In this document: in pieces, positions 1 through 64,000 of the stretch
How the letters are laid out: every line of letters begins with the position of its first letter
How positions within the stretch are numbered: position 1 is the first letter of the stretch
Assembly (NCBI RefSeq): GCF_007748115.1
Contig: NZ_CP036289.1
Span: 1,240,001-1,304,000, forward strand
From: Bremerella volcania
GTDB taxonomy: Bacteria > Planctomycetota > Planctomycetia > Pirellulales > Pirellulaceae
Direction: 5' to 3'
Length of the DNA: 64,000 nt
Translations under genes and position numbers: made by a program
Notes under the pieces: generated by a model
Database searches by the model: none
What the model saw: only the letters and a program-made list of their open reading frames with translations
What the model was told of the DNA's origin: nothing

Positions 1-2
1 GC

Positions 3-1967
<1,965 letters not shown>

Positions 1968-1971
1968 CCGG

Positions 1972-2799
1972 CTACGTCGTGCCAACCGCGTTGACGCTGC
2001 CGGAGCTGGCGTTCTTGGGGGAAAGCACCAGGAACTTGCTCTGGTTGTGGTCGGTCACATCGAACGCGGCGACCTTGCCAATCAAGCTGAAGTGCCGCAC
2101 GAATCCCTTGGCGGGAATGATCAAGTTGTCGTCTTGAACTTTCGTCGCGATCGCTTCGTCGGCCGTCGCGCGGACGAACTTGATCAGGATCCGCCCGGTC
2201 GGTGGATCGTAGCCGAGCACGGCGTAATCCATCCGGGCACGCTTGTTCTCGATGTTCTTCAGTGGAATGACCAGGTCGCCATTCATCTTCCGAACGTAAG
2301 CGGGGCTGCGGGTCTTGGCATCGTTCCGCGGCGAGTACATCTGGAAGGCCGTTTCCATGCCTTCGACGTTATCGTCGGCCAGGAACTGAATGATATCGGA
2401 AATCGAAAGCACGCCAACCAGCGTGTGATGTTCATCGACCACCGGCAAGCAGCCGATTTTGTTGGTGGCCAGAACGTAGGCGGCACGGGCCAGCGGGATA
2501 TCGGGACCAACGGTGATGGGCTTTTCGACGGTGATCAGTTGTTCCACACGTTTGTGCACGACTTCCTGACCTTCAGGCTTCATGCTGCTCATCAGCGCAC
2601 GAACGATATCGCGCTGAGAGACAACGCCGATCACTTGCTTGGCATTGTCGACCACCACTACCCGGCGTAACGAATATCGAGCCATCAGGTCAGCGACAAT
2701 ATTGACGTGAGTGCCTACGGTCGCGGTATGGACCTTGATCGACATCACGTCCTTGACGTTACCTTGCAATTGCTTCGAGATCGTTTCGATAGCGGTCAT
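1972..2799 (-). CDS. Twin CBS-domain protein
   Basis: 275 aa cytoplasmic protein. Two CBS motifs fill the N-terminal half (about residues 15-75 and 85-145): DVMSIKVHTATVGTHV starts the first, and LITVEKPITVGPDIPLARAA the second, ending in GCLPVVDEHHTLVGVLSISD. Such Bateman pairs bind adenine nucleotides and gate a partner or an attached domain. The C-terminal ~120 residues (PAYVRKMNGDLVIPL onward) carry no domain I recognise. The start ATG is preceded by AGGGAAG on the minus strand. It is convergent with metH and divergent in promoter use from nothing nearby; its upstream gap holds a perfect hairpin. Function beyond nucleotide sensing is unknown. Confidence 0.85.
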   Translation of the reverse strand: MTAIETISKQLQGNVKDVMSIKVHTATVGTHVNIVADLMARYSLRRVVVVDNAKQVIGVVSQRDIVRALMSSMKPEGQEVVHKRVEQLITVEKPITVGPDIPLARAAYVLATNKIGCLPVVDEHHTLVGVLSISDIIQFLADDNVEGMETAFQMYSPRNDAKTRSPAYVRKMNGDLVIPLKNIENKRARMDYAVLGYDPPTGRILIKFVRATADEAIATKVQDDNLIIPAKGFVRHFSLIGKVAAFDVTDHNQSKFLVLSPKNASSGSVNAVGTT

Positions 2800-3118
2800 A
2801 CTTCCCTGGCGTTTTTTCTAGTTTCCCGTCGAGAGAAAGACCGAGTGATCTTCCCCCAGGCGACTCAATCATCATGAACCGTAGCGACTAGAACCGACGG
2901 ACTGCCCGGCGTGCTACTAGCAACACGCTTCACCTCTTGTCGGTCGGTGAAACTATAGCATTGAAATGGGAGTGTGACGGGCACGTCACACTCCCGCGGT
3001 ACGGCTACCGGCCATGAGTTCATGAGAAAGCGTACCGGTGGTGGCGATTGCGCCGATCGTACGGAAAGTCTGGGGGGAATCCTCTTATGACGTGTGGCGG
3101 GCATTCGAGCCGCGCCGC
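2800..3118. other. Intergenic gap with one hairpin
   Basis: About 320 bp between the CBS gene and the end of the LRR lipoprotein gene, both on the minus strand. The only clear structure is the perfect hairpin at 2968-2995. No convincing gene is visible; the open frames here are antisense or extend into neighbours. Confidence 0.6.
2968..2995. repeat. Perfect 12-bp-stem hairpin
   Basis: GGGAGTGTGACG, a 4-nt GGCA loop, then the exact reverse complement. It sits ~125 bp downstream of the LRR lipoprotein stop (minus strand) and upstream of the CBS gene. There is no long T-run on either side, so it may be a terminator-like fold, a protein-binding palindrome or an isolated repeat. Confidence 0.6.
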
Positions 3119-4192
3119 TTAATTTTCCGTCATATAGACGTGCTGGATCTCGGTTTCGGGAAGCTTGTTGGCGAGGGCCGCGGCACCTTCGCTGGTGACG
3201 CCGGTACGGGTCACGATCAGCGTTTTCAGTTGCGTCATCGGCGCAAGCTTCTGCAAGCCATCGTTGGTCAATGCCGTCGAACCCAGGTGCAGCCAAGTGA
3301 CGTTGGGAAGCTTGGTCAACTCTTCGATCTGAGCATCCCCGATCGAGTTGCGGTCGAGGTTGAGCCACTCCAGCGAAGTCAACTTCGCCACGTTGGGTAG
3401 CGAGGCGTCGGTGATTTTGGTGGCCCACAGATTGAGTTTCTTCAGGCCGTTGTAGTTCAATAAATGCCCGACCGCCGCATCGCTGAAATTAGTTTCGCTC
3501 ACATCGAGGTCTTCCAAAGCCGTCAACTCAGCGAGTGATTCGAAGCCGCTGCCGTCGATCTTCGTGCCACGTAGACGTATCCGTTTCAGCTTGGTGAACG
3601 GGGCCAATTTGGCGAGATTGGCTTCCTTGAAGGGAGTCCCAAACAGGTACAGTTCCTCCAATTGTTTCAGTCCCGCCAGGCTCTCCAGGGAAGCCCCTTC
3701 CACGGCCGTTTCATCGAGCCCCAACACCTTGAGCTGTGCCAGCCGCCCGACGTGTTTGAGGTCGGTATCGGTGATTGGATTGCCACGGAACTGCAAATTC
3801 TTCAGCTTGATGCACTTGCCAATCTGATCCATCGCGGCACCGGTGACCTGCGTTCCTCGCAGATCGAGCACTTGCAGGTCCGCGGGAGACCCCACCGCTT
3901 TCAGCATGGCGTTGTCGACTGGGCAGCCCCGCAGCAGCAGCTTCTGCAGTTTGGGAAGCGTTCCGATGCGTTTCATGAGGTTCTCGTCGATCGGCTTCCC
4001 GGAAAAGTCGACCAGCACGACCGCACCGTTGCCATCTTTCTCGATACGCCCTCCAGCGTTGACCAGCATCGCCTCGGCGGCGAGTTCATCTTGCGTGGGA
4101 ACTTGGGCAGTGGGCTGCGACGACGATGATGGTTCGCCGGAGGTACAGCCGACAAACAAAGTGCATAGAAAGAGTAGGGGCAACAGACGCAT
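3119..4192 (-). CDS. Leucine-rich-repeat lipoprotein
   Basis: 357 aa. Lipoprotein signal peptide with lipobox LFVGC (Cys at ~16), then a Gln/Ser-rich spacer and about ten to twelve tandem leucine-rich repeats of ~23-24 residues (for example LKNLQFRGNPITDTDLKHV, LEWLNLDRNSIGDAQIEEL) running to the C-terminus. The repeat type, with aspartate/threonine around the turn, resembles the LRR proteins that are abundant in planctomycetes. Likely membrane-anchored on the periplasmic side and involved in binding another protein; the partner is unknown. It ends MTEN. The gap to the flavoprotein gene upstream is ~80 bp, same strand, so co-transcription is possible. Confidence 0.9.
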   Translation of the reverse strand: MRLLPLLFLCTLFVGCTSGEPSSSSQPTAQVPTQDELAAEAMLVNAGGRIEKDGNGAVVLVDFSGKPIDENLMKRIGTLPKLQKLLLRGCPVDNAMLKAVGSPADLQVLDLRGTQVTGAAMDQIGKCIKLKNLQFRGNPITDTDLKHVGRLAQLKVLGLDETAVEGASLESLAGLKQLEELYLFGTPFKEANLAKLAPFTKLKRIRLRGTKIDGSGFESLAELTALEDLDVSETNFSDAAVGHLLNYNGLKKLNLWATKITDASLPNVAKLTSLEWLNLDRNSIGDAQIEELTKLPNVTWLHLGSTALTNDGLQKLAPMTQLKTLIVTRTGVTSEGAAALANKLPETEIQHVYMTEN

Positions 4193-4272
4193 GATCGAGG
4201 ATCCTCAGCAGAAGCAAATCGCGCGGGGCAGTCATCATTCTATCGTTTTAGCGTTCCCGAAGCACCGGCATT

Positions 4273-5526
4273 TCAAACAGAAACGCCTGCCACGTAGCCG
4301 CTCGACCAGGCCCACTGGAAGTTGAACCCGCCAATGCGTCCGTCGACGTCGCAGATCTCGCCGCACAGGTGCAGTCCCGGCATGACGCGCGATTGCATTG
4401 TCTTCAGTTCGATTTGCGAAAGGGGAACGCCCCCGGCCGTGACTTCCGCGACCTTAAAGCCCAGCGTGCCGGTGACTTCCAAGGGAAAATTGCAGACCGC
4501 CGTGACCAGGCTCTTTCGCTGCGGCCTGGCCAGGTCGACGCCGGTTTGCTCGGGCGGAATTTCGGCAAAGGTCAGCAGGTGGTCGACAAGCCGATCCGGC
4601 AGACGCTCGCGCAAGTGACCGCGGATCGAACGGCGGCCGAGCGATTGCAGTTCGGCCTGCAGGACTTCCTCGGTGATCTCCGGTAGCCAGCTCACATTCA
4701 AGCGAACCGCTCGCTCGGACGAGGCCGCGATCCAGTGGCGGCTCATGTCCAACACCGCCGGTCCCGAAAGACCTTTGTGGGTTAACAGTAGGTCCCCTTC
4801 GACCGTTTCGATTCGCTTGCCGCTGCTCTCGGTCAGTTGAAGCAAGACCGGTAGCGAGATACCTGAAAGCTGCTTCAGTGGATCCCCATCAGCCAGCTGC
4901 AGGGGAACCAGGGCAGGAAAAATCTTCGGCGTCAGTTCATGCCCCAGGCGGCGAACGATCTCCAGGCCGTGCCCGTCGCTGCCCGTCTGTGGAACGCTTT
5001 TGCCGCCGGTCGCCAGAATCACCTTCGGGGCGACCAAGTGTCCCCACGGCCCGGCGATCTCGAATTTGGATCGCTCGTCACCGTCGGATGGGGGGCGAAT
5101 GTTTTCGACGCGGTGATTCAAGAAAATCTTAATCCCCAGGCGGTCGACCTCGGCCAGCATCGCATCAAGCACCGTACGTGCTTTGTCGGTCGTGGGAAAC
5201 AGCTTGCCGGTCGGTTCGCGCTTCAGCTTGACGCCTAGCTCCGCGAAGAAGTCGACCGTTTGGGGTTGGGTGAATCGGCCCAGGACCTTCTTGATCGCGT
5301 TCGGCGAGCTGCCGCAGAAGTCGTCAGGCGTGACCTTTTCGTTGGTCACATTGCAGCGGCCTCCCCCAGCAATGAGGATCTTGGCACCAATCCGCCTGGC
5401 CCCGTCCAGAATGACGATCCGGCGATTGGCATCGGTTCTGGCTGCCCATATCGCAGCAAACAGCCCGGCCGCACCACCACCCACGATGGCTACATCGGCT
5501 CGGTTTGTCGTGTTCTTTTCATTCAA
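4273..5526 (-). CDS. BaiN/HI0933-family NAD(P)/FAD-dependent oxidoreductase
   Basis: 417 aa, typical for this family. The N-terminal dinucleotide-binding motif is VAIVGGGAAGLFAAI (residues ~12-26), followed by GGGRCNVTN, another family hallmark, then ATGGKSVPQTGSDG and a C-terminal CGEICDVDGRIGGFNFQWA that closes the FAD site. Homologues are cytosolic flavoproteins, including bile-acid 2-oxidoreductase-like proteins; the native substrate here cannot be told from sequence. It is the likely first gene before the LRR lipoprotein on the minus strand and is divergent from the cytochrome gene. Confidence 0.92.
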   Translation of the reverse strand: MNEKNTTNRADVAIVGGGAAGLFAAIWAARTDANRRIVILDGARRIGAKILIAGGGRCNVTNEKVTPDDFCGSSPNAIKKVLGRFTQPQTVDFFAELGVKLKREPTGKLFPTTDKARTVLDAMLAEVDRLGIKIFLNHRVENIRPPSDGDERSKFEIAGPWGHLVAPKVILATGGKSVPQTGSDGHGLEIVRRLGHELTPKIFPALVPLQLADGDPLKQLSGISLPVLLQLTESSGKRIETVEGDLLLTHKGLSGPAVLDMSRHWIAASSERAVRLNVSWLPEITEEVLQAELQSLGRRSIRGHLRERLPDRLVDHLLTFAEIPPEQTGVDLARPQRKSLVTAVCNFPLEVTGTLGFKVAEVTAGGVPLSQIELKTMQSRVMPGLHLCGEICDVDGRIGGFNFQWAWSSGYVAGVSV

Positions 5527-5723
5527 GTTGACGTTCCCCTAGAGGGTTGTAATGTGCTTGTCGCGAAGGTTGCTGGCAAGGGGCCCCAAGGTAAACTGGC
5601 CGATTCAGCGCTCGGCTTTCTATAATCAGGGACACCGTTGCCCGGTCGCGTGGTCTGCGGTTCCCCAATTGCCGTGTGCACAAACGGGGCCTGGTTCATT
5701 AGTTGGATTGCTGTCGAGATTTC

Positions 5724-7073
5724 ATGATGGAGCGAATTGTCGCTATTCTGATTTTGCTGCTCTTGCCGTGCGGCCTGATCGCCGAGGACCGCGCGCCCAA
5801 TCCCCAGGCCGGGTACGAGCACCTGATCAATACACCGTATCTGCCTCCATACTTCGACCAGGAGACCTTCGACAACGTCTGGAAGGTCTGGCCGAAGCCG
5901 CTTCGAGATCAGGCCGAAGGGGCCGATGCCGACACGCGGCGGCAGATGGCTTTCGAGCGGTACGGGCTCACCGGGCGCTCCGAGGACCCGACCAAGCCGC
6001 TGCAGTATGTCGTCGACCAAAAGGGAAACTGGACGCTCAACTGCTTCTCGTGTCACGGTGGCCAAGTCGACGGTAAGACGGTTCCAGGCCTGCCCAACAA
6101 TCGTTTCGACTTCGCAGGCATCACGGACGAAATTCGTCTGACCAAAGCTCTGCTGGGAAAAAGGCTGGTTCCGACCGACTATAGCTCGTTGGTTTTTCCG
6201 ATGGGGGACAACAAAGGGACGACCAACGCGGTGAACTTCGGCGTGGCGCTGCTTTCGCTGCGGGATGCCGACCTGAACCTTGTGCCGGGGGCCAGCTTTC
6301 CCAAAATGTTGCATCACGATATGGAACCTCCGCCTTGGTGGCACTTTGCCAAGAAGGAGAATATCTACCTTGACGGCTTCGCCCCCAAAGGGCATCGGGG
6401 CCTGCTTCAATTTACGCTCGTCAAGGAAAACAAGGCCCAGGCCTTTCGTGATCGCGAAGACGACTTCCGCGACGTCTACGCCTATTTGAGTTCGCTCGAA
6501 GCTCCGAAGTACCCAGGGCCGATCGATCCGGCGAAAGCGGATCGAGGCCGCATCATCTTCAACAATCACTGCAGCGAGTGTCACGGCACGTACGGCGACA
6601 AGGCCGACTACCCGGAACGCATGGTGCCGATTGATGTGGTGAAGACCGATCGCGCACGTTTTGATTCGCTCACGCCGGCCCACCGCCAGGCGTACGGACA
6701 AAGCTGGTTCAACACGCATGGCCAGCAGAAGGGATTGATTGCCGATCCAGAAGGCTATGTCGCCCCGCCACTGGATGGCGTCTGGGCGACGGCACCCTAT
6801 CTGCATAACGGTTCGGTCCCGACCTTGTGGCATTTGCTGCACCCGGGCGAGCGTCCCCAGGTTTGGCGCTGGAAGGGGCTTGCTTACGATCATCAGCAGA
6901 TGGGGATTTCGGTCGAAGTGCTAAACGAAGTTCCGCAAGGATTGTCTTCGATCGACCGGCGTGAAGTCTTCGATACGTCTCGGTTCGGTAAAAGTGCGAC
7001 AGGGCACGACTTCCCCAATGTGCTAAGTGATGCGGAAAAAGAAGACCTTCTCGAGTATCTGAAAACCCTTTAA
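5724..7073 (+). CDS. Secreted di-heme cytochrome c
   Basis: 449 aa counting from the ATG at 5724 (a second in-frame ATG follows at 5727; a TTG at 5703 is less likely). Signal peptide of ~22 residues with hydrophobic IVAILILLLLPCGL. Two haem c motifs: CFSCH at ~107-111 and CSECH at ~283-287. The C-terminal YLHNGSVPTLWHLLHP resembles the distal region of thiol-oxidase/peroxidase-like di-heme cytochromes. It would be exported and matured by the System II apparatus encoded at 47-53 kb. No partner dehydrogenase is adjacent. The exact electron donor or acceptor is unknown. Confidence 0.9.
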   Translation: MMERIVAILILLLLPCGLIAEDRAPNPQAGYEHLINTPYLPPYFDQETFDNVWKVWPKPLRDQAEGADADTRRQMAFERYGLTGRSEDPTKPLQYVVDQKGNWTLNCFSCHGGQVDGKTVPGLPNNRFDFAGITDEIRLTKALLGKRLVPTDYSSLVFPMGDNKGTTNAVNFGVALLSLRDADLNLVPGASFPKMLHHDMEPPPWWHFAKKENIYLDGFAPKGHRGLLQFTLVKENKAQAFRDREDDFRDVYAYLSSLEAPKYPGPIDPAKADRGRIIFNNHCSECHGTYGDKADYPERMVPIDVVKTDRARFDSLTPAHRQAYGQSWFNTHGQQKGLIADPEGYVAPPLDGVWATAPYLHNGSVPTLWHLLHPGERPQVWRWKGLAYDHQQMGISVEVLNEVPQGLSSIDRREVFDTSRFGKSATGHDFPNVLSDAEKEDLLEYLKTL

Positions 7074-7229
7074 TTTTCGGGTTAAAACCACCTTCTTGCC
7101 CCCTGGTTGGCCCCTCTGCCAGATTGACACGGTAGGGGGACTCGATACCATAAATTTGTGAGCGAAAGCCTTTTAAAAATCAGCGGTTACGACCAAAACC
7201 GCGTCACGCGAAACAGGCCGGCGGCCTGA

Positions 7230-8585
<1,356 letters not shown>

Positions 8586-8621
8586 GGCCACATCCAGATC
8601 GAAACCGCGCGCGCATTCCAG

Positions 8622-8659
8622 TCCCCTCTCCCCCGAGGGGAGAGGGCCAGGGTGAGGGG
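8622..8659. repeat. Palindromic repeat family A, copy 1
   Basis: CCCCTCTCCC core, a short CCGAGGGG turn, then GAGAGGG and AGGGTGAGGGG. The same sequence recurs inverted at 8754-8790 and in three further places in the window (22369-22408, 22431-22471, 28363-28401). Confidence 0.85.
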
Positions 8660-8753
8660 TTTTTCTCGCTTGATAGAAGCGCATGCGCGACCGACGTTCG
8701 CGATAGGCTCGGAACTCTTGACTGGCGGTGTGAGGTAAAGGCCGTTCAACAAA

Positions 8754-8790
8754 CCCTCACCCTGGCCCTCTCCCTGCGAGGGAGAGGGGA
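8754..8790. repeat. Palindromic repeat family A, copy 2 (inverted)
   Basis: Reverse complement of copy 1 with a different loop (CTGCGAG). Together the two copies form an inverted pair ~95 bp apart between thiC and the following hypothetical gene, able to fold into a long stem or act as a bidirectional terminator for these convergent genes. Confidence 0.85.
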
Positions 8791-8826
8791 TAGGATTTTC
8801 TTGTCAGCCCCTTGGGGCTTATACAC

Positions 8827-9717
8827 TCAAGGCGGCCCGCGTTCGTGGGCCGTTTCGACTTGTCGTGTTTCGTTGTTGGACGCCATCCTCACATCCCCGT
8901 GGACACGCTTTTCAATCGCACGAAGCACGCGTTTGCGTCGTGTGGGCGTGATGATCTTTTTGGTTTCGACTCGGGAGACTACTTGAGGCTGCGTTTCGCT
9001 TGGCGGTTGTTCTTCGCTGGAAGCCTCTTTCACCGGTGCGTTGAGTTCCTCTTCCAGCGCGTCGATCTCGGCCTGTTTCGCGGTGATCTCCTCGATCAGC
9101 TGCAGGTTGAGTTTTTTCATGCGGTAGAACATCCACGCGTACAATCGGGCGGCTTCGTACGTGAGCGGCTCGCGCAGCGGCTGCCGCAGTCGGTACCGTT
9201 TTCGTTCCTCGTAACGCGTCACCGCGTCGCGTTCGCGGGGCTCGCGGTATTCGCCTGAATCACTTCGCGAACGCTTGGGCGTTAGGCCGCTGGGGACCAG
9301 GGGAGGATCGATTTCGGGGAACTCGTACGCGTTGATTTCCGGATCGATTTCAACCACGATGCTGTCGGCCCGGTAGTGAGGCCGGTCGGGGTCGAACGCT
9401 TCGACAGGCGGGTCCTTGCTAGGAACGTCCTTCGTCATGGCGGCCTGAAACGCGGCTTCCTCCTGGGCCTCTTGCCGACGAATGATTTCGTTGAGCGTGG
9501 CCGATTGGGGCCGCGGCGTTCGCTTCGGAGGGGCCATCTTCGGCGGCCAGAACTTCTTAGGCTGCGACTCGTTGGCCGGCTCTTCCTGCAAGATCATCAA
9601 CACCTCCCCGCAGCAGGGGCAGAGAAGCCGATTCCCCTCGCGCACGGCAACCTGCGGAGCGTGCGCTGATGCGTTCGCTCCGTGTTTTTCAGGTTGCGTG
9701 GCGTGTGAATGGGACAT
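8827..9717 (-). CDS. Hypothetical protein with CPCC motif and coiled coil
   Basis: About 296 aa from the ATG at 9717; an upstream in-frame start at 9780 would add 21 residues. Near the N-terminus is RLLCPCCGEVLM, half of a zinc-ribbon-like element. The middle is low-complexity, rich in Pro, Lys and acidic residues; a heptad-like helix LQLIEEITAKQAEIDALEEE lies near residue 215, and the tail is basic (TPTRRKRVLRAIEKR). No signal peptide or membrane segment. I do not recognise the family; the composition suits a planctomycete-restricted cytoplasmic protein. It is convergent with thiC. Real coding is likely because the frame is long and codon use matches neighbours. Confidence 0.65.
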   Translation of the reverse strand: MSHSHATQPEKHGANASAHAPQVAVREGNRLLCPCCGEVLMILQEEPANESQPKKFWPPKMAPPKRTPRPQSATLNEIIRRQEAQEEAAFQAAMTKDVPSKDPPVEAFDPDRPHYRADSIVVEIDPEINAYEFPEIDPPLVPSGLTPKRSRSDSGEYREPRERDAVTRYEERKRYRLRQPLREPLTYEAARLYAWMFYRMKKLNLQLIEEITAKQAEIDALEEELNAPVKEASSEEQPPSETQPQVVSRVETKKIITPTRRKRVLRAIEKRVHGDVRMASNNETRQVETAHERGPP

Positions 9718-9801
9718 GACGTTTTCGAGTGTTGAGTGTGTTAGGGACGAGAAAAACGAATGGTGAACGTTTGGTATCACCCTTGGATTCGAGTTCTTCC
9801 G

Positions 9802-9929
9802 AGCCCCAACGGGGCGGCAGAATCATGAATGACACATAGGTTCTGTCGCCCTTTCAGGGCTTGTTTTTTTTTGGTCACCTACCAGGGGCTGACGCCCCTG
9901 GCTATTATCTGTCGCCCCGTTGGGGCTTG
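9802..9929. repeat. Repeat family B, orphan unit
   Basis: Contains GCCCCAACGGGGC, then CAGGGGCTGACGCCCCTG, then TATTATCTGTC and GCCCCGTTGGGGC. The same order of palindromes flanks the decayed transposase at 30.6-31.0 kb, but no transposase frame is present here, so this is a solitary copy. An additional short stem (GCCCTTTCAGGGC) and a T-run sit in the middle. Confidence 0.8.
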
Positions 9930-9934
9930 GAACG

Positions 9935-9989
9935 CATGCCCACGCGAACGCGGGTATGACACCCGGAAGCGTGATGCTTCGTCGGGTGT
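9935..9989. repeat. Palindromic repeat family C, copy 1
   Basis: CATGCCCACGCG with an imperfect partner CGCGGGTATG, followed by ACACCCG and CGGGTGT arms around an inner AGC/GCT stem. Related copies lie at 22327-22355 (inverted) and 22483-22512. Confidence 0.65.
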
Positions 9990-10162
9990 ACGTGCAATTT
10001 AGAGGACTAGCGCTTCAGTGAGATAGTGCGCGCGGAAAAAATTTTTTGGCACTTCGTTGGGTAGAGGAAACTGCCCTTGCTTCGGCCGAGTCAGTCCCCA
10101 TACTTTTGCTGCAGGCCAAACGGATGGAGCTGTGAACACGCGTTTACATTTTGAGTGTTTCG

Positions 10163-10939
10163 ATGGGAAAATCTGGGGAGCTGACCTACTTACGCGACTT
10201 GGACGAGAAGGGGAAGGTTCGTCTGGCGAACAAGCCGTTTTCGGTCGACTACCAGGGACGGCATCTGTGCGACATCGGCATGATGCGGAACCTGCTGCCT
10301 GATCCGCCGGCGCGTTTGCTCGACCTGGGCTGCGGTACTGGATGGACCTCCTGTTTTTTCGCGATGATGGGATACGAAGTGGTTGGCCAGGATATCGCTC
10401 CGGACATGATCAAGGCCGCGACGGCGAACAAGCAGCGGTTTCATGCGGACTCGGCCAGCTTCATCGTCAGCGATTACGAGTCGCTCGACTTTCGCGACGA
10501 GTTCGATGCGGCCTGTTTCTACGATTCACTGCACCATGCCGAAGATGAACGCCTGGCGCTGGCGGCCGTCTTTCGTGCTTTGAAACCTGGAGGCGTTCTG
10601 GTGACGCATGAGCCTGGCAAGGGGCACGCGGCGGCTGAGATCTCGATTCAAGCGGTCGAAAGATATGGCGTGACCGAGAAAGACATGCCAGCGTGGTACA
10701 TCATCCGTCTGGCGAGTGAAATTGGTTTTTCGTCGGTGCAGCACTTTCCGTTTGCAAACGAGGTCGTGCAAAGCATGGGGCGTCAGAAAACACGCCCCTT
10801 AGCGACCGGCCGAGGATGGCTGGGGAAGGTTCAGCGCGGCGTGGGGGATGCCTGGCGGCGGATGCGCATGAAACGACGTATCGGGCGATTGATCGACAAT
10901 TCGATCGAAGCTGGCGGAATTACCTTGCTGATCAAGTGA
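10163..10939 (+). CDS. Class I SAM-dependent methyltransferase
   Basis: 258 aa cytoplasmic protein from ATG 10163; a TTG 12 bases earlier is an unlikely alternative. Motif I is LLDLGCGTGW (residues ~53-62), the acidic end of strand 2 is VVGQDIAPDMI, and motif IV/post-I elements are AACFYDSLHHAED and LKPGGVLVTHEPG. This is the Methyltransf_11/25 fold. The substrate is not evident; LHHAEDE suits small-molecule or lipid/quinone methyltransferases. The C-terminal ~40 residues are strongly basic (RRMRMKRRIGR). The gene stands alone, ~110 bp before the transporter operon. Confidence 0.85.
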   Translation: MGKSGELTYLRDLDEKGKVRLANKPFSVDYQGRHLCDIGMMRNLLPDPPARLLDLGCGTGWTSCFFAMMGYEVVGQDIAPDMIKAATANKQRFHADSASFIVSDYESLDFRDEFDAACFYDSLHHAEDERLALAAVFRALKPGGVLVTHEPGKGHAAAEISIQAVERYGVTEKDMPAWYIIRLASEIGFSSVQHFPFANEVVQSMGRQKTRPLATGRGWLGKVQRGVGDAWRRMRMKRRIGRLIDNSIEAGGITLLIK

Positions 10940-11050
10940 ACTGGCGGCCTGGTTTCGGGGGAAAACTTCTCGAAAATTAACCCAGGTGACCCGATTTCCC
11001 CGCGTTTTCTATACGCACTCGCCTAGGACGATTTCGCGATAGGGTTGATA

Positions 11051-12391
11051 ATGCCGTTCATGGATGCCCCTTCCAATCCGTACCAGTCGCCTGCCGGCGG
11101 AGCCGCTGCCGAAACGATCCCCGATCGTCTCGCTAGCGATCCGTCTTTCTGGGCGACGACCTCGACGCAGTTCTTTGGCGCGTTCAACGACAACATCTTC
11201 AAACAACTCCTGCTTCTGGTTGCCGTGAACCAGGCCCTGCAGGGGAGTGGCGAGGCCGACTACCAGGGACTGGCCATGGTGGTCTTCGCGGCCCCGTTTG
11301 TGCTGTTTGCCGGGCCGACCGGCTTTTTGGCCGACAAGTACAGCAAGACGTCGATCATTCGTATCTCGAAGGTGCTTGAGATCGTGGCCATGGCCTTGGG
11401 GGTCGCGGCCTTCTTCTGGTACGACCAACTGGGGATGGCCGGGCTGATGCTGGTGCTGGCGTTCATGGGCTTTCAAAGCACGCTGTTCGCGCCGGCCAAG
11501 TATGGGATTCTGCCGGAGTTGTTTCATGGGCGTGATCTGCCGAAGGTGAACGGCGTATTCCTGATGACCACCTTCCTGGCGATCATCTTTGGAACGGTGC
11601 TCGCCGGCATCCTGCGGGACTCGCTGCCAGGCAACTTGTGGATTGCTTCGCTGGTGTGCGTGGCGGTGGCGGTGGTGGGGACATTGACGACGATTCCCAT
11701 TCGCCGCACGAGCCAAGCGACGCCAGAGGCAAAGTTCACCATGCAGGCGATCGGCATTCCGAAGAAGACGCGCGAGCTGTTCATGCAGGATCACTCGATC
11801 TTGAAGGCGCTGCTCGCGTCGTGCATGTTCTGGCTCTGTGCCGGAATCGTGCAGCAGGCGGTCAACTCGCTCGGCAAAGTGCAGCTTGAACTGAGCGACA
11901 CTGAAACCAGTTGGCTTGGCGGGGCGATTGGGTTGGGGATCGGAGTGGGCTGCATGCTGGCCGGTTTGCTATCGAGCGGCAAGATCGAGTTTCGCCTGGT
12001 GCAGATCGGCGCCTGGGGGATTCTATTGTGCCTGGCGTTGATGGCGACCCCCGGCGGCCAGCATGGGCACCTGCTCGGTTTGTGGGGAAGCTTGCCGGTA
12101 TTGGTCTTACTGGGGATATTCACCGGGATGTTTTCGGTTCCGATTCAGGTTTACTTGCAGGCCAAGGCCCCCGAAGACCAGAAGGGCCAGGTCATTGCCG
12201 AGATGTCTCGCGCCAATTGGCTGGCCATCTTCCTGTCAGGGTTCTTGTATTCGGTCTTCGATCAGGTTCTGATCTGGGGAGACCTGTCACGCTGTTATTT
12301 GTTTGGATTCACCCTCATCATCATGCTTCCGGTGGCCCTGTTTTATCATCCGCAGTCGGAAGCATTGGAATCGGATAAGGATACTCAGTAA
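11051..12391 (+). CDS. MFS transporter, LplT-like
   Basis: 446 aa inner-membrane protein with about 12 membrane segments. The first segment region TQFFGAFNDNIFKQLLLL matches lysophospholipid transporter LplT and the transporter half of Aas-type proteins. The N-terminus MPFMDAPSNPYQSP carries the NPYxSP motif often seen on planctomycete membrane proteins (compare the permease at 33.9 kb). Start is ATG 11051; ATG 11060 is possible. Its stop overlaps the next start in TAATG, so translation of the sugar isomerase is coupled. A lysophospholipid or other lipid substrate is inferred from family, and the coupling to sugar genes is unusual for LplT. Confidence 0.85.
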   Translation: MPFMDAPSNPYQSPAGGAAAETIPDRLASDPSFWATTSTQFFGAFNDNIFKQLLLLVAVNQALQGSGEADYQGLAMVVFAAPFVLFAGPTGFLADKYSKTSIIRISKVLEIVAMALGVAAFFWYDQLGMAGLMLVLAFMGFQSTLFAPAKYGILPELFHGRDLPKVNGVFLMTTFLAIIFGTVLAGILRDSLPGNLWIASLVCVAVAVVGTLTTIPIRRTSQATPEAKFTMQAIGIPKKTRELFMQDHSILKALLASCMFWLCAGIVQQAVNSLGKVQLELSDTETSWLGGAIGLGIGVGCMLAGLLSSGKIEFRLVQIGAWGILLCLALMATPGGQHGHLLGLWGSLPVLVLLGIFTGMFSVPIQVYLQAKAPEDQKGQVIAEMSRANWLAIFLSGFLYSVFDQVLIWGDLSRCYLFGFTLIIMLPVALFYHPQSEALESDKDTQ

Positions 12392-12999
12392 TGCTCGGAG
12401 CATCTCTCGACATCGCGGCCTACATCGATCGCTTCAAGGCCGAACTCGACAAGCTGGATCAGGCTCAGATCAAGAAGTGGGCCGACCTGGTTTACGAGGC
12501 CTACGAGAACGGCAAGTTCGTCTACATCTTCGGCAACGGCGGCAGCGGCTGCAACGCTAGCCACATGGCCGAAGACTTCGGCAAAAGTTCCCTCCGCGAG
12601 AAAGACCTGGGAGACGAATCGCTTCGCCGGTTGAAGGTCCTCAGTTTGACCGACAACGCCGGCTGGATCATGGCCGTGGGGAACGACATCGGCTACGACC
12701 AGATCTTCCTGCAGCAGGTGATGAACTACGGTCAGGAAGGGGACGTCGTGCTGGCGATCAGCGGCAGCGGCAACAGCGACAACGTACTGAAGGCAGTCGA
12801 CTGGGCTAATCGGCACGGGCTCAAAACGCTTGGCCTCACCGGCTACGGCGGAGGCAAGCTGCGCGACCTGGCCCACCACAGCTTTCACGTTCCGCTGGAT
12901 GACATGGGGATGGTCGAAAGCATTCACCTAGCCATTTTTCACTGGGTATTGAACGACGTCTTTGCCCGCATCAACGATGAAGGCCGCTACGCGAAATGA
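12391..12999 (+). CDS. SIS-domain sugar isomerase, phosphoheptose-isomerase-like
   Basis: 202 aa, the usual GmhA length. The phosphosugar site shows FGNGGSGCNASHMAEDF and later SGSGNSDNVLKA, and GLTGYGGGKL; these match sedoheptulose-7-phosphate isomerase proteins, which start ADP-heptose synthesis for lipopolysaccharide. Its ATG overlaps the transporter stop by one base and its stop overlaps the ROK kinase start in ATGA, so the three are one operon. A general phosphosugar isomerase role is equally possible since heptose kinase genes are not nearby. Confidence 0.85.
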   Translation: MLGASLDIAAYIDRFKAELDKLDQAQIKKWADLVYEAYENGKFVYIFGNGGSGCNASHMAEDFGKSSLREKDLGDESLRRLKVLSLTDNAGWIMAVGNDIGYDQIFLQQVMNYGQEGDVVLAISGSGNSDNVLKAVDWANRHGLKTLGLTGYGGGKLRDLAHHSFHVPLDDMGMVESIHLAIFHWVLNDVFARINDEGRYAK

Positions 13000-13955
13000 A
13001 AGTCATCGGCGTCGAAATTGGTGGCACAAAGCTGCAAGCGACCCTGGCCGATGCGGACTCGCTCGAAGTGATTGGCTCGCTTCGCGAAACGATCGTGCCG
13101 GCCAAGGGTGCCGAGGGGATTCGTCACCAGTTGGAAGCGATGATTCGCTCGCTTCAGTCACAGTATGACGTCGATGCGATGGGAATCGGGTTCGGTGGTC
13201 CACTCGACGCGAAGACCGGGATCATCACCACGAGCCACCAGGTCGAAGGTTGGGATCAATTCCCGCTGGCTGATTGGTGTCGCGAGCGGTTTGGTCTTCC
13301 GACTGTCATCCGCAACGACTGCGATACGGCCGCGCTCGCCGAAGCGACCCTGGGTGCCGGCAAGGGGCGACAAAGCTCGTTCTACGTGACCGTCGGAAGC
13401 GGTATCGGGGGCGGGTACGTCGTCGATGGAAAGCTGATGGGGACCGGCCGGCCAGCGTTCGCCGAGATCGGTCATCTGCGTCCCGGCGTGCTGCATTCGG
13501 AAGCGACAAATACGGTTGAAGCCGAGTCGTCCGGTTTTGGCATCATGGCCGAAGTTCGCCACATCCTGCAAGGCATCGCTTCTGAGGAGCAGGCAGATGA
13601 CTACTGGGAACTGGTCAACTGCTGCGACGGCAACATCGATGTCCTGACCACCAAGAACATCGCTGACGCCGCCACCAATGGAAACGGTATTGCGTGCGCG
13701 GTCCTGCACGATGCGGTTGAAACGCTCGGCTGGGCGATCGCTCAGATGATCACGCTGATGGCGCCGGAGGTCGTCGTGATTGGCGGCGGTGTTTCGCTGA
13801 TGCCGGAGAAGCTGTTTCTGACGCCGCTGAAAGAAAACGTCGCAACCTATGTCTTCCCGCCGCTGGCCAAAAGCTACGAGATCGTCCGGGCGGATCTCGG
13901 GGAAGCGGTGGTCGTGCAAGGGGCACTACTCTTGGCGAAGCAGTCATTAGCGTAA
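12996..13955 (+). CDS. ROK-family sugar kinase without the usual zinc cysteines
   Basis: 319 aa. N-terminal phosphate-1 motif VEIGGTKLQATLAD, phosphate-2 region YVTVGSGIGGGYVVDG, and RNDCDTAALAE with the catalytic Asp. In most ROK proteins the GHxxxxxxG signature is followed by a CxCGxxGCxE zinc motif; here EIGHLRPGVLHSEATN continues with no cysteines, so the zinc site is absent. C-terminal VVVIGGGVSLMPEKLF closes the ATP site. It overlaps the SIS gene by 4 bp (ATGA). Likely phosphorylates the sugar handled by the SIS protein; substrate inferred only from context. Confidence 0.87.
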   Translation: MKVIGVEIGGTKLQATLADADSLEVIGSLRETIVPAKGAEGIRHQLEAMIRSLQSQYDVDAMGIGFGGPLDAKTGIITTSHQVEGWDQFPLADWCRERFGLPTVIRNDCDTAALAEATLGAGKGRQSSFYVTVGSGIGGGYVVDGKLMGTGRPAFAEIGHLRPGVLHSEATNTVEAESSGFGIMAEVRHILQGIASEEQADDYWELVNCCDGNIDVLTTKNIADAATNGNGIACAVLHDAVETLGWAIAQMITLMAPEVVVIGGGVSLMPEKLFLTPLKENVATYVFPPLAKSYEIVRADLGEAVVVQGALLLAKQSLA

Positions 13956-13980
13956 CTCTTGGCTTGTTGAGGGGACATTT

Positions 13981-14685
13981 ATGGGGCAAGAATTCTGTGT
14001 TGAGTGCGATCATGAATTTGATCTCCGTACCCATCCCCCACATACACCTTGTCCAAATTGCGGTAACACTCGGAGAAAACGAATAATCTCACTTAGTCCC
14101 ATCGAAATTGCGCTAGAGGTTGTGCCTGCAACGCTCAATATTCGGCCCCCGACAGGGTCACTGACTGTACTTTTCGACTTCCTGGAACTGGGGAACGCTG
14201 ACAACGAAGGACAAGTGATAAGAGCTGTTGCCCCGGCGTGGTGGAAATTGCTTGACTACCTGAAAGAGAACCCAGATCGCGTTTTTGAACTTCCCCCGAG
14301 AAAGTTCGAGGAGTTAGTTGCTGGGGCATATCAATCTGAAGGATGGATTGTAAAGCTTACTCCCCGTAGTGGAGACAACGGAATTGATGTAATCGCGGAG
14401 AAGCCTGGGGTGTTCAAATTTCGTATTCATGACCAAGCAAAACTCTATAAACCGGGAAGAGTTGTCACGGCAGAAGAGGTGAGGGCACTTCTGCACACGA
14501 TTCATCCTGCTGGTCTAAATAAAGGTGCAAGTATGGGAGTGGTTACAACTTCTTCTTCCTTTGCCCCAAGAATTGAGAAAGATCCATCGATCGCCGGATA
14601 CATGCCACATCATCTAACGTTGATTGATGGAGAAAAACTTTTCGATCGTCTGGATGAAATATCAAAGACTAAGGAACAACTCTAG
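13981..14685 (+). CDS. Mrr-like restriction endonuclease with N-terminal zinc ribbon
   Basis: 234 aa. N-terminal CVECDHEFDLRTHPPHTPCPNC forms a four-Cys zinc ribbon (~6-27). Residues ~108-160 look like the Mrr_cat PD-(D/E)xK core: FEELVAGAYQSEGW, then SGDNGIDVIAEK (acidic residue) and QAKLYKPGRVV (QxK). The rest, GVVTTSSSFAP, is the usual Mrr tail. Mrr enzymes cleave modified DNA, giving type IV-like defence. No methylase accompanies it. Codon use and base composition are visibly AT-richer than in neighbours, which suggests transfer. It begins 25 bp after the ROK kinase on the same strand. Confidence 0.8.
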   Translation: MGQEFCVECDHEFDLRTHPPHTPCPNCGNTRRKRIISLSPIEIALEVVPATLNIRPPTGSLTVLFDFLELGNADNEGQVIRAVAPAWWKLLDYLKENPDRVFELPPRKFEELVAGAYQSEGWIVKLTPRSGDNGIDVIAEKPGVFKFRIHDQAKLYKPGRVVTAEEVRALLHTIHPAGLNKGASMGVVTTSSSFAPRIEKDPSIAGYMPHHLTLIDGEKLFDRLDEISKTKEQL

Positions 14686-14694
14686 AAGTGTGAT

Positions 14695-15054
14695 TCACTT
14701 CGAATACTTCCCGCGAAACTCGGGTAGCGGGTAGTCCACGATTGGCAGGTCCAGCCGGGCCAGTTCTCTTAAGCGGTCGTAGCCGCGGCTGACCAGTTGT
14801 TCGCGCTGGCGAACGAATTCGGGATCGAGGTTGCGCTTGTCGAAGTCGCCGGGGCACTCGACCGGGGTGAACTTCTCATGCACGATGAACTGGGCCAGGG
14901 CCGGGTTGCAGCGGGTATGGCGTTCGGGCGTGGTGTGCAGGACTTCGGGATCGAGCATGCCGATTACGTAGCGGAGGTAGAGGTCGCTTTCAAAGAGGCG
15001 TTCGACCGGCTGACCGCACACGTCACACAGATAACCTTCGTCGCACTTGGCCAT
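14695..15054 (-). CDS. Small hypothetical protein with CDVC motif
   Basis: 119 aa, no signal peptide. N-terminal CDEGYLCDVCGQPVERLFESDL gives three cysteines, a partial zinc-finger appearance, followed by TPERHTRCNPALAQFIVH and an arginine/glutamate-rich helix. Cytoplasmic by appearance. I do not recognise the family. Together with the next gene (8 bp apart, same strand) it may form a two-gene unit convergent with the Mrr-like gene. Confidence 0.6.
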   Translation of the reverse strand: MAKCDEGYLCDVCGQPVERLFESDLYLRYVIGMLDPEVLHTTPERHTRCNPALAQFIVHEKFTPVECPGDFDKRNLDPEFVRQREQLVSRGYDRLRELARLDLPIVDYPLPEFRGKYSK

Positions 15055-15062
15055 CGCTCAGC

Positions 15063-15386
15063 TTACCACTTGAAGAATTCAAGGCCGGGGATCTCGCTCG
15101 GGCAGATACCATGGATTGCCTGAACCAGCAGGTCGCTCGCTTCGTCGCGGGTTACCGGCTTCTGCAGCGAACCACCACGCTCGGCATCGGGGACGTCGAC
15201 TTGCAGGTAGTTCTCTTCCCACATGAATTGCAGGATCTGGCCATTCTCGCAGAAAACGCCCAGGAACGATCCATGCTCCGGCGAGAGGGTCTGCCACCTG
15301 TTCAGGATGTCGGCTTCCTGGCCATCGATGGGCGCGTTGGATTCAACGCCATCATGGCTGGCACTGTCGAAGTAGAAGTATTTCAT
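15063..15386 (-). CDS. Small hypothetical acidic protein
   Basis: 107 aa, no membrane segment or signal. Begins MKYFYFDSASHDGVESNAPI and ends GICPSEIPGLEFFKW. Aromatic and acidic content and the length fit a small immunity- or adaptor-like cytoplasmic protein, but nothing in the sequence fixes a function. It is upstream of the CDVC-motif gene with an 8-bp gap. Confidence 0.55.
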   Translation of the reverse strand: MKYFYFDSASHDGVESNAPIDGQEADILNRWQTLSPEHGSFLGVFCENGQILQFMWEENYLQVDVPDAERGGSLQKPVTRDEASDLLVQAIHGICPSEIPGLEFFKW

Positions 15387-15476
15387 CCAGGAACCTTGGG
15401 AAGTCGAAAACGAAGCGAGAAGGGTAGCCTAACCAGCAGTCGGATTGGGTTCAACCGGGAAGCTGAATACAAAAAG

Positions 15477-15506
15477 AGGTACACCATCGGCGAGAGTGGT
15501 GTACCT
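15477..15506 (-). terminator. Rho-independent terminator of the sulfatase gene
   Basis: Perfect 10-bp stem AGGTACACCA/TGGTGTACCT with a 10-nt loop. Read on the minus strand it is followed by CTCTTTTTG, giving a U-rich tail ~75 bp past the sulfatase stop. Confidence 0.7.
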
Positions 15507-15579
15507 GGGTGATCGTAACGGTGCGCCGGTTTTCCGTCATCCATAATTTCGACCGGCACGTCGGAAACGGTCGTAGCGA

Positions 15580-16959
15580 CTACTTTCCCTTATTGGTGTT
15601 CAGCTTCTGCGAAAGTTCTTCCACCGCGGCCTGAAGCTTGGGACGTCCCACGATGTTGGTATCCTCTTGCGGGTCCTTTTCGTGGTCGTACAGCATCTTG
15701 GCGTTTAGGTCTTTCTGCTTCGCCGAGTACTCGGTGTAGCGGTACTTGTCGGTGCGGATCGTATCGCCAGGTCCGAAGCGGCCGATGGCAAAGGGTTTGC
15801 CGGCGGCGGTGGGGTCTTCCAGCAGCGGCACGAAGCTTTGCCCTTGGCAGTGCTCCGGCGTTTCGAGCCCGCATAGCTGGCACAGCGAAGGGTAGATGTC
15901 GATGAACTCGGTCAAGGCGGCGGTCTTCTGGCCGGCATACTTTCCGGGGACCTTCACAATCAGGGGAGCGTGCATCGACGTCTCGAAGCAGGAATGCTTG
16001 CACCAGAGGGTATGCTCGCCCAGGTTCCAGCCATGATCGCCCCAGAGGACAACGATCGTGTTGTCGGCCAGTTCCAGGCGGTCGAGTTCATCCAGCAGCT
16101 TGCCGATATTGGCATCGGTGAAGCTCACGCACGCGTAGTAGCCGCGGATCATGTTCAGCGCGGTTTCGTCGCTCACGGGGCCCTTTGGGGGAATGCCAGC
16201 GTAAGCGCGGAGTTCGCCCGAGTTATGAATGGCAACGTCAGGAGCGTTCTGCGGACGGTGATACGTTTCCGGCAAGGCAATCGTGTTGGGATCGTACAGG
16301 TCCCAGTACTTCTGCGGCGCGACGAAAGGAAGATGCGGTTTGAAGAAGCCGACCGCCAGGAAGAACGGTTCGTCCTTCTCCTTCAGCCGGCGAAGGTCTT
16401 CGATCGTCTTGTTGGCCAACTTGCCGTCGGCGTAAAAGTCATCCTTCACGTCGGCTGACTCGTAGGCAGGTCCACGGCCTTTCGGCGTGGTCTTCGACGC
16501 GGCGATGCTCTCAGGCAACTTGTAAGTCGGAGCCTTGGGTCGCCATGGCGATTCGCTCCATCCCTTCGCGTTGTCGCTCGGGTGATGAAATACCTTGCCG
16601 TTGGAGATCGTCGTGTACCCGGCTTTTTTGAAGTGGGTATTCAACGTGGTGATGTTGGGTACCTCCTCTTCGGCCGAGGCGAGATGGGTCACAAATCGTT
16701 TGGGGGCCGGTCGAATGCTGGTCATCAACGCTGCCCGCGAAGCTCCGCAGGTAGGAACCATGCAGTAAGCACGCTCGAAGACCGTTCCCTGGGACGCCAG
16801 GCGATCGATGTTCGGCGAATGAATGTGCGGCTTGCCGTAACAGCCCAACTCGGGACGAAGGTCATCGACCGCGATGAACAGCACGTTCGGGCGGTTGGCT
16901 GCTTGAAGTGACGTAATGCAGAAGAGTGACAGCAGAAGGGGAAAAAGCACGCGATGCAT
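15580..16959 (-). CDS. Secreted sulfatase, iduronate-2-sulfatase-like
   Basis: 459 aa. Signal peptide of ~20 residues (LFPLLLSLFCITSLQA). The metal site NVLFIAVDDLRPELGCYG follows directly, and the nucleophile motif is C71-G-A-S-R75, in which Cys would be converted to formylglycine; Ala in the third place instead of Pro is allowed. Later GDHGWNLGEHTLWCKH and the order of blocks fit iduronate-2-sulfatase-like members. Exported enzyme releasing sulfate from polysaccharides; the natural glycan is unknown. A formylglycine-generating enzyme is not in the window. Alternative assignment within S1 sulfatase subfamilies is open. Confidence 0.93.
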   Translation of the reverse strand: MHRVLFPLLLSLFCITSLQAANRPNVLFIAVDDLRPELGCYGKPHIHSPNIDRLASQGTVFERAYCMVPTCGASRAALMTSIRPAPKRFVTHLASAEEEVPNITTLNTHFKKAGYTTISNGKVFHHPSDNAKGWSESPWRPKAPTYKLPESIAASKTTPKGRGPAYESADVKDDFYADGKLANKTIEDLRRLKEKDEPFFLAVGFFKPHLPFVAPQKYWDLYDPNTIALPETYHRPQNAPDVAIHNSGELRAYAGIPPKGPVSDETALNMIRGYYACVSFTDANIGKLLDELDRLELADNTIVVLWGDHGWNLGEHTLWCKHSCFETSMHAPLIVKVPGKYAGQKTAALTEFIDIYPSLCQLCGLETPEHCQGQSFVPLLEDPTAAGKPFAIGRFGPGDTIRTDKYRYTEYSAKQKDLNAKMLYDHEKDPQEDTNIVGRPKLQAAVEELSQKLNTNKGK

Positions 16960-17410
16960 GGGAGGGGGATTCCGTTAAGAGGTCAAGAGTTGCCGCGAGT
17001 GATGACTTGTCTCTCGTTCTTTCCATGTCAGGTGTAAGTTTGCAACTTTTCTGGAAAGAATTGTGGCGAATTGTTTAGTGTCGATCAGAGTTTTTATAAC
17101 AACGCACCCGTGAATTGTACATGTAAATTAGTAAGGCATGTATGAATAAAGTTTCATTGGGGCATTTCGTTCTCGTTGCTATTCTGAAGAAATCGCTTGG
17201 CGCGGTAAGCGAGATTAAAGGACAGGTCAGCCTCCTTGTCTATCTCTTATCTTCACTTTCTCGCCGCTGATCGAAAAGCCGTCCATTCGGCTTGTTTTCC
17301 TTTTTAACTTTTTCCACTTGGGACTTATTACCAGTCCTAATGAAACACGTGCTAAGCGCCTCATAACTTAGCCGTGGATGTGCCTCCTCTTTTCCCAAAG
17401 GTTTCAAATC
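16960..17410. other. Intergenic gap upstream of the DUF1559 gene
   Basis: About 450 bp, AT-rich, between divergent genes. It holds a terminator-like hairpin at 17276-17310 on the plus strand. No gene was found. A short upstream ATG at 17378 is in frame with the DUF1559 gene, but the ATG at 17411 has the better ribosome site. Confidence 0.6.
17276..17310 (+). terminator. Terminator-like hairpin in the DUF1559 leader
   Basis: AAGCCG, loop TCCATT, CGGCTT, then GTTTTCCTTTTTAAC. It lies ~100 bp before the DUF1559 start with no gene upstream on this strand, so it could end a short RNA or attenuate the gene. Confidence 0.45.
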
Positions 17411-18367
17411 ATGTGCAAAGCCTCTAGCAGCTTAATGGGACGTCTTGATCGACGTGGTTTTACTCTGGTCGAACTATTGGTAGTGATCGCCATCATCGGC
17501 GTTCTGATCGCTTTGCTTTTGCCGGCCGTTCAGCAAGCCCGCGAGGCAGCTCGCCGCATGCAATGCACCAACCAGCAAAAGCAACTCGCCTTGGCGATGC
17601 ACAATCATCACGATACCTACGGAAAGTTGCCTGCTGGTAGCTACAACAATGCCGCTTGGGGACGCGACTCCTACTCGTGGTACTGCTATATCCTGCCGTT
17701 CATCGAAGAAAACGCGATGTACGAAGAACTGAACCTGACCCAAAAGATTAACGGTGGTTCTTCGGTTCGCAGCTACGCTCGGATGCAGTTGTTGGATGCA
17801 ATGCTTTGTCCTTCGGACGATTCCAAGATCCAAGAACAAGGATCCGATGACTGGCAAAGTGCACTGCACAACTATGTCGTTTGTTATGGCGACTCGAACT
17901 TCAACTCCGGTACTCCTTGGAACGTGGTCGACGGCTATGCCGGCAAGGCTGGGATGTTCGTTCCTGAAAAGGCCGCCGGTCTGCGTGACTGTACCGATGG
18001 TCTTTCCAACACGCTGTTGTTCTCGGAAATCATTACTCCATCGGAAGAAGATTACTGGAGCAGCATCGGTCGTACTCAGGTCGCCATGGGTGCCGGTTTC
18101 ACGACTTACTTGACCCCCAACGCCGATGCGAATGATCGTACCAACCGCTGTCACTTGAACCTGGGTGGTGCTTTGGGAGCGAAATGTACGGCGCATGCCG
18201 ACTGGGACTGGGGAGCCAACGTGGTTGCTCCGCGTAGCTGGCATCCTGGCGGCGTGAATGTGGCCCTGACCGATGGTTCGGTCCGCTTCGTCGCCGAAAC
18301 GGTCAATCTGACGGTGTGGCGTGGATTGGGTACTCGCAGTGGCGGTGAAGTACTGGCCGAATACTAA
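17411..18367 (+). CDS. DUF1559 prepilin-like secreted protein
   Basis: 318 aa. N-terminal type IV prepilin signal RRGFTLVELLVVIAIIGVLI (cleavage before Phe) and the long hydrophobic helix, then LLPAVQQAREAARRMQC, the family hallmark. C-terminal H-x9-DG motif: WHPGGVNVALTDGSVRF. These very numerous planctomycete proteins have a pilin-like N-terminus and a beta-rich domain; their exact role is unsettled, and assembly by a type II secretion-like pseudopilus machinery is inferred. Start at 17411 is supported by AAAGG 9 nt upstream. A small lipoprotein gene follows at 57 bp. Confidence 0.92.
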   Translation: MCKASSSLMGRLDRRGFTLVELLVVIAIIGVLIALLLPAVQQAREAARRMQCTNQQKQLALAMHNHHDTYGKLPAGSYNNAAWGRDSYSWYCYILPFIEENAMYEELNLTQKINGGSSVRSYARMQLLDAMLCPSDDSKIQEQGSDDWQSALHNYVVCYGDSNFNSGTPWNVVDGYAGKAGMFVPEKAAGLRDCTDGLSNTLLFSEIITPSEEDYWSSIGRTQVAMGAGFTTYLTPNADANDRTNRCHLNLGGALGAKCTAHADWDWGANVVAPRSWHPGGVNVALTDGSVRFVAETVNLTVWRGLGTRSGGEVLAEY

Positions 18368-18424
18368 TGGGCTTTGGGACTTCATTTCCAGCAATGTTTT
18401 TTAACGAACGGGAGATTCAGCATC

Positions 18425-18901
18425 ATGGCGATCACCTCATCTCGCAGCCTGATGTGTTCAGCTTTATTGGTCCTCGTGGCACTGGTTGGGTGCAACAATG
18501 ATGGAAAAATGTCGGTCGATGGCACTGCCACCTGGAACGGACAACCGATCCAGAAAGGCTACATCGAACTACAGCCGGTGGGCGAGGGTCACTTTGCCAG
18601 TGCCGAAATCGTCGATGGAAAGTTCACGCTGCAGACGACGCCTGGCAAACGGTTGGTGAAAGTGACCGCCGAGAAGAAAATTGGCGAAACGGCACCAACC
18701 GATCGCATTCCCGAATCGCAGCCAATCATGTTCCAGTTTGTACCGCCTAGGTTCAATTCAGAATCGACGCTGGAGATGGAAATCTCGGCTTCAAATCCGA
18801 ATTTGGATGTGAGCCTGGAAGGGGACGAGCTTCAGCCCAAGAGCGGGCTGTCTGCTGAGGATCGCAAACGAATGAACTTGCAAGGGGGTGGGCGTCCGTA
18901 A
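18425..18901 (+). CDS. Small lipoprotein with transthyretin-like domain
   Basis: 158 aa from ATG 18425, with GGGAG upstream. Lipobox LVALVGC at ~23, then a beta-rich domain: GTATWNGQPIQKGYIELQPV and VDGKFTLQTTPGKRLVKVTA, resembling the carboxypeptidase-regulatory/transthyretin-like proteins that commonly sit beside DUF1559 genes. Envelope-anchored; partner function with the DUF1559 protein is inferred. It ends with a Gly-Gly-rich tail and a good terminator. Confidence 0.82.
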   Translation: MAITSSRSLMCSALLVLVALVGCNNDGKMSVDGTATWNGQPIQKGYIELQPVGEGHFASAEIVDGKFTLQTTPGKRLVKVTAEKKIGETAPTDRIPESQPIMFQFVPPRFNSESTLEMEISASNPNLDVSLEGDELQPKSGLSAEDRKRMNLQGGGRP

Positions 18902-18937
18902 GCGTTCACTGCTCGATAACCTTCAAGTTACGACTTC

Positions 18938-18974
18938 AAAGCGGGCACGAGAGAAACTCTCGGCCCGCTTTTTT
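18938..18974 (+). terminator. Rho-independent terminator
   Basis: AAAGCGGGC with CGAGAG/CTCTCG inner stem, AAA loop and GCCCGCTTTTTT; one bulged A. Ends the DUF1559-lipoprotein unit. Confidence 0.85.
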
Positions 18975-19049
18975 CGTTGACTCACCGACCTGCTGATTTC
19001 AAAATGGGAGACCTCTTATCGCCCCGTTTCCCCCTGAAGAGAGCCCACC

Positions 19050-20522
19050 ATGAAATCTACCTGGTTTGCCCCTTTGTTTCTGTTGCTGCTGACTGCGAAT
19101 GCTTTCGCCCAAGGTAACTTGGATCCATTGCCCAACGTCCTGTTGATCGTGACCGACGACATGGGATACGGCGATATGAGCAGCCAGGGAGCCCAAGGCT
19201 TCAGCACGCCGAACCTGGATAAATTGGCAGGGCAGGGGACTCGGTTCACAAGCTTCTATGTCGCTCAGCCGGTGTGCACGGCCAGCCGCGCGGCTTTCCT
19301 GAGTGGCTGCTATCCCAACCGCGTGAGCCTGCAGGGAGCCCTGAATCACACCAGCAAGAACGGGATTCATCCGGACGAGTACCTGCTACCGGAGATGTTC
19401 AAAGACCTGGGCTATGCGACCGCGGGCATGGGCAAGTGGCACTTGGGAACGGTGATGGAGTTTTGGCCGACTCGTAACGGCTTCGACGAGTGGTTCGGCA
19501 CGCCGTACTCCAACGACAACACGAAGTACCACCCGGTGCTGGCCGACGAGATGCCCCCGTTCCCACTGTACGAAGGAGAGACGGTCGTCGAACTGGATCC
19601 CGATCAAAGCCAGTTCACCAAGCGAATCACCGAGAAGGCCATTTCCTTCATCGAGCGCAATAAGGACCGACCCTTCTTTTTGTATCTCCCCCAGATCATG
19701 CCGCATGTGCCGATCTTTGCGTCGGAGCAGTTCAAGGGGAAGACCGAGCACGGTTTGTACGGGGACGTGATCGAAGAACTCGATTGGTCGGTCGGCGAAC
19801 TGATGCGAACGCTCGATCGGTTGAAGCTGACTGACAATACGATCGTGATCTTCTTCAGCGATAACGGACCGTGGCCGAGCTATGGCGAACACGCCGGCGA
19901 CGCAGGCCCATTCCGCGAAGGAAAGCTGACGACCTTCGAAGGGGGCGTGCGTGTACCATGCATCATGCGCTGGCCGGGGCATATCCCCGCCAATCGCGTG
20001 TGTGACGAACCGATCATGTCGATCGACCTCTTGCCCACGCTGACCAAGATCGTCGGCGGACAGATGCCGACCAAGAAGATCGACGGACTCGATATTTCCG
20101 AAGTGCTGACCACAAAGGACGGCAAGACACCGCACGAGGCTTACTTCTTCTTCGGCGGCACGGGGCTTCAGGCCGTCCGCAGTGGGAAGTGGAAACTCCA
20201 CTTTCCGCATCCTTACATCACCGTGGCCGGCGAGCCTGGCAAAGGTGGTAAACCGTCGAACTGGGGCAAGAACCCAGCCCAGTCGATCACCCAAAGCGGC
20301 ATCGAAGGGATCGCCAGCCGCCACGGAGGCCGTGTTGAGCATATCGAACTGAGCCTGTTCGATCTCGAGAGTGACCCAGGCGAAACCAAGAACCTGGCCA
20401 GCCAATACCCCGAGGTGGTCGAACGACTCTCGAAGCTGGCCGATCCGATCCGCCAGGATCTGGGGGACTCGCTTACCGGCGTCGAAGGAACTGGCGTGCG
20501 GGAAGCTGGCTGGGCGAAGTAA
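19050..20522 (+). CDS. Secreted arylsulfatase
   Basis: 490 aa. Signal peptide of ~21 residues (FLLLLTANAFA). Metal site NVLLIVTDDMGYGD, nucleophile C76-T-A-S-R80, then GMGKWHLG and ELDWSVGELM, the typical arylsulfatase A blocks; IVIFFSDNGPWPSYGEHAG completes the site. Exported to act on sulfated glycans; needs formylglycine conversion. Ends close to a shared hairpin terminator with the DUF1080 gene opposite. The Ala in CTASR is accepted by the maturation enzymes. Confidence 0.94.
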   Translation: MKSTWFAPLFLLLLTANAFAQGNLDPLPNVLLIVTDDMGYGDMSSQGAQGFSTPNLDKLAGQGTRFTSFYVAQPVCTASRAAFLSGCYPNRVSLQGALNHTSKNGIHPDEYLLPEMFKDLGYATAGMGKWHLGTVMEFWPTRNGFDEWFGTPYSNDNTKYHPVLADEMPPFPLYEGETVVELDPDQSQFTKRITEKAISFIERNKDRPFFLYLPQIMPHVPIFASEQFKGKTEHGLYGDVIEELDWSVGELMRTLDRLKLTDNTIVIFFSDNGPWPSYGEHAGDAGPFREGKLTTFEGGVRVPCIMRWPGHIPANRVCDEPIMSIDLLPTLTKIVGGQMPTKKIDGLDISEVLTTKDGKTPHEAYFFFGGTGLQAVRSGKWKLHFPHPYITVAGEPGKGGKPSNWGKNPAQSITQSGIEGIASRHGGRVEHIELSLFDLESDPGETKNLASQYPEVVERLSKLADPIRQDLGDSLTGVEGTGVREAGWAK

Positions 20523-20552
20523 CGCTTACGCCCAAGCAGCCCCTTCGAAGCA

Positions 20553-20581
20553 ACATTGCCCCGTCAAATGCGGGGCAATGT
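20553..20581. terminator. Bidirectional hairpin between convergent genes
   Basis: 11-bp stem ACATTGCCCCG/CGGGGCAATGT with a 7-nt loop, in the 85-bp gap between the sulfatase and DUF1080 genes. No T-run on either side, so a fold stopping both is inferred. Confidence 0.55.
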
Positions 20582-20607
20582 GCGTGTTCGATCGATCGAA
20601 GCGAGCG

Positions 20608-21363
20608 TTACTTCTTCGCTTCGGCGAGGATCTTTTTTCCTTCTTCGGGGCTGATCTCACGGATGAAGATATTGCGCCAGCGAATCTCGCCGCCGTGCGT
20701 TTGCAGCATGATTGGGCCGGTGGCAGGCAGTGGCTTGCTGCGGTCCCAGTAGTTTTCCATCACGGCGCCGTCGACGACCAGTTTGTCGTTGAGCCAAACC
20801 CAGGTTACGTCGCCGACCTGGCGAATGCGGACTTCGTTCCACTCACCGAACGGGCGATCGGCCACGACCAGCGGATCGCGGCCTGGGGCATCCACGGCGT
20901 TGTTCCACAAGCTGCCGGAGCCCAGATGGCGTTTGATATGGGGCTGCTCAGGATTGAAAGGGGTGGTGATGTCCCAGATCTGAACCTGAGGGGTGCCACG
21001 CAGGTAGATCCCGCTATCGGCCTTGGGGACCGTTTTGTAATCGATCAACAATTCGATGTCGCCGAAGTCTTTTTCGGTGGTGGCATACGGGCCGTGGCCG
21101 TCGTTGACCAGTTCCCCATTTTCAACCGTCCAGTGGTCGGCGAATTCCGCACGCTGCTGCTTGTGGTTTTCTTCTTTCTTCTCGCCAGTCAGCTTGGCCG
21201 ATTGGTGAGGGTTCAGACCGTACCAACCGGTAAGATCTTTGCCATTGAACAAGGCTTGGAAGCCTTCGGGCGGATCAACTTCCGCGGCATGGGCCGAAGC
21301 GACAATCATGGTTCCGGCGAGTGCCAGGACCAACAAGGATGCGCGATCGAACAGACGTTTCAT
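20608..21363 (-). CDS. DUF1080 secreted protein (3-keto-disaccharide hydrolase family)
   Basis: 251 aa from ATG 21363, chosen because GGAG lies 8 nt upstream. Signal peptide ending ASAHA. Concanavalin-like beta-sandwich typical of DUF1080: FQALFNGKDLTGWYGLNP near the start, SGIYLRGTPQVQIWD, and WNDVRI-like WNEVRIRQVGDVTWVWLNDK, ending IRWRNIFIREI. Members hydrolyse 3-keto-glycosides or bind them; catalytic residues cannot be named from this read. It sits opposite the arylsulfatase, consistent with polysaccharide use. Confidence 0.88.
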   Translation of the reverse strand: MKRLFDRASLLVLALAGTMIVASAHAAEVDPPEGFQALFNGKDLTGWYGLNPHQSAKLTGEKKEENHKQQRAEFADHWTVENGELVNDGHGPYATTEKDFGDIELLIDYKTVPKADSGIYLRGTPQVQIWDITTPFNPEQPHIKRHLGSGSLWNNAVDAPGRDPLVVADRPFGEWNEVRIRQVGDVTWVWLNDKLVVDGAVMENYWDRSKPLPATGPIMLQTHGGEIRWRNIFIREISPEEGKKILAEAKK

Positions 21364-21509
21364 GGTGTGCTCCAGAACAACGGTAGGGAGATTTGGTGAG
21401 GGCTCGTGGACGAGGGTGAAGCACAAGTATAGCCGAAAGAAAAGGGGAGTGGTGCCCCTTTCTTATGGGGGCAGCTGGAGCATTTCAACGGCATTCGGCG
21501 TTTTTGGGC

Positions 21510-22304
21510 TTACAGTCCCAGCACGTCGTTCATGTTGTACAGCCCCGGTTTTTTGCCGGCGGCGAACTTGGCCGCTTGCAGGGCTCCGGTGGCGTAGCAG
21601 TCGCGGTTGCTGGCTCGGACGGTCATTTCGATCGTTTCGCCGAGCAGGCCGAAGATGATGGTGTGTTCGCCGGGGTTGTCGCCGGTGCGGATCGCGTGGT
21701 AGGCGATTTCGTTGTGAGGGCGTGCACCGGGGCGACCTTCGCGGCCATGCACGAAATTGGTGATGCCCATCTTATTGGCGATCAGTTCACCGAACCGCAG
21801 GGCCGTACCGCTGGGGCTGTCTTCCTTGAAGCGGTGGTGACGCTCGAGGACCTCGACGTCGGCGCCGCCTGGGATGTCCTTGAGCGCTTCTGCGGCGATC
21901 TCGCACAGCTTCATGGTCAGGTTGACCGTCGTGCTCATGCTGGGTGCCCAGACGACCGGGATGACATTGGCGGCTTCGCGAATCTTGGCTTTGTGTTCTT
22001 CTTCCAGGCCGGTGGTTGCCATTACCAGGGCGGCTTTCGCGTCGACGGCCCGCTCGACGGCCGCATGCGCGCCGGCCGGAACGGAGAAGTCGATGATCGC
22101 GTCGTACTGGGCCGTCGTTTCCTCGACCAGGACGACGTCGAGCTCGCCAATACCGGCGACGATGCCGGCGTCTTGGCCGAACTTCGGATGGCCGCTGTAT
22201 TCGAAGCAGGCCACGATATCGAGGTCCTTATCTTCATTTCCCAGGGCAACCAGGCGTTGCCCCATGCGGCCGGCGGCTCCATTGATGGCGATTCGTGTGA
22301 CCAT
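21510..22304 (-). CDS. dapB: 4-hydroxy-tetrahydrodipicolinate reductase
   Basis: 264 aa, usual DapB length. NAD(P)-binding INGAAGRMGQ at ~7-16, substrate/catalytic motif LERHHRFKEDSPSGTA with His156/157 and Lys160. Catalyses the second committed step of lysine and diaminopimelate synthesis. Its upstream neighbour is thrC on the same strand, so the two aspartate-pathway genes may be co-transcribed through the repeat at 22327-22512. Ribosome site upstream is weak (GAAAG). Confidence 0.97.
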   Translation of the reverse strand: MVTRIAINGAAGRMGQRLVALGNEDKDLDIVACFEYSGHPKFGQDAGIVAGIGELDVVLVEETTAQYDAIIDFSVPAGAHAAVERAVDAKAALVMATTGLEEEHKAKIREAANVIPVVWAPSMSTTVNLTMKLCEIAAEALKDIPGGADVEVLERHHRFKEDSPSGTALRFGELIANKMGITNFVHGREGRPGARPHNEIAYHAIRTGDNPGEHTIIFGLLGETIEMTVRASNRDCYATGALQAAKFAAGKKPGLYNMNDVLGL

Positions 22305-22326
22305 GACTTGTTACTTTCGTGGATAT

Positions 22327-22512
22327 GGGTGCCATGTCCACGTGGGTGGGACATGCTCTCGCATCTTGTCCCCTCTCCCCTGCGGGGGCGAGGGTTAGGG
22401 CGAGGGGGTGAACTTTGTACCCGCTTCCCAACCCTCACCCTATCCCTCTCCCTTTGAAAGGGAGAGGGGACAAGACCGAGAACATGCCCACGCAGACGTG
22501 GGCATGGCACCC
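22327..22512. repeat. Composite inverted repeat between thrC and dapB
   Basis: About 186 bp built as C'-A-A'-C: a family C palindrome (22327-22355, inverted), a family A copy (22369-22408), an inverted family A copy (22431-22471), and a family C palindrome (22483-22512). The outer halves mirror each other (CTTGTCCCCTCTCC at one side, GGAGAGGGGACAAG at the other), so the whole could fold into one long stem. Confidence 0.8.
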
Positions 22513-22528
22513 GAGATTGTTTTTGCGT

Positions 22529-23929
22529 TTACCCGTACAGCTGAATTGCCTGAACGATGTCGTCCATGTCGTTCTTCACGGCGACGGCTCGGTTGGCGAA
22601 CGTGGCGCGTTTGACGCCGCGGCTGCCGAGCACCTTGTTGAACGTTTCCTGGTCGGTCGTGTGGTAGGCGACCGTGGCGTTAGGGTCTTTCAACTGGTGA
22701 CCGGTCAGGACGCACACGACGCGGTCGCTGGGGGCGATGATTCCTTGCTCGCGAAGAATCTTCGCGCCGGCGACGCTCGCGGCACTGGCTGGTTCGCAGC
22801 CGATACCACCGGCACCGACCTGGCTCTTGGCGTCCATGATCTCTTGATCGGAAACCTGACGCACGACCCCGTCGCAGTCGTTTAGTGCCCGAAGGCACTT
22901 GTGCAAGTTGACCGGGCGGTTGATCTCGATGGCGCTGGCCAGCGTCGAAGCTTTCCGCTGTTCTTCGTCCATCTTCTTGTAGTAGTCGCCGATGGTCTCG
23001 CGCGGGTAATGGCCGTCGTTCCAGCGAACGTCGTGGTTGTTGTACAGCTGGTCGAGCGTATCGGCACCGCTGGCGTTGATGACGGCCAGGCGTGGGATGC
23101 GACTGATCAGGCCCAGTTCTTTCAGTTCGGCGAAGGCCTTACCAAAGGCGCTGCTGTTGCCGAGGTTACCGCCGGGGACAACGATCCAATCGGGCGGCTC
23201 CCACTGAAGCGCTTCCAGCACGCGGAACATGACCGACTTCTGACCTTCCAGGCGGAAGGGGTTCACGCTGTTGACCAGGTAGATGCCCATGTCTTTGCTG
23301 ACTTCCTTGACGCGGGCCATCGCGTCGTCGAAGTCTCCAGCGATCTGCAGGGTCAGCGCGCCGTAGTCGAGGGCCTGGGATAGCTTGCCGTACGAGATCT
23401 TCCCACTGCCGATGAAGATGACGGCCTTCATCAGGCGGGTCACGCTACAGTACATGGCCAGCGAGGCACTGGTGTTGCCGGTCGAAGCACACGCGGCTCG
23501 CTTGGCACCCACCATGCGGGCATGCGTGAACGCGGCGGTCATGCCGTTGTCTTTGAAGCTGCCACTGGGGTTCATTCCTTCGTATTGCAGATGGAGCTTG
23601 CCGGGATCGAGCCCGACGAACTTGCCGACGTGGTCGGTCTGCTGCAGAAGCGTCTGTCCTTCGCCCAGCGTGACGATCTGCTCATCGGTGGCGTATGGGA
23701 ACAGCGAACGGAATCGCCAGACGCCGCTGAAATTGAGCGGATTGGTTCGCTTGGCCCAGTTGGCTTCGATGTTCTTCCACGTTTTCGGGGGTGCGCAGCG
23801 ATCCCAATCGTAGGCGATATCGAGCAAATCACCGCACTTAGGACAGGCAACGAGAACTTGGGATAAATCGTACGTCTGGCCGCACTCGGGCGAGATGCAG
23901 CGCTGAAAGGCAGCAGGAGTCGTGGTCAC
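22529..23929 (-). CDS. thrC: Threonine synthase
   Basis: 466 aa. N-terminal zinc-ribbon-like CISPEC at 11-16 and CPKC at 29-32. PLP lysine K126 in [11 protein letters not shown]. Later PLP/phosphate blocks [29 protein letters not shown] and the C-terminal [16 protein letters not shown] are typical of the long threonine synthases. It turns phosphohomoserine into threonine. A start ATG at 23929 precedes MTTTPAAF. The downstream composite repeat lies before dapB. Confidence 0.95.
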
Positions 23930-24135
23930 GCTTTGAATTGCTTATTGTCAAAGGGTTTCAGGTGGTCACGGGAGACGCGTCGCCGCGCCGCAGTTTGCCC
24001 GAATTGTTTGTGCTCCCTTGAGTTTAGAACACGGTAGCGATTCTACCGGAGGGGAGTGTCATTAGAAAAGAACGGTTCGGGGGGAAATAACCGTATTGGG
24101 CGCAGTCTAAGAGGCGCTCCCGGCACAAACGCAGG

Positions 24136-24339
24136 TCATATTGAGGCGACCAACTGCGGTATCATGATGAAAATGAGGGTTAAACCCACGCTAAATGCAA
24201 CGATTAAGAGTTTGCTGGATTTCCACGTCGATACACGAGCCTTGGCGGAAGACTCTTCATGGAGGGTTTCCTGCAAGCGATCCGAAAGGATTGCCAGAAG
24301 CAAGGTCGTACCGACAAAAACGATCGCGAATTGCAACAT
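24136..24339 (-). CDS. Small two-helix membrane protein (twin 1)
   Basis: 67 aa from ATG 24339 (an upstream extension to 24417 is possible but lacks an obvious signal). Two membrane helices: MLQFAIVFVGTTLLLAILSD and LLIVAFSVGLTLIFIMIPQL, joined by a hydrophilic KARVSTWKSSK loop, ending QLVASI. Pattern and length match the second protein at 24623-24826, so they look like tandem paralogues. Function unknown; likely inner membrane. Confidence 0.6.
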   Translation of the reverse strand: MLQFAIVFVGTTLLLAILSDRLQETLHEESSAKARVSTWKSSKLLIVAFSVGLTLIFIMIPQLVASI

Positions 24340-24622
24340 TTCAGAGAGTTCCCACGTAAGCGGACTCGAATCGAGAGAGCATTTGCTTGCCCGTCTCAAT
24401 GCAATCAGCGCGCCCACTGCAGATTTCTTTTTTTCAAAGCGAAAACTGGAGGAGGCAGGCAGAATTGGTGACCAACTGCACGCAGAGTCTGTGCAACAAT
24501 CGAACAGGTTTCATGGCGCCAACGACATCGAGGTGGTTTGAACACGATCAAGGCCGTCGCAAATTGCGATCGTGGTATCACATTGAGTGAGAAACGTTTG
24601 ATGCAAGATCAGAGGGCGCCAA

Positions 24623-24826
24623 TTAAAGGGACGCGATGATCCACGGCAACGTGGCGCAAAGCAGCGTGATGATGCCGCCGACGGCGGCCAGAGCGATTCG
24701 CGTGGTGGTCTTGGAGAAAGGCTCTCCATTCGGGGAGCGCGGAGGAACAAAGAGCTCACGAACTGCGTTGCCTACAATCGCCAAAAGAATGGCTAAGGCT
24801 ACCGTAATCAATATCAGGTGAAGCAT
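24623..24826 (-). CDS. Small two-helix membrane protein (twin 2)
   Basis: 67 aa with GGAGT 9 nt before the ATG. Helices LHLILITVALAILLAIVGNA and TRIALAAVGGIITLLCATLP, linked by a PPRSPNGEP loop, ending PWIIASL. Aligns with twin 1 at the start (ML.[LF]) and at the end (P.[IL][IV]ASL/I), which supports duplication. Function unknown. Confidence 0.65.
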   Translation of the reverse strand: MLHLILITVALAILLAIVGNAVRELFVPPRSPNGEPFSKTTTRIALAAVGGIITLLCATLPWIIASL

Positions 24827-25064
24827 GGCCAGCGCACTCCAGACCGAATATCTCGCGATCCTGGCGTCATTCCATTAACCCCCACTTTTGGCGAGTGTCC
24901 ATTTTGCGCTTTTTGCGAGTTAGAGTGCAATCCAAAAAAATTGCTTAACCCGGAAATTGATGGGATTAAGTTTGACCGTTTCCTAACATAAGCCCTAAAC
25001 TAAAAATTCTGCACATTGCCCAGGCAATTTTGGCAATGTGGGGCCCAAAATCACGAGGCAAGTC

Positions 25065-25475
25065 ATGGGAAATACACGCAGTAGCAAAGGAGCTTACTCG
25101 AAGAGCGAGGCCGAGCCCTATCTGGAAAAGCTAAAGCTATTGCGAGCGCGGATGGTCGGCGATACGAACTATCTCGCGGATTCTGCTCTGAAACGCACGC
25201 GAAGCGACGCGGCCGGCGATCTCTCGAAAATGCCCATTCACATGGCGGATATCGGGTCGGACAATTACGAGCAAGAGTTCTCTTTAAATCTCTTGGCGGC
25301 CGAGCAGGTAACCTTGGCGGAGATCGATTCTGCCCTGGCCAGAATTGAATCAGGCGAGTATGGTGCTTGCGTCGAGTGTGGACAACGCATCAAAAAGTCG
25401 CGACTCAATGCCATCCCCTTCACCCACTACTGTATCGACTGTGCCAGCGCGCGAGACCAAGAAAGCCGCGGATAG
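25065..25475 (+). CDS. DksA/TraR-type zinc finger protein
   Basis: 136 aa from ATG 25065 with CGAGG upstream. C-terminal four-Cys finger CVECGQRIKKSRLNAIPFTH then YCIDC, preceded by the usual helix AEQVTLAEIDSALARIESGEYG. The N-terminal half is a long charged coiled region. DksA-type proteins enter the RNA polymerase secondary channel to modulate transcription; this one lacks clear evidence for which acidic tip residues it uses, so a regulator call is by fold only. It overlaps the following lspA frame by 68 bp if that starts at 25408. Confidence 0.85.
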   Translation: MGNTRSSKGAYSKSEAEPYLEKLKLLRARMVGDTNYLADSALKRTRSDAAGDLSKMPIHMADIGSDNYEQEFSLNLLAAEQVTLAEIDSALARIESGEYGACVECGQRIKKSRLNAIPFTHYCIDCASARDQESRG

Positions 25476-26010
25476 CCTGGGTGCTGTTCCCTTCAGCCGT
25501 TACGTACTTTTCTTTACGTTGGCCATCGTGGGATGTGGTATCGACCTGTGGAGCAAGTGGGCTGTGTTCGCCTGGCTCGGCATGCCCGGCCAGAATCGCT
25601 ATTACTGGTTCATCGAACCCTACGTCGGATTTCAAACATCCCTTAATGAGGGAGCGCTATTTGGACTAGGGCAAGGGTACACTCCGGTATTTGCCGTGTT
25701 CTCCGTCGTCGCTGCGTTGGGCATTTTGTTCTGGCTATTCGTGGCCAAAGCCGCCCATGACGCGATCCTGACGACCGCGCTGGGGCTGATCACCGGCGGC
25801 ATCTTTGGCAACCTGTACGATCGCCTGGGGATCTGGGGACAGCCAGCAGTGCGTGACTTCATTCTCTTCCGCTACAACGACCATTACGTTTGGCCAAACT
25901 TCAATATCGCGGATGCTCTGTTGGTGTGCGGCGCGATCTTGATGCTGTGGCACTCCGTATTCGTTAGTACTGCATCTAAAAACGACGCTGCCCCTAGCGA
26001 TCCTACCTAG
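25408..26010 (+). CDS. lspA: Lipoprotein signal peptidase
   Basis: About 200 aa from ATG 25408; a GTG near 25438 would shorten it and reduce the overlap with the zinc-finger gene. Four membrane segments. Catalytic Asp blocks: GGIFGNLYDR followed by VRDFIL, and NFNIADALL; SLNEGALFG is the conserved N-terminal loop. It removes signal peptides from prolipoproteins in the inner membrane, supporting the lipoproteins at 3.1 and 18.4 kb. Ends with a charged tail (TASKNDAAPSDPT). Confidence 0.93.
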   Translation: MPSPSPTTVSTVPARETKKAADSLGAVPFSRYVLFFTLAIVGCGIDLWSKWAVFAWLGMPGQNRYYWFIEPYVGFQTSLNEGALFGLGQGYTPVFAVFSVVAALGILFWLFVAKAAHDAILTTALGLITGGIFGNLYDRLGIWGQPAVRDFILFRYNDHYVWPNFNIADALLVCGAILMLWHSVFVSTASKNDAAPSDPT

Positions 26011-26541
26011 TCGCAAGGTGGGCATCTTCCCGTTATCGGAACTTCTGGGCGAGATAACCTTTCGTCGGCTCGCCCGGAATCGGTGCGTCTGAGAAGTGCT
26101 GTTGAAATAGTTGCCATAATGTCAGATCGATGGCCATTAATGCGGCCACAGGGGGGCTTGCCTGACATTTGAACAGGGGGAAGCGCTAAGAATTCGAATG
26201 AAAATCCTCCGTTAATCTATCTTTTCTATTGAAACCCCTATGATTTGGGTGTAACTTTCATTTTTACCGCATGTGGGGTGTAAGTAATAAGATCAGCGAA
26301 GTGATGAAATTTGCATTTCGGGGCTTGTTTGCCTCTGCCAGTTGCACATCCTTGGTTGTGACCTTCTCGTCATCTGAGTTGCTTGTGGGGAAGGCGAACT
26401 CAGAGCACGTCGCGTCGCGTTAGTTCGTTGGTTATCGGGGAAATTACGACGTCGCTGGTGAGATACGCATCGATGTAATCGAAACGAAATGTTACCGCGC
26501 GTCCGAACTAAAGTCGTTCCATCTTACAAGAGGGCAGTGGA
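26011..26541. other. Intergenic gap before the Rrf2 gene
   Basis: About 530 bp. I see no gene, tRNA-like fold or convincing terminator. The stretch is AT-richer than the flanking genes. It must hold the Rrf2 promoter, but no consensus element is plain. Confidence 0.5.
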
Positions 26542-27054
26542 ATGAAACTTTCGCGAACCGTCGCCTATGCATTGCAAGCGACCATGCAGTTAGCCGTGTC
26601 CGATTCAGACACGCCAGTTCCATGCAGCCAGATTGCATCCAAAGGGGACATGCCAGAGCGGTTTTTGCTTCAAGTCCTACGCAGTTTGGTCAATCACGGG
26701 GTGCTGCGCAGCACGCGCGGCGTTGATGGGGGATACATGTTGATTCGATCCCCTGACGAGATTTCACTCCTTGACGTCATCGAGGCGATCGAAGGTCCTT
26801 TGGATTCAAAGCTGCCGCTTCCGGCAGCCCCAGAGGACTTCACCCAGCAGAACCTGCAAAAGGCTTTGCAAGAGGTCACCGCGACGGCACGCAAGCAGCT
26901 GGATTCGATCAAGATTTCACAGCTAATCCAGGCACCGGCTGCGGAAGCGGATGACGAAGTGTCGTCGGATGCTGACGTGTCGCTCACGCCATCGCACACG
27001 CGAGCATTGAGCGGAGCCATGCCAGAAGCAACAACACGCGCCCATTCGGCTTGA
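26542..27054 (+). CDS. Rrf2-family transcription regulator lacking cluster cysteines
   Basis: 170 aa. Winged-helix N-terminus MKLSRTVAYALQATMQLAV, then DMPERFLLQVLRSLVNHGVLRSTRGVDGGY and ISLLDVIEAIEGP, the Rrf2 core. Iron-sulfur members such as IscR have three conserved cysteines around residue 90-105; here the only cysteine is Cys28, so it probably does not bind the usual cluster. C-terminal half is Glu/Asp/Ser-rich and unstructured. GAGGGCAGTGG supplies the ribosome site. Target genes are unknown. Confidence 0.88.
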   Translation: MKLSRTVAYALQATMQLAVSDSDTPVPCSQIASKGDMPERFLLQVLRSLVNHGVLRSTRGVDGGYMLIRSPDEISLLDVIEAIEGPLDSKLPLPAAPEDFTQQNLQKALQEVTATARKQLDSIKISQLIQAPAAEADDEVSSDADVSLTPSHTRALSGAMPEATTRAHSA

Positions 27055-27139
27055 TATAGCGTGTTAGTGGTTGACGGGCATGAACGTTCGGTGAAGCCGT
27101 TTCGGGGGCTTGTTCCCTGCGCCTAGCCGATCTATTCTC

Positions 27140-27958
27140 ATGTCCATGAACAACTCACACAGCGATCTTGAAAAGCGTTTGGAAACAGCACGCCGTCTGG
27201 CTCGTGTGGCCGGGAAAAGCACGTTGGAGCACTTCCAACGTGCTGATCTTTCTTTCGAAAAGAAGGAAGATGCTTCCCCGGTTACCGTTGCCGACCAGAA
27301 TGCGGAAAAGATTATCCGTAAAGGCCTTAAGGACGAATTCCCCGACGATGGAATCATTGGCGAGGAGTTCGGTAGCGAAGAAGGCTCGACCGGATACAAC
27401 TGGATCGTCGATCCGATCGACGGTACCAAGGCTTTTATCGCCGGCGTGCCCCTTTTCGGAACCATGATCGGGGTCGAAAAGGACGGAAAGTCTCGCCTGG
27501 GGGTCGTTTACATTCCCGGGCTCGACGAAATGATCTCGGCCTCGGAAGGTCAGGGAGCGTGGTACGAACGCCCGCACCACGACCCCATTCGTGCTCAGGT
27601 CAACAAGACTCCCAAGCTGGCCGACGGGGTGATGGTGACCAGCCAGGTAAGCACTTTCAACAAACGAAATGCGACCCAGGGCTTCCTAGAGCTTGAGGAA
27701 AGGTCTTTTGTGACCAGGACTTGGGGCGATTGCTACGGCTACATGCTCGTCGCCACCGGGCGTGCGGTCTGCATGATCGACCCGATGATGAGCATCTGGG
27801 ACGCAGCCGCTTTGCAGCCAATCATGGAGGAAGCTGGCGGGACGTTCACCAGCTGGACCGGCGAATCAACCATCTACAGCGGTGACGGGATTGGGACCAA
27901 CGGCCTGGTACTCGAGGAAATCCTGGAAGTTTGCCGTAAATATCCGATGCCGCAGTAG
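27140..27958 (+). CDS. Inositol-monophosphatase-family phosphatase, histidinol-phosphatase-like
   Basis: About 272 aa from ATG 27140 (ATG 27146 also possible; a TTG at 27110 is less likely). Metal-binding motif IVDPIDGTKAF and EEFGSE upstream, then TWGDCYGYMLVATGRA and IDPMMSIWDAAALQPI, matching the HisN type of the family. HisN catalyses the histidinol-phosphate phosphatase step; related members act on inositol phosphate or PAP, so the substrate is inferred. Cytosolic. No his operon genes nearby. Confidence 0.85.
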   Translation: MSMNNSHSDLEKRLETARRLARVAGKSTLEHFQRADLSFEKKEDASPVTVADQNAEKIIRKGLKDEFPDDGIIGEEFGSEEGSTGYNWIVDPIDGTKAFIAGVPLFGTMIGVEKDGKSRLGVVYIPGLDEMISASEGQGAWYERPHHDPIRAQVNKTPKLADGVMVTSQVSTFNKRNATQGFLELEERSFVTRTWGDCYGYMLVATGRAVCMIDPMMSIWDAAALQPIMEEAGGTFTSWTGESTIYSGDGIGTNGLVLEEILEVCRKYPMPQ

Positions 27959-28059
27959 CAGCGGTTCATTTTTCTCAGCACCTTGCGGGCCGGGTCACAT
28001 CTCGGTAAACTGGTCCGTTTCGTATCAAGCATTCGACGACCGTCTAGGAGTCGCTGGCA

Positions 28060-28335
28060 ATGGCCAACGTGTGTGAAATTTGTGGCAAGGGCCACAGCAT
28101 GGGCAATAAGGTTACCCTCCGTGGTAAGGCGAAGTACCTGGGCGGTGTCGGTACCAAGATCACGGGCATCACGCGTCGTAAGTTCAAGCCGAACTTGCAA
28201 ACCGCCAAAGCCGTTATGCCCAATGGCGAACACAAGAAGCTGAAGGTTTGCACCCAGTGCATCCGTAGCGGCTACGTGAAGAAGGTCGTGCGTCATCGCC
28301 CCTTCAAGCTCCCTTCGGAAGAGCGCGGCCGCTAA
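28060..28335 (+). CDS. rpmB: 50S ribosomal protein L28
   Basis: 91 aa, zinc-binding form with CEIC at 5-8 and CTQC later; conserved GNKVTLRGKAKYLGGVG and ITRRKFKPNLQ. Cytoplasmic large-subunit protein. It stands before gatC with a family A repeat between. Confidence 0.96.
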   Translation: MANVCEICGKGHSMGNKVTLRGKAKYLGGVGTKITGITRRKFKPNLQTAKAVMPNGEHKKLKVCTQCIRSGYVKKVVRHRPFKLPSEERGR

Positions 28336-28362
28336 GGCCAGCTTTGTCCTTACTCTTTTCCG

Positions 28363-28401
28363 GTCCCCTCGCCCCTGAGGGGAGAGGGTTAGGGTGAGGG
28401 G
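28363..28401. repeat. Palindromic repeat family A, copy 5
   Basis: TCCCCTCGCCCCTGAGGGG, then GAGAGGG and TTAGGGTGAGGGG. Same orientation as copy 1, located between rpmB and gatC. Confidence 0.8.
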
Positions 28402-28432
28402 TTTCTCTTGTAGCTAACGCTGGAGAAGTTCG

Positions 28433-28726
28433 ATGTCCTCGTTGACCCGAGAAGAAGTCGAAAAGGTTTCGCTGCTGGCACGTTTGCGTCTGTCGGAAGA
28501 AGAACTCTCGACGATGACCGAGCAAATGAGCCAGATCGTCAGCTACGTCGAGCTTCTTGAAGAAGTCAACACCGACGACGTCGAGCCGATGGCTCACGCG
28601 GTCGAACAGCACAATATCTTTGCCGAAGATGCCGAGCACGAGTCGCTGCCACGCGACGCTGCGTTGGCCAATGCCCCGAAGCGGGACGACGAGTGCTTCC
28701 GCGTTCCAGCCGTTTTGGGCGACTAG
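28433..28726 (+). CDS. gatC: Asp/Glu-tRNA amidotransferase subunit C
   Basis: 97 aa. LTREEVEKVSLLARLRLSEEE start, then EEVNTDDVEPMAHAVE and LPRDAALANAPKRDDECFRVP, the GatC signature. Wraps around GatA and GatB. Start ATG 28433. The next gene, gatA, starts 274 bp later after a tandem repeat. Confidence 0.95.
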   Translation: MSSLTREEVEKVSLLARLRLSEEELSTMTEQMSQIVSYVELLEEVNTDDVEPMAHAVEQHNIFAEDAEHESLPRDAALANAPKRDDECFRVPAVLGD

Positions 28727-28729
28727 ACA

Positions 28730-28771
28730 ACGGTGCCGAAATCACGGTGCCTGAATCACGGTGCCTGAATC
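28730..28771. repeat. Tandem 14-bp repeat, three units
   Basis: Three units of ACGGTGCC[GT][AG]AATC in a row; the second and third are identical. It begins 4 bp past the gatC stop. A 14-bp period is not coding. The rest of the 274-bp gap to gatA shows nothing clear. Confidence 0.75.
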
Positions 28772-29000
28772 ATGACCCTCGATATCGGTGTGCACCTCGG
28801 TGCTGCGTCTGATCGAATCGGTCACCTTCTCGTTTGGTAATCGCTCCAACTTCTCTGCTGGATTGCCCCTTACGACGGCTAGTCAACTACGGCGAATTCC
28901 GCCATCATAGGCATTGAATTTAGTCAACTTGTACATAATTCAATGACGATCTAATTCGGCTTGTCCGCACCACTGACGGAAAGAAAAGGCAAAACGCACG

Positions 29001-30539
29001 ATGGCTTTGTACGAAGCGTCCGCCACCCAGTTGTTGTCTCAGCTTGAATCAGGCGAAGTCACCTCGGTCGAGGTCACCCAGGCCTGTCTCGATCGAATCC
29101 GCGAGCATGATGGCGCCGTGGGGGCGTTTCTGAAGGTGATGGACGAGAAGGCGCTGGCCAAAGCTGCCGAGGTCGATCGCAAGCGGAAAGCGGGCGAAGA
29201 TCTGGGCCTCTTGGCGGGAGTGCCGGTCGCTGTGAAGGACCTGCTGTGTACCGAAGGGGAAGTCACTACGTGTGCTTCCAAGATGCTCGAGAACTTCGTC
29301 CCGCCGTACAGCAGCACGGTGATCAAGAAGCTGGAAGCGGCCGACGCCGTCATCGTGGGCAAGACCAACATGGACGAGTTCGCCATGGGTGGTTCGACCG
29401 AGAACTCGGCCCTCGGCAAGACACGCAATCCTTGGAACACCGACCTGGTCCCAGGCGGCTCCTCGGGCGGTGCGGCTGCTTGCCTGGCAGCCCAGATGGT
29501 GCCCCTTTCGATCGGTACCGACACGGGTGGTTCGATTCGCCAGCCTGCTTCGTTCTGCGGGGTCGTCGGGCTGAAACCAACCTACGGCCGTGTTAGTCGT
29601 TTTGGTCTCATCGCGTTTGCCAGCAGCCTGGATCAGATTGGCCCGATGGCGCGCACGGCGGAAGACACGGCGCTCTTCCTGGAAGCGATGGCCGGTCACG
29701 ATCCGCAAGATTCGACTTCGGCCAACGTTGCCTGTCCGCTGTTCAGCAAGACGGTCGACCAGCCGCTGGAAGGTTTGCGGATTGGCCTGGTGAAAGAACA
29801 CTTCGGCGAAGGTCTCGACAGTGAAGTCGAGAAGTCCGTGCGAGAGGCCGTAGCCGTTTACGAGAAACTCGGCGCAAAGGTCGTCGACATTTCGTTGCCG
29901 CATAACAAGTACGGCATCGCGACCTACTACATCATTGCCCCGAGTGAGGCATCCAGTAACCTGGCCCGCTTCGATGGTGCCCACTACGGCCATCGCTGTG
30001 ATGAAGCCACGATGCTTGAGGAGCTACAGAAGGAAAAAGAAGCCTTCGAAGCCGCCGGCGATGAACTGGGGTTGAAGCGGATGGATACGCCGCTGATTCG
30101 CATGTATCGTCAGAGCCGGGCCGAAGGGTTCGGTCCCGAAGTGAAGCGGCGAATCATGCTCGGTACCTACACGCTCAGTGCCGGGTACTACGATGCGTTC
30201 TACCTCAAGGCATTGAAGGTTCGTCGTTTAATTCGCGAAGACTACGACAAGGCATTCAAGGCCGTCGACGTGATCGTTGGTCCGACCGCCCCGAACCCAG
30301 CGTTCGCCGCCGGCTCGAAGACCAATGATCCGCTGGCCATGTACCTGGAAGACTTGTACACGGTGACCGCGAACCTGGCTGGCATCCCGGCCATTTCGAT
30401 CCCGTGCGGAATGACCAGCGGCGGCCTCCCGGTCGGTCTGCACATGCAGGCCCCGGCCTTGGAAGAAGACCGCCTATTGCGAGCCGCCTACATGTTCCAA
30501 AAAGAAACCGCCTGGCACGCGAAGACACCGAGTTTGTAA
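29001..30539 (+). CDS. gatA: Asp/Glu-tRNA amidotransferase subunit A
   Basis: 512 aa amidase-signature protein that releases ammonia from glutamine for GatB. Catalytic triad by position: K79 in VAVKDL, S154 in [10 protein letters not shown]178 in [11 protein letters not shown], matching the classical GatA numbering. Cytoplasmic; forms the GatCAB complex with gatC and gatB. Start ATG 29001. The expected next gene gatB starts 557 bp later because a decayed transposase element intervenes. Confidence 0.97.
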
Positions 30540-30590
30540 GACGCAGATAAGCGAATCCTAGTCTCCAAGCATAGGCAGTTCCGTATTCCG

Positions 30591-30679
30591 AAGCCCCGAA
30601 GGGGCGTCAGATAATAGCCAGGGGCGTAAGCCCCTGGAAAGGTGACAAAACAAACGAAAGCCCCAACGGGGCGACAGAA
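30591..30679. repeat. Repeat family B, left arm
   Basis: Palindrome GCCCCGAAGGGGC, TCAGATAATAGC, CAGGGGCGTAAGCCCCTG and GCCCCAACGGGGC with CGACAG. It is the mirror of the right arm at 30890-30977. Confidence 0.85.
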
Positions 30680-30697
30680 ACGTGGAGAGGTAGCGCA

Positions 30698-30883
30698 GTG
30701 CCACAATCATTCGCAAGTCTCTACGTTCATTTGATTTTTAGCACGAAGAATCGCGAATCGTGGATTGACGACCAGTGGTCACCGAGATTGGACCGAGATT
30801 GGACACGATCATTCCAAGAGGAATTCGTCGCGTTCCTTACCAAGCACAACGTTGAATTTGATCCTAGGTACGTGTTCGATTAG
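30698..30883 (+). pseudogene. Internally deleted REP-associated (IS200-like) transposase
   Basis: 61 codons from GTG 30698. The first ~31 residues, MPQSFASLYVHLIFSTKNRE, match the N-terminus of RAYT/Y1 transposases; the last ~25, SFQEEFVAFLTKHNVEFDPRY, match their C-terminus (full-length members run about 150 residues). Roughly 85-90 residues with the HUH motif and the catalytic Tyr are missing, so the product should be inactive. The frame is still open across the join, where an 11-bp unit ACCGAGATTGG is repeated twice (30780-30801), a likely deletion scar. It could be a fixed short peptide, but decay is simpler. Confidence 0.85.
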
Positions 30884-30889
30884 GAATGA

Positions 30890-30977
30890 TTCTGCCGCCC
30901 CGTTGGGGCTTGCGAATCGACATGCTACATACCAGGGGCTTACGCCCCTGGCTATTATCTGTCGTCCCTTCGGGACT
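30890..30977. repeat. Repeat family B, right arm
   Basis: GCCCCGTTGGGGC, then CAGGGGCTTACGCCCCTG, GCTATTATCTGTC and GTCCCTTCGGGAC. Mirror of the left arm at 30591-30679 with small differences in the outer stem. Confidence 0.85.
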
Positions 30978-31096
30978 AAGAATTTACATTTTTGATTGGG
31001 CCATGTGCCCTCGGTTGGAACTTTGAAATCCGACAGGGACATAGGAAGGACTGGGTTTGCTTGACGAACCCATGAATTGACCGACCAGGAAAAGTC

Positions 31097-32569
31097 ATGA
31101 GCGACGATTACGAGATCATTATCGGGCTGGAAGTTCACGTGCAGTTGGCGACCAAGACGAAGTTGTTTTGCCGCTGTAGTACGAAGTTTGGGGCTTCGCC
31201 CAATACGCAGACTTGTCCCGTTTGTCTGGGGATGCCAGGTTCGCTTCCGGTGATGAACCGCGAGGCGTTTCAGCTGGGGTTGAAGACGGCCTGTGCGCTG
31301 AATCTGAACGTCCCTCGCTTCACCAAGTGGGACCGTAAGAACTATTACTACCCCGACCTTCCCAAGGGATACCAGATCAGCCAGTTTGATCTGCCGATGT
31401 CGGAAGATGGTTACCTGTGGATCAGCGATCCGAAAGAACAGTTCGAGGCCAAGAAGGTCGGCATCATCCGCGCTCACCTGGAGGAAGATGCTGGCAAGTC
31501 GATGCACGACGAAGCCGCCGGTAAGGCCGATACGCGAATCGACCTGAACCGAACCGGCACGCCGCTGTTGGAGATCGTAAGCCAGCCGGACATGCGTTCG
31601 CCGCTGGAGGCGAAGGCCTACCTGAACGAGCTGAAGCTGATTCTGACCTACCTCGGCGTTTCTGACTGCAACATGCAGGAAGGAAGCCTTCGCGTCGATG
31701 CGAACGTCAACTTGCACATCAAGTCGGACGATCCGCACAAGATCGCGACGCCAATCGTCGAGATCAAGAATATGAACAGCTTCCGCGCCGTCGAGCGGGC
31801 CCTCGCTTACGAGGCAACCCGGCAATACGACGAATGGCAGGAAACGGGCAAGACGATCAAGGATGCCCCCAAGACCACCCGTGGTTGGGACGATCAGGCC
31901 CAGGTCACGCGGCCGCAGCGCGAGAAGGAAGATTCGAGTGACTATCGCTACTTCCCTGATCCTGACCTCGCCCCGGTGGTTACCACCGAGGAAGAAGTCG
32001 AAGCCATCCAGCAGGCGCTGTGCGAGTTGCCGATGGCCATTCGCGAGCGGCTTCACGACGGCTACGGCATTCCGGCCTACGATGCCGACGTGATCGTCAA
32101 TCAGGGGATCGTGGCCGTGAAGTACTTCGAGGACCTGGCCCTCAAGACCGGCGACGCCAAGATGTCCAGCAACTGGGTCCAGCAGGACGTGCTGCGAGTG
32201 CTGAAGGAACGTGATCTCGAGTTCGATCAATTCCCGATCACGGTCGAGCGGCTCTCAGGCTTGCTGAAGGCGATCATGAACAAAGAGATCGACACGACCC
32301 GGGCCAAGGACGTCTTTACCCAGATGCTCGACAGCGACAAAGACGCTCAAGCAATCATGAAGGAAATGGGCATCGAGAAGGTCGACGATTCGGAACTCGA
32401 CAACCTCGTCAAGGAAATCCTGGAAGCCAATCCCAAGGCGGTCGAAGACCTGAAGAACGGCGTGCAGAAGGCGGTCGGCGCGCTCATCGGTCAGGCCAAA
32501 AAGAAGAACCCCAACATCGACCCCGGCACCTTCCGTGCGAAGTGCCTGGAGTTGGTGAAGCATATGTAG
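31097..32569 (+). CDS. gatB: Asp/Glu-tRNA amidotransferase subunit B
   Basis: 490 aa; transfers ammonia to misacylated tRNA after kinase activation. IIGLEVHVQLATKTKLFCRC start, zinc-binding CRC...CPVCLGMPG, GRTGTPLLEIVS-type DLNRTGTPLLEIVSQPD and EIKNMNSFRAVERAL; C-terminal YqeY-like helical tail VDDSELDNLVKEILE. Cytoplasmic; partner of gatC and gatA upstream. Start ATG 31097. No promoter is visible in the element, so read-through or a promoter inside it must serve expression. Confidence 0.97.
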   Translation: MSDDYEIIIGLEVHVQLATKTKLFCRCSTKFGASPNTQTCPVCLGMPGSLPVMNREAFQLGLKTACALNLNVPRFTKWDRKNYYYPDLPKGYQISQFDLPMSEDGYLWISDPKEQFEAKKVGIIRAHLEEDAGKSMHDEAAGKADTRIDLNRTGTPLLEIVSQPDMRSPLEAKAYLNELKLILTYLGVSDCNMQEGSLRVDANVNLHIKSDDPHKIATPIVEIKNMNSFRAVERALAYEATRQYDEWQETGKTIKDAPKTTRGWDDQAQVTRPQREKEDSSDYRYFPDPDLAPVVTTEEEVEAIQQALCELPMAIRERLHDGYGIPAYDADVIVNQGIVAVKYFEDLALKTGDAKMSSNWVQQDVLRVLKERDLEFDQFPITVERLSGLLKAIMNKEIDTTRAKDVFTQMLDSDKDAQAIMKEMGIEKVDDSELDNLVKEILEANPKAVEDLKNGVQKAVGALIGQAKKKNPNIDPGTFRAKCLELVKHM

Positions 32570-32609
32570 TACTTGGCCCCAGACGTTCCGATTCGTTTCA
32601 GGCTGCATC

Positions 32610-33425
32610 ATGTTCATTCCTGGCGGAATCATCGCTCTTACCACCGACTTTCAAACGGACTCGTTCTATGTCGCTGAAATGAAAGTCGCGGCGCATCAAA
32701 TTGCTCGCGAGGCGTTGATTGTGGACGTCACGCATGCCATCGCGCCGCAAGACGTGAAGCAGGCCAGTTGGATATTGCTTCGCGCCTTAGAGGCGTTTCC
32801 GGAGGGAACGGTGCATGTTTGCGTGGTCGATCCCGGAGTGGGTACCGATCGCAAGATTCTTGCCGCGATCATTCATGGCCAGGCAGTCATTGGTCCTGAC
32901 AATGGGTTGTTTGACGTCATCGCGTCCCGGTACCACGTCGCGGCGATCATCGAACTGAACAATGAAGTCTATTTCGGCCCGCGTCGATCCCACACGTTCC
33001 ACGGCCGCGACATCATGGCCCCGATGGCCGCTCACCTGGTACGGGGAATACCTCTGGAAAGTCTCGGTGACTCCCTTCACCGGCCGTTGGTTACACAGGA
33101 AACGAAAGCCAAGATTTTTGCCAAGAGGCAAGAGAACGAGATTCACGGGCAGTTCATCTACGCCGATTCGTTCGGTAACTGCGTGACGAATATCTTTGAA
33201 GATGATATCCCCGATGATTGGGATCGCAGGCGCTTGAGAGTTGAGTCAGGTTCGCATGCGGTGGACGGAATCGTCTCGACCTATGGTGAACGTGAGGTGG
33301 GAGCTTCCGCGGCCTTGGTCGGCTCTTCCGGGCAACTTGAGTGGGCCGTTGTTCAGGGAAGTGCCGCCCAAAAGTATGGGTTTGAGGCGGGCATTGCGGT
33401 TAAGATCGTGCGTGAAAACGCCTGA
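32610..33425 (+). CDS. SAM hydroxide adenosyltransferase (DUF62 family)
   Basis: 271 aa. TTDFQTDSFYVAEMK N-terminus, VDVTHAIAPQDVKQASW, VHVCVVDPGVGT, GPDNGLFDV and the FHGRDIMAP block define the family; members split S-adenosylmethionine to adenosine and methionine. The C-terminal ~70 residues (VSTYGEREVGASAALVGSS, GSAAQKYGF) are the second beta-barrel domain that supplies half of the SAM pocket in the trimer. Cytoplasmic. A separate small gene for just this second domain follows at 33536. Confidence 0.88.
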   Translation: MFIPGGIIALTTDFQTDSFYVAEMKVAAHQIAREALIVDVTHAIAPQDVKQASWILLRALEAFPEGTVHVCVVDPGVGTDRKILAAIIHGQAVIGPDNGLFDVIASRYHVAAIIELNNEVYFGPRRSHTFHGRDIMAPMAAHLVRGIPLESLGDSLHRPLVTQETKAKIFAKRQENEIHGQFIYADSFGNCVTNIFEDDIPDDWDRRRLRVESGSHAVDGIVSTYGEREVGASAALVGSSGQLEWAVVQGSAAQKYGFEAGIAVKIVRENA

Positions 33426-33535
33426 TTGGATGGTTATCTGCCCTTAGAAATCGCAAGATGCTTGGCGAAAAGGGCTAAGATAGCTAGAATCGCTCGCAAG
33501 ATTCCTTCTCTTCCCAACACCAGGAATATGTCAAC

Positions 33536-33823
33536 GTGCCGAGTCGTATCTCCGGAAAAGTCGTATCCATCTCGGAAACGGGAGACGCCATCACCGACTT
33601 GGCTCACGAGCAATTGGCGGATATCCCGCAAGATGATCGGACTTCCATCGAGTGCGGAGGGCATACGACCCTGGGCATTTATCCACTGGATCATGACCAG
33701 CCTGAGTTGACGTACGTGGCGATCCTGGGCAAGAGTGGTCGCTTGGAACTGTCGCTCATTGGTGACAGTGCCGCGAAGTTCCTGGGACTCAAAGTGAACG
33801 ACGAAGTCACCATCAAGTGGTAG
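33536..33823 (+). CDS. Free-standing DUF62 C-terminal-domain-like protein
   Basis: 95 aa from GTG 33536 with AGGA ~10 nt upstream. It aligns by pattern with the second domain of the neighbouring SAM hydrolase: ELTYVAILGKSGRLELSLIG and DSAAKFLGLKVNDEVTIKW match STYGEREVG, LVGSSGQLEWAVVQG and SAAQKYGFEAGIAVKIV. No signal peptide. Likely a truncated duplicate retained beside the full protein; it could modulate the trimer, but that is only a guess. An alternative frame ATG at 33528 is out of phase. Confidence 0.65.
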   Translation: MPSRISGKVVSISETGDAITDLAHEQLADIPQDDRTSIECGGHTTLGIYPLDHDQPELTYVAILGKSGRLELSLIGDSAAKFLGLKVNDEVTIKW

Positions 33824-33875
33824 TCAGGTCAAATCGTCCGGTGCGTCCTTTCTCAAGCGGCAAAGAGTTCTTCGT

Positions 33876-35324
33876 ATGACGCACAACCCTTACGAGCCGC
33901 CTGAGTCACACGGTACGTCGGGCTCAGTCACACCAAGCGAGCTTGTCGGGTCTGACGATCAGCCGCGAAAGTTTGGTTTCTGGGCGGCTTACTTTTTGGT
34001 CGTCGCCAGCATGGTTGGGGCAGGCATTCTCACCTCGTCTGGGTTCACACTTCACGACACGGCCAACCCTGCCGGGCTGATGGTGATCTGGATCCTGGGT
34101 GGGATTCTCGCCTTGTGCGGAACGGTTACGATCGCCGAGTTGGCGACCATGCTGCCCCGAGCAGGCAGTGACTACCTTTTCGTGCGCGAAGCATTTGGCC
34201 GCGAGGCAGGGATCGTCGTGGGGTGGGCCACGTTCGTTTTAGGTTTCGCTGCGCCAACGGCTGTCGTGGCACGGTTGTCGGCGAATTACCTTTCGATTCC
34301 CATAACCGAGAATTTTGACGTCGGACTGGCGGGACCTTACCTGGAACCAGCCCTGGCTACGCTATTTGTCCTCATCTTGATGACGATCCACTGCCTCGGC
34401 CACCGAGAGAGCAGTGGCCTGCAGGTTCTGTCGACGCTCGTGAAGATAACGCTGCTGATTGGCTTGGTCGTCATCGGCTTGAGTTTCGGCCAGGGGGATT
34501 GGAGCCACTTTGCCGCAAGCCATGTGCCTGATTCCCACGAGTTCTTCACGCTTGGGATCGGTTTGATTTACGTCAGCTACGCTTACACGGGCTGGAACGC
34601 GGCGGCCTATGTTGCCGGCGAAGTCCGTGATCCGGAACGCCTATTACCGCGGAGCTTGATCGCCGGGTGTGCGTCGGTGATGGGGCTGTATCTACTGGTG
34701 AACCTGACGTATGTGTTTGCCCTGGATCCTCAGGAAATGACGCAGTTGAGTATTCCCGAGGTCATTCCTGTCGCTCAACTGGCGGCCAAGCAGCTCTTTG
34801 GTAGCCAGGTCGCCGGCGTGGTTTCGATTTTACTGGGTCTGGGGATGCTGGCTTCGGTGAGTGCTTACATGCTTTCCGGACCGCGCATCGCGTATGCAAT
34901 GGCAAGTGATGGTGCGTTTCCTCGATTCGCCGCCAAGCTGCACGACCGTCGCCAGACCCCCATCGCCGCGATCATCGTGCAGGGGGGAATCGCAATCGGA
35001 ATGGTTTGGTCCGGTCCCTTCTTAGATATCCTCAACTATACGGCGATCGGCCTGGCGGTGATTTCGGGACTGGTAGTCGCGAGCATCTTTCCGCTACGAA
35101 ATCGCGAGGATTTGCCGCACCCCTATCGCCTGCCCCTTTATCCACTGCCACCCATTTTGTACCTGGCATTGATGGGATGGGTCGTAGCGTCCGGATTGAT
35201 GCAAGACGTGCAAGGACTTCAGCTTGACGAGCCGAGGCTTCCGACCACAACATTCAGCTTGCTTACGATCCTGCTGGGATTGCCGGTGGCTTACTTTTTA
35301 GCTCGACGTAGCACGCCGCTCTAG
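33876..35324 (+). CDS. APC-family amino acid permease
   Basis: 482 aa, about 12 membrane helices. N-terminus MTHNPYEPPESHG contains the NPYxPP motif seen in many planctomycete membrane proteins. Then VASMVGAGILTSSGF, the first-helix glycine-rich unwinding of APC transporters, and TAELATMLPRAGSDYLFVREAFG-like block. Imports an amino acid or amine; the substrate is not evident. Inner membrane. Its end overlaps the convergent sensor kinase by 4 bp. Confidence 0.87.
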   Translation: MTHNPYEPPESHGTSGSVTPSELVGSDDQPRKFGFWAAYFLVVASMVGAGILTSSGFTLHDTANPAGLMVIWILGGILALCGTVTIAELATMLPRAGSDYLFVREAFGREAGIVVGWATFVLGFAAPTAVVARLSANYLSIPITENFDVGLAGPYLEPALATLFVLILMTIHCLGHRESSGLQVLSTLVKITLLIGLVVIGLSFGQGDWSHFAASHVPDSHEFFTLGIGLIYVSYAYTGWNAAAYVAGEVRDPERLLPRSLIAGCASVMGLYLLVNLTYVFALDPQEMTQLSIPEVIPVAQLAAKQLFGSQVAGVVSILLGLGMLASVSAYMLSGPRIAYAMASDGAFPRFAAKLHDRRQTPIAAIIVQGGIAIGMVWSGPFLDILNYTAIGLAVISGLVVASIFPLRNREDLPHPYRLPLYPLPPILYLALMGWVVASGLMQDVQGLQLDEPRLPTTTFSLLTILLGLPVAYFLARRSTPL

Positions 35325-37264
35325 ACGGCTGCCGCCTCGGCGTGGAAGCGGATCAGCTCGATCAGCTTCGCGCGATCGACCGGCTTGGTCGTGTAGTCGG
35401 TACAGCCTGCTTCAATGCAGCGATTGCGATCTTCGGCCATCGCATGAGCCGTCAAGGCGATGATCGGACCGTTGTAACCGTCGGATCGCAGCTTCGTCGA
35501 GGCTGCGTAGCCGTCCATGATCGGCATCTGCATGTCCATGAGGATGACGTCGAACGGCCTGCCTGACGCGGTAGCAGCGTTAGCTTTCAGGTAGCCAAGT
35601 TCGCCATTCTCGGCCATATCGACTTCGGCTCCAGCTTTTTTCAGCAGGAACGAGATTAAACGCTGGTTATCGGGGCCATCTTCGACCAGCAGAATCTTCA
35701 GGTCACGCAAAGCGTTTTTCGTATCGGTAGGCTTGCTTTTTTCCTCGTCTGGAGCCGACATTGCTGCATCCGGCTCTTGGAAAGTCACGTTATGCAGTGG
35801 GCCTGGATCAATCACAAGCCGGAAGGTCGTACCGGCATGCGATGTATCGAGGATCGTCAGGTCACCGCCCAGGAGACCAGCGAATCGCTTGCTGATGGTG
35901 AGCCCCAGTCCCGTTCCGCCGAATCGACGCGACATGGATCCGTCCGCTTGCGTGAACGGTTGGAACAACTTGTCCCGCATTTCTTCCGAGATACCGATCC
36001 CGGTATCGGTCACATCGATCTGGATTCTGCGGTTGGGTGCCTTACCGACCAGCGAGACTTTCAGGCTCACGCTACCTTCGTGGGTGAATTTGATCGCATT
36101 GCTCAGCAGATTCATCAGGATCTGCCGCAATCGTGTCGGGTCGGTCAGGATCATTTCGGGAATGGGACCGCTATACTCGACTTGGATGTTCAGCTTCTTC
36201 TCTTCCGCACGCACTTGCATCAGCTGGCGAATGTCAGCGATCAGACGGTGCAGCGAGCATGGTAGATTTTCAACTTGGAACTTGCCGGCCTCGATTTTGG
36301 AAAAGTCCAGCAAATCGTTGATGAGCGAAATCAAGTGCGAGCCATTGCGGCGAATCGTCTGGATGGCCTCGATTCGTTCGACGGGTGCCTTGTAGATGTC
36401 ACCGGTTTCTAACAGGACGTCGGCAAACCCAAGGATCGCCGTCAGCGGAGTACGGATTTCATGGCTCATGTTGGCCAGAAACGCACTCTTGGCACGGTTT
36501 GCGCCCTCGCTGGCTTCGATGGCCTTGCGCAGCTCATTTGTCTGCTGTTCGAGACGTTCGTGCGACTCTTGCAGGACCAGGCGTTGCAGTTCAATCTCGC
36601 GCGTTCGCTCGGTCACCTCTCGCTCGACTTCGGCCTGCATTTTCTCCATTTCGGCGCGGCGGTTGGCGATGACCGTCATCTCGCGGCAGCTGATCCAGGT
36701 CGAGTAAATCAGGAAGACATCCTCGAAGACCACCCAGCCAACATGTTCCAGTGACCGCTGCCATCCAGATATCGAGATGCCGTAGAGCGACTCAGGCCAC
36801 AGTAAACCGCGTGCCACGTGATCCACGGCCACAACGAGGGAAGCGGTCACCAGGACTTTCCAGTCGCGATAGAACGCCAGGAAAGCCAACGAGCCGAAGA
36901 CATGGAAGTGGGCTTCGACGCGACCGCCCATCAGATGAATCAAAAGCGCTGAAGCCAATGCCTGGCCGACGGCAATGGTTTGCCGCGTAATGGCCCGACC
37001 GGGATAGTAATTCGCCAATAGGATTGGCAAGCTGCAAATCAGTCCACCAATGACCAACGCGGACCAGATGTGAGGATGAACGTGTTGCGTCCGACCCGCC
37101 CAGGAGTATGGCGAGACCCAAAGGGCGATCCCAATTCCGGCAAGCCACTGGAAAAACATGAGCCACGCGAACATGTGGTCCGTGCGACGATAGATCGAAT
37201 CGCGATGTTCGTCTAACAGTTCGCAGGCTCGGTCATTGATGGGGCGATCTTCACTCAGCGACAT
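35321..37264 (-). CDS. Membrane-bound hybrid histidine kinase with receiver
   Basis: 647 aa. About six membrane helices (residues ~30-195) contain a conserved block RVEAHFHVFGSLAFLAFYRD with paired histidines; a charged coiled coil (~200-250) leads to HisKA with H268 in SHEIRTPL, HATPase N and G boxes, and a C-terminal receiver with D577 in DVILMDMQMP. Sensor and receiver are in one chain. Ligand of the membrane block is unknown; the histidines could bind a metal or haem. Its start overlaps the RedB-like gene by 14 bp, implying a two-gene signalling unit. Confidence 0.9.
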   Translation of the reverse strand: MSLSEDRPINDRACELLDEHRDSIYRRTDHMFAWLMFFQWLAGIGIALWVSPYSWAGRTQHVHPHIWSALVIGGLICSLPILLANYYPGRAITRQTIAVGQALASALLIHLMGGRVEAHFHVFGSLAFLAFYRDWKVLVTASLVVAVDHVARGLLWPESLYGISISGWQRSLEHVGWVVFEDVFLIYSTWISCREMTVIANRRAEMEKMQAEVEREVTERTREIELQRLVLQESHERLEQQTNELRKAIEASEGANRAKSAFLANMSHEIRTPLTAILGFADVLLETGDIYKAPVERIEAIQTIRRNGSHLISLINDLLDFSKIEAGKFQVENLPCSLHRLIADIRQLMQVRAEEKKLNIQVEYSGPIPEMILTDPTRLRQILMNLLSNAIKFTHEGSVSLKVSLVGKAPNRRIQIDVTDTGIGISEEMRDKLFQPFTQADGSMSRRFGGTGLGLTISKRFAGLLGGDLTILDTSHAGTTFRLVIDPGPLHNVTFQEPDAAMSAPDEEKSKPTDTKNALRDLKILLVEDGPDNQRLISFLLKKAGAEVDMAENGELGYLKANAATASGRPFDVILMDMQMPIMDGYAASTKLRSDGYNGPIIALTAHAMAEDRNRCIEAGCTDYTTKPVDRAKLIELIRFHAEAAAV

Positions 37265-37934
37265 GTTCGGAACCTCGACTATTGATCGCTAGTTCGTTTG
37301 GCGAATCGATTATCGGGCAGCCGAAAACATTGGTTTTTTCGCAGCTTACTTCCCCATTGAGAACATATTGGACAATCGAGTTGCGGCCGAGGTTTTCCCC
37401 TTCGTGTCCGCGAGCTGGCGTAATTCCGCCACTGAAGACTCTTCGCCCGTCCCTGGAATAAAGAAGAGAATGGCCGGAGGTCAGCGCACCAAACATGTTA
37501 GCGAGTTGCCCATCGATGTCGTTGGTGATTTTTACGTGAGGTATTTCCAGCGCCTGACGAACCTTGCTGGTATCTTCCCATTGCAGGCCAATCGGGGAGT
37601 AGAAGACTATGTGAGTATTCAGGAGAGTACCGCAAGCCGATTGGATGCGGGTCAATTCGTTGAGTGTCGCGACCGAGCAAGGGCACTGAGGATGAATGAA
37701 GACCAGGAGGTTAGGCCGCTGCGTATCGAGCTTGATGGAGTCATTGGCAGGCCACACCAGCGCATGGTCGCTTCTTTCGCCGGGCAGGTTGTGATAAGCC
37801 AACAGCGTCGTGAAAGCCCCTGCAATCAGAATCACCCAAATGCTGACAACTGCGGAAAGAATAGATCGGCCAGGACGCGATACTACGCCAGGTTCGATGT
37901 CTTCCTTCGTTGCTTGATGCAAGTTGCCATACAT
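37251..37934 (-). CDS. RedB-like membrane-anchored thioredoxin-fold protein
   Basis: 227 aa with one N-terminal membrane segment (SILSAVVSIWVILIAGAF) after a basic N-terminus, then a thioredoxin-like domain: LLVFIHPQCPCSVATLNELTR, with CPCS as the redox pair (a CxC rather than CxxC spacing). GVTP-type loop GGITPARGHEGEN follows. Periplasmic facing is expected. It overlaps the sensor kinase start, so it may report redox state to that kinase. Resemblance to RedB proteins is by motif only. Confidence 0.65.
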   Translation of the reverse strand: MYGNLHQATKEDIEPGVVSRPGRSILSAVVSIWVILIAGAFTTLLAYHNLPGERSDHALVWPANDSIKLDTQRPNLLVFIHPQCPCSVATLNELTRIQSACGTLLNTHIVFYSPIGLQWEDTSKVRQALEIPHVKITNDIDGQLANMFGALTSGHSLLYSRDGRRVFSGGITPARGHEGENLGRNSIVQYVLNGEVSCEKTNVFGCPIIDSPNELAINSRGSEHVAE

Positions 37935-38158
37935 GAGAAAAAATTCCGATCAACACGGTTCCCCGGACGGATTCCAACGTTTTCCGGTCTGAGCCAAAGC
38001 TTAGGTCAGAGGGAAACGCGGCGGGCGATTCCGAATTGATGATGAGGCTAACCGTCGATAAGTTCTAACGGTTTTAACGATTGCGCCTCTTACTCTAGCT
38101 TGGTGCGATCCCAGGCGAACCTCTGGAGAGCGAGCCTCTAAAGTAGGGGGCGAATGCC

Positions 38159-38881
38159 TTAGTCAAGAAAATGATCACGGAAGAGCCGGAGTAAGGTTTC
38201 GCATTGCGGGGCCGCTTGGCACTGCCGACGAAAAACGTCGTACGGAACTTTGGCGATACGTTCGCAATATTCCGGGTAAGCTTCTACGCGGCTAATCAGA
38301 GTTGGCAGCGTGAGTTCTGGATGGAACTGCGTGCAGTAAACGGGGCGTCCGTCAAACCGAAAGGCCTGCTGAGCAACCCTCTCGGTCGAGGCCAACAGCG
38401 TCGTCCCTGGCGGTAACTCGATCACGCGGTCTTCGTGCCCCATGTAGGCCTCGAAGCTCTCTGGGAGATGCGAGAATATCGGATCGAGCTTGCCAGCCTC
38501 GGTCAACGTAACCAGGCTGGTTCCCAGTTCGGCGTGCTCTAAGTCATGAATGACCTTGCCTCCGGCGGCCCTGGCCAACGATTGAAATCCCCAGCACGAC
38601 GCAAACGTTGGTTTTCCACTGTCGAGCAAATACTGCAAGCTGACCAGCGCCTTCTGCATCCATGGTGCGCTGCTGGTGACGCTGTAACGTCCGGAACCAC
38701 CGATCATAACCATGTCGACCTCCGCCAGATGCGAGGCATCCAGGCTCGTCGATAGCAGATCGAAGACCGTGATCGACTCTGGGGGGCATCGCAGCGCGTC
38801 GGCAAAACAGCCGATCTCTTGCTGACGAATCGGATCCTCGAAATCGCGAATCTGGATCAAAAGGTAACGATAGTCGTTCAT
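38159..38881 (-). CDS. Class I glutamine amidotransferase-like protein
   Basis: 240 aa, GMP-synthase-type single-domain amidotransferase. Nucleophile C96 in FASCWGFQSLA, catalytic H187 in QFHPELT and E189. MIGGSGRYSVTSSAPW resembles the oxyanion region. No synthase partner is fused; it may act with another enzyme or degrade gamma-glutamyl compounds. It is the second gene after bioA, sharing a 4-bp ATGA overlap, so co-translation with bioA is likely. Confidence 0.87.
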   Translation of the reverse strand: MNDYRYLLIQIRDFEDPIRQQEIGCFADALRCPPESITVFDLLSTSLDASHLAEVDMVMIGGSGRYSVTSSAPWMQKALVSLQYLLDSGKPTFASCWGFQSLARAAGGKVIHDLEHAELGTSLVTLTEAGKLDPIFSHLPESFEAYMGHEDRVIELPPGTTLLASTERVAQQAFRFDGRPVYCTQFHPELTLPTLISRVEAYPEYCERIAKVPYDVFRRQCQAAPQCETLLRLFRDHFLD

Positions 38882-40233
38882 GGCCGAGACGCTTTACTCA
38901 AAGTGACGTGATCGACTGCGCGGGCGATGACTTCGCACATGGTATCGATTTGCTCCATGGAAACGGCGAGGGGTGGCATGATCACGATCACGTCGCCCAG
39001 CGGACGAATCCACAGCCCATGTTGCAGGGCATATTGGCAAACTTGGTGGCCGTGTCGCTCGGTCCAGGGAAAATGCTCGCCGGTCTCGTGGTTCTTGACC
39101 AGTTCGACCGCCGCGATCATTCCGTACTGCCGCGCATCGCCGACATGAGGATGCTCGGCGAGTCGACTCAAGTGCTGCGCGATGCGCTGGATTTTAGCAG
39201 GAAGTTGTGCCAGCGTATCTTCCTGCTCAAAGACATCCAGGGTCGCCATCGCCGCCGCGGCACTTAACGGATTACCACCGAAGGTATGGCCATGGCACAA
39301 CTGTTTGGCCGCGGCAAAGTCACCCAGGTACGCATTCCAAATCTCGGTCGTGGCGATCGCGGCGCTCATGGGAAGGTAGCCGCCGGAGAGGCCTTTTCCG
39401 AGGCACAGGATATCGGGCACGACGTCCTCTTGCTGGCAGCCGAACATCGTTCCGGTACGTCCCATGCCGACCGCCACTTCATCGGCAATCATCAGTACGT
39501 CGTACTTTTGCGTCAGGTCGCGCACGCCCCTGAGGTAACCTGCCGGCTGCATGATCATGCCTGCCGCTCCGAGGACCAGCGGTTCGATCACCACCGCCGC
39601 GATCGATTCGTGATGCTTGGCCAACGTTTCTTCCAGCATCTGCAAGTGATGCTGACAACTTGTCTCCTTGTTCGGCACGCGGCGATCGGGAATCGGGAGC
39701 CGATGAACGGGAAACATGAGCGGTTGGAACACCGCGTTGAATCGATCGACGCCACCGACGCTGATCGTGCCAATCGTGTCGCCGTGATAGGCGTCCTCGA
39801 ATCCGATGTAGGACGTCTTTTGAGGCTTCGGATTCTTACACTGATGCCAGTATTGAAAGGCCAGCTTGATGGCGACTTCCAGGGCCGAAGCTCCGTCGCT
39901 GCAGAAGAAGACGTGATCCAGATCGGCCGGGGTTAGTTCTGCCAGACGCTTGGCCAACTGGATGGTGGTGCTGTTGGAGCATCCAAGGTTCGTGACGTGC
40001 GCCACCTTACCCAATTGCGTTTGAATTGCAGCGTCAATCGTCGGATGCCGATGCCCATGGACATTGCACCACATGCTGCTGACCCCATCGATCAGGCGGC
40101 GCCCTTCGGTATCGATCAACTCGCACCCTTCTGCCGATTCGATGATCAGCGGCTCGTAACATGCCATCTGCGTGAAGGCATGCCAGACGTAGTGCTTGTC
40201 CCAGTCGTGTAGCTGCTGCGAGGTCGGAGTCAT
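38878..40233 (-). CDS. bioA: Adenosylmethionine-8-amino-7-oxononanoate aminotransferase
   Basis: 451 aa, PLP class III. MWCNVHGHRHP and GASALEVAIKLAFQYW, then LMIADEVAVGMGRTG with the PLP aspartate and K280 in LCLGKGLSGGYLPMSA. DWDKHYVWHAFTQMACYEP start is typical for BioA and not for other class III enzymes. It aminates KAPA to DAPA in biotin synthesis using SAM. A U-tailed hairpin lies only ~8 nt before its start. It overlaps the amidotransferase by 4 bp. Confidence 0.93.
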   Translation of the reverse strand: MTPTSQQLHDWDKHYVWHAFTQMACYEPLIIESAEGCELIDTEGRRLIDGVSSMWCNVHGHRHPTIDAAIQTQLGKVAHVTNLGCSNSTTIQLAKRLAELTPADLDHVFFCSDGASALEVAIKLAFQYWHQCKNPKPQKTSYIGFEDAYHGDTIGTISVGGVDRFNAVFQPLMFPVHRLPIPDRRVPNKETSCQHHLQMLEETLAKHHESIAAVVIEPLVLGAAGMIMQPAGYLRGVRDLTQKYDVLMIADEVAVGMGRTGTMFGCQQEDVVPDILCLGKGLSGGYLPMSAAIATTEIWNAYLGDFAAAKQLCHGHTFGGNPLSAAAAMATLDVFEQEDTLAQLPAKIQRIAQHLSRLAEHPHVGDARQYGMIAAVELVKNHETGEHFPWTERHGHQVCQYALQHGLWIRPLGDVIVIMPPLAVSMEQIDTMCEVIARAVDHVTLSKASRP

Positions 40234-40239
40234 AAGCGA

Positions 40240-40270
40240 AAAAGAAAGGAGGTCTCAAGGCAAAGACCTC
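40240..40270 (-). terminator. Hairpin with U-tail between the TolQ/R operon and bioA
   Basis: GAGGTCT, loop, AGACCTC; on the minus strand it is followed by CTTTCTTTTTC and then the bioA start. It can end the upstream operon or sit in the bioA leader as an attenuator. Confidence 0.55.
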
Positions 40271-40318
40271 ATTGTAGAGCATGAAGCGATCTAGGTCAGG
40301 CTGGGGCCTGGCCGCGCG

Positions 40319-41389
40319 CTACTGCGACGACGAGCGAGAACCTTGCGGGCTTCCGCCAATTGGGTAGTCTTCCGGAAGCGGTCGTGCCGCCGTGGTGAAT
40401 CCGATCTCGTACAGATCATCCCGAACCTTGCGGAAGTCGCCGTAACTGTCTGGGTAGGTCCAGATCGTGATCGTGGTCCGGGCCGGATCGAGCGAGGCAA
40501 TGATTTCTCGGAATCGCGATCCTGGTTGCAACGCTTCATTAACGGGAAAGCCGAGTTCTTCGGTTTCTGGTTCCAGCGTAAAGTTCTGCAGTTCCACACC
40601 ACCACGGGTGGCCGTGCCAAGCGACGTCTCCATCTCGTACGACCGACTGACGAGCGTGTACTGCATGACGTAGCCGTTCATTGGTCCGATGCGAGCCACT
40701 GCCTTGCCGTCTCGGCGAGCCCGATCGAGGTGGCTGCGGGCATCGTTCTTCATCGCTTCCACCAGACGCTCCATCGGAACGTAAGAGATGCGGCCATGCC
40801 GCAGGCGGAAGTGTTCTTCCTGGCCGAATACCGTCTTCGCCAGCGGGGTAGGGTAGTGGGCCAGTTCCTTCACTTCGGGGCGGTAGTCACGCAGGCTCTC
40901 GATTTGATCGTACAGCTGTTCCAGCTGCGAGGTCGTATGGAGCAGGTCGCGCTGTTGGGCGACTTCCTGTTGTTTGCTGCTGGAAAGCTCTTGCTGCTTT
41001 TGGTTCAGCGTCGTTTCCGCGGAAGTCAGGAACAATTGCAACTGATTGCGTTCCTCGAAGGCGAGTTTCGCTTGCTGCTGAACGTCCAGGATCTCTTGCT
41101 GGATGGAGGCTACGTCCTGGGCCATGCTGTTCAGCTCGGCCAGCGTCGGTCCCTGTGGCTTGGGAGGTGCCGGGAGTTCCGGCTCTGGCGCGGGGATCGA
41201 TAGCGTCGGCGGTTTGACAGGCTCGTCCGTCTTGCCGATCGCCGCATCCACGATCGCATCGCGAGCGGTGATACCCACCACCATGATCAGGATGATCAGA
41301 ATCCCGACCAGGTTGGTCACCACGTCGAGAAATGAATCGAGCGACGGGGCATTTTTATCAGCGCTGGTTGTTTTGGCTGGACGTCTCAC
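40319..41389 (-). CDS. TolR/ExbD-like protein 2 with coiled coil
   Basis: 356 aa from GTG 41389, which overlaps the previous stop as GTGA. One membrane helix near the N-terminus: LDVVTNLVGILIILIMVVGI, resembling the ExbD/TolR pattern with Asp before it. The Pro-rich linker LSIPAPEPELPAPPKPQ nearly repeats that of protein 1. A coiled coil (~95-165, many Gln/Glu) leads to a globular end domain with VPMERLVEAM and TITIWTYPDSYGDFRK. Envelope energy-transducer partner inferred from the TolQ-like neighbour. Confidence 0.72.
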   Translation of the reverse strand: MRRPAKTTSADKNAPSLDSFLDVVTNLVGILIILIMVVGITARDAIVDAAIGKTDEPVKPPTLSIPAPEPELPAPPKPQGPTLAELNSMAQDVASIQQEILDVQQQAKLAFEERNQLQLFLTSAETTLNQKQQELSSSKQQEVAQQRDLLHTTSQLEQLYDQIESLRDYRPEVKELAHYPTPLAKTVFGQEEHFRLRHGRISYVPMERLVEAMKNDARSHLDRARRDGKAVARIGPMNGYVMQYTLVSRSYEMETSLGTATRGGVELQNFTLEPETEELGFPVNEALQPGSRFREIIASLDPARTTITIWTYPDSYGDFRKVRDDLYEIGFTTAARPLPEDYPIGGSPQGSRSSSQ

Positions 41390-43047
41390 TTGCGATTCAC
41401 CTCGATCCCGGAACCGTACAAGAGCGTTTCCAACTGTCGCACCACCGGCTCGCCGCCTGGCTCGACGGTGACTTGTAGGATGGGCTTCCAATAGAAGTTG
41501 CGGCCGGCCATACCCCAGCTGTCGATGCGTGTGTGAATCAAGCGAACCAGCTTGTCGACAGCCGCTTCCATGTCTCCGTTGACCGGGACCGTTTCCGCGG
41601 GGCCAAGCACACCCCGTTCTTGGACCAACGTCATTTGCGCTCCGCTCACGACCAGCGTGACCGGTCGTGTAATGGCCGTGTTTTTCGGACCTGCCGAAGG
41701 TAAGGCCCAGTTCCCACCACGTGTCGCCGCGATTGGCTTGGAAGACGAGCGGTTGCCGCCTGTTCCGCCGGAAGCGTCCTTCATATCGGGACCGTTGGGC
41801 TGAGCGTACTGAGCGCCATGCTTGCCTTCACCGGTGCGCTGTTCCGGTGGAGCTTGCTGAGGATAGAAGCCGGGGCCGGTTTGTTGTTGGCCAGGCATCG
41901 GCTGCGTGCCATCGACCGGACTGGTCGCGCGGCCGGTTCCCATTTGTCCCGAACCTCCATACGTTTCCGCTGGCATTTCGCTTGTGCCGTTGCCACGTTC
42001 GACGAAGCGATTCTCGAGGAAAGCCTCTTCGTCACCGCCACCACCGACGGCTTGGAATCCACCGTTGCGTGTCGCCGCCAGATACTGATCTTCGACCCGG
42101 CCGTACTTCTTGGGTGCGGCCATGATCAACGCGATTTTGCGACGTCGAGCCAATTCGACCGTTTCGATCAAACGCTTGGCCAGAAAGCGATCGGCAGGCG
42201 GATAGGCGAGCTGGGTATCGTCGTCGACCAGTTCATAACCGAACTCGTCGTCCCAGCCATTCAACGCTTCGCGCGCGGCGGCATACGATTCGGCACCGCC
42301 GGGACGCACGATCAGCAGGGGATAAGGATTGCCTTGCCCAGGCACGCCTTGCGATTGACGGTATTCGCGAATCGTCCGCAGTGATGCGGCCAATGGGTTC
42401 CCAGGGCCGAGTGGTTCCTGGAAGTCGTTGCCGGTCAAGCCGATCCCTTCCGGTTGGATGATCACGCGATCGGCCGTGCATTCGATATAGATGGGTTGGC
42501 GGCGGGTTCCGCTCTGTCCGTCGTAAGGAACCAAGGCATAGGCTGGCTTGCGTCCCTCGATCTCTTTGCGAACCTTCTCCAATTCGGCCTGGGCTTCGGC
42601 GATCTGCTGATTCAAACGCTGCTTCTGGGTTTCAAAGTCATCGGCACTTCCGGTGACGTTATCGGTTTCCCCTTCCAGCACGGCGATGTCGCCCCGCAAT
42701 TTGCGGATCTTCTCGGTCAGCCGGTGGCTATGGTCTTCCAGTCCAGAGAGCTGCAAGCGAGCATCTTCCAACTGCTTGAGCCGTGCGATGCGCAGCTGCT
42801 CGAGTTCTTTCATCTGCTCGGTGTAGTCTTCCACCGGCTCCGGTTCCGGTGCAGGCGCAGGAAGCTCCGGCTCTGCGGGAGCAGGCACCGAGAGTGTCGG
42901 CAACTCGACCGCCACCGCTTCCGTGCGAGCCTGAAGGACCATCACCACGAAGAGCACAATCAAGGCTCCCATGGTGCAGATCAACACGGCCAGGAAGGGG
43001 AACAGCGAGATCTCGACCGTATGTCGTGCTGAACGACGTCGACTCAC
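41386..43047 (-). CDS. TolR/ExbD-like protein 1 with coiled coil
   Basis: 553 aa from GTG 43047. One membrane helix FPFLAVLICTMGALIVLFVV after a basic SRRRSARHTVE start. Pro-rich linker LSVPAPAEPELPAPAPEPE resembles that of protein 2. A coiled coil (~75-170) follows, then a domain with IYIECTADRVIIQPEGIG and LLIVRPGGAESYAAAREAL. The middle (residues ~340-430) is low-complexity, Gly/Pro/Gln-rich. C-terminus ends in TVEPGGEPVVRQLETLLYG. Overlaps both neighbours by 4 bp, each with GTG starts. Confidence 0.72.
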   Translation of the reverse strand: MSRRRSARHTVEISLFPFLAVLICTMGALIVLFVVMVLQARTEAVAVELPTLSVPAPAEPELPAPAPEPEPVEDYTEQMKELEQLRIARLKQLEDARLQLSGLEDHSHRLTEKIRKLRGDIAVLEGETDNVTGSADDFETQKQRLNQQIAEAQAELEKVRKEIEGRKPAYALVPYDGQSGTRRQPIYIECTADRVIIQPEGIGLTGNDFQEPLGPGNPLAASLRTIREYRQSQGVPGQGNPYPLLIVRPGGAESYAAAREALNGWDDEFGYELVDDDTQLAYPPADRFLAKRLIETVELARRRKIALIMAAPKKYGRVEDQYLAATRNGGFQAVGGGGDEEAFLENRFVERGNGTSEMPAETYGGSGQMGTGRATSPVDGTQPMPGQQQTGPGFYPQQAPPEQRTGEGKHGAQYAQPNGPDMKDASGGTGGNRSSSKPIAATRGGNWALPSAGPKNTAITRPVTLVVSGAQMTLVQERGVLGPAETVPVNGDMEAAVDKLVRLIHTRIDSWGMAGRNFYWKPILQVTVEPGGEPVVRQLETLLYGSGIEVNRK

Positions 43048-44372
43048 GCGGCTTGACCTTTGTCCTTGCGATCGAGCTGAACCGAAGTATGTCCACCGCC
43101 GGACATCCGCGAGTTGAGCAAGTGAATGGTCGCGGCCAGGCTTTGGACCGTTTCCTCAAAGTGCTGCTTGCCAGCCAGCGTTTCCAGGTTGCGATTGAGG
43201 GAGTGTTCCAGGTTGGCAACCTCGCCGGTCGCTTCGACCACCTTCAGCAGAATCGTTCCTTGCTCGGTCAGTTGTTCATGCTGGGCATGGATCGAAGAGC
43301 TGACCTGGTACAACGCATCGACAACTCCGTTGAGCTGCTCTGCCGAACGTTGAATCGTATGCTGCTGGGCAGCGGCGAACGCATCGGCATGCGTTTTGAG
43401 CGATTCGGTCAACGCATTGTGCAGTGCCGTTTCCATCTGCTCGCTGCTGGTGGAAATGAGTCGCTGCCAATGTTGATGCGCGGAGGAAACCGTATCTCGC
43501 CAAAGCTCGGTTTGACGGACCACCAGATCTTGCGTCGTTTGGATGGTTCGTTCGGCCATCTTTTTGACGGCCAGAACGCTCGGGTCGGTGGCGCTCCCTT
43601 CGGTTTCAAACCGTGCGGTCAGTTCGTCTGCCGCGATGGAATCGACGTTGCCAAGCAGTTCGGACTCGACGCGTCCGAGCACAAACTGGGCGAACATCAG
43701 TCCAATCGAAAGCGTTAAAGCGAGCGCCGTCGTATCGAACGCCACGCTCAGCCCTTGCAACAGGCTTTCCATGGCGACTTTCGGTTCGTTGACCAAGGCT
43801 TCCGGTGAAAGATTGCCCAGAGCGAGCGTGATACCGATGACGGTACCCAAAAAGCCCAGCATCGGCGTGGCCCAGATCACGATGCGAACCATCGAATAGT
43901 CGTGTTCGCACTTTTCTTGATCGATGTCGGCCAGGTATTTCAGTTCATCCTGCAGGTTCGAGGCGGTCTGGCTGGCATGGACATGCTGCAAGCCCTTGGA
44001 GAGCCGCTGAAACAAAAGTGTCGAGTGAAATGACTCCGGCAATTGCTTTAGCGCATCGAGTAAAAGCGGGGCCTGTTCGATCTTGTCGCGGCCGTTCTCT
44101 TGAGGCGGCAGATCGACCTGGCTCAGCGAGCGGAACTCGCCGATCAGTTGGCCAGCCTTCAATAGCAAGGCAGCGACACCCACCATAAACATAGCGACTT
44201 CCACGTACTCGACCGGGTGAGCGGTGACGTAGCGAAGCAGGGGATGATGGGGAATAATGCCAAAATGGATAGCACCGTAGAACAAGACCGTCAGAGCTGA
44301 ACCGATCAGAATCGGCCAACCCAGCTTTGCGGCGATGGACTGGGAAATTTTGGGGGCGTCCGTCTGTTGCAC
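43044..44372 (-). CDS. MotA/TolQ/ExbB-like proton channel protein
   Basis: 442 aa from GTG 44372, chosen over an ATG 29 codons earlier because AAGGAG lies 7 nt upstream. Three to four membrane segments, including ILIGSALTVLFYGAIHFGI, YVEVAMFMVGVAALLLKAG, and TPMLGFLGTVIGITLALGN, then SVAFDTTALALTLSIGLMFA; the last two form the TolQ core. A long cytoplasmic or periplasmic tail of helices (~250-440) follows. It would couple proton flow to work on the two TolR-like partners encoded next (GTGA overlap). No TolA, TolB or Pal gene is nearby. Confidence 0.85.
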   Translation of the reverse strand: MQQTDAPKISQSIAAKLGWPILIGSALTVLFYGAIHFGIIPHHPLLRYVTAHPVEYVEVAMFMVGVAALLLKAGQLIGEFRSLSQVDLPPQENGRDKIEQAPLLLDALKQLPESFHSTLLFQRLSKGLQHVHASQTASNLQDELKYLADIDQEKCEHDYSMVRIVIWATPMLGFLGTVIGITLALGNLSPEALVNEPKVAMESLLQGLSVAFDTTALALTLSIGLMFAQFVLGRVESELLGNVDSIAADELTARFETEGSATDPSVLAVKKMAERTIQTTQDLVVRQTELWRDTVSSAHQHWQRLISTSSEQMETALHNALTESLKTHADAFAAAQQHTIQRSAEQLNGVVDALYQVSSSIHAQHEQLTEQGTILLKVVEATGEVANLEHSLNRNLETLAGKQHFEETVQSLAATIHLLNSRMSGGGHTSVQLDRKDKGQAA

Positions 44373-44379
44373 AATCGAA

Positions 44380-44385
44380 CTCCTT
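44380..44385 (-). promoter_or_regulatory. Ribosome-binding site deciding the TolQ-like start
   Basis: AAGGAG 7 nt before GTG 44372. It favours the shorter start over the upstream ATG at 44459. Confidence 0.75.
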
Positions 44386-44716
44386 CTCGATGGCACCGCA
44401 CATCCCGGGGTAGGGGGCGGAACAAAAGGGAAACTCGCGTTAATCGTTAGAATCGACATTTCGACCCCTAACTAATCAGACAAAATCGGAAGTCGATTTC
44501 GGTAGCTGTTAGTCTGGGGAGATATGGAGGGTTGCGATAATGCGATAGATTTTTCGAGTTTCGCCCCAAAAGAGCTTCAATAGGGATTGCCCGCGTGCCG
44601 ATAACTTTAACCGTCGAGGCAATCAGTGCTTCGATAACTACCGCCCACAGGCGGACTTGCTGAAATGCAATCGCGCGAAAGCGTGTCGAATCAAATCCCG
44701 GGGGGGAAATGAATGT

Positions 44717-44744
44717 TCGGCCGACGGACTTGTCCGTCGGCCGA
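44717..44744. repeat. Perfect palindrome with 12-bp stem
   Basis: TCGGCCGACGGA, loop CTTG, TCCGTCGGCCGA. It stands alone between divergent genes; no T-run directly follows, but TTCTTTCTTG lies just beyond on the plus strand. Confidence 0.6.
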
Positions 44745-44939
44745 TGTTCTTTCTTGACCAAAAAAATTTCGGGTAGCCGCCAGGCTTCATTTCTCCCCGC
44801 GAAATCGATGTTTGTCGGTTTCCTCGGCACTGATAAACTGCCGCTTCTTAGGGAGAAAAATGCTGATTTGCACCGACCTTCCCCCTAAAGGGGTTGTCGC
44901 TGCCTGTTAAATCTCCCTAACTAACCATCAGATAATTAG

Positions 44940-44967
44940 TTGCATCTCGGAATTGGGCTTCTAGAAT
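44940..44967 (+). promoter_or_regulatory. Possible promoter of the small secreted protein
   Basis: TTGCAT, 16-bp spacer, TAGAAT, ~46 bp before the start ATG at 45014. The -35 is weak, so this is only a candidate. Confidence 0.35.
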
Positions 44968-45013
44968 AAGTCTTGGAGGAACGATTCCGTAAATCGCGTA
45001 ATCTAGGTGATTT

Positions 45014-45352
45014 ATGTGGAAGTCGCTTCTTTCGGCGATCGTTGTTATGGTCGCGGTAACGCTGAGCGTTGAACTTTTCCGCAGTACTCCGTCTGCATTG
45101 GCCCAGAAGCATAATGGGCTACCGGTCTCGAGTAGCTTGGTCGTCCATGCGGTCAAAGCGGAGGACGGCGGGCAGCTCATGATCATGGTCGACCCGGAAA
45201 CCCGGGTCATGGCCGTGTATCACGTGGACGGAAACACGGGGAAAGTTTCCCTGAAAAGCGTTCGCAACTTACAATGGGATTTACTCATCGAGGAATTCAA
45301 CGGGGGCACGCCAAGCCCGCGTGAGATTCGTACACTGATCAACCAATCGTAG
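45014..45352 (+). CDS. Small secreted hypothetical protein
   Basis: 112 aa with N-terminal hydrophobic segment LLSAIVVMVAVTLSVELF ending near ALA, a signal peptide or anchor. The rest is a beta-rich domain: QLMIMVDPETRVMAVYHVDG and VSLKSVRNLQWDLLIEEF. Similar short proteins with DPxxxVMxVYxx patterns occur in planctomycetes; the function is not known. Same strand as the HTH protein 56 bp downstream, so an operon is possible. Confidence 0.65.
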   Translation: MWKSLLSAIVVMVAVTLSVELFRSTPSALAQKHNGLPVSSSLVVHAVKAEDGGQLMIMVDPETRVMAVYHVDGNTGKVSLKSVRNLQWDLLIEEFNGGTPSPREIRTLINQS

Positions 45353-45407
45353 CGACGAAGTCCAAGGTCAAAGGCTTCCCGCTAGGTTGGACCTTTTGGG
45401 AGCCATC

Positions 45408-46781
45408 ATGGCCGACTATCTTCCGCTTTCTGAATTCGCCGCCAAGCTAGGCGTATCTGAAGACACGATTCAAGATCTGCGCGAGCGCGGCAAGGTGCGT
45501 GCCTTCCGCGATGGATCGAGCTGGAAGTTCAAGGAAGACGAACTCGAAAAAGCCCGTGGCATCCTGGCCGAGGAAGATCTCGGCGGAGGAGACAGCGAGA
45601 GTCAGGAATTCGAGCTTAGCGGCGTCACTGATTCGGACGAAGGTTCGTCCGGCTCGATGGACAGCATTCTGATTTCCGATACCGGCGAAGGTGGCGACAG
45701 CGGTTCGTCCCACATCATCGGCCAAGACTCGGACAGTTCGTTGAGCCTGGATAGCGATATCGGCTTTGACGAGGCATCGAGCAGCAGCGTTGACCCTGCC
45801 GGCGAATCGAATCTGAGCAGTTTGAGCCTCGGCGAAGGTTCCGACATCCTCGAAGGGTCGTCGATTAACAAGCCACGCGACGAAGACAACTTCAGCCTGC
45901 AAGATGATGACGAAGAATTGACGCTCAACGACGAGGGGAGCGACGTGAACATCGACCTGGGCGGTGAACCGGCCGATCCCGAAGGGACAGGCAGCGGCTT
46001 GAGCCTGGGGCTGGAAGACGAATCGCTGGATCTTGGTACCAGCGGTATCGGCTTGGAAGATAACGACAGTAGCGGTGAACTGACGCTCGATATCGAAGAT
46101 GACGAGGACAGCAGCATGGATCTGCTGGGCTCGGATAGCGAACTTGGCCTGGCCGACGAACCAGCCGCAAAGGGTGAAAGCGGCGGGAGCGAAATCAGCC
46201 TGGTCGATGACGACAGCGGTGTTGGCCTGGCCGCCGAAGCCGATGACGACGACTTCTCGCTTTCGACGGGCGATAGCGGTCTGGAACTGATCAGCGCCGA
46301 CGAAGCGGAAGTGGTTGCCGACAGCACGGACGATGACGAGATCAGCGAAGCAGTCGCCGGCGGTGCCGCGGAAGACGACTTCCTGCTGACGCCTGTCGAG
46401 GGGGATTTGGAAGACGACGATAGCGGGTCGCAGGTGATTGCGTTGGACTCGGATTCGATGTCTTCGGAATCAGGCCTGTTCGGAAGCGCGACCCTGGAAG
46501 GGGGCGACTTCGGCGGCTTGGGTGAGAGCGATGGTCTGGAAGCCGACGATTCGGTAATGGCCGGTACAGGGACAATGGCCACGGCCGCTCCTGTGGCAGC
46601 AGCACCTTCCGAGGTGCCCTACTCGTTCATGAATGTCCTCAGTCTCGGATTTACCGCACTACTGCTGTTGGTATGCGGGCTGATGGTGACCGACCTGATG
46701 TGGAACATGTGGAGCTTCAGTGAACCCTATTCCCTCACAAGTACGCTGATGGACGGCATTTTGAATCTGCTACCTTCGTAG
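45408..46781 (+). CDS. HTH protein with long acidic linker and C-terminal membrane anchor
   Basis: About 457 aa from ATG 45408 with GGGAG upstream. N-terminal excisionase/MerR-like helix-turn-helix: LPLSEFAAKLGVSEDTIQDL, RERGKVRAFRDGSSWKF. Residues ~60-400 are very rich in Asp, Glu, Ser and Gly (SSGSMDSI, DDDEELTLNDEG), so probably disordered. The C-terminal ~55 residues contain one or two membrane helices: NVLSLGFTALLLLVCGLMVT and then a hydrophobic LLPS end. It may tether a DNA site to the membrane or be released by proteolysis; no regulated gene can be named. Confidence 0.75.
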   Translation: MADYLPLSEFAAKLGVSEDTIQDLRERGKVRAFRDGSSWKFKEDELEKARGILAEEDLGGGDSESQEFELSGVTDSDEGSSGSMDSILISDTGEGGDSGSSHIIGQDSDSSLSLDSDIGFDEASSSSVDPAGESNLSSLSLGEGSDILEGSSINKPRDEDNFSLQDDDEELTLNDEGSDVNIDLGGEPADPEGTGSGLSLGLEDESLDLGTSGIGLEDNDSSGELTLDIEDDEDSSMDLLGSDSELGLADEPAAKGESGGSEISLVDDDSGVGLAAEADDDDFSLSTGDSGLELISADEAEVVADSTDDDEISEAVAGGAAEDDFLLTPVEGDLEDDDSGSQVIALDSDSMSSESGLFGSATLEGGDFGGLGESDGLEADDSVMAGTGTMATAAPVAAAPSEVPYSFMNVLSLGFTALLLLVCGLMVTDLMWNMWSFSEPYSLTSTLMDGILNLLPS

Positions 46782-46808
46782 TGATTCATTATCGAACTCG
46801 ATCATTCG

Positions 46809-46850
46809 ACAGCCGCGTTTTCTCCCTTAAAGAGACGCGGCTGTTTTGTT
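46809..46850 (+). terminator. Rho-independent terminator
   Basis: ACAGCCGCGT and ACGCGGCTGT arms with a 16-nt loop, then TTTGTTGTT. Just past the HTH protein stop. Confidence 0.8.
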
Positions 46851-46966
46851 GTTGGTCGTCTGCCTTTAACGGTCTGTCAAATTACACGCCCTAAAATCGG
46901 TACCAATTATCGCGACTTCTGGTTGCGGGTTCCCAAAGACCATGTATCCGATCGGGGCTTGGGCGC

Positions 46967-46972
46967 TATAAT
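46967..46972 (+). promoter_or_regulatory. Candidate -10 of the cytochrome biogenesis operon
   Basis: Consensus TATAAT; the region upstream is GC-rich and no good -35 was found at 16-18 bp. Confidence 0.4.
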
Positions 46973-47215
46973 AGGGATAGTGTTATGACAGTGGGCGACC
47001 GCGTAAGCGTAAGTCGTTGCTGTGTTGGACAATTAGGCCAATTGGCGACAGGAGTTGGGCCCCGCTTCCCGACTGCCTAAATCCGCAAGAACTACGAAGC
47101 CGCGATCGTGGTGTCGAAGGCGTGGCTCAGGACCGAACTCCTTCCTATTCGGTTACCACTGTACCCCGCCTTACCCGCCCGGCGATTTAGGCTTCCCGAC
47201 TTCATGGAATAACTC

Positions 47216-50200
47216 GTGGCAAGACCGAAACTTGTCTCCCCTGACCAGCCTCTACCGGTTCGGCTACTGCTGCATATCTACGAATTCGCCGCATCGCTGA
47301 GCCTGGCCGTCGTGTTGATCAGCCTGATGGCGATTTCGCTGATTTTCGCGACGTTCGTGGAAGCCACCTTCAATACAGATGTGGTTCAGTTCTACGTGTA
47401 TCGCTCGTGGTGGTTTGGGTTGATCTATGCCCTGCTGGCGGTCAACATTTTCTGCGCCGCCGCGATTCGCTACCCCTGGAAACGTTACCAAACCGGCTTC
47501 GTCATCACCCACATCGGCTTGTTGATGTTGCTCTTGAGCGGAGCGATCAGCCGTTCGAAGGGGATCGATGCCCAGGTTCATGTCTGGGAACACGACTCAT
47601 CCGAGCTTGCGTTCGATAACTCGTACTACTTCGATCTGCGAGTCGACAACGATGCCAAGGTGGTCCCCATGGCACTTGCCGAACCTGGCGAAGTTCAACG
47701 GCATATGATCGACTTTCAGCCTGGCATGTTCAATTGGTCGGCCTATGAAGACGGCTTCTCGAAGTGGAAGGTCGCCGAGCCTGACCTGGCCAAGTGGTTC
47801 AAGCCGGTGTTCTACATCACGATGCGGAATCGCGCCGGCAACGTGATGTACAACCACAATGGCGTGAAGCTGGAAGTCCTCGATTACTATGCCGACTGCA
47901 ATTGGTGGGACAATACGCCCACCGTGCAGTTAATGATGAGCATGCCCAAGACGACCGAGCGCGCCGAAGACGGGACGATGAAGGCCGTCGGCGAGCAGTG
48001 GGTGCCCATTCGGTTGTCGGTCTTTAAAGCCACACAGCAGCCGAAATATAAGTTCGGCATCGGTGATAGCCAGCGCAGCGGCGGTGGCAACATGACGTTT
48101 CATATGGCCGGCAGTCGCGCCGCCACCGAGGCGTTCCTCAAGTGCGTGCCGGAAGAGGGTACAATCGGCGAGAACGGCCAGGCCATTTTGTACCTCGACG
48201 GCAAGACGACCGTGATCGACGTGAAGGAGCAGTTGGAGAAAGATCCGCAGCCCATCGAAGAATCGAAGCTGAAGTATCAAGTCAAAGCCTACTACCCAAC
48301 CGCTCAGCTCGACCAGGCGAACGGTCAAGAGTTCTCCTGGGTGGAAGTGCCCGAAGCAGAAGGAGCCGAACCGCGCAACCCAACCGTGGTGATCGATATT
48401 CTGGACGGCGACCAGAAGGTCGACCAACTCACGCTGCTGGCCAACATGCCGCAGATGAACATGCAGGGCTTTGCGTCCGATGTTTATGGTCACTTCTGGT
48501 ATGACTTCGGCGAGAAATCGACGGCCGAACTGATGCGCGGCGGCGAAGGGGGCTCGCGGATCGATCTCATTCAAGGGGTGGCCGAAGGAGCCAAAGATGA
48601 GGCTGCACCAGAATCGAAACGCGTCTTCTATCGCTATTGGAATCGTAAGACGGTTGTGGCTTCGGGAGAACTGAAGGACAACGCGACGGAAGTCGACGCG
48701 GTCGATGCGTTCAAGATGCCGTTTGCCACGCTTCGCATGTATGTGAAGAGCCTGGTCGCGGCCAACGAGCCCAAGGCTCAGCCCATTCCAGTTGCGTTTG
48801 GTGTTTCCGGGCCGATGGGCAATACGCCCGCGGTGAAAGTGCGTCTGACGCTCGACGACAAATCGGAAGTCTTCTGGCTGCGAGCCCACATGAACGAACC
48901 CGACGTCGGGCTCGACGACGGTTCAACGCTGCATACGCTGAAGGTAGGCGATCGCGAAGTGAAGCTTTCGATGCCGATCAAGTCGTATCCCATTGGTTTC
49001 CGCATTCATCTCGATCAATTCGAGCGTCGTCTCGACCCTGGCACCTCGCAACCGTCGCACTACTCGAGCGACGTGCAATACATCGATCGGCAGCACGACC
49101 GGTACATCATGGCCTCGTTGGTTGGCAGCGACGAGGTCGAGCATCTGGAAATCGCCGAGGCCCGTAATCCGACTTCACTCGGGATGGGCGGCACGATGCT
49201 CTATTGGATCGATGATACCGACAGTGGTCAGAAGATCCTGGTTAAGGATCTGAGCAAGCCGGAAGAGCCAGCTTCGGAGATCGTGACCCGGGCCGGTAAG
49301 AGTCCGCGAAACCTGGTGGTCGATACCACCGGCAACAAGCTTTGGTGGCTGGCCAAGCAGTCGAGTCGTTTGGCGCGTTCGGACGTTGATGTTCTGATGC
49401 AGGCCGATTTGGTCGGCGGAAGCCCCAAGCCGATTGCCATGTTCGACCGGGCACCACGCGGTCTGGCGGTCGATTCGGCGGGCGGCTGGGCCTATTTCGG
49501 CAACCCGGCCGGCAAGTCGGTCGGTCGCGTGAAGACCGATGGAAGCGAAATGGAAGCCAACTGGCTCACCGGTGCAGGGCTGGTTACCGACGTGGCTCTC
49601 TATCCGGCGAAGAAGAAGCTGTACTTTACCGACGCACTGAACGATGCGATCGGTCAGTCGTCACTGGAAGAGCCGCGTGTGGCGTATGTTTACACCTACT
49701 CGAAGGATGGTCACCCCAATAGCCTGGTGGTGAGCGACAAGGGGCTTTTGTATTGGAGTGACGATACGCCCAATGGTATCGATCCCAATGCTCGCAAGCA
49801 CCTGGGCGATCCTTCGCTCGACCGTAGCAAACCGCAGGAGATCAACACGGTCATCCGTGTGATCGATCTCGAAGGCAAGAGCAAAGAACCCCAGACGCTG
49901 CACGATGAACTGATGGCCAAGCCGGACGGGCTGGCGATCGATCCCGCTTCCGGCGACTTGCTCTTTACGCAGACGGCTCTCTTGAAGCGGGACGTTTGGA
50001 TTACGATGAACGCGCCGGACGACTTCACCGAACCGGCTGGTGGCCGCGACCTGCGTATTTTCCAGGAATCGTTCGAAGGCCCTTACCTGGCCGGAACGCC
50101 CCAGTATCGCGAGTTCGTCCCGCAGCGCAGCAACGATTCGGAAGTCTATAAATCGGTCTTCTCCGTGAACTACGATCCTGGAACGGCACTGCGTTATTGG

Positions 50201-50338
50201 GGCTGTTTGTTCGTAATCGGGGGCATCGCTTGCATGTTCTACATGCGGGCCTATTTCTTCAAAACTAAACGATCGTCTGACCCGCAGGCCCGAGCCAAGG
50301 CTCATCCGGCGAAGATTCAGACAGAAGTGGTTTCGTGA
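47216..50338 (+). CDS. ResB-like cytochrome c biogenesis protein with inserted beta-propeller
   Basis: 1,040 aa from GTG 47216. N-terminal membrane helices (~24-55, 65-85, 92-110) with SLSLAVVLISLMAISLIF and ITHIGLLMLLLSGAIS, typical of ResB/Ccs1, which holds reduced haem and apocytochrome. The large periplasmic part is followed by residues ~655-925 with repeats such as YWIDDTDSG, KLYFTDALN and LLYWSDDTP, a YWTD/NHL-like propeller that ordinary ResB lacks. A last helix, YWGCLFVIGGIACMFYMRA, is near residue 1000. Stop and next start overlap (GTGA). A fusion or insertion is inferred. Confidence 0.85.
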   Translation: MARPKLVSPDQPLPVRLLLHIYEFAASLSLAVVLISLMAISLIFATFVEATFNTDVVQFYVYRSWWFGLIYALLAVNIFCAAAIRYPWKRYQTGFVITHIGLLMLLLSGAISRSKGIDAQVHVWEHDSSELAFDNSYYFDLRVDNDAKVVPMALAEPGEVQRHMIDFQPGMFNWSAYEDGFSKWKVAEPDLAKWFKPVFYITMRNRAGNVMYNHNGVKLEVLDYYADCNWWDNTPTVQLMMSMPKTTERAEDGTMKAVGEQWVPIRLSVFKATQQPKYKFGIGDSQRSGGGNMTFHMAGSRAATEAFLKCVPEEGTIGENGQAILYLDGKTTVIDVKEQLEKDPQPIEESKLKYQVKAYYPTAQLDQANGQEFSWVEVPEAEGAEPRNPTVVIDILDGDQKVDQLTLLANMPQMNMQGFASDVYGHFWYDFGEKSTAELMRGGEGGSRIDLIQGVAEGAKDEAAPESKRVFYRYWNRKTVVASGELKDNATEVDAVDAFKMPFATLRMYVKSLVAANEPKAQPIPVAFGVSGPMGNTPAVKVRLTLDDKSEVFWLRAHMNEPDVGLDDGSTLHTLKVGDREVKLSMPIKSYPIGFRIHLDQFERRLDPGTSQPSHYSSDVQYIDRQHDRYIMASLVGSDEVEHLEIAEARNPTSLGMGGTMLYWIDDTDSGQKILVKDLSKPEEPASEIVTRAGKSPRNLVVDTTGNKLWWLAKQSSRLARSDVDVLMQADLVGGSPKPIAMFDRAPRGLAVDSAGGWAYFGNPAGKSVGRVKTDGSEMEANWLTGAGLVTDVALYPAKKKLYFTDALNDAIGQSSLEEPRVAYVYTYSKDGHPNSLVVSDKGLLYWSDDTPNGIDPNARKHLGDPSLDRSKPQEINTVIRVIDLEGKSKEPQTLHDELMAKPDGLAIDPASGDLLFTQTALLKRDVWITMNAPDDFTEPAGGRDLRIFQESFEGPYLAGTPQYREFVPQRSNDSEVYKSVFSVNYDPGTALRYWGCLFVIGGIACMFYMRAYFFKTKRSSDPQARAKAHPAKIQTEVVS

Positions 50339-53300
50339 TAATGACTAGGTACAACATGAACAGCGGAATTTTTCGCACGACTTGGACCTTCGCACTGGTA
50401 CTGTGTGGCATGCACATCGCTGCAGGCAGCGGCCGTGCGGACGAGGCCTTCCCCGACGATATCTGGCGCGAGATCCCCGTTTATCACCACGGACGCGTCA
50501 AGCCGATGGATGGCTACGCGCGGCAGGTGGTGCAAAAGATCACCGAGTACAACAAGTCGAAGCCCAAGTTCAACCTGACCGACTATTACACCGCCGAAGA
50601 ACTTCAGAAGCCCGAGTTCAAGGACGCGCTCGAGATCTTCCCCGATGGCGAGTTGCGTAAGTTCACGCCAAGCGAACTGGTGTACGAGTGGACCGTGCGT
50701 CCTGAAAAGTGGGAACGCGTTCCCTTTATCTATCTTGGTCGTGAAGACGTGCGGGAAGAACTCGGTTTTCCGATCAACGGCCACAACAGCATGAAGCTGA
50801 ACTTCGTCTCGCCGCATGACATCGCGACGTCCCAAAAGTTGCGCGAGTACCTGAAGGATATGGAAAAACGCCGTCAGGAACAGGCCGCCAAGGGGGACTT
50901 GGAAGAGACCGCCATGGATGCCCATATCTGGCGCGAGCTGCTGTTCCGGTATGCCGTCTTCCGCGAGGTGTCGCTCGACCCACGCCAGGACGTCGTTTCG
51001 ACCAATCCACTACCCTCACCAGGCGAGCGAGATCGTTTCATCGGGCAGGTCTATGCCGCTGGTAAAATCCTGTTTGGCGATCCGAACTCAGGCGAGGAAC
51101 GCACGCTCAACAGCCAATTGCAAACCCTGCAGCAGTTTGGCGGTGAGCATCCTCTAAGCGTCGCCTCGAAGCGATTGATCGATTCGTATCGCGACCTGCA
51201 CGAGTTGTCGTCGGCTGCCTACATGGAACCGATGTCGGTCCTGAACTCGCCGGCTGATGAACCACTCAAACCAGAATTCGCTCCGACCCCGGAAGAGACT
51301 GAACCTGTCGTGCAAGAGTTCCAGGCCGCGGCCAAGTCCTTGGGGGACATCCTGGAAGAACAGCGGGACAACGTCAACGACAGCATCACGCTCACCGACG
51401 AAGAGTACAACAACATCAAGCCGATGTTTCAGTCGATGCTGGTTCGCGTTCGTCAGTTAGAGCACAACGCGCTCGAGATCCATCTGGCACTGTACGAGAA
51501 TGCCAACGCGGCTGCTTTGACGGCATCGACGTCGATGGATCGCGGCGGCAATCACTTGCAGATCGTTCCTTCGCTCAATCCGTACGCCCTCAGCAAGTCG
51601 CGTGATCCGAGCGATCTCTCGCAGCCGTGGCTTGGTTTGACGACCGTTCTCTACGGTTCGGACGCCGTGCTGGCCGGTTACGACATGGGGTTGATCAATG
51701 CCGTGCGTTCCAACTGGAATGCCGCCAAAGATGCCTACCTGAGTGGCGGGGACGTTCGCCCAGCGATGCAAAAGCTGGCCGAGAGCCTGCAGCGTCTGGG
51801 GGATCAGGATACGCAGCAGCGCGTGGCCGTGATCGAAGAGACGATCGGTAGCAACGAGAAAGATTCCGGCATTCTGGCCTACACCGCTTACCCGGCGGCC
51901 AATAGTTACCGGATTGCTACCGAGGTCCGTTACAACACGATGGACCCGTTCATGTATGCCTGGGTTTTCACGTTCATTGCGACGATCGGCTTCGCATTGG
52001 CCTTTGCCGTCATGCGGAAACCGATGTTCTGGATGGGAATGGTGTTCCTGATCTTTGGTTTGATCTGGTCGACCTACGGCTTCTATATGCGAGTGGTCGT
52101 GACCGGCTGGGCTCCCGTGACCAACATGTACGAAACGGTGATTTTCGTGCCGTGGGTTGTGTGTAGCCTGGGACTGATGTTCCTGGTGCTGCCCCTGATC
52201 GATCGCGGTCGCTTAGCGGCCTGGCGTGCGACAGCCGCCCCATTTACTTGGGAACAGTCGCAACTGGAACCAGGCCAGAAACAAATGTTCTCGACCGGCG
52301 TGTGGAGCGTGATGAACTGGGTTTCACTCTTGATTCGTGTTCCGCTGATGCTCGCCATGATTCAGTTCATGACGATGCGTCCGGTTTACGATGGGAACCG
52401 TCCGATCATCAATCTGACCGACTTCGGCGAGCAGATGGCAGCGCACGGCGTTATCTACGCATCGATCTTTTTGTTCGTCAAATTGCTGGTGCTTGGGTTG
52501 AGCGTCTGGTATATCCCGCGGCTATTGATTGCCACCGTCGCACTGCCATTCTTCTGTGGATACGATTGGTCGATCGATACGCAGCTGAATGATAAGTTCG
52601 AGAAGACCTACCACCGTAATTACTACGGCCTGGCGGCATCGGCCTGTGGAACGTTTTTGCTTTGTGTGGCTTCGATCGCTCCGATCGTGGACACTGGGTC
52701 ATCCCGCGTGCTGAATACCGAGTTTTCGCCGCTGCAGCCGGTGCTGCGGTCGAACGTTTGGCTGACGATCCACGTGCTCACGATCGTGGCCAGCTACGGG
52801 GCTGGCATCTTGGCATGGGGACTGGGTTGGCTGGCGCTGGGGTATTACATGTTCGGACGGTATCGTGCTCCGGTGGTCGCCAGTCCGCTCAACGCAGGAC
52901 TCGCCCCGGCTCATTCGCATAGCCCTCAGATGAGCTACCGTCCGCCGGAAGAGTGCTTCACGCTTGGTCAGCATTGTTATCGTGCCATCCAAGTCGCCGT
53001 GCTGCTGCTGGCCACCGGGACGATCCTGGGTGGTATCTGGGCGGACGTTTCCTGGGGCCGGTTCTGGGGCTGGGATCCGAAAGAAGTCTGGGCCTTGGTG
53101 ACGCTGCTGATTTACGTGGCCATCCTGCACGCTCGCTTCGCCGGTTGGTTCAACAATTTCGGCCTGGTCGTGGGAACGATCATCGGCTTCTCGGCGATTG
53201 TCGGCAGCTGGTACGGGGTGAACTTCCTGTTGCCGCTGTTCAAAGGGGGCGATGCTGTTGGTCTGCACTCGTACGGCAGCGGTGGCAAGGGAAGCGAAAT

Positions 53301-53478
53301 CATGGTGATGGGCTTCGTCGCCGCCAACTGGGTCGCCCTGGGATTCGTCGCCCTCAGGTTCCAACTCTCGAAGCTTTCCGTCGTCGATGAAAACGAGGTC
53401 GAGGAAGTGGTCATCAAGGATGACCTGACCAACGAGAGTGAAGCCTCGGAAGAAGAGGATTTGGTCGATACGAAGTAG
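50335..53478 (+). CDS. CcsA-like cytochrome c synthase subunit with long N-terminal extension
   Basis: 1,047 aa from GTG 50335, overlapping ResB by 4 bp. A signal-like segment TWTFALVLCGMHIAAGSG leads to a ~500-residue soluble N-terminal region not found in the usual ~320-residue CcsA. Membrane helices begin near residue 545 (WVFTFIATIGFALAFA). The haem-handling WWD-like block is at ~898-915: WGRFWGWDPKEVWALV. Together with ResB it attaches haem to CxxCH proteins in the periplasm. The acidic C-terminus (EASEEEDLVDTK) is cytoplasmic. Confidence 0.87.
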   Translation: MIMTRYNMNSGIFRTTWTFALVLCGMHIAAGSGRADEAFPDDIWREIPVYHHGRVKPMDGYARQVVQKITEYNKSKPKFNLTDYYTAEELQKPEFKDALEIFPDGELRKFTPSELVYEWTVRPEKWERVPFIYLGREDVREELGFPINGHNSMKLNFVSPHDIATSQKLREYLKDMEKRRQEQAAKGDLEETAMDAHIWRELLFRYAVFREVSLDPRQDVVSTNPLPSPGERDRFIGQVYAAGKILFGDPNSGEERTLNSQLQTLQQFGGEHPLSVASKRLIDSYRDLHELSSAAYMEPMSVLNSPADEPLKPEFAPTPEETEPVVQEFQAAAKSLGDILEEQRDNVNDSITLTDEEYNNIKPMFQSMLVRVRQLEHNALEIHLALYENANAAALTASTSMDRGGNHLQIVPSLNPYALSKSRDPSDLSQPWLGLTTVLYGSDAVLAGYDMGLINAVRSNWNAAKDAYLSGGDVRPAMQKLAESLQRLGDQDTQQRVAVIEETIGSNEKDSGILAYTAYPAANSYRIATEVRYNTMDPFMYAWVFTFIATIGFALAFAVMRKPMFWMGMVFLIFGLIWSTYGFYMRVVVTGWAPVTNMYETVIFVPWVVCSLGLMFLVLPLIDRGRLAAWRATAAPFTWEQSQLEPGQKQMFSTGVWSVMNWVSLLIRVPLMLAMIQFMTMRPVYDGNRPIINLTDFGEQMAAHGVIYASIFLFVKLLVLGLSVWYIPRLLIATVALPFFCGYDWSIDTQLNDKFEKTYHRNYYGLAASACGTFLLCVASIAPIVDTGSSRVLNTEFSPLQPVLRSNVWLTIHVLTIVASYGAGILAWGLGWLALGYYMFGRYRAPVVASPLNAGLAPAHSHSPQMSYRPPEECFTLGQHCYRAIQVAVLLLATGTILGGIWADVSWGRFWGWDPKEVWALVTLLIYVAILHARFAGWFNNFGLVVGTIIGFSAIVGSWYGVNFLLPLFKGGDAVGLHSYGSGGKGSEIMVMGFVAANWVALGFVALRFQLSKLSVVDENEVEEVVIKDDLTNESEASEEEDLVDTK

Positions 53479-53493
53479 GGGAGCAACGGCCCT

Positions 53494-53874
53494 TTACTTC
53501 GTACGTTTCGGATGCCGAGCACGCTTATGCAAGATGTCTACTTCCTGACCAAGTCTCGGCTGTAGATATGCCAACAATCTAGGGATGTCACGATAAGTCG
53601 AAGCGACCGTTAGCACAACGATTGATGTACCGTCCACGTCACAGATTAAGATGTGCTTGTTGAGGTGGTAGAACCGTAGTGCTACGTGAAGATCAGGTAG
53701 TTCGACAAGCAGGTCCGGGTTGTCTTGGATGCGTTGAACGGCCGCGTCAATATCGGAGATGTATTTGTCGGCCGTTCGTTTGCTCCATCTCTCAATGGAG
53801 TATTCGTAAATTTCGTTCAGGTCGTCTGCCGCCTGCTGCGTAAAAGTGATCTTTGCTTTTGCCCGTCGGCTCAC
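53494..53874 (-). CDS. parE: ParE-like toxin
   Basis: 126 aa. TFTQQAADDLNEIYEYSIER start, then DIDAAVQRIQDNPDLLVELP and HLNKHILICDVDGTSIVVLTV, the RelE/ParE fold. ParE toxins poison DNA gyrase; activity cannot be confirmed from sequence. It is a little longer than most ParE (~100 aa) through a basic tail. Overlaps parD by 4 bp (ATGA), second in the pair. Confidence 0.85.
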   Translation of the reverse strand: MSRRAKAKITFTQQAADDLNEIYEYSIERWSKRTADKYISDIDAAVQRIQDNPDLLVELPDLHVALRFYHLNKHILICDVDGTSIVVLTVASTYRDIPRLLAYLQPRLGQEVDILHKRARHPKRTK

Positions 53875-54119
53875 TTCTTGGCTTTCTTCAGAAGAGCCTT
53901 CAGGTTCCCTTCGTACTCGTAGGTCCGACCGGCAATGGCATCTTCGTAGCCGGAGATGATGGCTCCGCGAATTCTCTCTGCTTCCATCTCCAGTTTTCGC
54001 TGCCTGAGGACGTCGCGAACGAACTCGCTGGGAGTGGAATACAAAGTTCCATCTCCCGAGTTTTCATCGATGAACGCGCGCAATTCATCGGTCAAAGAAA
54101 GATTTAGTGAACTAGCCAT
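53871..54119 (-). CDS. parD: ParD-like antitoxin
   Basis: 82 aa. Ribbon-helix-helix N-terminus SSLNLSLTDELRAFIDENS and SEFVRDVLRQRKLEME, then an acidic C-terminus that would cover the toxin. Start ATG 54119 is fixed by AGGAGA upstream and a strong promoter with operator just beyond. Expected to repress its own promoter. Confidence 0.87.
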   Translation of the reverse strand: MASSLNLSLTDELRAFIDENSGDGTLYSTPSEFVRDVLRQRKLEMEAERIRGAIISGYEDAIAGRTYEYEGNLKALLKKAKK

Positions 54120-54127
54120 GGTTCAAT

Positions 54128-54179
54128 TCTCCTATACCTACACTATAGGGTGATGGCAAATAGTGTCAATATTTGCCAT
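54128..54179 (-). promoter_or_regulatory. parDE promoter with operator palindrome and ribosome site
   Basis: On the minus strand: TTGACA (54164-54169), 16-bp spacer, TATAGT (54142-54147), then AGGAGA (54128-54133). A perfect 9-bp inverted repeat ATGGCAAAT/ATTTGCCAT (54153-54161 and 54171-54179) covers the -35, a fitting site for ParD binding. Confidence 0.75.
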
Positions 54180-54181
54180 GG

Positions 54182-55405
54182 TTACCGCATCGAACCATTC
54201 GGCCGCTCCGCAATCATCGGGGCCGTAAGCCACCGTGCCAGGTCCACCGAAGGCTGCGAGGCCGGCACCGTTGGCGAGTAGTTGTCGTAAAAGACGCTGG
54301 CCAGATTGGTGGCCGGTAGAATGCTCACCGGGCTCTCGTAAACTAGCGGGTGTTCCAGGCCGGCCAGCATCGTTCCGGCCGGCATGTTATCGCACAAGCC
54401 GGTCAGGGTCATCCGTCCATGATCCAGGCGAAAACCGATGGCCATCTCGTGATAGGCAATCAGGTCTTGATTGCGGCTAGGCGGAATTACTTGAACGTTC
54501 AAATGCTGGGCTGCCCGATCGAGAAGGCGTCGCGATAGCTGCCCGTTGCGAGAGAAGATTCCGCCGAATGCTTCCTGCAAGGTATCGTCGCGAACGACCA
54601 GCCGTTTGACGTGCAGTTCCGCTCCGCCGGCCCCATGCTGGTAATTGGTCGCCAAGGCAGACTGCAAATCGATCTGCCGAAATACGCCTGCCATTTCCAC
54701 GTTGGATGAAGCGTAATTCAGGTCGAACGTAATCTGCCCCATGAAGGTGGCATCGACACCCAGCCCTGCCAGTCGAGGCAGCGCGGCACGCAAGGGGTGC
54801 GTGGGGATCGGCTGCTCGGTGGTCGCCAGTTGAACCTGCCAATGCTCCGGATCGGAAGTGTCGACGCTGGCCATCAACGGAGGTGGGCTCAGTGAGTCGC
54901 CGACCAATACGGAACTGGTAAGAGCGGGCTGCTGCTGGGGATCGTGTTTCACTTCCAACTTCTGCAGTGATGGAAGCACCCCGTCGCGAAAACGCACCTG
55001 CGCCACGTTCAGTTGCAGACGCTTGCCGTCAGTACGCTGCAAAAGCACGCCTTCCTGCAGCGTTTCCCACAGGCGATGTCGCGAGGCCCAGTCGACTTCC
55101 ACTTCATCGGCCGAGAGCTGCCAGGTGCTATCGACCAGTTCCGCTTTGAGGGCCGGGAAGACGACCGCGTCGCTGCCGGCCCGTTCGAGACGAACGTCCT
55201 CGAAGACCCACTTGGTCGGCTTCGGGTTGTAGTACTTCGAGATGCGACACTTCAGGCCGATCGTTTCCGAGAGTTGGTCTTCAACCGCCGCGATTGACCA
55301 GGAAGACTGCCGGTACGTAATCCACGAGAGGGTGCAGATCGTCGGTACGACGCATCCCAACAGGAACGCGACCCGACAGAGCAGGCGTCTCGTAGATTCA
55401 TGCAT
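54182..55405 (-). CDS. Hypothetical AsmA-like envelope protein
   Basis: About 407 aa from ATG 55405 (ATG 55414 adds three residues). One N-terminal membrane segment (LCRVAFLLGCVVPTICTLSW), then a long beta-rich part with EDQLSETIGLKCRISKYYNP and VFEDVRLERAGSDAVVFPA, and repeated ...QLATTEQPIP. This order resembles AsmA/DUF3971-type proteins of the envelope, but no signature was certain. Upstream of aroC on the opposite end? It sits downstream of aroC, same strand, 45 bp away, so possibly co-transcribed with it. Confidence 0.55.
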   Translation of the reverse strand: MHESTRRLLCRVAFLLGCVVPTICTLSWITYRQSSWSIAAVEDQLSETIGLKCRISKYYNPKPTKWVFEDVRLERAGSDAVVFPALKAELVDSTWQLSADEVEVDWASRHRLWETLQEGVLLQRTDGKRLQLNVAQVRFRDGVLPSLQKLEVKHDPQQQPALTSSVLVGDSLSPPPLMASVDTSDPEHWQVQLATTEQPIPTHPLRAALPRLAGLGVDATFMGQITFDLNYASSNVEMAGVFRQIDLQSALATNYQHGAGGAELHVKRLVVRDDTLQEAFGGIFSRNGQLSRRLLDRAAQHLNVQVIPPSRNQDLIAYHEMAIGFRLDHGRMTLTGLCDNMPAGTMLAGLEHPLVYESPVSILPATNLASVFYDNYSPTVPASQPSVDLARWLTAPMIAERPNGSMR

Positions 55406-55450
55406 GCCGAACATCCTTGCTTGGCGTGCCTGGTAAGTGATGGCCGCGGA

Positions 55451-56596
55451 TTAACGCTTCCGAGCCATGTCCATGAACAGTTGGTAACGGGCCTTCATTT
55501 CTTCGAGGCTGTCGCCACCGAATTTGTCGACCAGGGCCGTGGCGATCTCAAACGCCACGACACTTTCAACGATCACACTTGCCGCCGAGACGGCACATAC
55601 GTCGCTTCGTTCGTAGGAAGCCGCATCCGCTTCTTTGGTTTCCAGGTTGACCGATTCCAGCGGTTTGCGAAGCGTGCTGATCGGCTTCTTCGCGGCTCGT
55701 ACGACGATCGTCTGACCGTTGGTCATGCCTGCTTCCAGCCCGCCGGCGTTGTTGGTTGGCCGGGTATAGCCGAGGTTGGTCGATTCCTGCTCCATCGGGT
55801 CGTAATGAATCGGATCGTGAACCTGAGACCCCGGCAAACGTGCGGCCTCGAATCCCATGCCGATCTCAACCCCTTTGATCGCTTGCACGGCCATGACCGC
55901 TTGGGCCAACTTGCCGTCGAGCTTGCGTTCCCACTGTGCGTGAGTGCCTAGCCCAAACGGAGCCCCAACGACGCGAACTTCGACAATCCCCCCCAACGTG
56001 TCGCCTGCTTTGCCGGTCTTGTCGATCAGTTCTTTGAACTGAGGATCTTGTTCTGGATTTAGCGAGTAGATGATGCTCTCGTCCCGTTTGGCGATCATCG
56101 CATCGACGTCGTCTACGTTTTCAGGGCGATCGATGGCAACGCCACCAAGTTCGTCGACGAAACCGTAAACCTGAATGCTGAATTCGGCCAGAAGTTGTTT
56201 CGCCAACGCACCTGCGGCAACGCGAACGGCGGTCTCGCGAGCACTGGCACGCTCGAGGATGGCCCGGATCGGACCGAGGAACTTGATCGCGCCGGTAAGG
56301 TCGCCGTGACCAGGTCGGGGACGCGGCAGGTCTTCCAGGCGTTCCAGCTTGTAGTCGCGATTGATCACTTGCAGGGCGATGGGACTACCCAACGTCAGAC
56401 CTTTCCAGATGCCGGTCATCACTTCGACCTTATCGGTCTCGATCCGCTGTCGTCCGCCACGGCCATATCCTCCCTGACGCCGAGCAAGCTCGCGGTTGAT
56501 GGGTTCCTCGTCAATTGCCAGCCCGGCCGGAAAGCCGTCGATCATGGCAAGAAGGGTTTTTCCGTGGGATTCGCCCGCTGTCCAATAACGCAACAT
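55451..56596 (-). CDS. aroC: Chorismate synthase
   Basis: 381 aa. GESHGKTLLAMIDGFPAGL (signature 1), GYGRGGRQRIETDKVEVMTG, RPGHGDLTGAIKF and RASARETAVRVAAGALAKQLL (signatures 2 and 3). Catalyses the last step of the shikimate pathway with reduced FMN. Cytoplasmic. Start ATG 56596. Divergent from the symporter-like gene, 209 bp apart. Confidence 0.97.
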   Translation of the reverse strand: MLRYWTAGESHGKTLLAMIDGFPAGLAIDEEPINRELARRQGGYGRGGRQRIETDKVEVMTGIWKGLTLGSPIALQVINRDYKLERLEDLPRPRPGHGDLTGAIKFLGPIRAILERASARETAVRVAAGALAKQLLAEFSIQVYGFVDELGGVAIDRPENVDDVDAMIAKRDESIIYSLNPEQDPQFKELIDKTGKAGDTLGGIVEVRVVGAPFGLGTHAQWERKLDGKLAQAVMAVQAIKGVEIGMGFEAARLPGSQVHDPIHYDPMEQESTNLGYTRPTNNAGGLEAGMTNGQTIVVRAAKKPISTLRKPLESVNLETKEADAASYERSDVCAVSAASVIVESVVAFEIATALVDKFGGDSLEEMKARYQLFMDMARKR

Positions 56597-56805
56597 TATG
56601 CAAAATAAAGACTTTGGTCCTGAGCCAGTGCCCGGCGGTCGCTTCGATTCCAGCGCCGCAGTTCGGGTTCACTTCCCCAGGTACCGAGGTTAAGTGCAAA
56701 CCGATCTTCGATTCTAACCGCAACCCCGATCGGCAGATAGATCGGTTAGGTAAAAGAGTCTGGCCGCTAACCCCCCCCTCTTTGGAACCGGAAAGCGAGG
56801 CTTTC

Positions 56806-57837
56806 GTGCGATCACTTTTGAGACGACATTGGTTCCTCGCCGGCCTGCTAGCAGTGGTGATCGTAGGGTTTGCCTTCTCCGAGCCGCTGCGGCAGCTTCC
56901 CGACATGCAAGTGCTGCGAAATGGGATCGTGGTGACCGTTCTGTTCCTGATGGCCTTTCCGCTGGCATTTGGTGATCTGCACGGCGCGATTCGGCGTCCA
57001 GCCGCCGCGATCTTGGCGACGCTGATCAACGCTGGCATCTTGCCTCTGTTTGCCTGGGCGGCATCGTTGCTCTCTTCAGGGGACTTCGCCATTGGAATCA
57101 ACCTGATGGCGGCCATTCCTTGTACGTTGGCTTCGGCTGCCGTATGGACCCGCAGGGCAGGGGGGAACGACTCGATTGCCTTGATCGTCACGATCGTGAC
57201 CAACTCGCTGTGCTTCCTGATTACGCCGTTCTGGCTGCTGTGGACGACCGGAAGTCACATCACCATCACCATTTGGGCGAGTCCTGACGGCAAAGGGCTA
57301 TCCCTGGCCGAGATGATGACGAAGCTTTTTCTTTTGGTCGTGCTACCCATGGCTTTCGGCCAACTGGCTCGTCTGATTCCGAAGGCCGGCAACTGGGCGA
57401 CACGCAACAAGTTTCAACTAGGAATCGTGGCCCAAATGGGCGTGCTTTGCATGGTTTTGCTGGGCTGCATCAGTTGCGGCCTCAAACTACGTAGCCTGCC
57501 GACCGACCAGATGCCGACGTTAATCTCGTTTGCCGTGATGATCGTGCTGGTGCTGGGGATCCATCTGTCGGCCTTACTACTGGGTATTGGCGCTGCGAAG
57601 CAGCTTCATTTTCCACGCAGCGAAGAAATTGCCATCGCGTTTGCCGGCAGCCAGAAGACCCTCATGATCGGCCTGGCGATTGCCTCCGAGTTCTACACGG
57701 CGAACCCACTGGCGATCCTGCCAATGGTGGCCTTCCACGTCGGGCAGCTTTTCTTAGACACCGCAGTCGCCGACCGCTACATGGCGGCCGCATTTGAGAA
57801 AGCCCATCCTGAAGAGCCGCTGATCGAAGGAGATTAA
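56806..57837 (+). CDS. Bile acid/sodium symporter family (SBF-like) transporter
   Basis: About 343 aa from GTG 56806, set by GCGAGG ~6 nt upstream; a longer frame from 56515 would add a Pro/Arg-rich leader that looks noncoding. About nine to ten membrane helices, including LLAVVIVGFAFSEPL, IPCTLASAAVWTRRAGGNDS and FAGSQKTLMIGLAIASEF, the last a hallmark of the SBF-like/DUF4137 group. Moves an organic anion with sodium; substrate unknown. Inner membrane. Next feature is the tRNA, 195 bp on. Confidence 0.85.
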   Translation: MRSLLRRHWFLAGLLAVVIVGFAFSEPLRQLPDMQVLRNGIVVTVLFLMAFPLAFGDLHGAIRRPAAAILATLINAGILPLFAWAASLLSSGDFAIGINLMAAIPCTLASAAVWTRRAGGNDSIALIVTIVTNSLCFLITPFWLLWTTGSHITITIWASPDGKGLSLAEMMTKLFLLVVLPMAFGQLARLIPKAGNWATRNKFQLGIVAQMGVLCMVLLGCISCGLKLRSLPTDQMPTLISFAVMIVLVLGIHLSALLLGIGAAKQLHFPRSEEIAIAFAGSQKTLMIGLAIASEFYTANPLAILPMVAFHVGQLFLDTAVADRYMAAAFEKAHPEEPLIEGD

Positions 57838-58032
57838 TCCACTCGTTGAACCTCGCCTGCGTTGCCGTGTCCCACTCTCAACCGGCTTTTCCGGACACGC
57901 GATTTTTGCCGAGCGGCGGGGCCTAGACACGAAGGAAAAACCGTTATAACTTGATTAAGTCTTTGAAGATCACCCTTGGCTGATGAATACGATCATCCCA
58001 AACCGATACTTCCCCAAGACAGCACCCACCAT

Positions 58033-58105
58033 GCCCCCTTCGTCTAGTGGCCCAGGACGTCGGGTTCTCAGCCCGAAAACAGGGGTTCGACTCCCCTAGG
58101 GGGTA
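58033..58105 (+). tRNA. tRNA-Glu (CTC)
   Basis: 73 nt. Acceptor GCCCCCT/AGGGGGT, D-arm GTCTAGTGGCCCAGGAC, anticodon stem TCGGG/CCCGA with loop TTCTCAG (anticodon CTC), T-arm AGGGG TTCGACT CCCCT, discriminator A. The CCA end is not encoded. Serves as the integration site for the island to its right. Confidence 0.95.
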
Positions 58106-59366
58106 CTAGGCCCGTCTTGCTAAACCCAAGCGGGCCAGCGACTTCGGTCGTATCTCTTTCCGGTGTTTGGCTTTCAAGCGATTCGTCGCACTTTCCTGCA
58201 GTACGCTGCAACGTAGCTTTTTGCACCGATTCTTTGACATGTGCACCTGAAATAGCACCTAACGCACGCTCGTAGTCATCGTCGGTTACTTGTAGATAGT
58301 GCTTGCTACCCACTGTTTCTGAGTTGCCCATCCAGGCGCACACGACATGTGATGGCAGGTATTTTGCCAATTCCGTCTGACGTGACGCTCGCAGGTTTTG
58401 GAAGAGTCGTTCCCAAGGGCCGATTCCAGCTCGTTTGAGTATTCGCTTGAACTGGCTTCGCAAATTTGAATTCCGTTGACGATACTTGGTAATTACGAAT
58501 GTGGCGCTTTCAGGGGCGAGGTGAGTAGCATGCTCGAGCAGCGGACGTAGTTCGGGAAATAGTGGTATTTCTCGGAACGGCTTACCCTGACGTTTGGTTT
58601 TGGGTGATGAGACCATGATGCGGCGATTTTCCCAGTCGATGTCCGACCATTTGAGTTCCAGGATCTCGCTGGGGCACCGCAGCCCACCGTATCGGGCCAG
58701 GGCAATAATCAATTTCCATTGGATGTCAGGGGCGTTCTCGATTGCCAAGTCGACAGTAGTTCGCTTTACGAATCGCTTTCGCGAGGCGTTTTCTTCCCCG
58801 CCAGCACGCAAGTGATGAAACGGATTACAACGCACGAGCCCCTTGTCTTTGGCCAAGCGGAAGAACTGTTTGGCATGCTTGACAGCTTTGCTGATCGTCG
58901 CATCGCTGAGGCCTTGGTTTACTAGCGACTGTCTCCATTCATTAGCATCTCCGTTATTGATCTGATCTAGTTGACGGTCGGCTTGAAAGTAGTCGACAAG
59001 TTTCTTTCGGCTATTCTCGAAGTTGCGGATTGTGTTTGCACTCGCATCCTGTCGGCTTTTGATGTAGTTGCTAATGAACTCATCAAGTGTGGATCGCTCA
59101 CGAGGACTACAGAATCCCCATCTTGCGAGAAAATTTACGAGGTCGTTCGTGGCCTCGGTCTCTAGCCAGTCAAGTGTTTTGGCCGGCGGAGTCGTATTGT
59201 ACTTCGCAGCATCCGTCAAATGGTCAACGTGCCCCTTAATTTCATTGGCGTCTCGTTCACTAATTCTTCCAAGCGACTTGGTTGGTCTAATGTCGTCTTG
59301 GTAGTTAATTTGAATTCGATACAACCATTTTCCGTTCGAGCTCTTTCTCTTTTGTAGCGAGGCCAT
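58068..59366 (-). CDS. Tyrosine recombinase (island integrase) running into the tRNA
   Basis: 432 aa from ATG 59366, chosen for AGGGAAAC upstream; ATG 59426 would add 20. Core-binding SAM-like domain ~100-185. Catalytic Arg in YGGLRCPSEILELKWSDID, QNLRASRQ where HxxR has Gln instead of His, and Tyr in SKHYLQVTD. The C-terminal PPRGVEPLFSG (11 residues) is encoded by the antisense of tRNA-Glu (58071-58105), and the TGA is complementary to the anticodon loop. It would integrate the island at this tRNA. Confidence 0.92.
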   Translation of the reverse strand: MASLQKRKSSNGKWLYRIQINYQDDIRPTKSLGRISERDANEIKGHVDHLTDAAKYNTTPPAKTLDWLETEATNDLVNFLARWGFCSPRERSTLDEFISNYIKSRQDASANTIRNFENSRKKLVDYFQADRQLDQINNGDANEWRQSLVNQGLSDATISKAVKHAKQFFRLAKDKGLVRCNPFHHLRAGGEENASRKRFVKRTTVDLAIENAPDIQWKLIIALARYGGLRCPSEILELKWSDIDWENRRIMVSSPKTKRQGKPFREIPLFPELRPLLEHATHLAPESATFVITKYRQRNSNLRSQFKRILKRAGIGPWERLFQNLRASRQTELAKYLPSHVVCAWMGNSETVGSKHYLQVTDDDYERALGAISGAHVKESVQKATLQRTAGKCDESLESQTPERDTTEVAGPLGFSKTGLVPPRGVEPLFSG

Positions 59367-59727
59367 GTTTCCCTTTTTCTCCTCTTTTGCGTGGATTGGT
59401 AAGCACTCTTGTTTTTTGTTTGGCAATGACTATTAAGACTTTCGGGCTACGGATGTGCGGAAGCGTCGGTGTTCCACACTGTCGAAGTTCTGCATGGTTT
59501 GGGTAGACCTTATTATCGATGATTGACTTGCGTCTGGCTCTCCCTGATTTGGTCGCAACCGTACTGGGATCGCTCGATTCGAAAGAGGGATTCTTGCGTC
59601 GAAGAACCATGCCCACTTGATTTGGCACGAACTGAGATTTGTCTAAATCGGACAATCCGCAATCACACCTAGGTGAATCATCTCAAGCGTAGGATCTGGC
59701 TTTGCGGCAAGAATGAAATTGCGGTAG
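59367..59727. other. Gap with an uncertain 116-codon frame
   Basis: Between the integrase and HTH genes. A minus-strand open frame (59305-59655) overlaps the integrase start, is basic and low in structure, and has no recognisable domain; I do not call it. Confidence 0.45.
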
Positions 59728-60000
59728 TTATTGTGGATCGCTATGTACCGATTTGGTCTGCTGCGATAACCATTCCCGTAGTGCCTCAACGGGATAGACG
59801 ATAATTGGCCGTTTCCCATCTCCGATTACCGCGAATGGGATTTTGCCCTCTTGCTTCAATTGAGAAAGATATCGGGGCGAAATCCCGAGAGATCTAGCCG
59901 CTTCGATAGGTCGCAAGGCCAACGAGATGGTAGCGGCATCGTTCTTTGATTTTGAATGCTGTTGGCCAGGAACGTTACGTTCCCAATATTTATGTGACAT
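59728..60000 (-). CDS. Excisionase-like small DNA-binding protein
   Basis: About 90 aa from ATG 60000 (an upstream start at 60102 would add 34 residues with no clear role). MerR/HTH_17-type motif LRPIEAARSLGISPRYLSQL, GKIPFAVIGDGKRPIIV and VEALREWLSQQ. Such proteins help excision or regulate island genes. Just upstream of the integrase on the same strand, fitting an integrase-excisionase pair. Confidence 0.75.
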   Translation of the reverse strand: MSHKYWERNVPGQQHSKSKNDAATISLALRPIEAARSLGISPRYLSQLKQEGKIPFAVIGDGKRPIIVYPVEALREWLSQQTKSVHSDPQ

Positions 60001-60112
60001 CGCTTTTTCTTCAACAGACAGGTGACTGAAAATCCAACTCTGTCTCGAATTTAAGCGATGCAGATCGATGATTGGCGGCAAGTAGCCGGCGCTAACCGGC
60101 AACGCTTAGGCG

Positions 60113-60754
60113 CTAGGCGGCGCTTGCTGGTAGATCAAGAAGTTGGCGGCCATCCGGAGTAATGATATAGCCGCGTCGAGAATTCTTGCCGAACGGAAGT
60201 TTGACGAATTCGTACCTAACCAAGTCTTGGATTTTACTTCTTGCTGTTCGTTCGCCTCTCCAAATCGCTCTGCGGATTTCCTTTTGCAACATTGGGTCTT
60301 TGCTTTTAGAAAGGAAGCGAAGGATAGCAAGGTGATCTGCGTCTACAGGCTTACTGTCATGTCTTGCAGGTTCTTTGTTTTCGAGAGCATTGGGTGGAGT
60401 TTCTAGTGCGGAAGGCTTTGGCAGGGCCGGTGACTGTTCATCCTGGGCCATCCGTTGCATTCGCCGACTTTCGATCTTAGAAATCAATTGAGGGATAGTT
60501 TTTATCCTTTTGCTGGTCTGTCGTAACCATGAGAGTTCATCTAACTTGAATAGGTTACGGAATAAGCTTCCGTCGAAGCCTAGAGATTCAGCGATTCTTG
60601 CGCACCGTTCCTCGTCATCGGATGTCTGCGGACGTGTATCTTCGTTAAAAAAATCAGGGTCACAAAGTTCCGGCACTATGTCATACGCTTCTTGCTGCGA
60701 TGCTAGGAACGTTTTGAGAAATCGTAGATCTTGATCTTCAGGCTTTTCTTTCAT
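60113..60754 (-). CDS. Hypothetical island protein with winged-helix-like end
   Basis: 213 aa. N-terminal two thirds (about residues 1-130) are charged and rich in Ser, Asp and Pro, with no signal peptide. The last ~75 residues look like a winged helix: DHLAILRFLSKSKDPMLQKE, ARSKIQDLVRYEFVKLPFG and RRGYIITPDGRQLLDL. DNA binding is inferred from that pattern only. Located between the small DNA-binding protein and the HNH gene. Confidence 0.6.
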   Translation of the reverse strand: MKEKPEDQDLRFLKTFLASQQEAYDIVPELCDPDFFNEDTRPQTSDDEERCARIAESLGFDGSLFRNLFKLDELSWLRQTSKRIKTIPQLISKIESRRMQRMAQDEQSPALPKPSALETPPNALENKEPARHDSKPVDADHLAILRFLSKSKDPMLQKEIRRAIWRGERTARSKIQDLVRYEFVKLPFGKNSRRGYIITPDGRQLLDLPASAA

Positions 60755-61323
60755 AGTTAAGTTTCTCTCAGGATTGGGATTGTCGCTGTTAGGGAAGTTC
60801 TCGCTTAGGGGACCATAATCTCATTGTAACAATATTTTCGACTTGGCTTGGTACTATCCGATGAATCATGATATCTTGCATTTTGCGGTAGCGCTCTCCC
60901 TGCTTGCTGGTTCATCGAATCGGCCTATCATCAGGTGACGCTACCTGCTCCCGTTAATCATGCGATATGTCGGGACCGGGTCGCGGCCAGCATCAAGTCG
61001 CTGTGTCCATTTTGGAACGCTCCCACGAAACGCTTGAAATGCGAAATACTTCTCTTTGGTCGCTTCAGCCAGCTGCATAAAAGTGTATGCATAAAGCAGT
61101 GGCAGGCGATTTAGGCCACAGTCCTTGTGTGGCATCTTGCAATGGTTCGCGAAAATTTTGCCTATTTTTCTTGGAGTCGCAAGCGATCAAATTCTGATCG
61201 GACTTGAATATAAGGATCCGCGGGTCGCCGCCTCGTTGGCGTTAGCTGTAGGCATACGATTCTCTAATCGCGTCCACTTTTTCGGCCTCAGATTCGCTGA
61301 TTCATTCCACATGATGCCCGTTC
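60755..61323. other. Island gap without recognised gene
   Basis: About 570 bp. A 64-codon minus-strand frame (60941-61135) is seen but has no features that support coding. No RNA or repeat is plain. Confidence 0.5.
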
Positions 61324-62109
61324 CTATGCTTTCTGAAGCATCTTTTTGACCTCGCTGATTGAGCGATTAGATCCGCCCAGATGAATCACGGCATGACAAT
61401 TTGGGCACACCGGACGCAGGTCTTTCACTGGATCGACCCTGTACGACTCTTTCAGCTCATGAAGCGGCTTCAAGTGGTGTACGTGCATAAACCCTTCTGC
61501 CACGGGACCGTATGTTTTTCCAAAATCAAACTTGCAGATGACGCATTTTGGTTTGTAGTGGGCGATGCAATCGCGTCTCGCTTGCGGATTTCGCTCGTAT
61601 GCGTTTACTTCTACACGCCGAAGGGCTCCTTCGATATAGCTTCCATCCCCGGCCACTACTTCGTCGGGAAACAAATCGATGCGGCCTCCAATTTCTGTTG
61701 GAAGTTGCGAAATCGCGACTTTGTTTTCCAAAGCTGAGGGTCGCTTAAAATCGCCATTTACGTTGAACATCTGGTCATAGGCATTCGATTTCGCCGCATC
61801 CGCCTTGTCTAGGGTCTCAGTGAAAATCAAATTCCCAAAGAATACTCGGTGCGGACGACCTTGATCGTCGTCGCGTATTCGCTCAACGCTGAACGAATAC
61901 CAGTCGAGGTTGACCAATGTTCTTGCTTTGTTCGCATAACTAGCGACAACGCATTCCTGCCCTACTGGCAATCCGACTGCCTTCGACGCATACGGGCCTT
62001 CTGTTTTGAGATCGAAGAATGCCTTATTGCCGTAGATCTCTTGATGAGGCCGTCCGTCTGTATTGACGAAGTAGATAATGCGAATGGCGTCCTCAGATGC
62101 TCCAGCCAC
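61324..62109 (-). CDS. HNH endonuclease with N-terminal unknown domain
   Basis: 261 aa. The C-terminal ~85 residues form an HNH site: CVICKFDFGKTYGPVAEG, HVHHLKPLHELKESY and LRPVCPNCHAVIH, with paired cysteines of the McrA type. The N-terminal ~160 residues, YFVNTDGRPHQEIYGN and VVASYANKARTLVNLDWYSF, are not a domain I can name and may bind modified DNA. It follows hsdM by 51 bp, same strand, so may belong to the restriction unit. Confidence 0.8.
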   Translation of the reverse strand: MAGASEDAIRIIYFVNTDGRPHQEIYGNKAFFDLKTEGPYASKAVGLPVGQECVVASYANKARTLVNLDWYSFSVERIRDDDQGRPHRVFFGNLIFTETLDKADAAKSNAYDQMFNVNGDFKRPSALENKVAISQLPTEIGGRIDLFPDEVVAGDGSYIEGALRRVEVNAYERNPQARRDCIAHYKPKCVICKFDFGKTYGPVAEGFMHVHHLKPLHELKESYRVDPVKDLRPVCPNCHAVIHLGGSNRSISEVKKMLQKA

Positions 62110-62160
62110 GCGATTCCCCTTTTTCAGCTACTCTAATTCCGACGCGAGCAGACAAAACAC

Positions 62161-63651
62161 CTACTCCCGAACTCGATCCGCTATCGCCTGAAACTGCTCC
62201 AAAGCCATCTGGAGGTCATCGGCGATTTCCTGAGCCAGGATATCCGGTTCAGGAAGGTCGTCCGAATCTTCGATTGTTTTGTCGCGAAGCCAGAAGATAT
62301 CGAGGTTGACCTTATCGCGTTTGATCAGTTCGTCGTAGTCGTAAGATCTCCAGCGTCCTTCTGGATTCTTTTCAGCGTCCCAGGTTGGCTTGCGTAGATG
62401 ACGTTTGCCTGGTCGGTAGCATTTCACAAACTCGTCCAGATCCGAACGCTTGAGCGGATTCGTTTTGAGCGTGAAGTGCATGTTCGTGCGAAGATCGTAG
62501 ACCCAGAGTTTCCGGGTCCAGGCTTTTTCCTGAGCCGGTTTCGCGTCGAAAAAGAGAACGTTCGCTTTCACGCCTTGGGCGTAGAAGATCCCGGTTGGAA
62601 GCCTCAGGAGCGTATGAACATCACACTGACGCAAAAGGTTGCGTCGAATCGTTTCACCGGCTCCACCCTCGAATAGCACGTTATCCGGTACAACGATCGC
62701 ACAACGGCCATGGATCTTCAGCGATGATTTGACATGCTGGACGAAGTTCAATTGCTTATTCTTCGTTGCGGTCCAGAAATCCTGACGCTCGTAAACGTTG
62801 TCTTCTTTCTCCAAATCGCCCGCTTCATTGACGATTGAGATACTGCTCTTCTTGCCGAATGGCGGATTGGTGATGACGACGCTGTATCGATCGCTCGGAG
62901 CACTTGCCAGGGCATCGACGCCAGATCGGATCGGAGGCGGATCGGCATCCACGCCGTGCAGGTAGAGATTCATGATGCACAGCCGAGCTGTGTTGGGAAC
63001 CAATTCCCAACCGCTCACGAATGCCTTGCGGAGATGCTTCTTCTGATCCTTGTCGAGGTCTTTCCCGTACTTCTTCGCCACATAATCATGGGCGGCCAGC
63101 AGAAAACCGCCTGTGCCGGATGCAGGGTCGCAAACGGTATCCTCGGGAACTAGCTCCATGCAATCGACGATCGCTTTGATCAGTTGCCGAGGGGTAAAGT
63201 ACTGCCCAGCCCCCTTGGGAGACTCCTCAGCACTCCTGGCAAGCATTCCTTCATAGACATCCCCTTTCACATCGGCTTCCATGCTGGACCACGCGACAGG
63301 CTCAATGAGATCCACTATCAGCCGTTTCAGCGTAGCAGGGTTATGGATATCCGCCCTGGCCTTCTTGAAGATATCCCCCAGCATTCCCTTTTCGGAGCCC
63401 AAATGCTCCAAGGTGTGCCGATACTGCTCCTCAAGCTCGTCCCCCTCTTTCTTGAGCAACTGCTCCCAGTTGTACTTGGCGGGAACCATCGGCTTCCGGT
63501 TGTACGGACGCTTCGTCTGCTCGTGAGCCATTTTCAGAAAGAGCAGAAACGTGATCTGCTCTGTATAGGCCATGTAGGATAGGCCATCATCGCGGAGGAC
63601 GTGGGCGAAGTTCCAAGCTTTGTTGACGACATTTTGCGATGCGAGAGACAA
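62161..63651 (-). CDS. hsdM: Type I restriction-modification methyltransferase subunit
   Basis: 496 aa from TTG 63651 with AGAAGG ~7 nt upstream. Motif I SAM site DPASGTGGFLLAAHDY and motif IV NPPFGKKSS (N6-adenine type). N-terminal helical HsdM domain VVNKAWNFAHVLRDDGLSY; ends FQAIADRVRE. Methylates adenine in the host to protect against the partner nuclease. No hsdS or hsdR is in the window; they may be beyond the edge, or absent. Confidence 0.93.
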   Translation of the reverse strand: MSLASQNVVNKAWNFAHVLRDDGLSYMAYTEQITFLLFLKMAHEQTKRPYNRKPMVPAKYNWEQLLKKEGDELEEQYRHTLEHLGSEKGMLGDIFKKARADIHNPATLKRLIVDLIEPVAWSSMEADVKGDVYEGMLARSAEESPKGAGQYFTPRQLIKAIVDCMELVPEDTVCDPASGTGGFLLAAHDYVAKKYGKDLDKDQKKHLRKAFVSGWELVPNTARLCIMNLYLHGVDADPPPIRSGVDALASAPSDRYSVVITNPPFGKKSSISIVNEAGDLEKEDNVYERQDFWTATKNKQLNFVQHVKSSLKIHGRCAIVVPDNVLFEGGAGETIRRNLLRQCDVHTLLRLPTGIFYAQGVKANVLFFDAKPAQEKAWTRKLWVYDLRTNMHFTLKTNPLKRSDLDEFVKCYRPGKRHLRKPTWDAEKNPEGRWRSYDYDELIKRDKVNLDIFWLRDKTIEDSDDLPEPDILAQEIADDLQMALEQFQAIADRVRE

Positions 63652-63653
63652 GT

Positions 63654-64000
63654 CTATGCCTTCTGCAAAATGCTATCGACGAAGGGCAATTTTCGATAAT
63701 TCGACAAGTATACTCTTGCGGCAGAGCAAAATGCCTGCGTGTGACGAATGAAGGAAATCAGTTCAGCCGTCAGTCGTTTTAAATCCTTAGTTTGTTGTTG
63801 AGTTCTATCACCCTTCTTCGTCTCAAGGATCTCTGCAATCCGCTGCACTCGGTCCCTCGTTTCTATCGCGATTAGCTTACGTTCTCGAATCGTCTTGGGG
63901 TGATTCAGGTGATACAGTTTTATGGATGTATTTGCTCGTTTGAACTCGTCGGTCGATTCGTCAAGTTCTTTCTCCCAAGCTTGCCCTGTGTCAATGTAAG
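63654..64000 (-). CDS. Truncated gene upstream of hsdM (start outside window)
   Basis: Frame open to the edge (reading YIDTGQAWEKEL near the edge, ending LPFVDSILQKA). About 115 codons visible, rich in charged helices with LKRLTAELISFIRH. A GTG at 63848 is in frame but the coding pattern continues above it. Three bases separate it from hsdM. Function not known; could be a coiled-coil partner of the restriction genes. Confidence 0.5.
   Translation of the reverse strand, partial: YIDTGQAWEKELDESTDEFKRANTSIKLYHLNHPKTIRERKLIAIETRDRVQRIAEILETKKGDRTQQQTKDLKRLTAELISFIRHTQAFCSAARVYLSNYRKLPFVDSILQKA

Follow-up and report, generated by a model that had tools for sequence, protein, structure and literature searches.

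A probable RAYT-like Y1 transposase remnant between inverted REP units in the gatA-gatB spacer of Bremerella volcania

The window analysed here is a stretch of 64,000 nucleotides from the 6.5-Mb genome of Bremerella volcania (G000; G003, G004 and similar labels denote the other genomes compared). It contains the genes gatC, gatA and gatB, whose identities were confirmed with NCBIfam models. The gatA gene (29001..30539, plus strand; TIGR00132, 613 bits) and the gatB gene (31097..32569, plus strand; GatB models, up to 570 bits) are open reading frames separated by 557 nt, or 560 nt with the stop codon counted. Between them, 3' of gatA and 5' of gatB, lies an element made of two REP units around a short frame. 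The left REP unit (30592..30679, plus strand) and its inverted copy, the right REP unit (30890..30977, minus strand), are each 88 nt long, with a central hairpin between two GCCCC-type hairpins, one outer and one inner. The three hairpins of the left unit are the outer GCCCC/GGGGC hairpin, the REP hairpin at 30618-30637 and the inner hairpin at 30660-30672; the REP hairpin of the right unit lies at 30932-30951. The central REP hairpin reads CCAGGGGC-NNNN-GCCCCTGG and is preceded by an ATAG foot. The outer arms (30592-30637 and 30932-30977, 46 nt) are 93% complementary and the inner arms (30655-30679 and 30890-30914, 25 nt) 92% complementary, both in inverted orientation, which agrees with an earlier note on this DNA that described inverted palindromes on both sides of the frame. 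The frame itself (30698..30883, plus strand) comprises 61 codons from a GTG start, with GGAGAGG upstream, to a TAG stop, and is open throughout, as that note had also stated. As for a promoter role, one weak promoter-like site was found in the element, on the minus strand, against 0.5 expected; as for a terminator role, three terminator-like hairpins were found against 0.8 expected, all of them the REP hairpins themselves.

The closest relative of the remnant frame is a gene of 150 amino acids in G003. The kept N-terminal part (30698..30790, plus strand) corresponds to residues 1-31 of the intact protein with 87% identity, and the kept C-terminal part (30803..30880, plus strand) to residues 125-150 with 85% identity. 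The 93 residues 32-124 are lost and four non-homologous residues stand at the join, giving a net loss of 89 residues relative to the G003 protein; the frame had been described as a fusion of the two termini of a transposase with about 85-90 residues missing. The deletion junction (30783..30804, plus strand), read from the sequence, carries an 11-nt tandem repeat, CGAGATTGGAC in two copies. The HIH motif (residues 55-57) and Tyr115 of protein P0001 both fall within the deleted 32-124, and the absence of the HUH and Tyr residues from the frame, also part of the earlier description, is thereby borne out. In an alignment with the structure 2xm3, Tyr115 of P0001 stands opposite chain residue 132, a tyrosine which we take to be catalytic. 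Because the HUH motif and the catalytic-type tyrosine are absent, the remnant peptide would be unable to cut DNA, judging by its sequence. Against the Pfam model Y1_Tnp (PF01797) the remnant reaches 18.5 bits (E 0.0023), below the cut-off of 23, and its homology to the Y1 transposases is seen in the match of its two ends to the intact relative. The start codon is GTG in the remnant and ATG in the G003 and G004 genes.

Comparison of the region with the whole genome gave at least 82 matches (best 40 of 48 candidates scored), nearly all of them to the two REP units. With up to two mismatches, AGCCAGGGGCNNNNGCCCCTGG was matched 35 times forward and 35 times in reverse, mostly the same hairpins seen on both strands, against 0 and 1 matches for the backward-read control; 32 hairpins match exactly. 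The palindromes called family B in the earlier note are therefore found elsewhere in the genome far above the control, and the inverted units flanking the window element are repeated across the genome. The foot of the REP hairpin is ATAG in 27 and GTAG in 3 of 30 hairpins fetched. The three REPINs found at 605308, 2421954 and 5438779 agree with one another at 187-192 of 195 positions, so they have spread recently. The interior of the window element is single-copy in the genome, which rules out a multi-copy deletion derivative; spread by plasmids was likewise ruled out, with no match among 72,556 plasmid records. Elsewhere in the window, at 9802-9932, there is a REPIN with one end missing, and its end together with the adjoining bases is common to C1:336955 and C1:2862477, as if the end-lacking form had itself spread.

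One full-length RAYT-like gene was found in the search of the G000 genome that had been proposed as a check. It is the sole Y1_Tnp match at E ≤0.001, a gene of 150 residues at C1:4360691-4361143 (104.8 bits), located between the DnaK and ClpB genes (NCBIfam, partial frames) and surrounded by the same inverted units. This intact gene and the G003 gatA-gatB gene score 77.7 and 62.7 bits against the IS200/IS605 model NF033573 (NCBIfam; cut-off 55). Against the REP-associated model NF047646 they score 24.7 and 20.9 bits and do not reach the cut-off of 80, and because of this the element is called RAYT-like and is not filed in the NF047646 family. The RAYT label rests on the REP context, namely ATAG/GTAG-footed hairpins inverted around a single-copy Y1 gene; so much of the earlier RAYT claim stands, whereas the REP-associated NCBIfam model stays far under its cut-off. 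In the four genus genomes looked at (G000, G005, G002 and G004), the dnaK-clpB spacer contains a Y1 element. The G004 gene there belongs to another lineage than those of G000, G002 and G005; its REPs are of a GTAG subtype, and its frame contains one TGA. GTAG-subtype REPINs like those around this G004 gene also occur in G000 (C1:439620-439830 and C1:3580159-3580304); no gene of the G004 dnaK-clpB lineage was found in G000, and these REPINs are possibly orphaned.

The same spacer was compared among relatives. A GatA search matched all 40 genomes, G000 included and G033 only through a distant amidase, and 30 loci were fetched. The gatA-gatB distance is 2-166 nt in 25 of these 30 loci, an element is present in three, and no gatB lies within reach in two. 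The gene order had been described as normally tight, and without an insert this applies to gatA-gatB; it does not apply to gatC-gatA, where the gap (28727-29000 in the window) is 247-311 nt in all nine genus genomes. Many relatives outside the genus have a shorter gatC-gatA gap. With the stop codon counted, the genus gatA-gatB spacers measure 891 nt in G003, 871 nt in G004, 560 nt in G000, and 66-166 nt in G005, G002, G001, G008, G007 and G006. Outside the genus, 19 of the 21 loci have a spacer of 2-150 nt, and in the other two gatB is beyond reach. Full-length transposase genes with inverted REP units occupy the gatA-gatB spacer in two of the nine genus genomes, G003 (locus L052) and G004 (L050); the G003 sequence is that of WGNR01000009.1 (MAG bacterium isolate RI_54), with equal coordinates and 100% identity. 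A full-length gene at the same spacer in relatives marks the window frame as a pseudogene; the flanks immediately outside the element are unalignable between G000, G003 and G004, and the exact insertion points are not matched. These full-length copies in two relatives are decisive for reading the window element as a decayed REP-flanked Y1 transposase of RAYT-like kind, to which a probability of about 0.92 is given, and the earlier interpretation as a decayed transposase is supported on the same ground.

Traces of the element were also detected in short spacers. The last 48 nt of the G005 spacer match the right unit with a score of 52, and 28 nt of the G002 spacer match it with a score of 41; neither score was reached in 1000 dinucleotide shuffles. 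At these two sites a degenerate right-end REP is read as all that is left of the element. Because half units occur alone elsewhere, it is conceivable that a lone REP may have arrived there independently. In G006 there is only a possible trace (15 nt of the left unit, 2/1000 shuffles, 12 comparisons made), and the REP traces at gatA-gatB are not significant in G001 (23/1000 shuffles), G007 and G008. Matches to the 88-nt unit number at least 45 in G002 and at least 41 in G000 (best 40 of 42 candidates scored in each), 28 in G004, 17 in G003 (a genome 68% complete), 14 in G008, 13 in G005, 7 in G001, 5 in G007 and 0 in G006, counts that lean towards similar REPs because the query came from G000. 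In G001 and G006, with their 7 and 0 REP matches, the search for a comparable Y1 gene found none, whereas G007 has one and yet only five matches.

Other partial copies exist in more distant genomes. Matches to the 61-aa query occur in at least 117 of the 241 family genomes (E ≤0.01) and in at least 103 of the 396 order genomes (E ≤0.001), and most of the matches listed are ends of longer frames. Nine places were fetched, picked for short frames or for matches spanning the join. In G126 (contig C292), residues 1-24 are fused to the part that begins at residue 116, and a TAG stands four residues short of the original end. In G292 (C118), from another family of the order, positions 740-916 of the fetched locus encode on the minus strand a 59-residue fusion of residues 1-40 with about 132 onward, which has an ATG start, is open and is flanked by inverted arms of 65 nt (78%). 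The N- and C-terminal parts lie in different frames in G105 (C206). Only C-terminal parts remain in G126 (C83), G059 and G144, and only an N-terminal part in G273; G181 was rejected as a fusion across the join, its gene being full-length. Within the genus, G004 (C5, 68600-69700; element at about 282-592 within it) keeps only 24 codons, those at the start of the gene, enclosed by inverted REP units, and a relic in G008 (C1:4683837-4684027) keeps the last 29 residues followed by the right REP unit. The N-C fusions with differing joins in more distant genomes indicate that internal deletion of such genes is recurrent.

The age of the deletion was estimated from the kept codons. Among the 57 codons shared with the G003 gene, 23 differ silently and 8 change the amino acid, the start codon included (dN 0.08-0.09). 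With the terminal branch taken as half the G000-G002 gatA dS, neutrality over the whole branch predicts 36.5-38.6 amino-acid changes in the remnant; the changed codons contain 11 nucleotide differences, counted over both lineages and without the start codon (P <1e-6). Even with all changes placed on the terminal branch, about half of it at most could be neutral; the weak points of this test are a dS near saturation, the 57 codons and the use of gatA as a stand-in for the neutral rate. The 23 silent against 8 changed codons therefore suggest a young deletion or, less likely, a constrained peptide, and the codon pattern fits both.

Whether the copies at gatA-gatB descend from one insertion was considered from the REP units and the proteins. 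The left unit of G000 scores 100 and 97.8 bits against the units of the G003 element and 96.9 bits against the left unit of G004; the other REPs of G000 reach at most 92.4 bits with it, and the right unit of G004 reaches 79.7 bits. Its best non-self match in the nine genus genomes is the left unit at gatA-gatB of G003 (87%). In a protein tree of 27 of the 46 extracted sequences plus the remnant, the remnant and the gatA-gatB proteins of G003 and G004 group with the protein of G007 (support 82/89), whose gene is on contig C5 with gatA on C6. Silent divergence between the remnant and G003 is 1.14 by YN00 (gatA, 1.25) and 2.0 by NG86 (gatA, 0.96), so it fits that of gatA by the former and is twice as high by the latter. 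The species tree unites G000, G002, G005 and G001 (100/100), and it counts against a single insertion, otherwise the best explanation, that the gene is absent from G002, G005 and G001, the three closest relatives; vertical descent needs several losses for this reason. Repeated independent insertions into a favoured spacer, with G000 showing the decay of its own copy, are a doubtful but real alternative. The presence of the element at gatA-gatB does not track the species tree, the clpB-dnaK spacer holds two gene lineages in different species, and identity between the gatA-gatB proteins of G003 and G004 is just 63%, so that a second insertion in G004 is possible. However, the gatA-gatB REP units of G000, G003 and G004 (left) are closer to one another than to the other REPs of G000, and remnants are found at the site in G005 and G002.

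It is much less probable that the fused 61-residue peptide is itself an expressed and selected small gene, acting for example as a relative of the intact transposase that binds REPs or poisons dimers. Such a gene would account for the open frame with its GTG start and upstream GGAGAGG, for the rejection of whole-branch neutrality, and for the other in-frame fusions, that of G292 being open with an ATG start and that of G126 carrying a stop near its end. However, the joins differ among the fusions, the fused query itself favours in-frame finds and an out-of-frame fusion was also found (G105); moreover, the silent bias is equally expected from a full gene selected until recently, the residues at the join are non-homologous, and the G003 and G004 genes start with ATG. 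The same short form was not found among the matches listed for the 241 family and 396 order genomes. The earlier note had named a conserved short protein with no longer relatives as the case against decay; what is seen is other joins in other lineages, with longer relatives common. Least credible of all is an assembly or sequencing artefact hiding a full-length locus: inverted repeats around the gene and a tandem repeat at the join would be suitable ground for one, but the genome is a single contig with 99.49% completeness, the breakpoints lie within the gene and not in the REP units, and the kept codons show normal divergence from G003.

The decayed-transposase reading suggests the following history. 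The gene would have settled between gatA and gatB before the lineages of G000 and G003 parted, and the full gene would then have been kept by purifying selection, as the codon pattern supports. The 93 central codons, whose deletion is directly seen, would have been lost recently in the G000 lineage, perhaps by slippage or end-joining at the 11-nt tandem repeat. The leftover REP units could remain recognisable in trans to the single intact relative that G000 carries. The sister species G005 and G002 would show a later stage of the site, at which nothing of the element but a single degenerate REP is left. A whole element of this type would work like a RAYT.

The distance between convergent REP hairpins falls in a series. 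Eleven convergent pairs occur among the 32 exact hairpins of G000: the intact gene with 584 nt, the window element with 316 nt and nine ordinary REPINs with 108-125 nt; in the G004 C5 element the hairpins are about 215 nt apart. The window element could be taken as a step from a REP-flanked transposase towards a REPIN, through stepwise internal deletion with ends recognised in trans, although this is considered unlikely. An origin of this sort, from REPs flanking an ancestral element, is proposed for REPINs in the available part of PMC3116915. A deletion series towards a REPIN is seldom observed. Thanks to the partly deleted copies, including one that lies between REPs, the passage from transposase element to REPIN can be tested in a phylum that has rarely served for such work.

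The kind of decay described here is already known, and transposase pseudogenes of this sort have been published. Based on the accessible portions of the sources, RAYT genes inactivated by nonsense mutations, frameshifts or deletions are marked as pseudogenes, and there is a model of how their cognate REPs decay (PMC3686654); E. coli strains have lost REPtrons through deletion, and Planctomycetes hold GTAG and CGTC repeats (PMC3733652). The corresponding excerpts describe REPtrons and how transfer and loss have made their distribution patchy (PMC6006769), and characterise RAYTs as domesticated transposases that are inherited vertically and present in a single copy (PMC8049555). None of six decay and phylum terms was found in the part of the PMC2817692 text at hand, and no description of this gatA-gatB locus in the portions available of the literature on RAYTs, REPINs and domesticated bacterial transposases, Planctomycetes included. 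The finding is thus ordinary in kind, with some use as a deletion series.

Compared with known systems, the element resembles the RAYT/TnpA-REP genes and REPtrons in having a Y1 frame between inverted REP hairpins, an ATAG/GTAG foot and one intact gene in the genome; it differs from them in that the window gene is internally deleted and its intact relatives miss NF047646. The intact relatives pass the cut-off of the IS200/IS605 family (NF033573, PF01797), whereas the G000 gene is not multi-copy, with one full-length gene and many copies of the REP units only. Two convergent inverted REP units are shared with the REPINs, as far as these are covered in the same part of PMC3116915. However, 210 nt of former gene separate the units of the window element, against 1, 16, 16, 18, 18, 18 and 18 nt in seven pairs of full units in G000; with this spacing and no second copy of its interior in the genome, it falls outside the REPIN definition. 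A parallel in mode of decay is found in the pseudogenised RAYTs of Pseudomonas and Stenotrophomonas, in which, according to the sections of PMC3686654 available, a deletion kills the gene and the cognate REPs stay. The loss of such genes is rarely caught in the act, and the present case differs from those sections in that the intact, the deleted and the nearly erased states are found at one syntenic spacer within a single genus.
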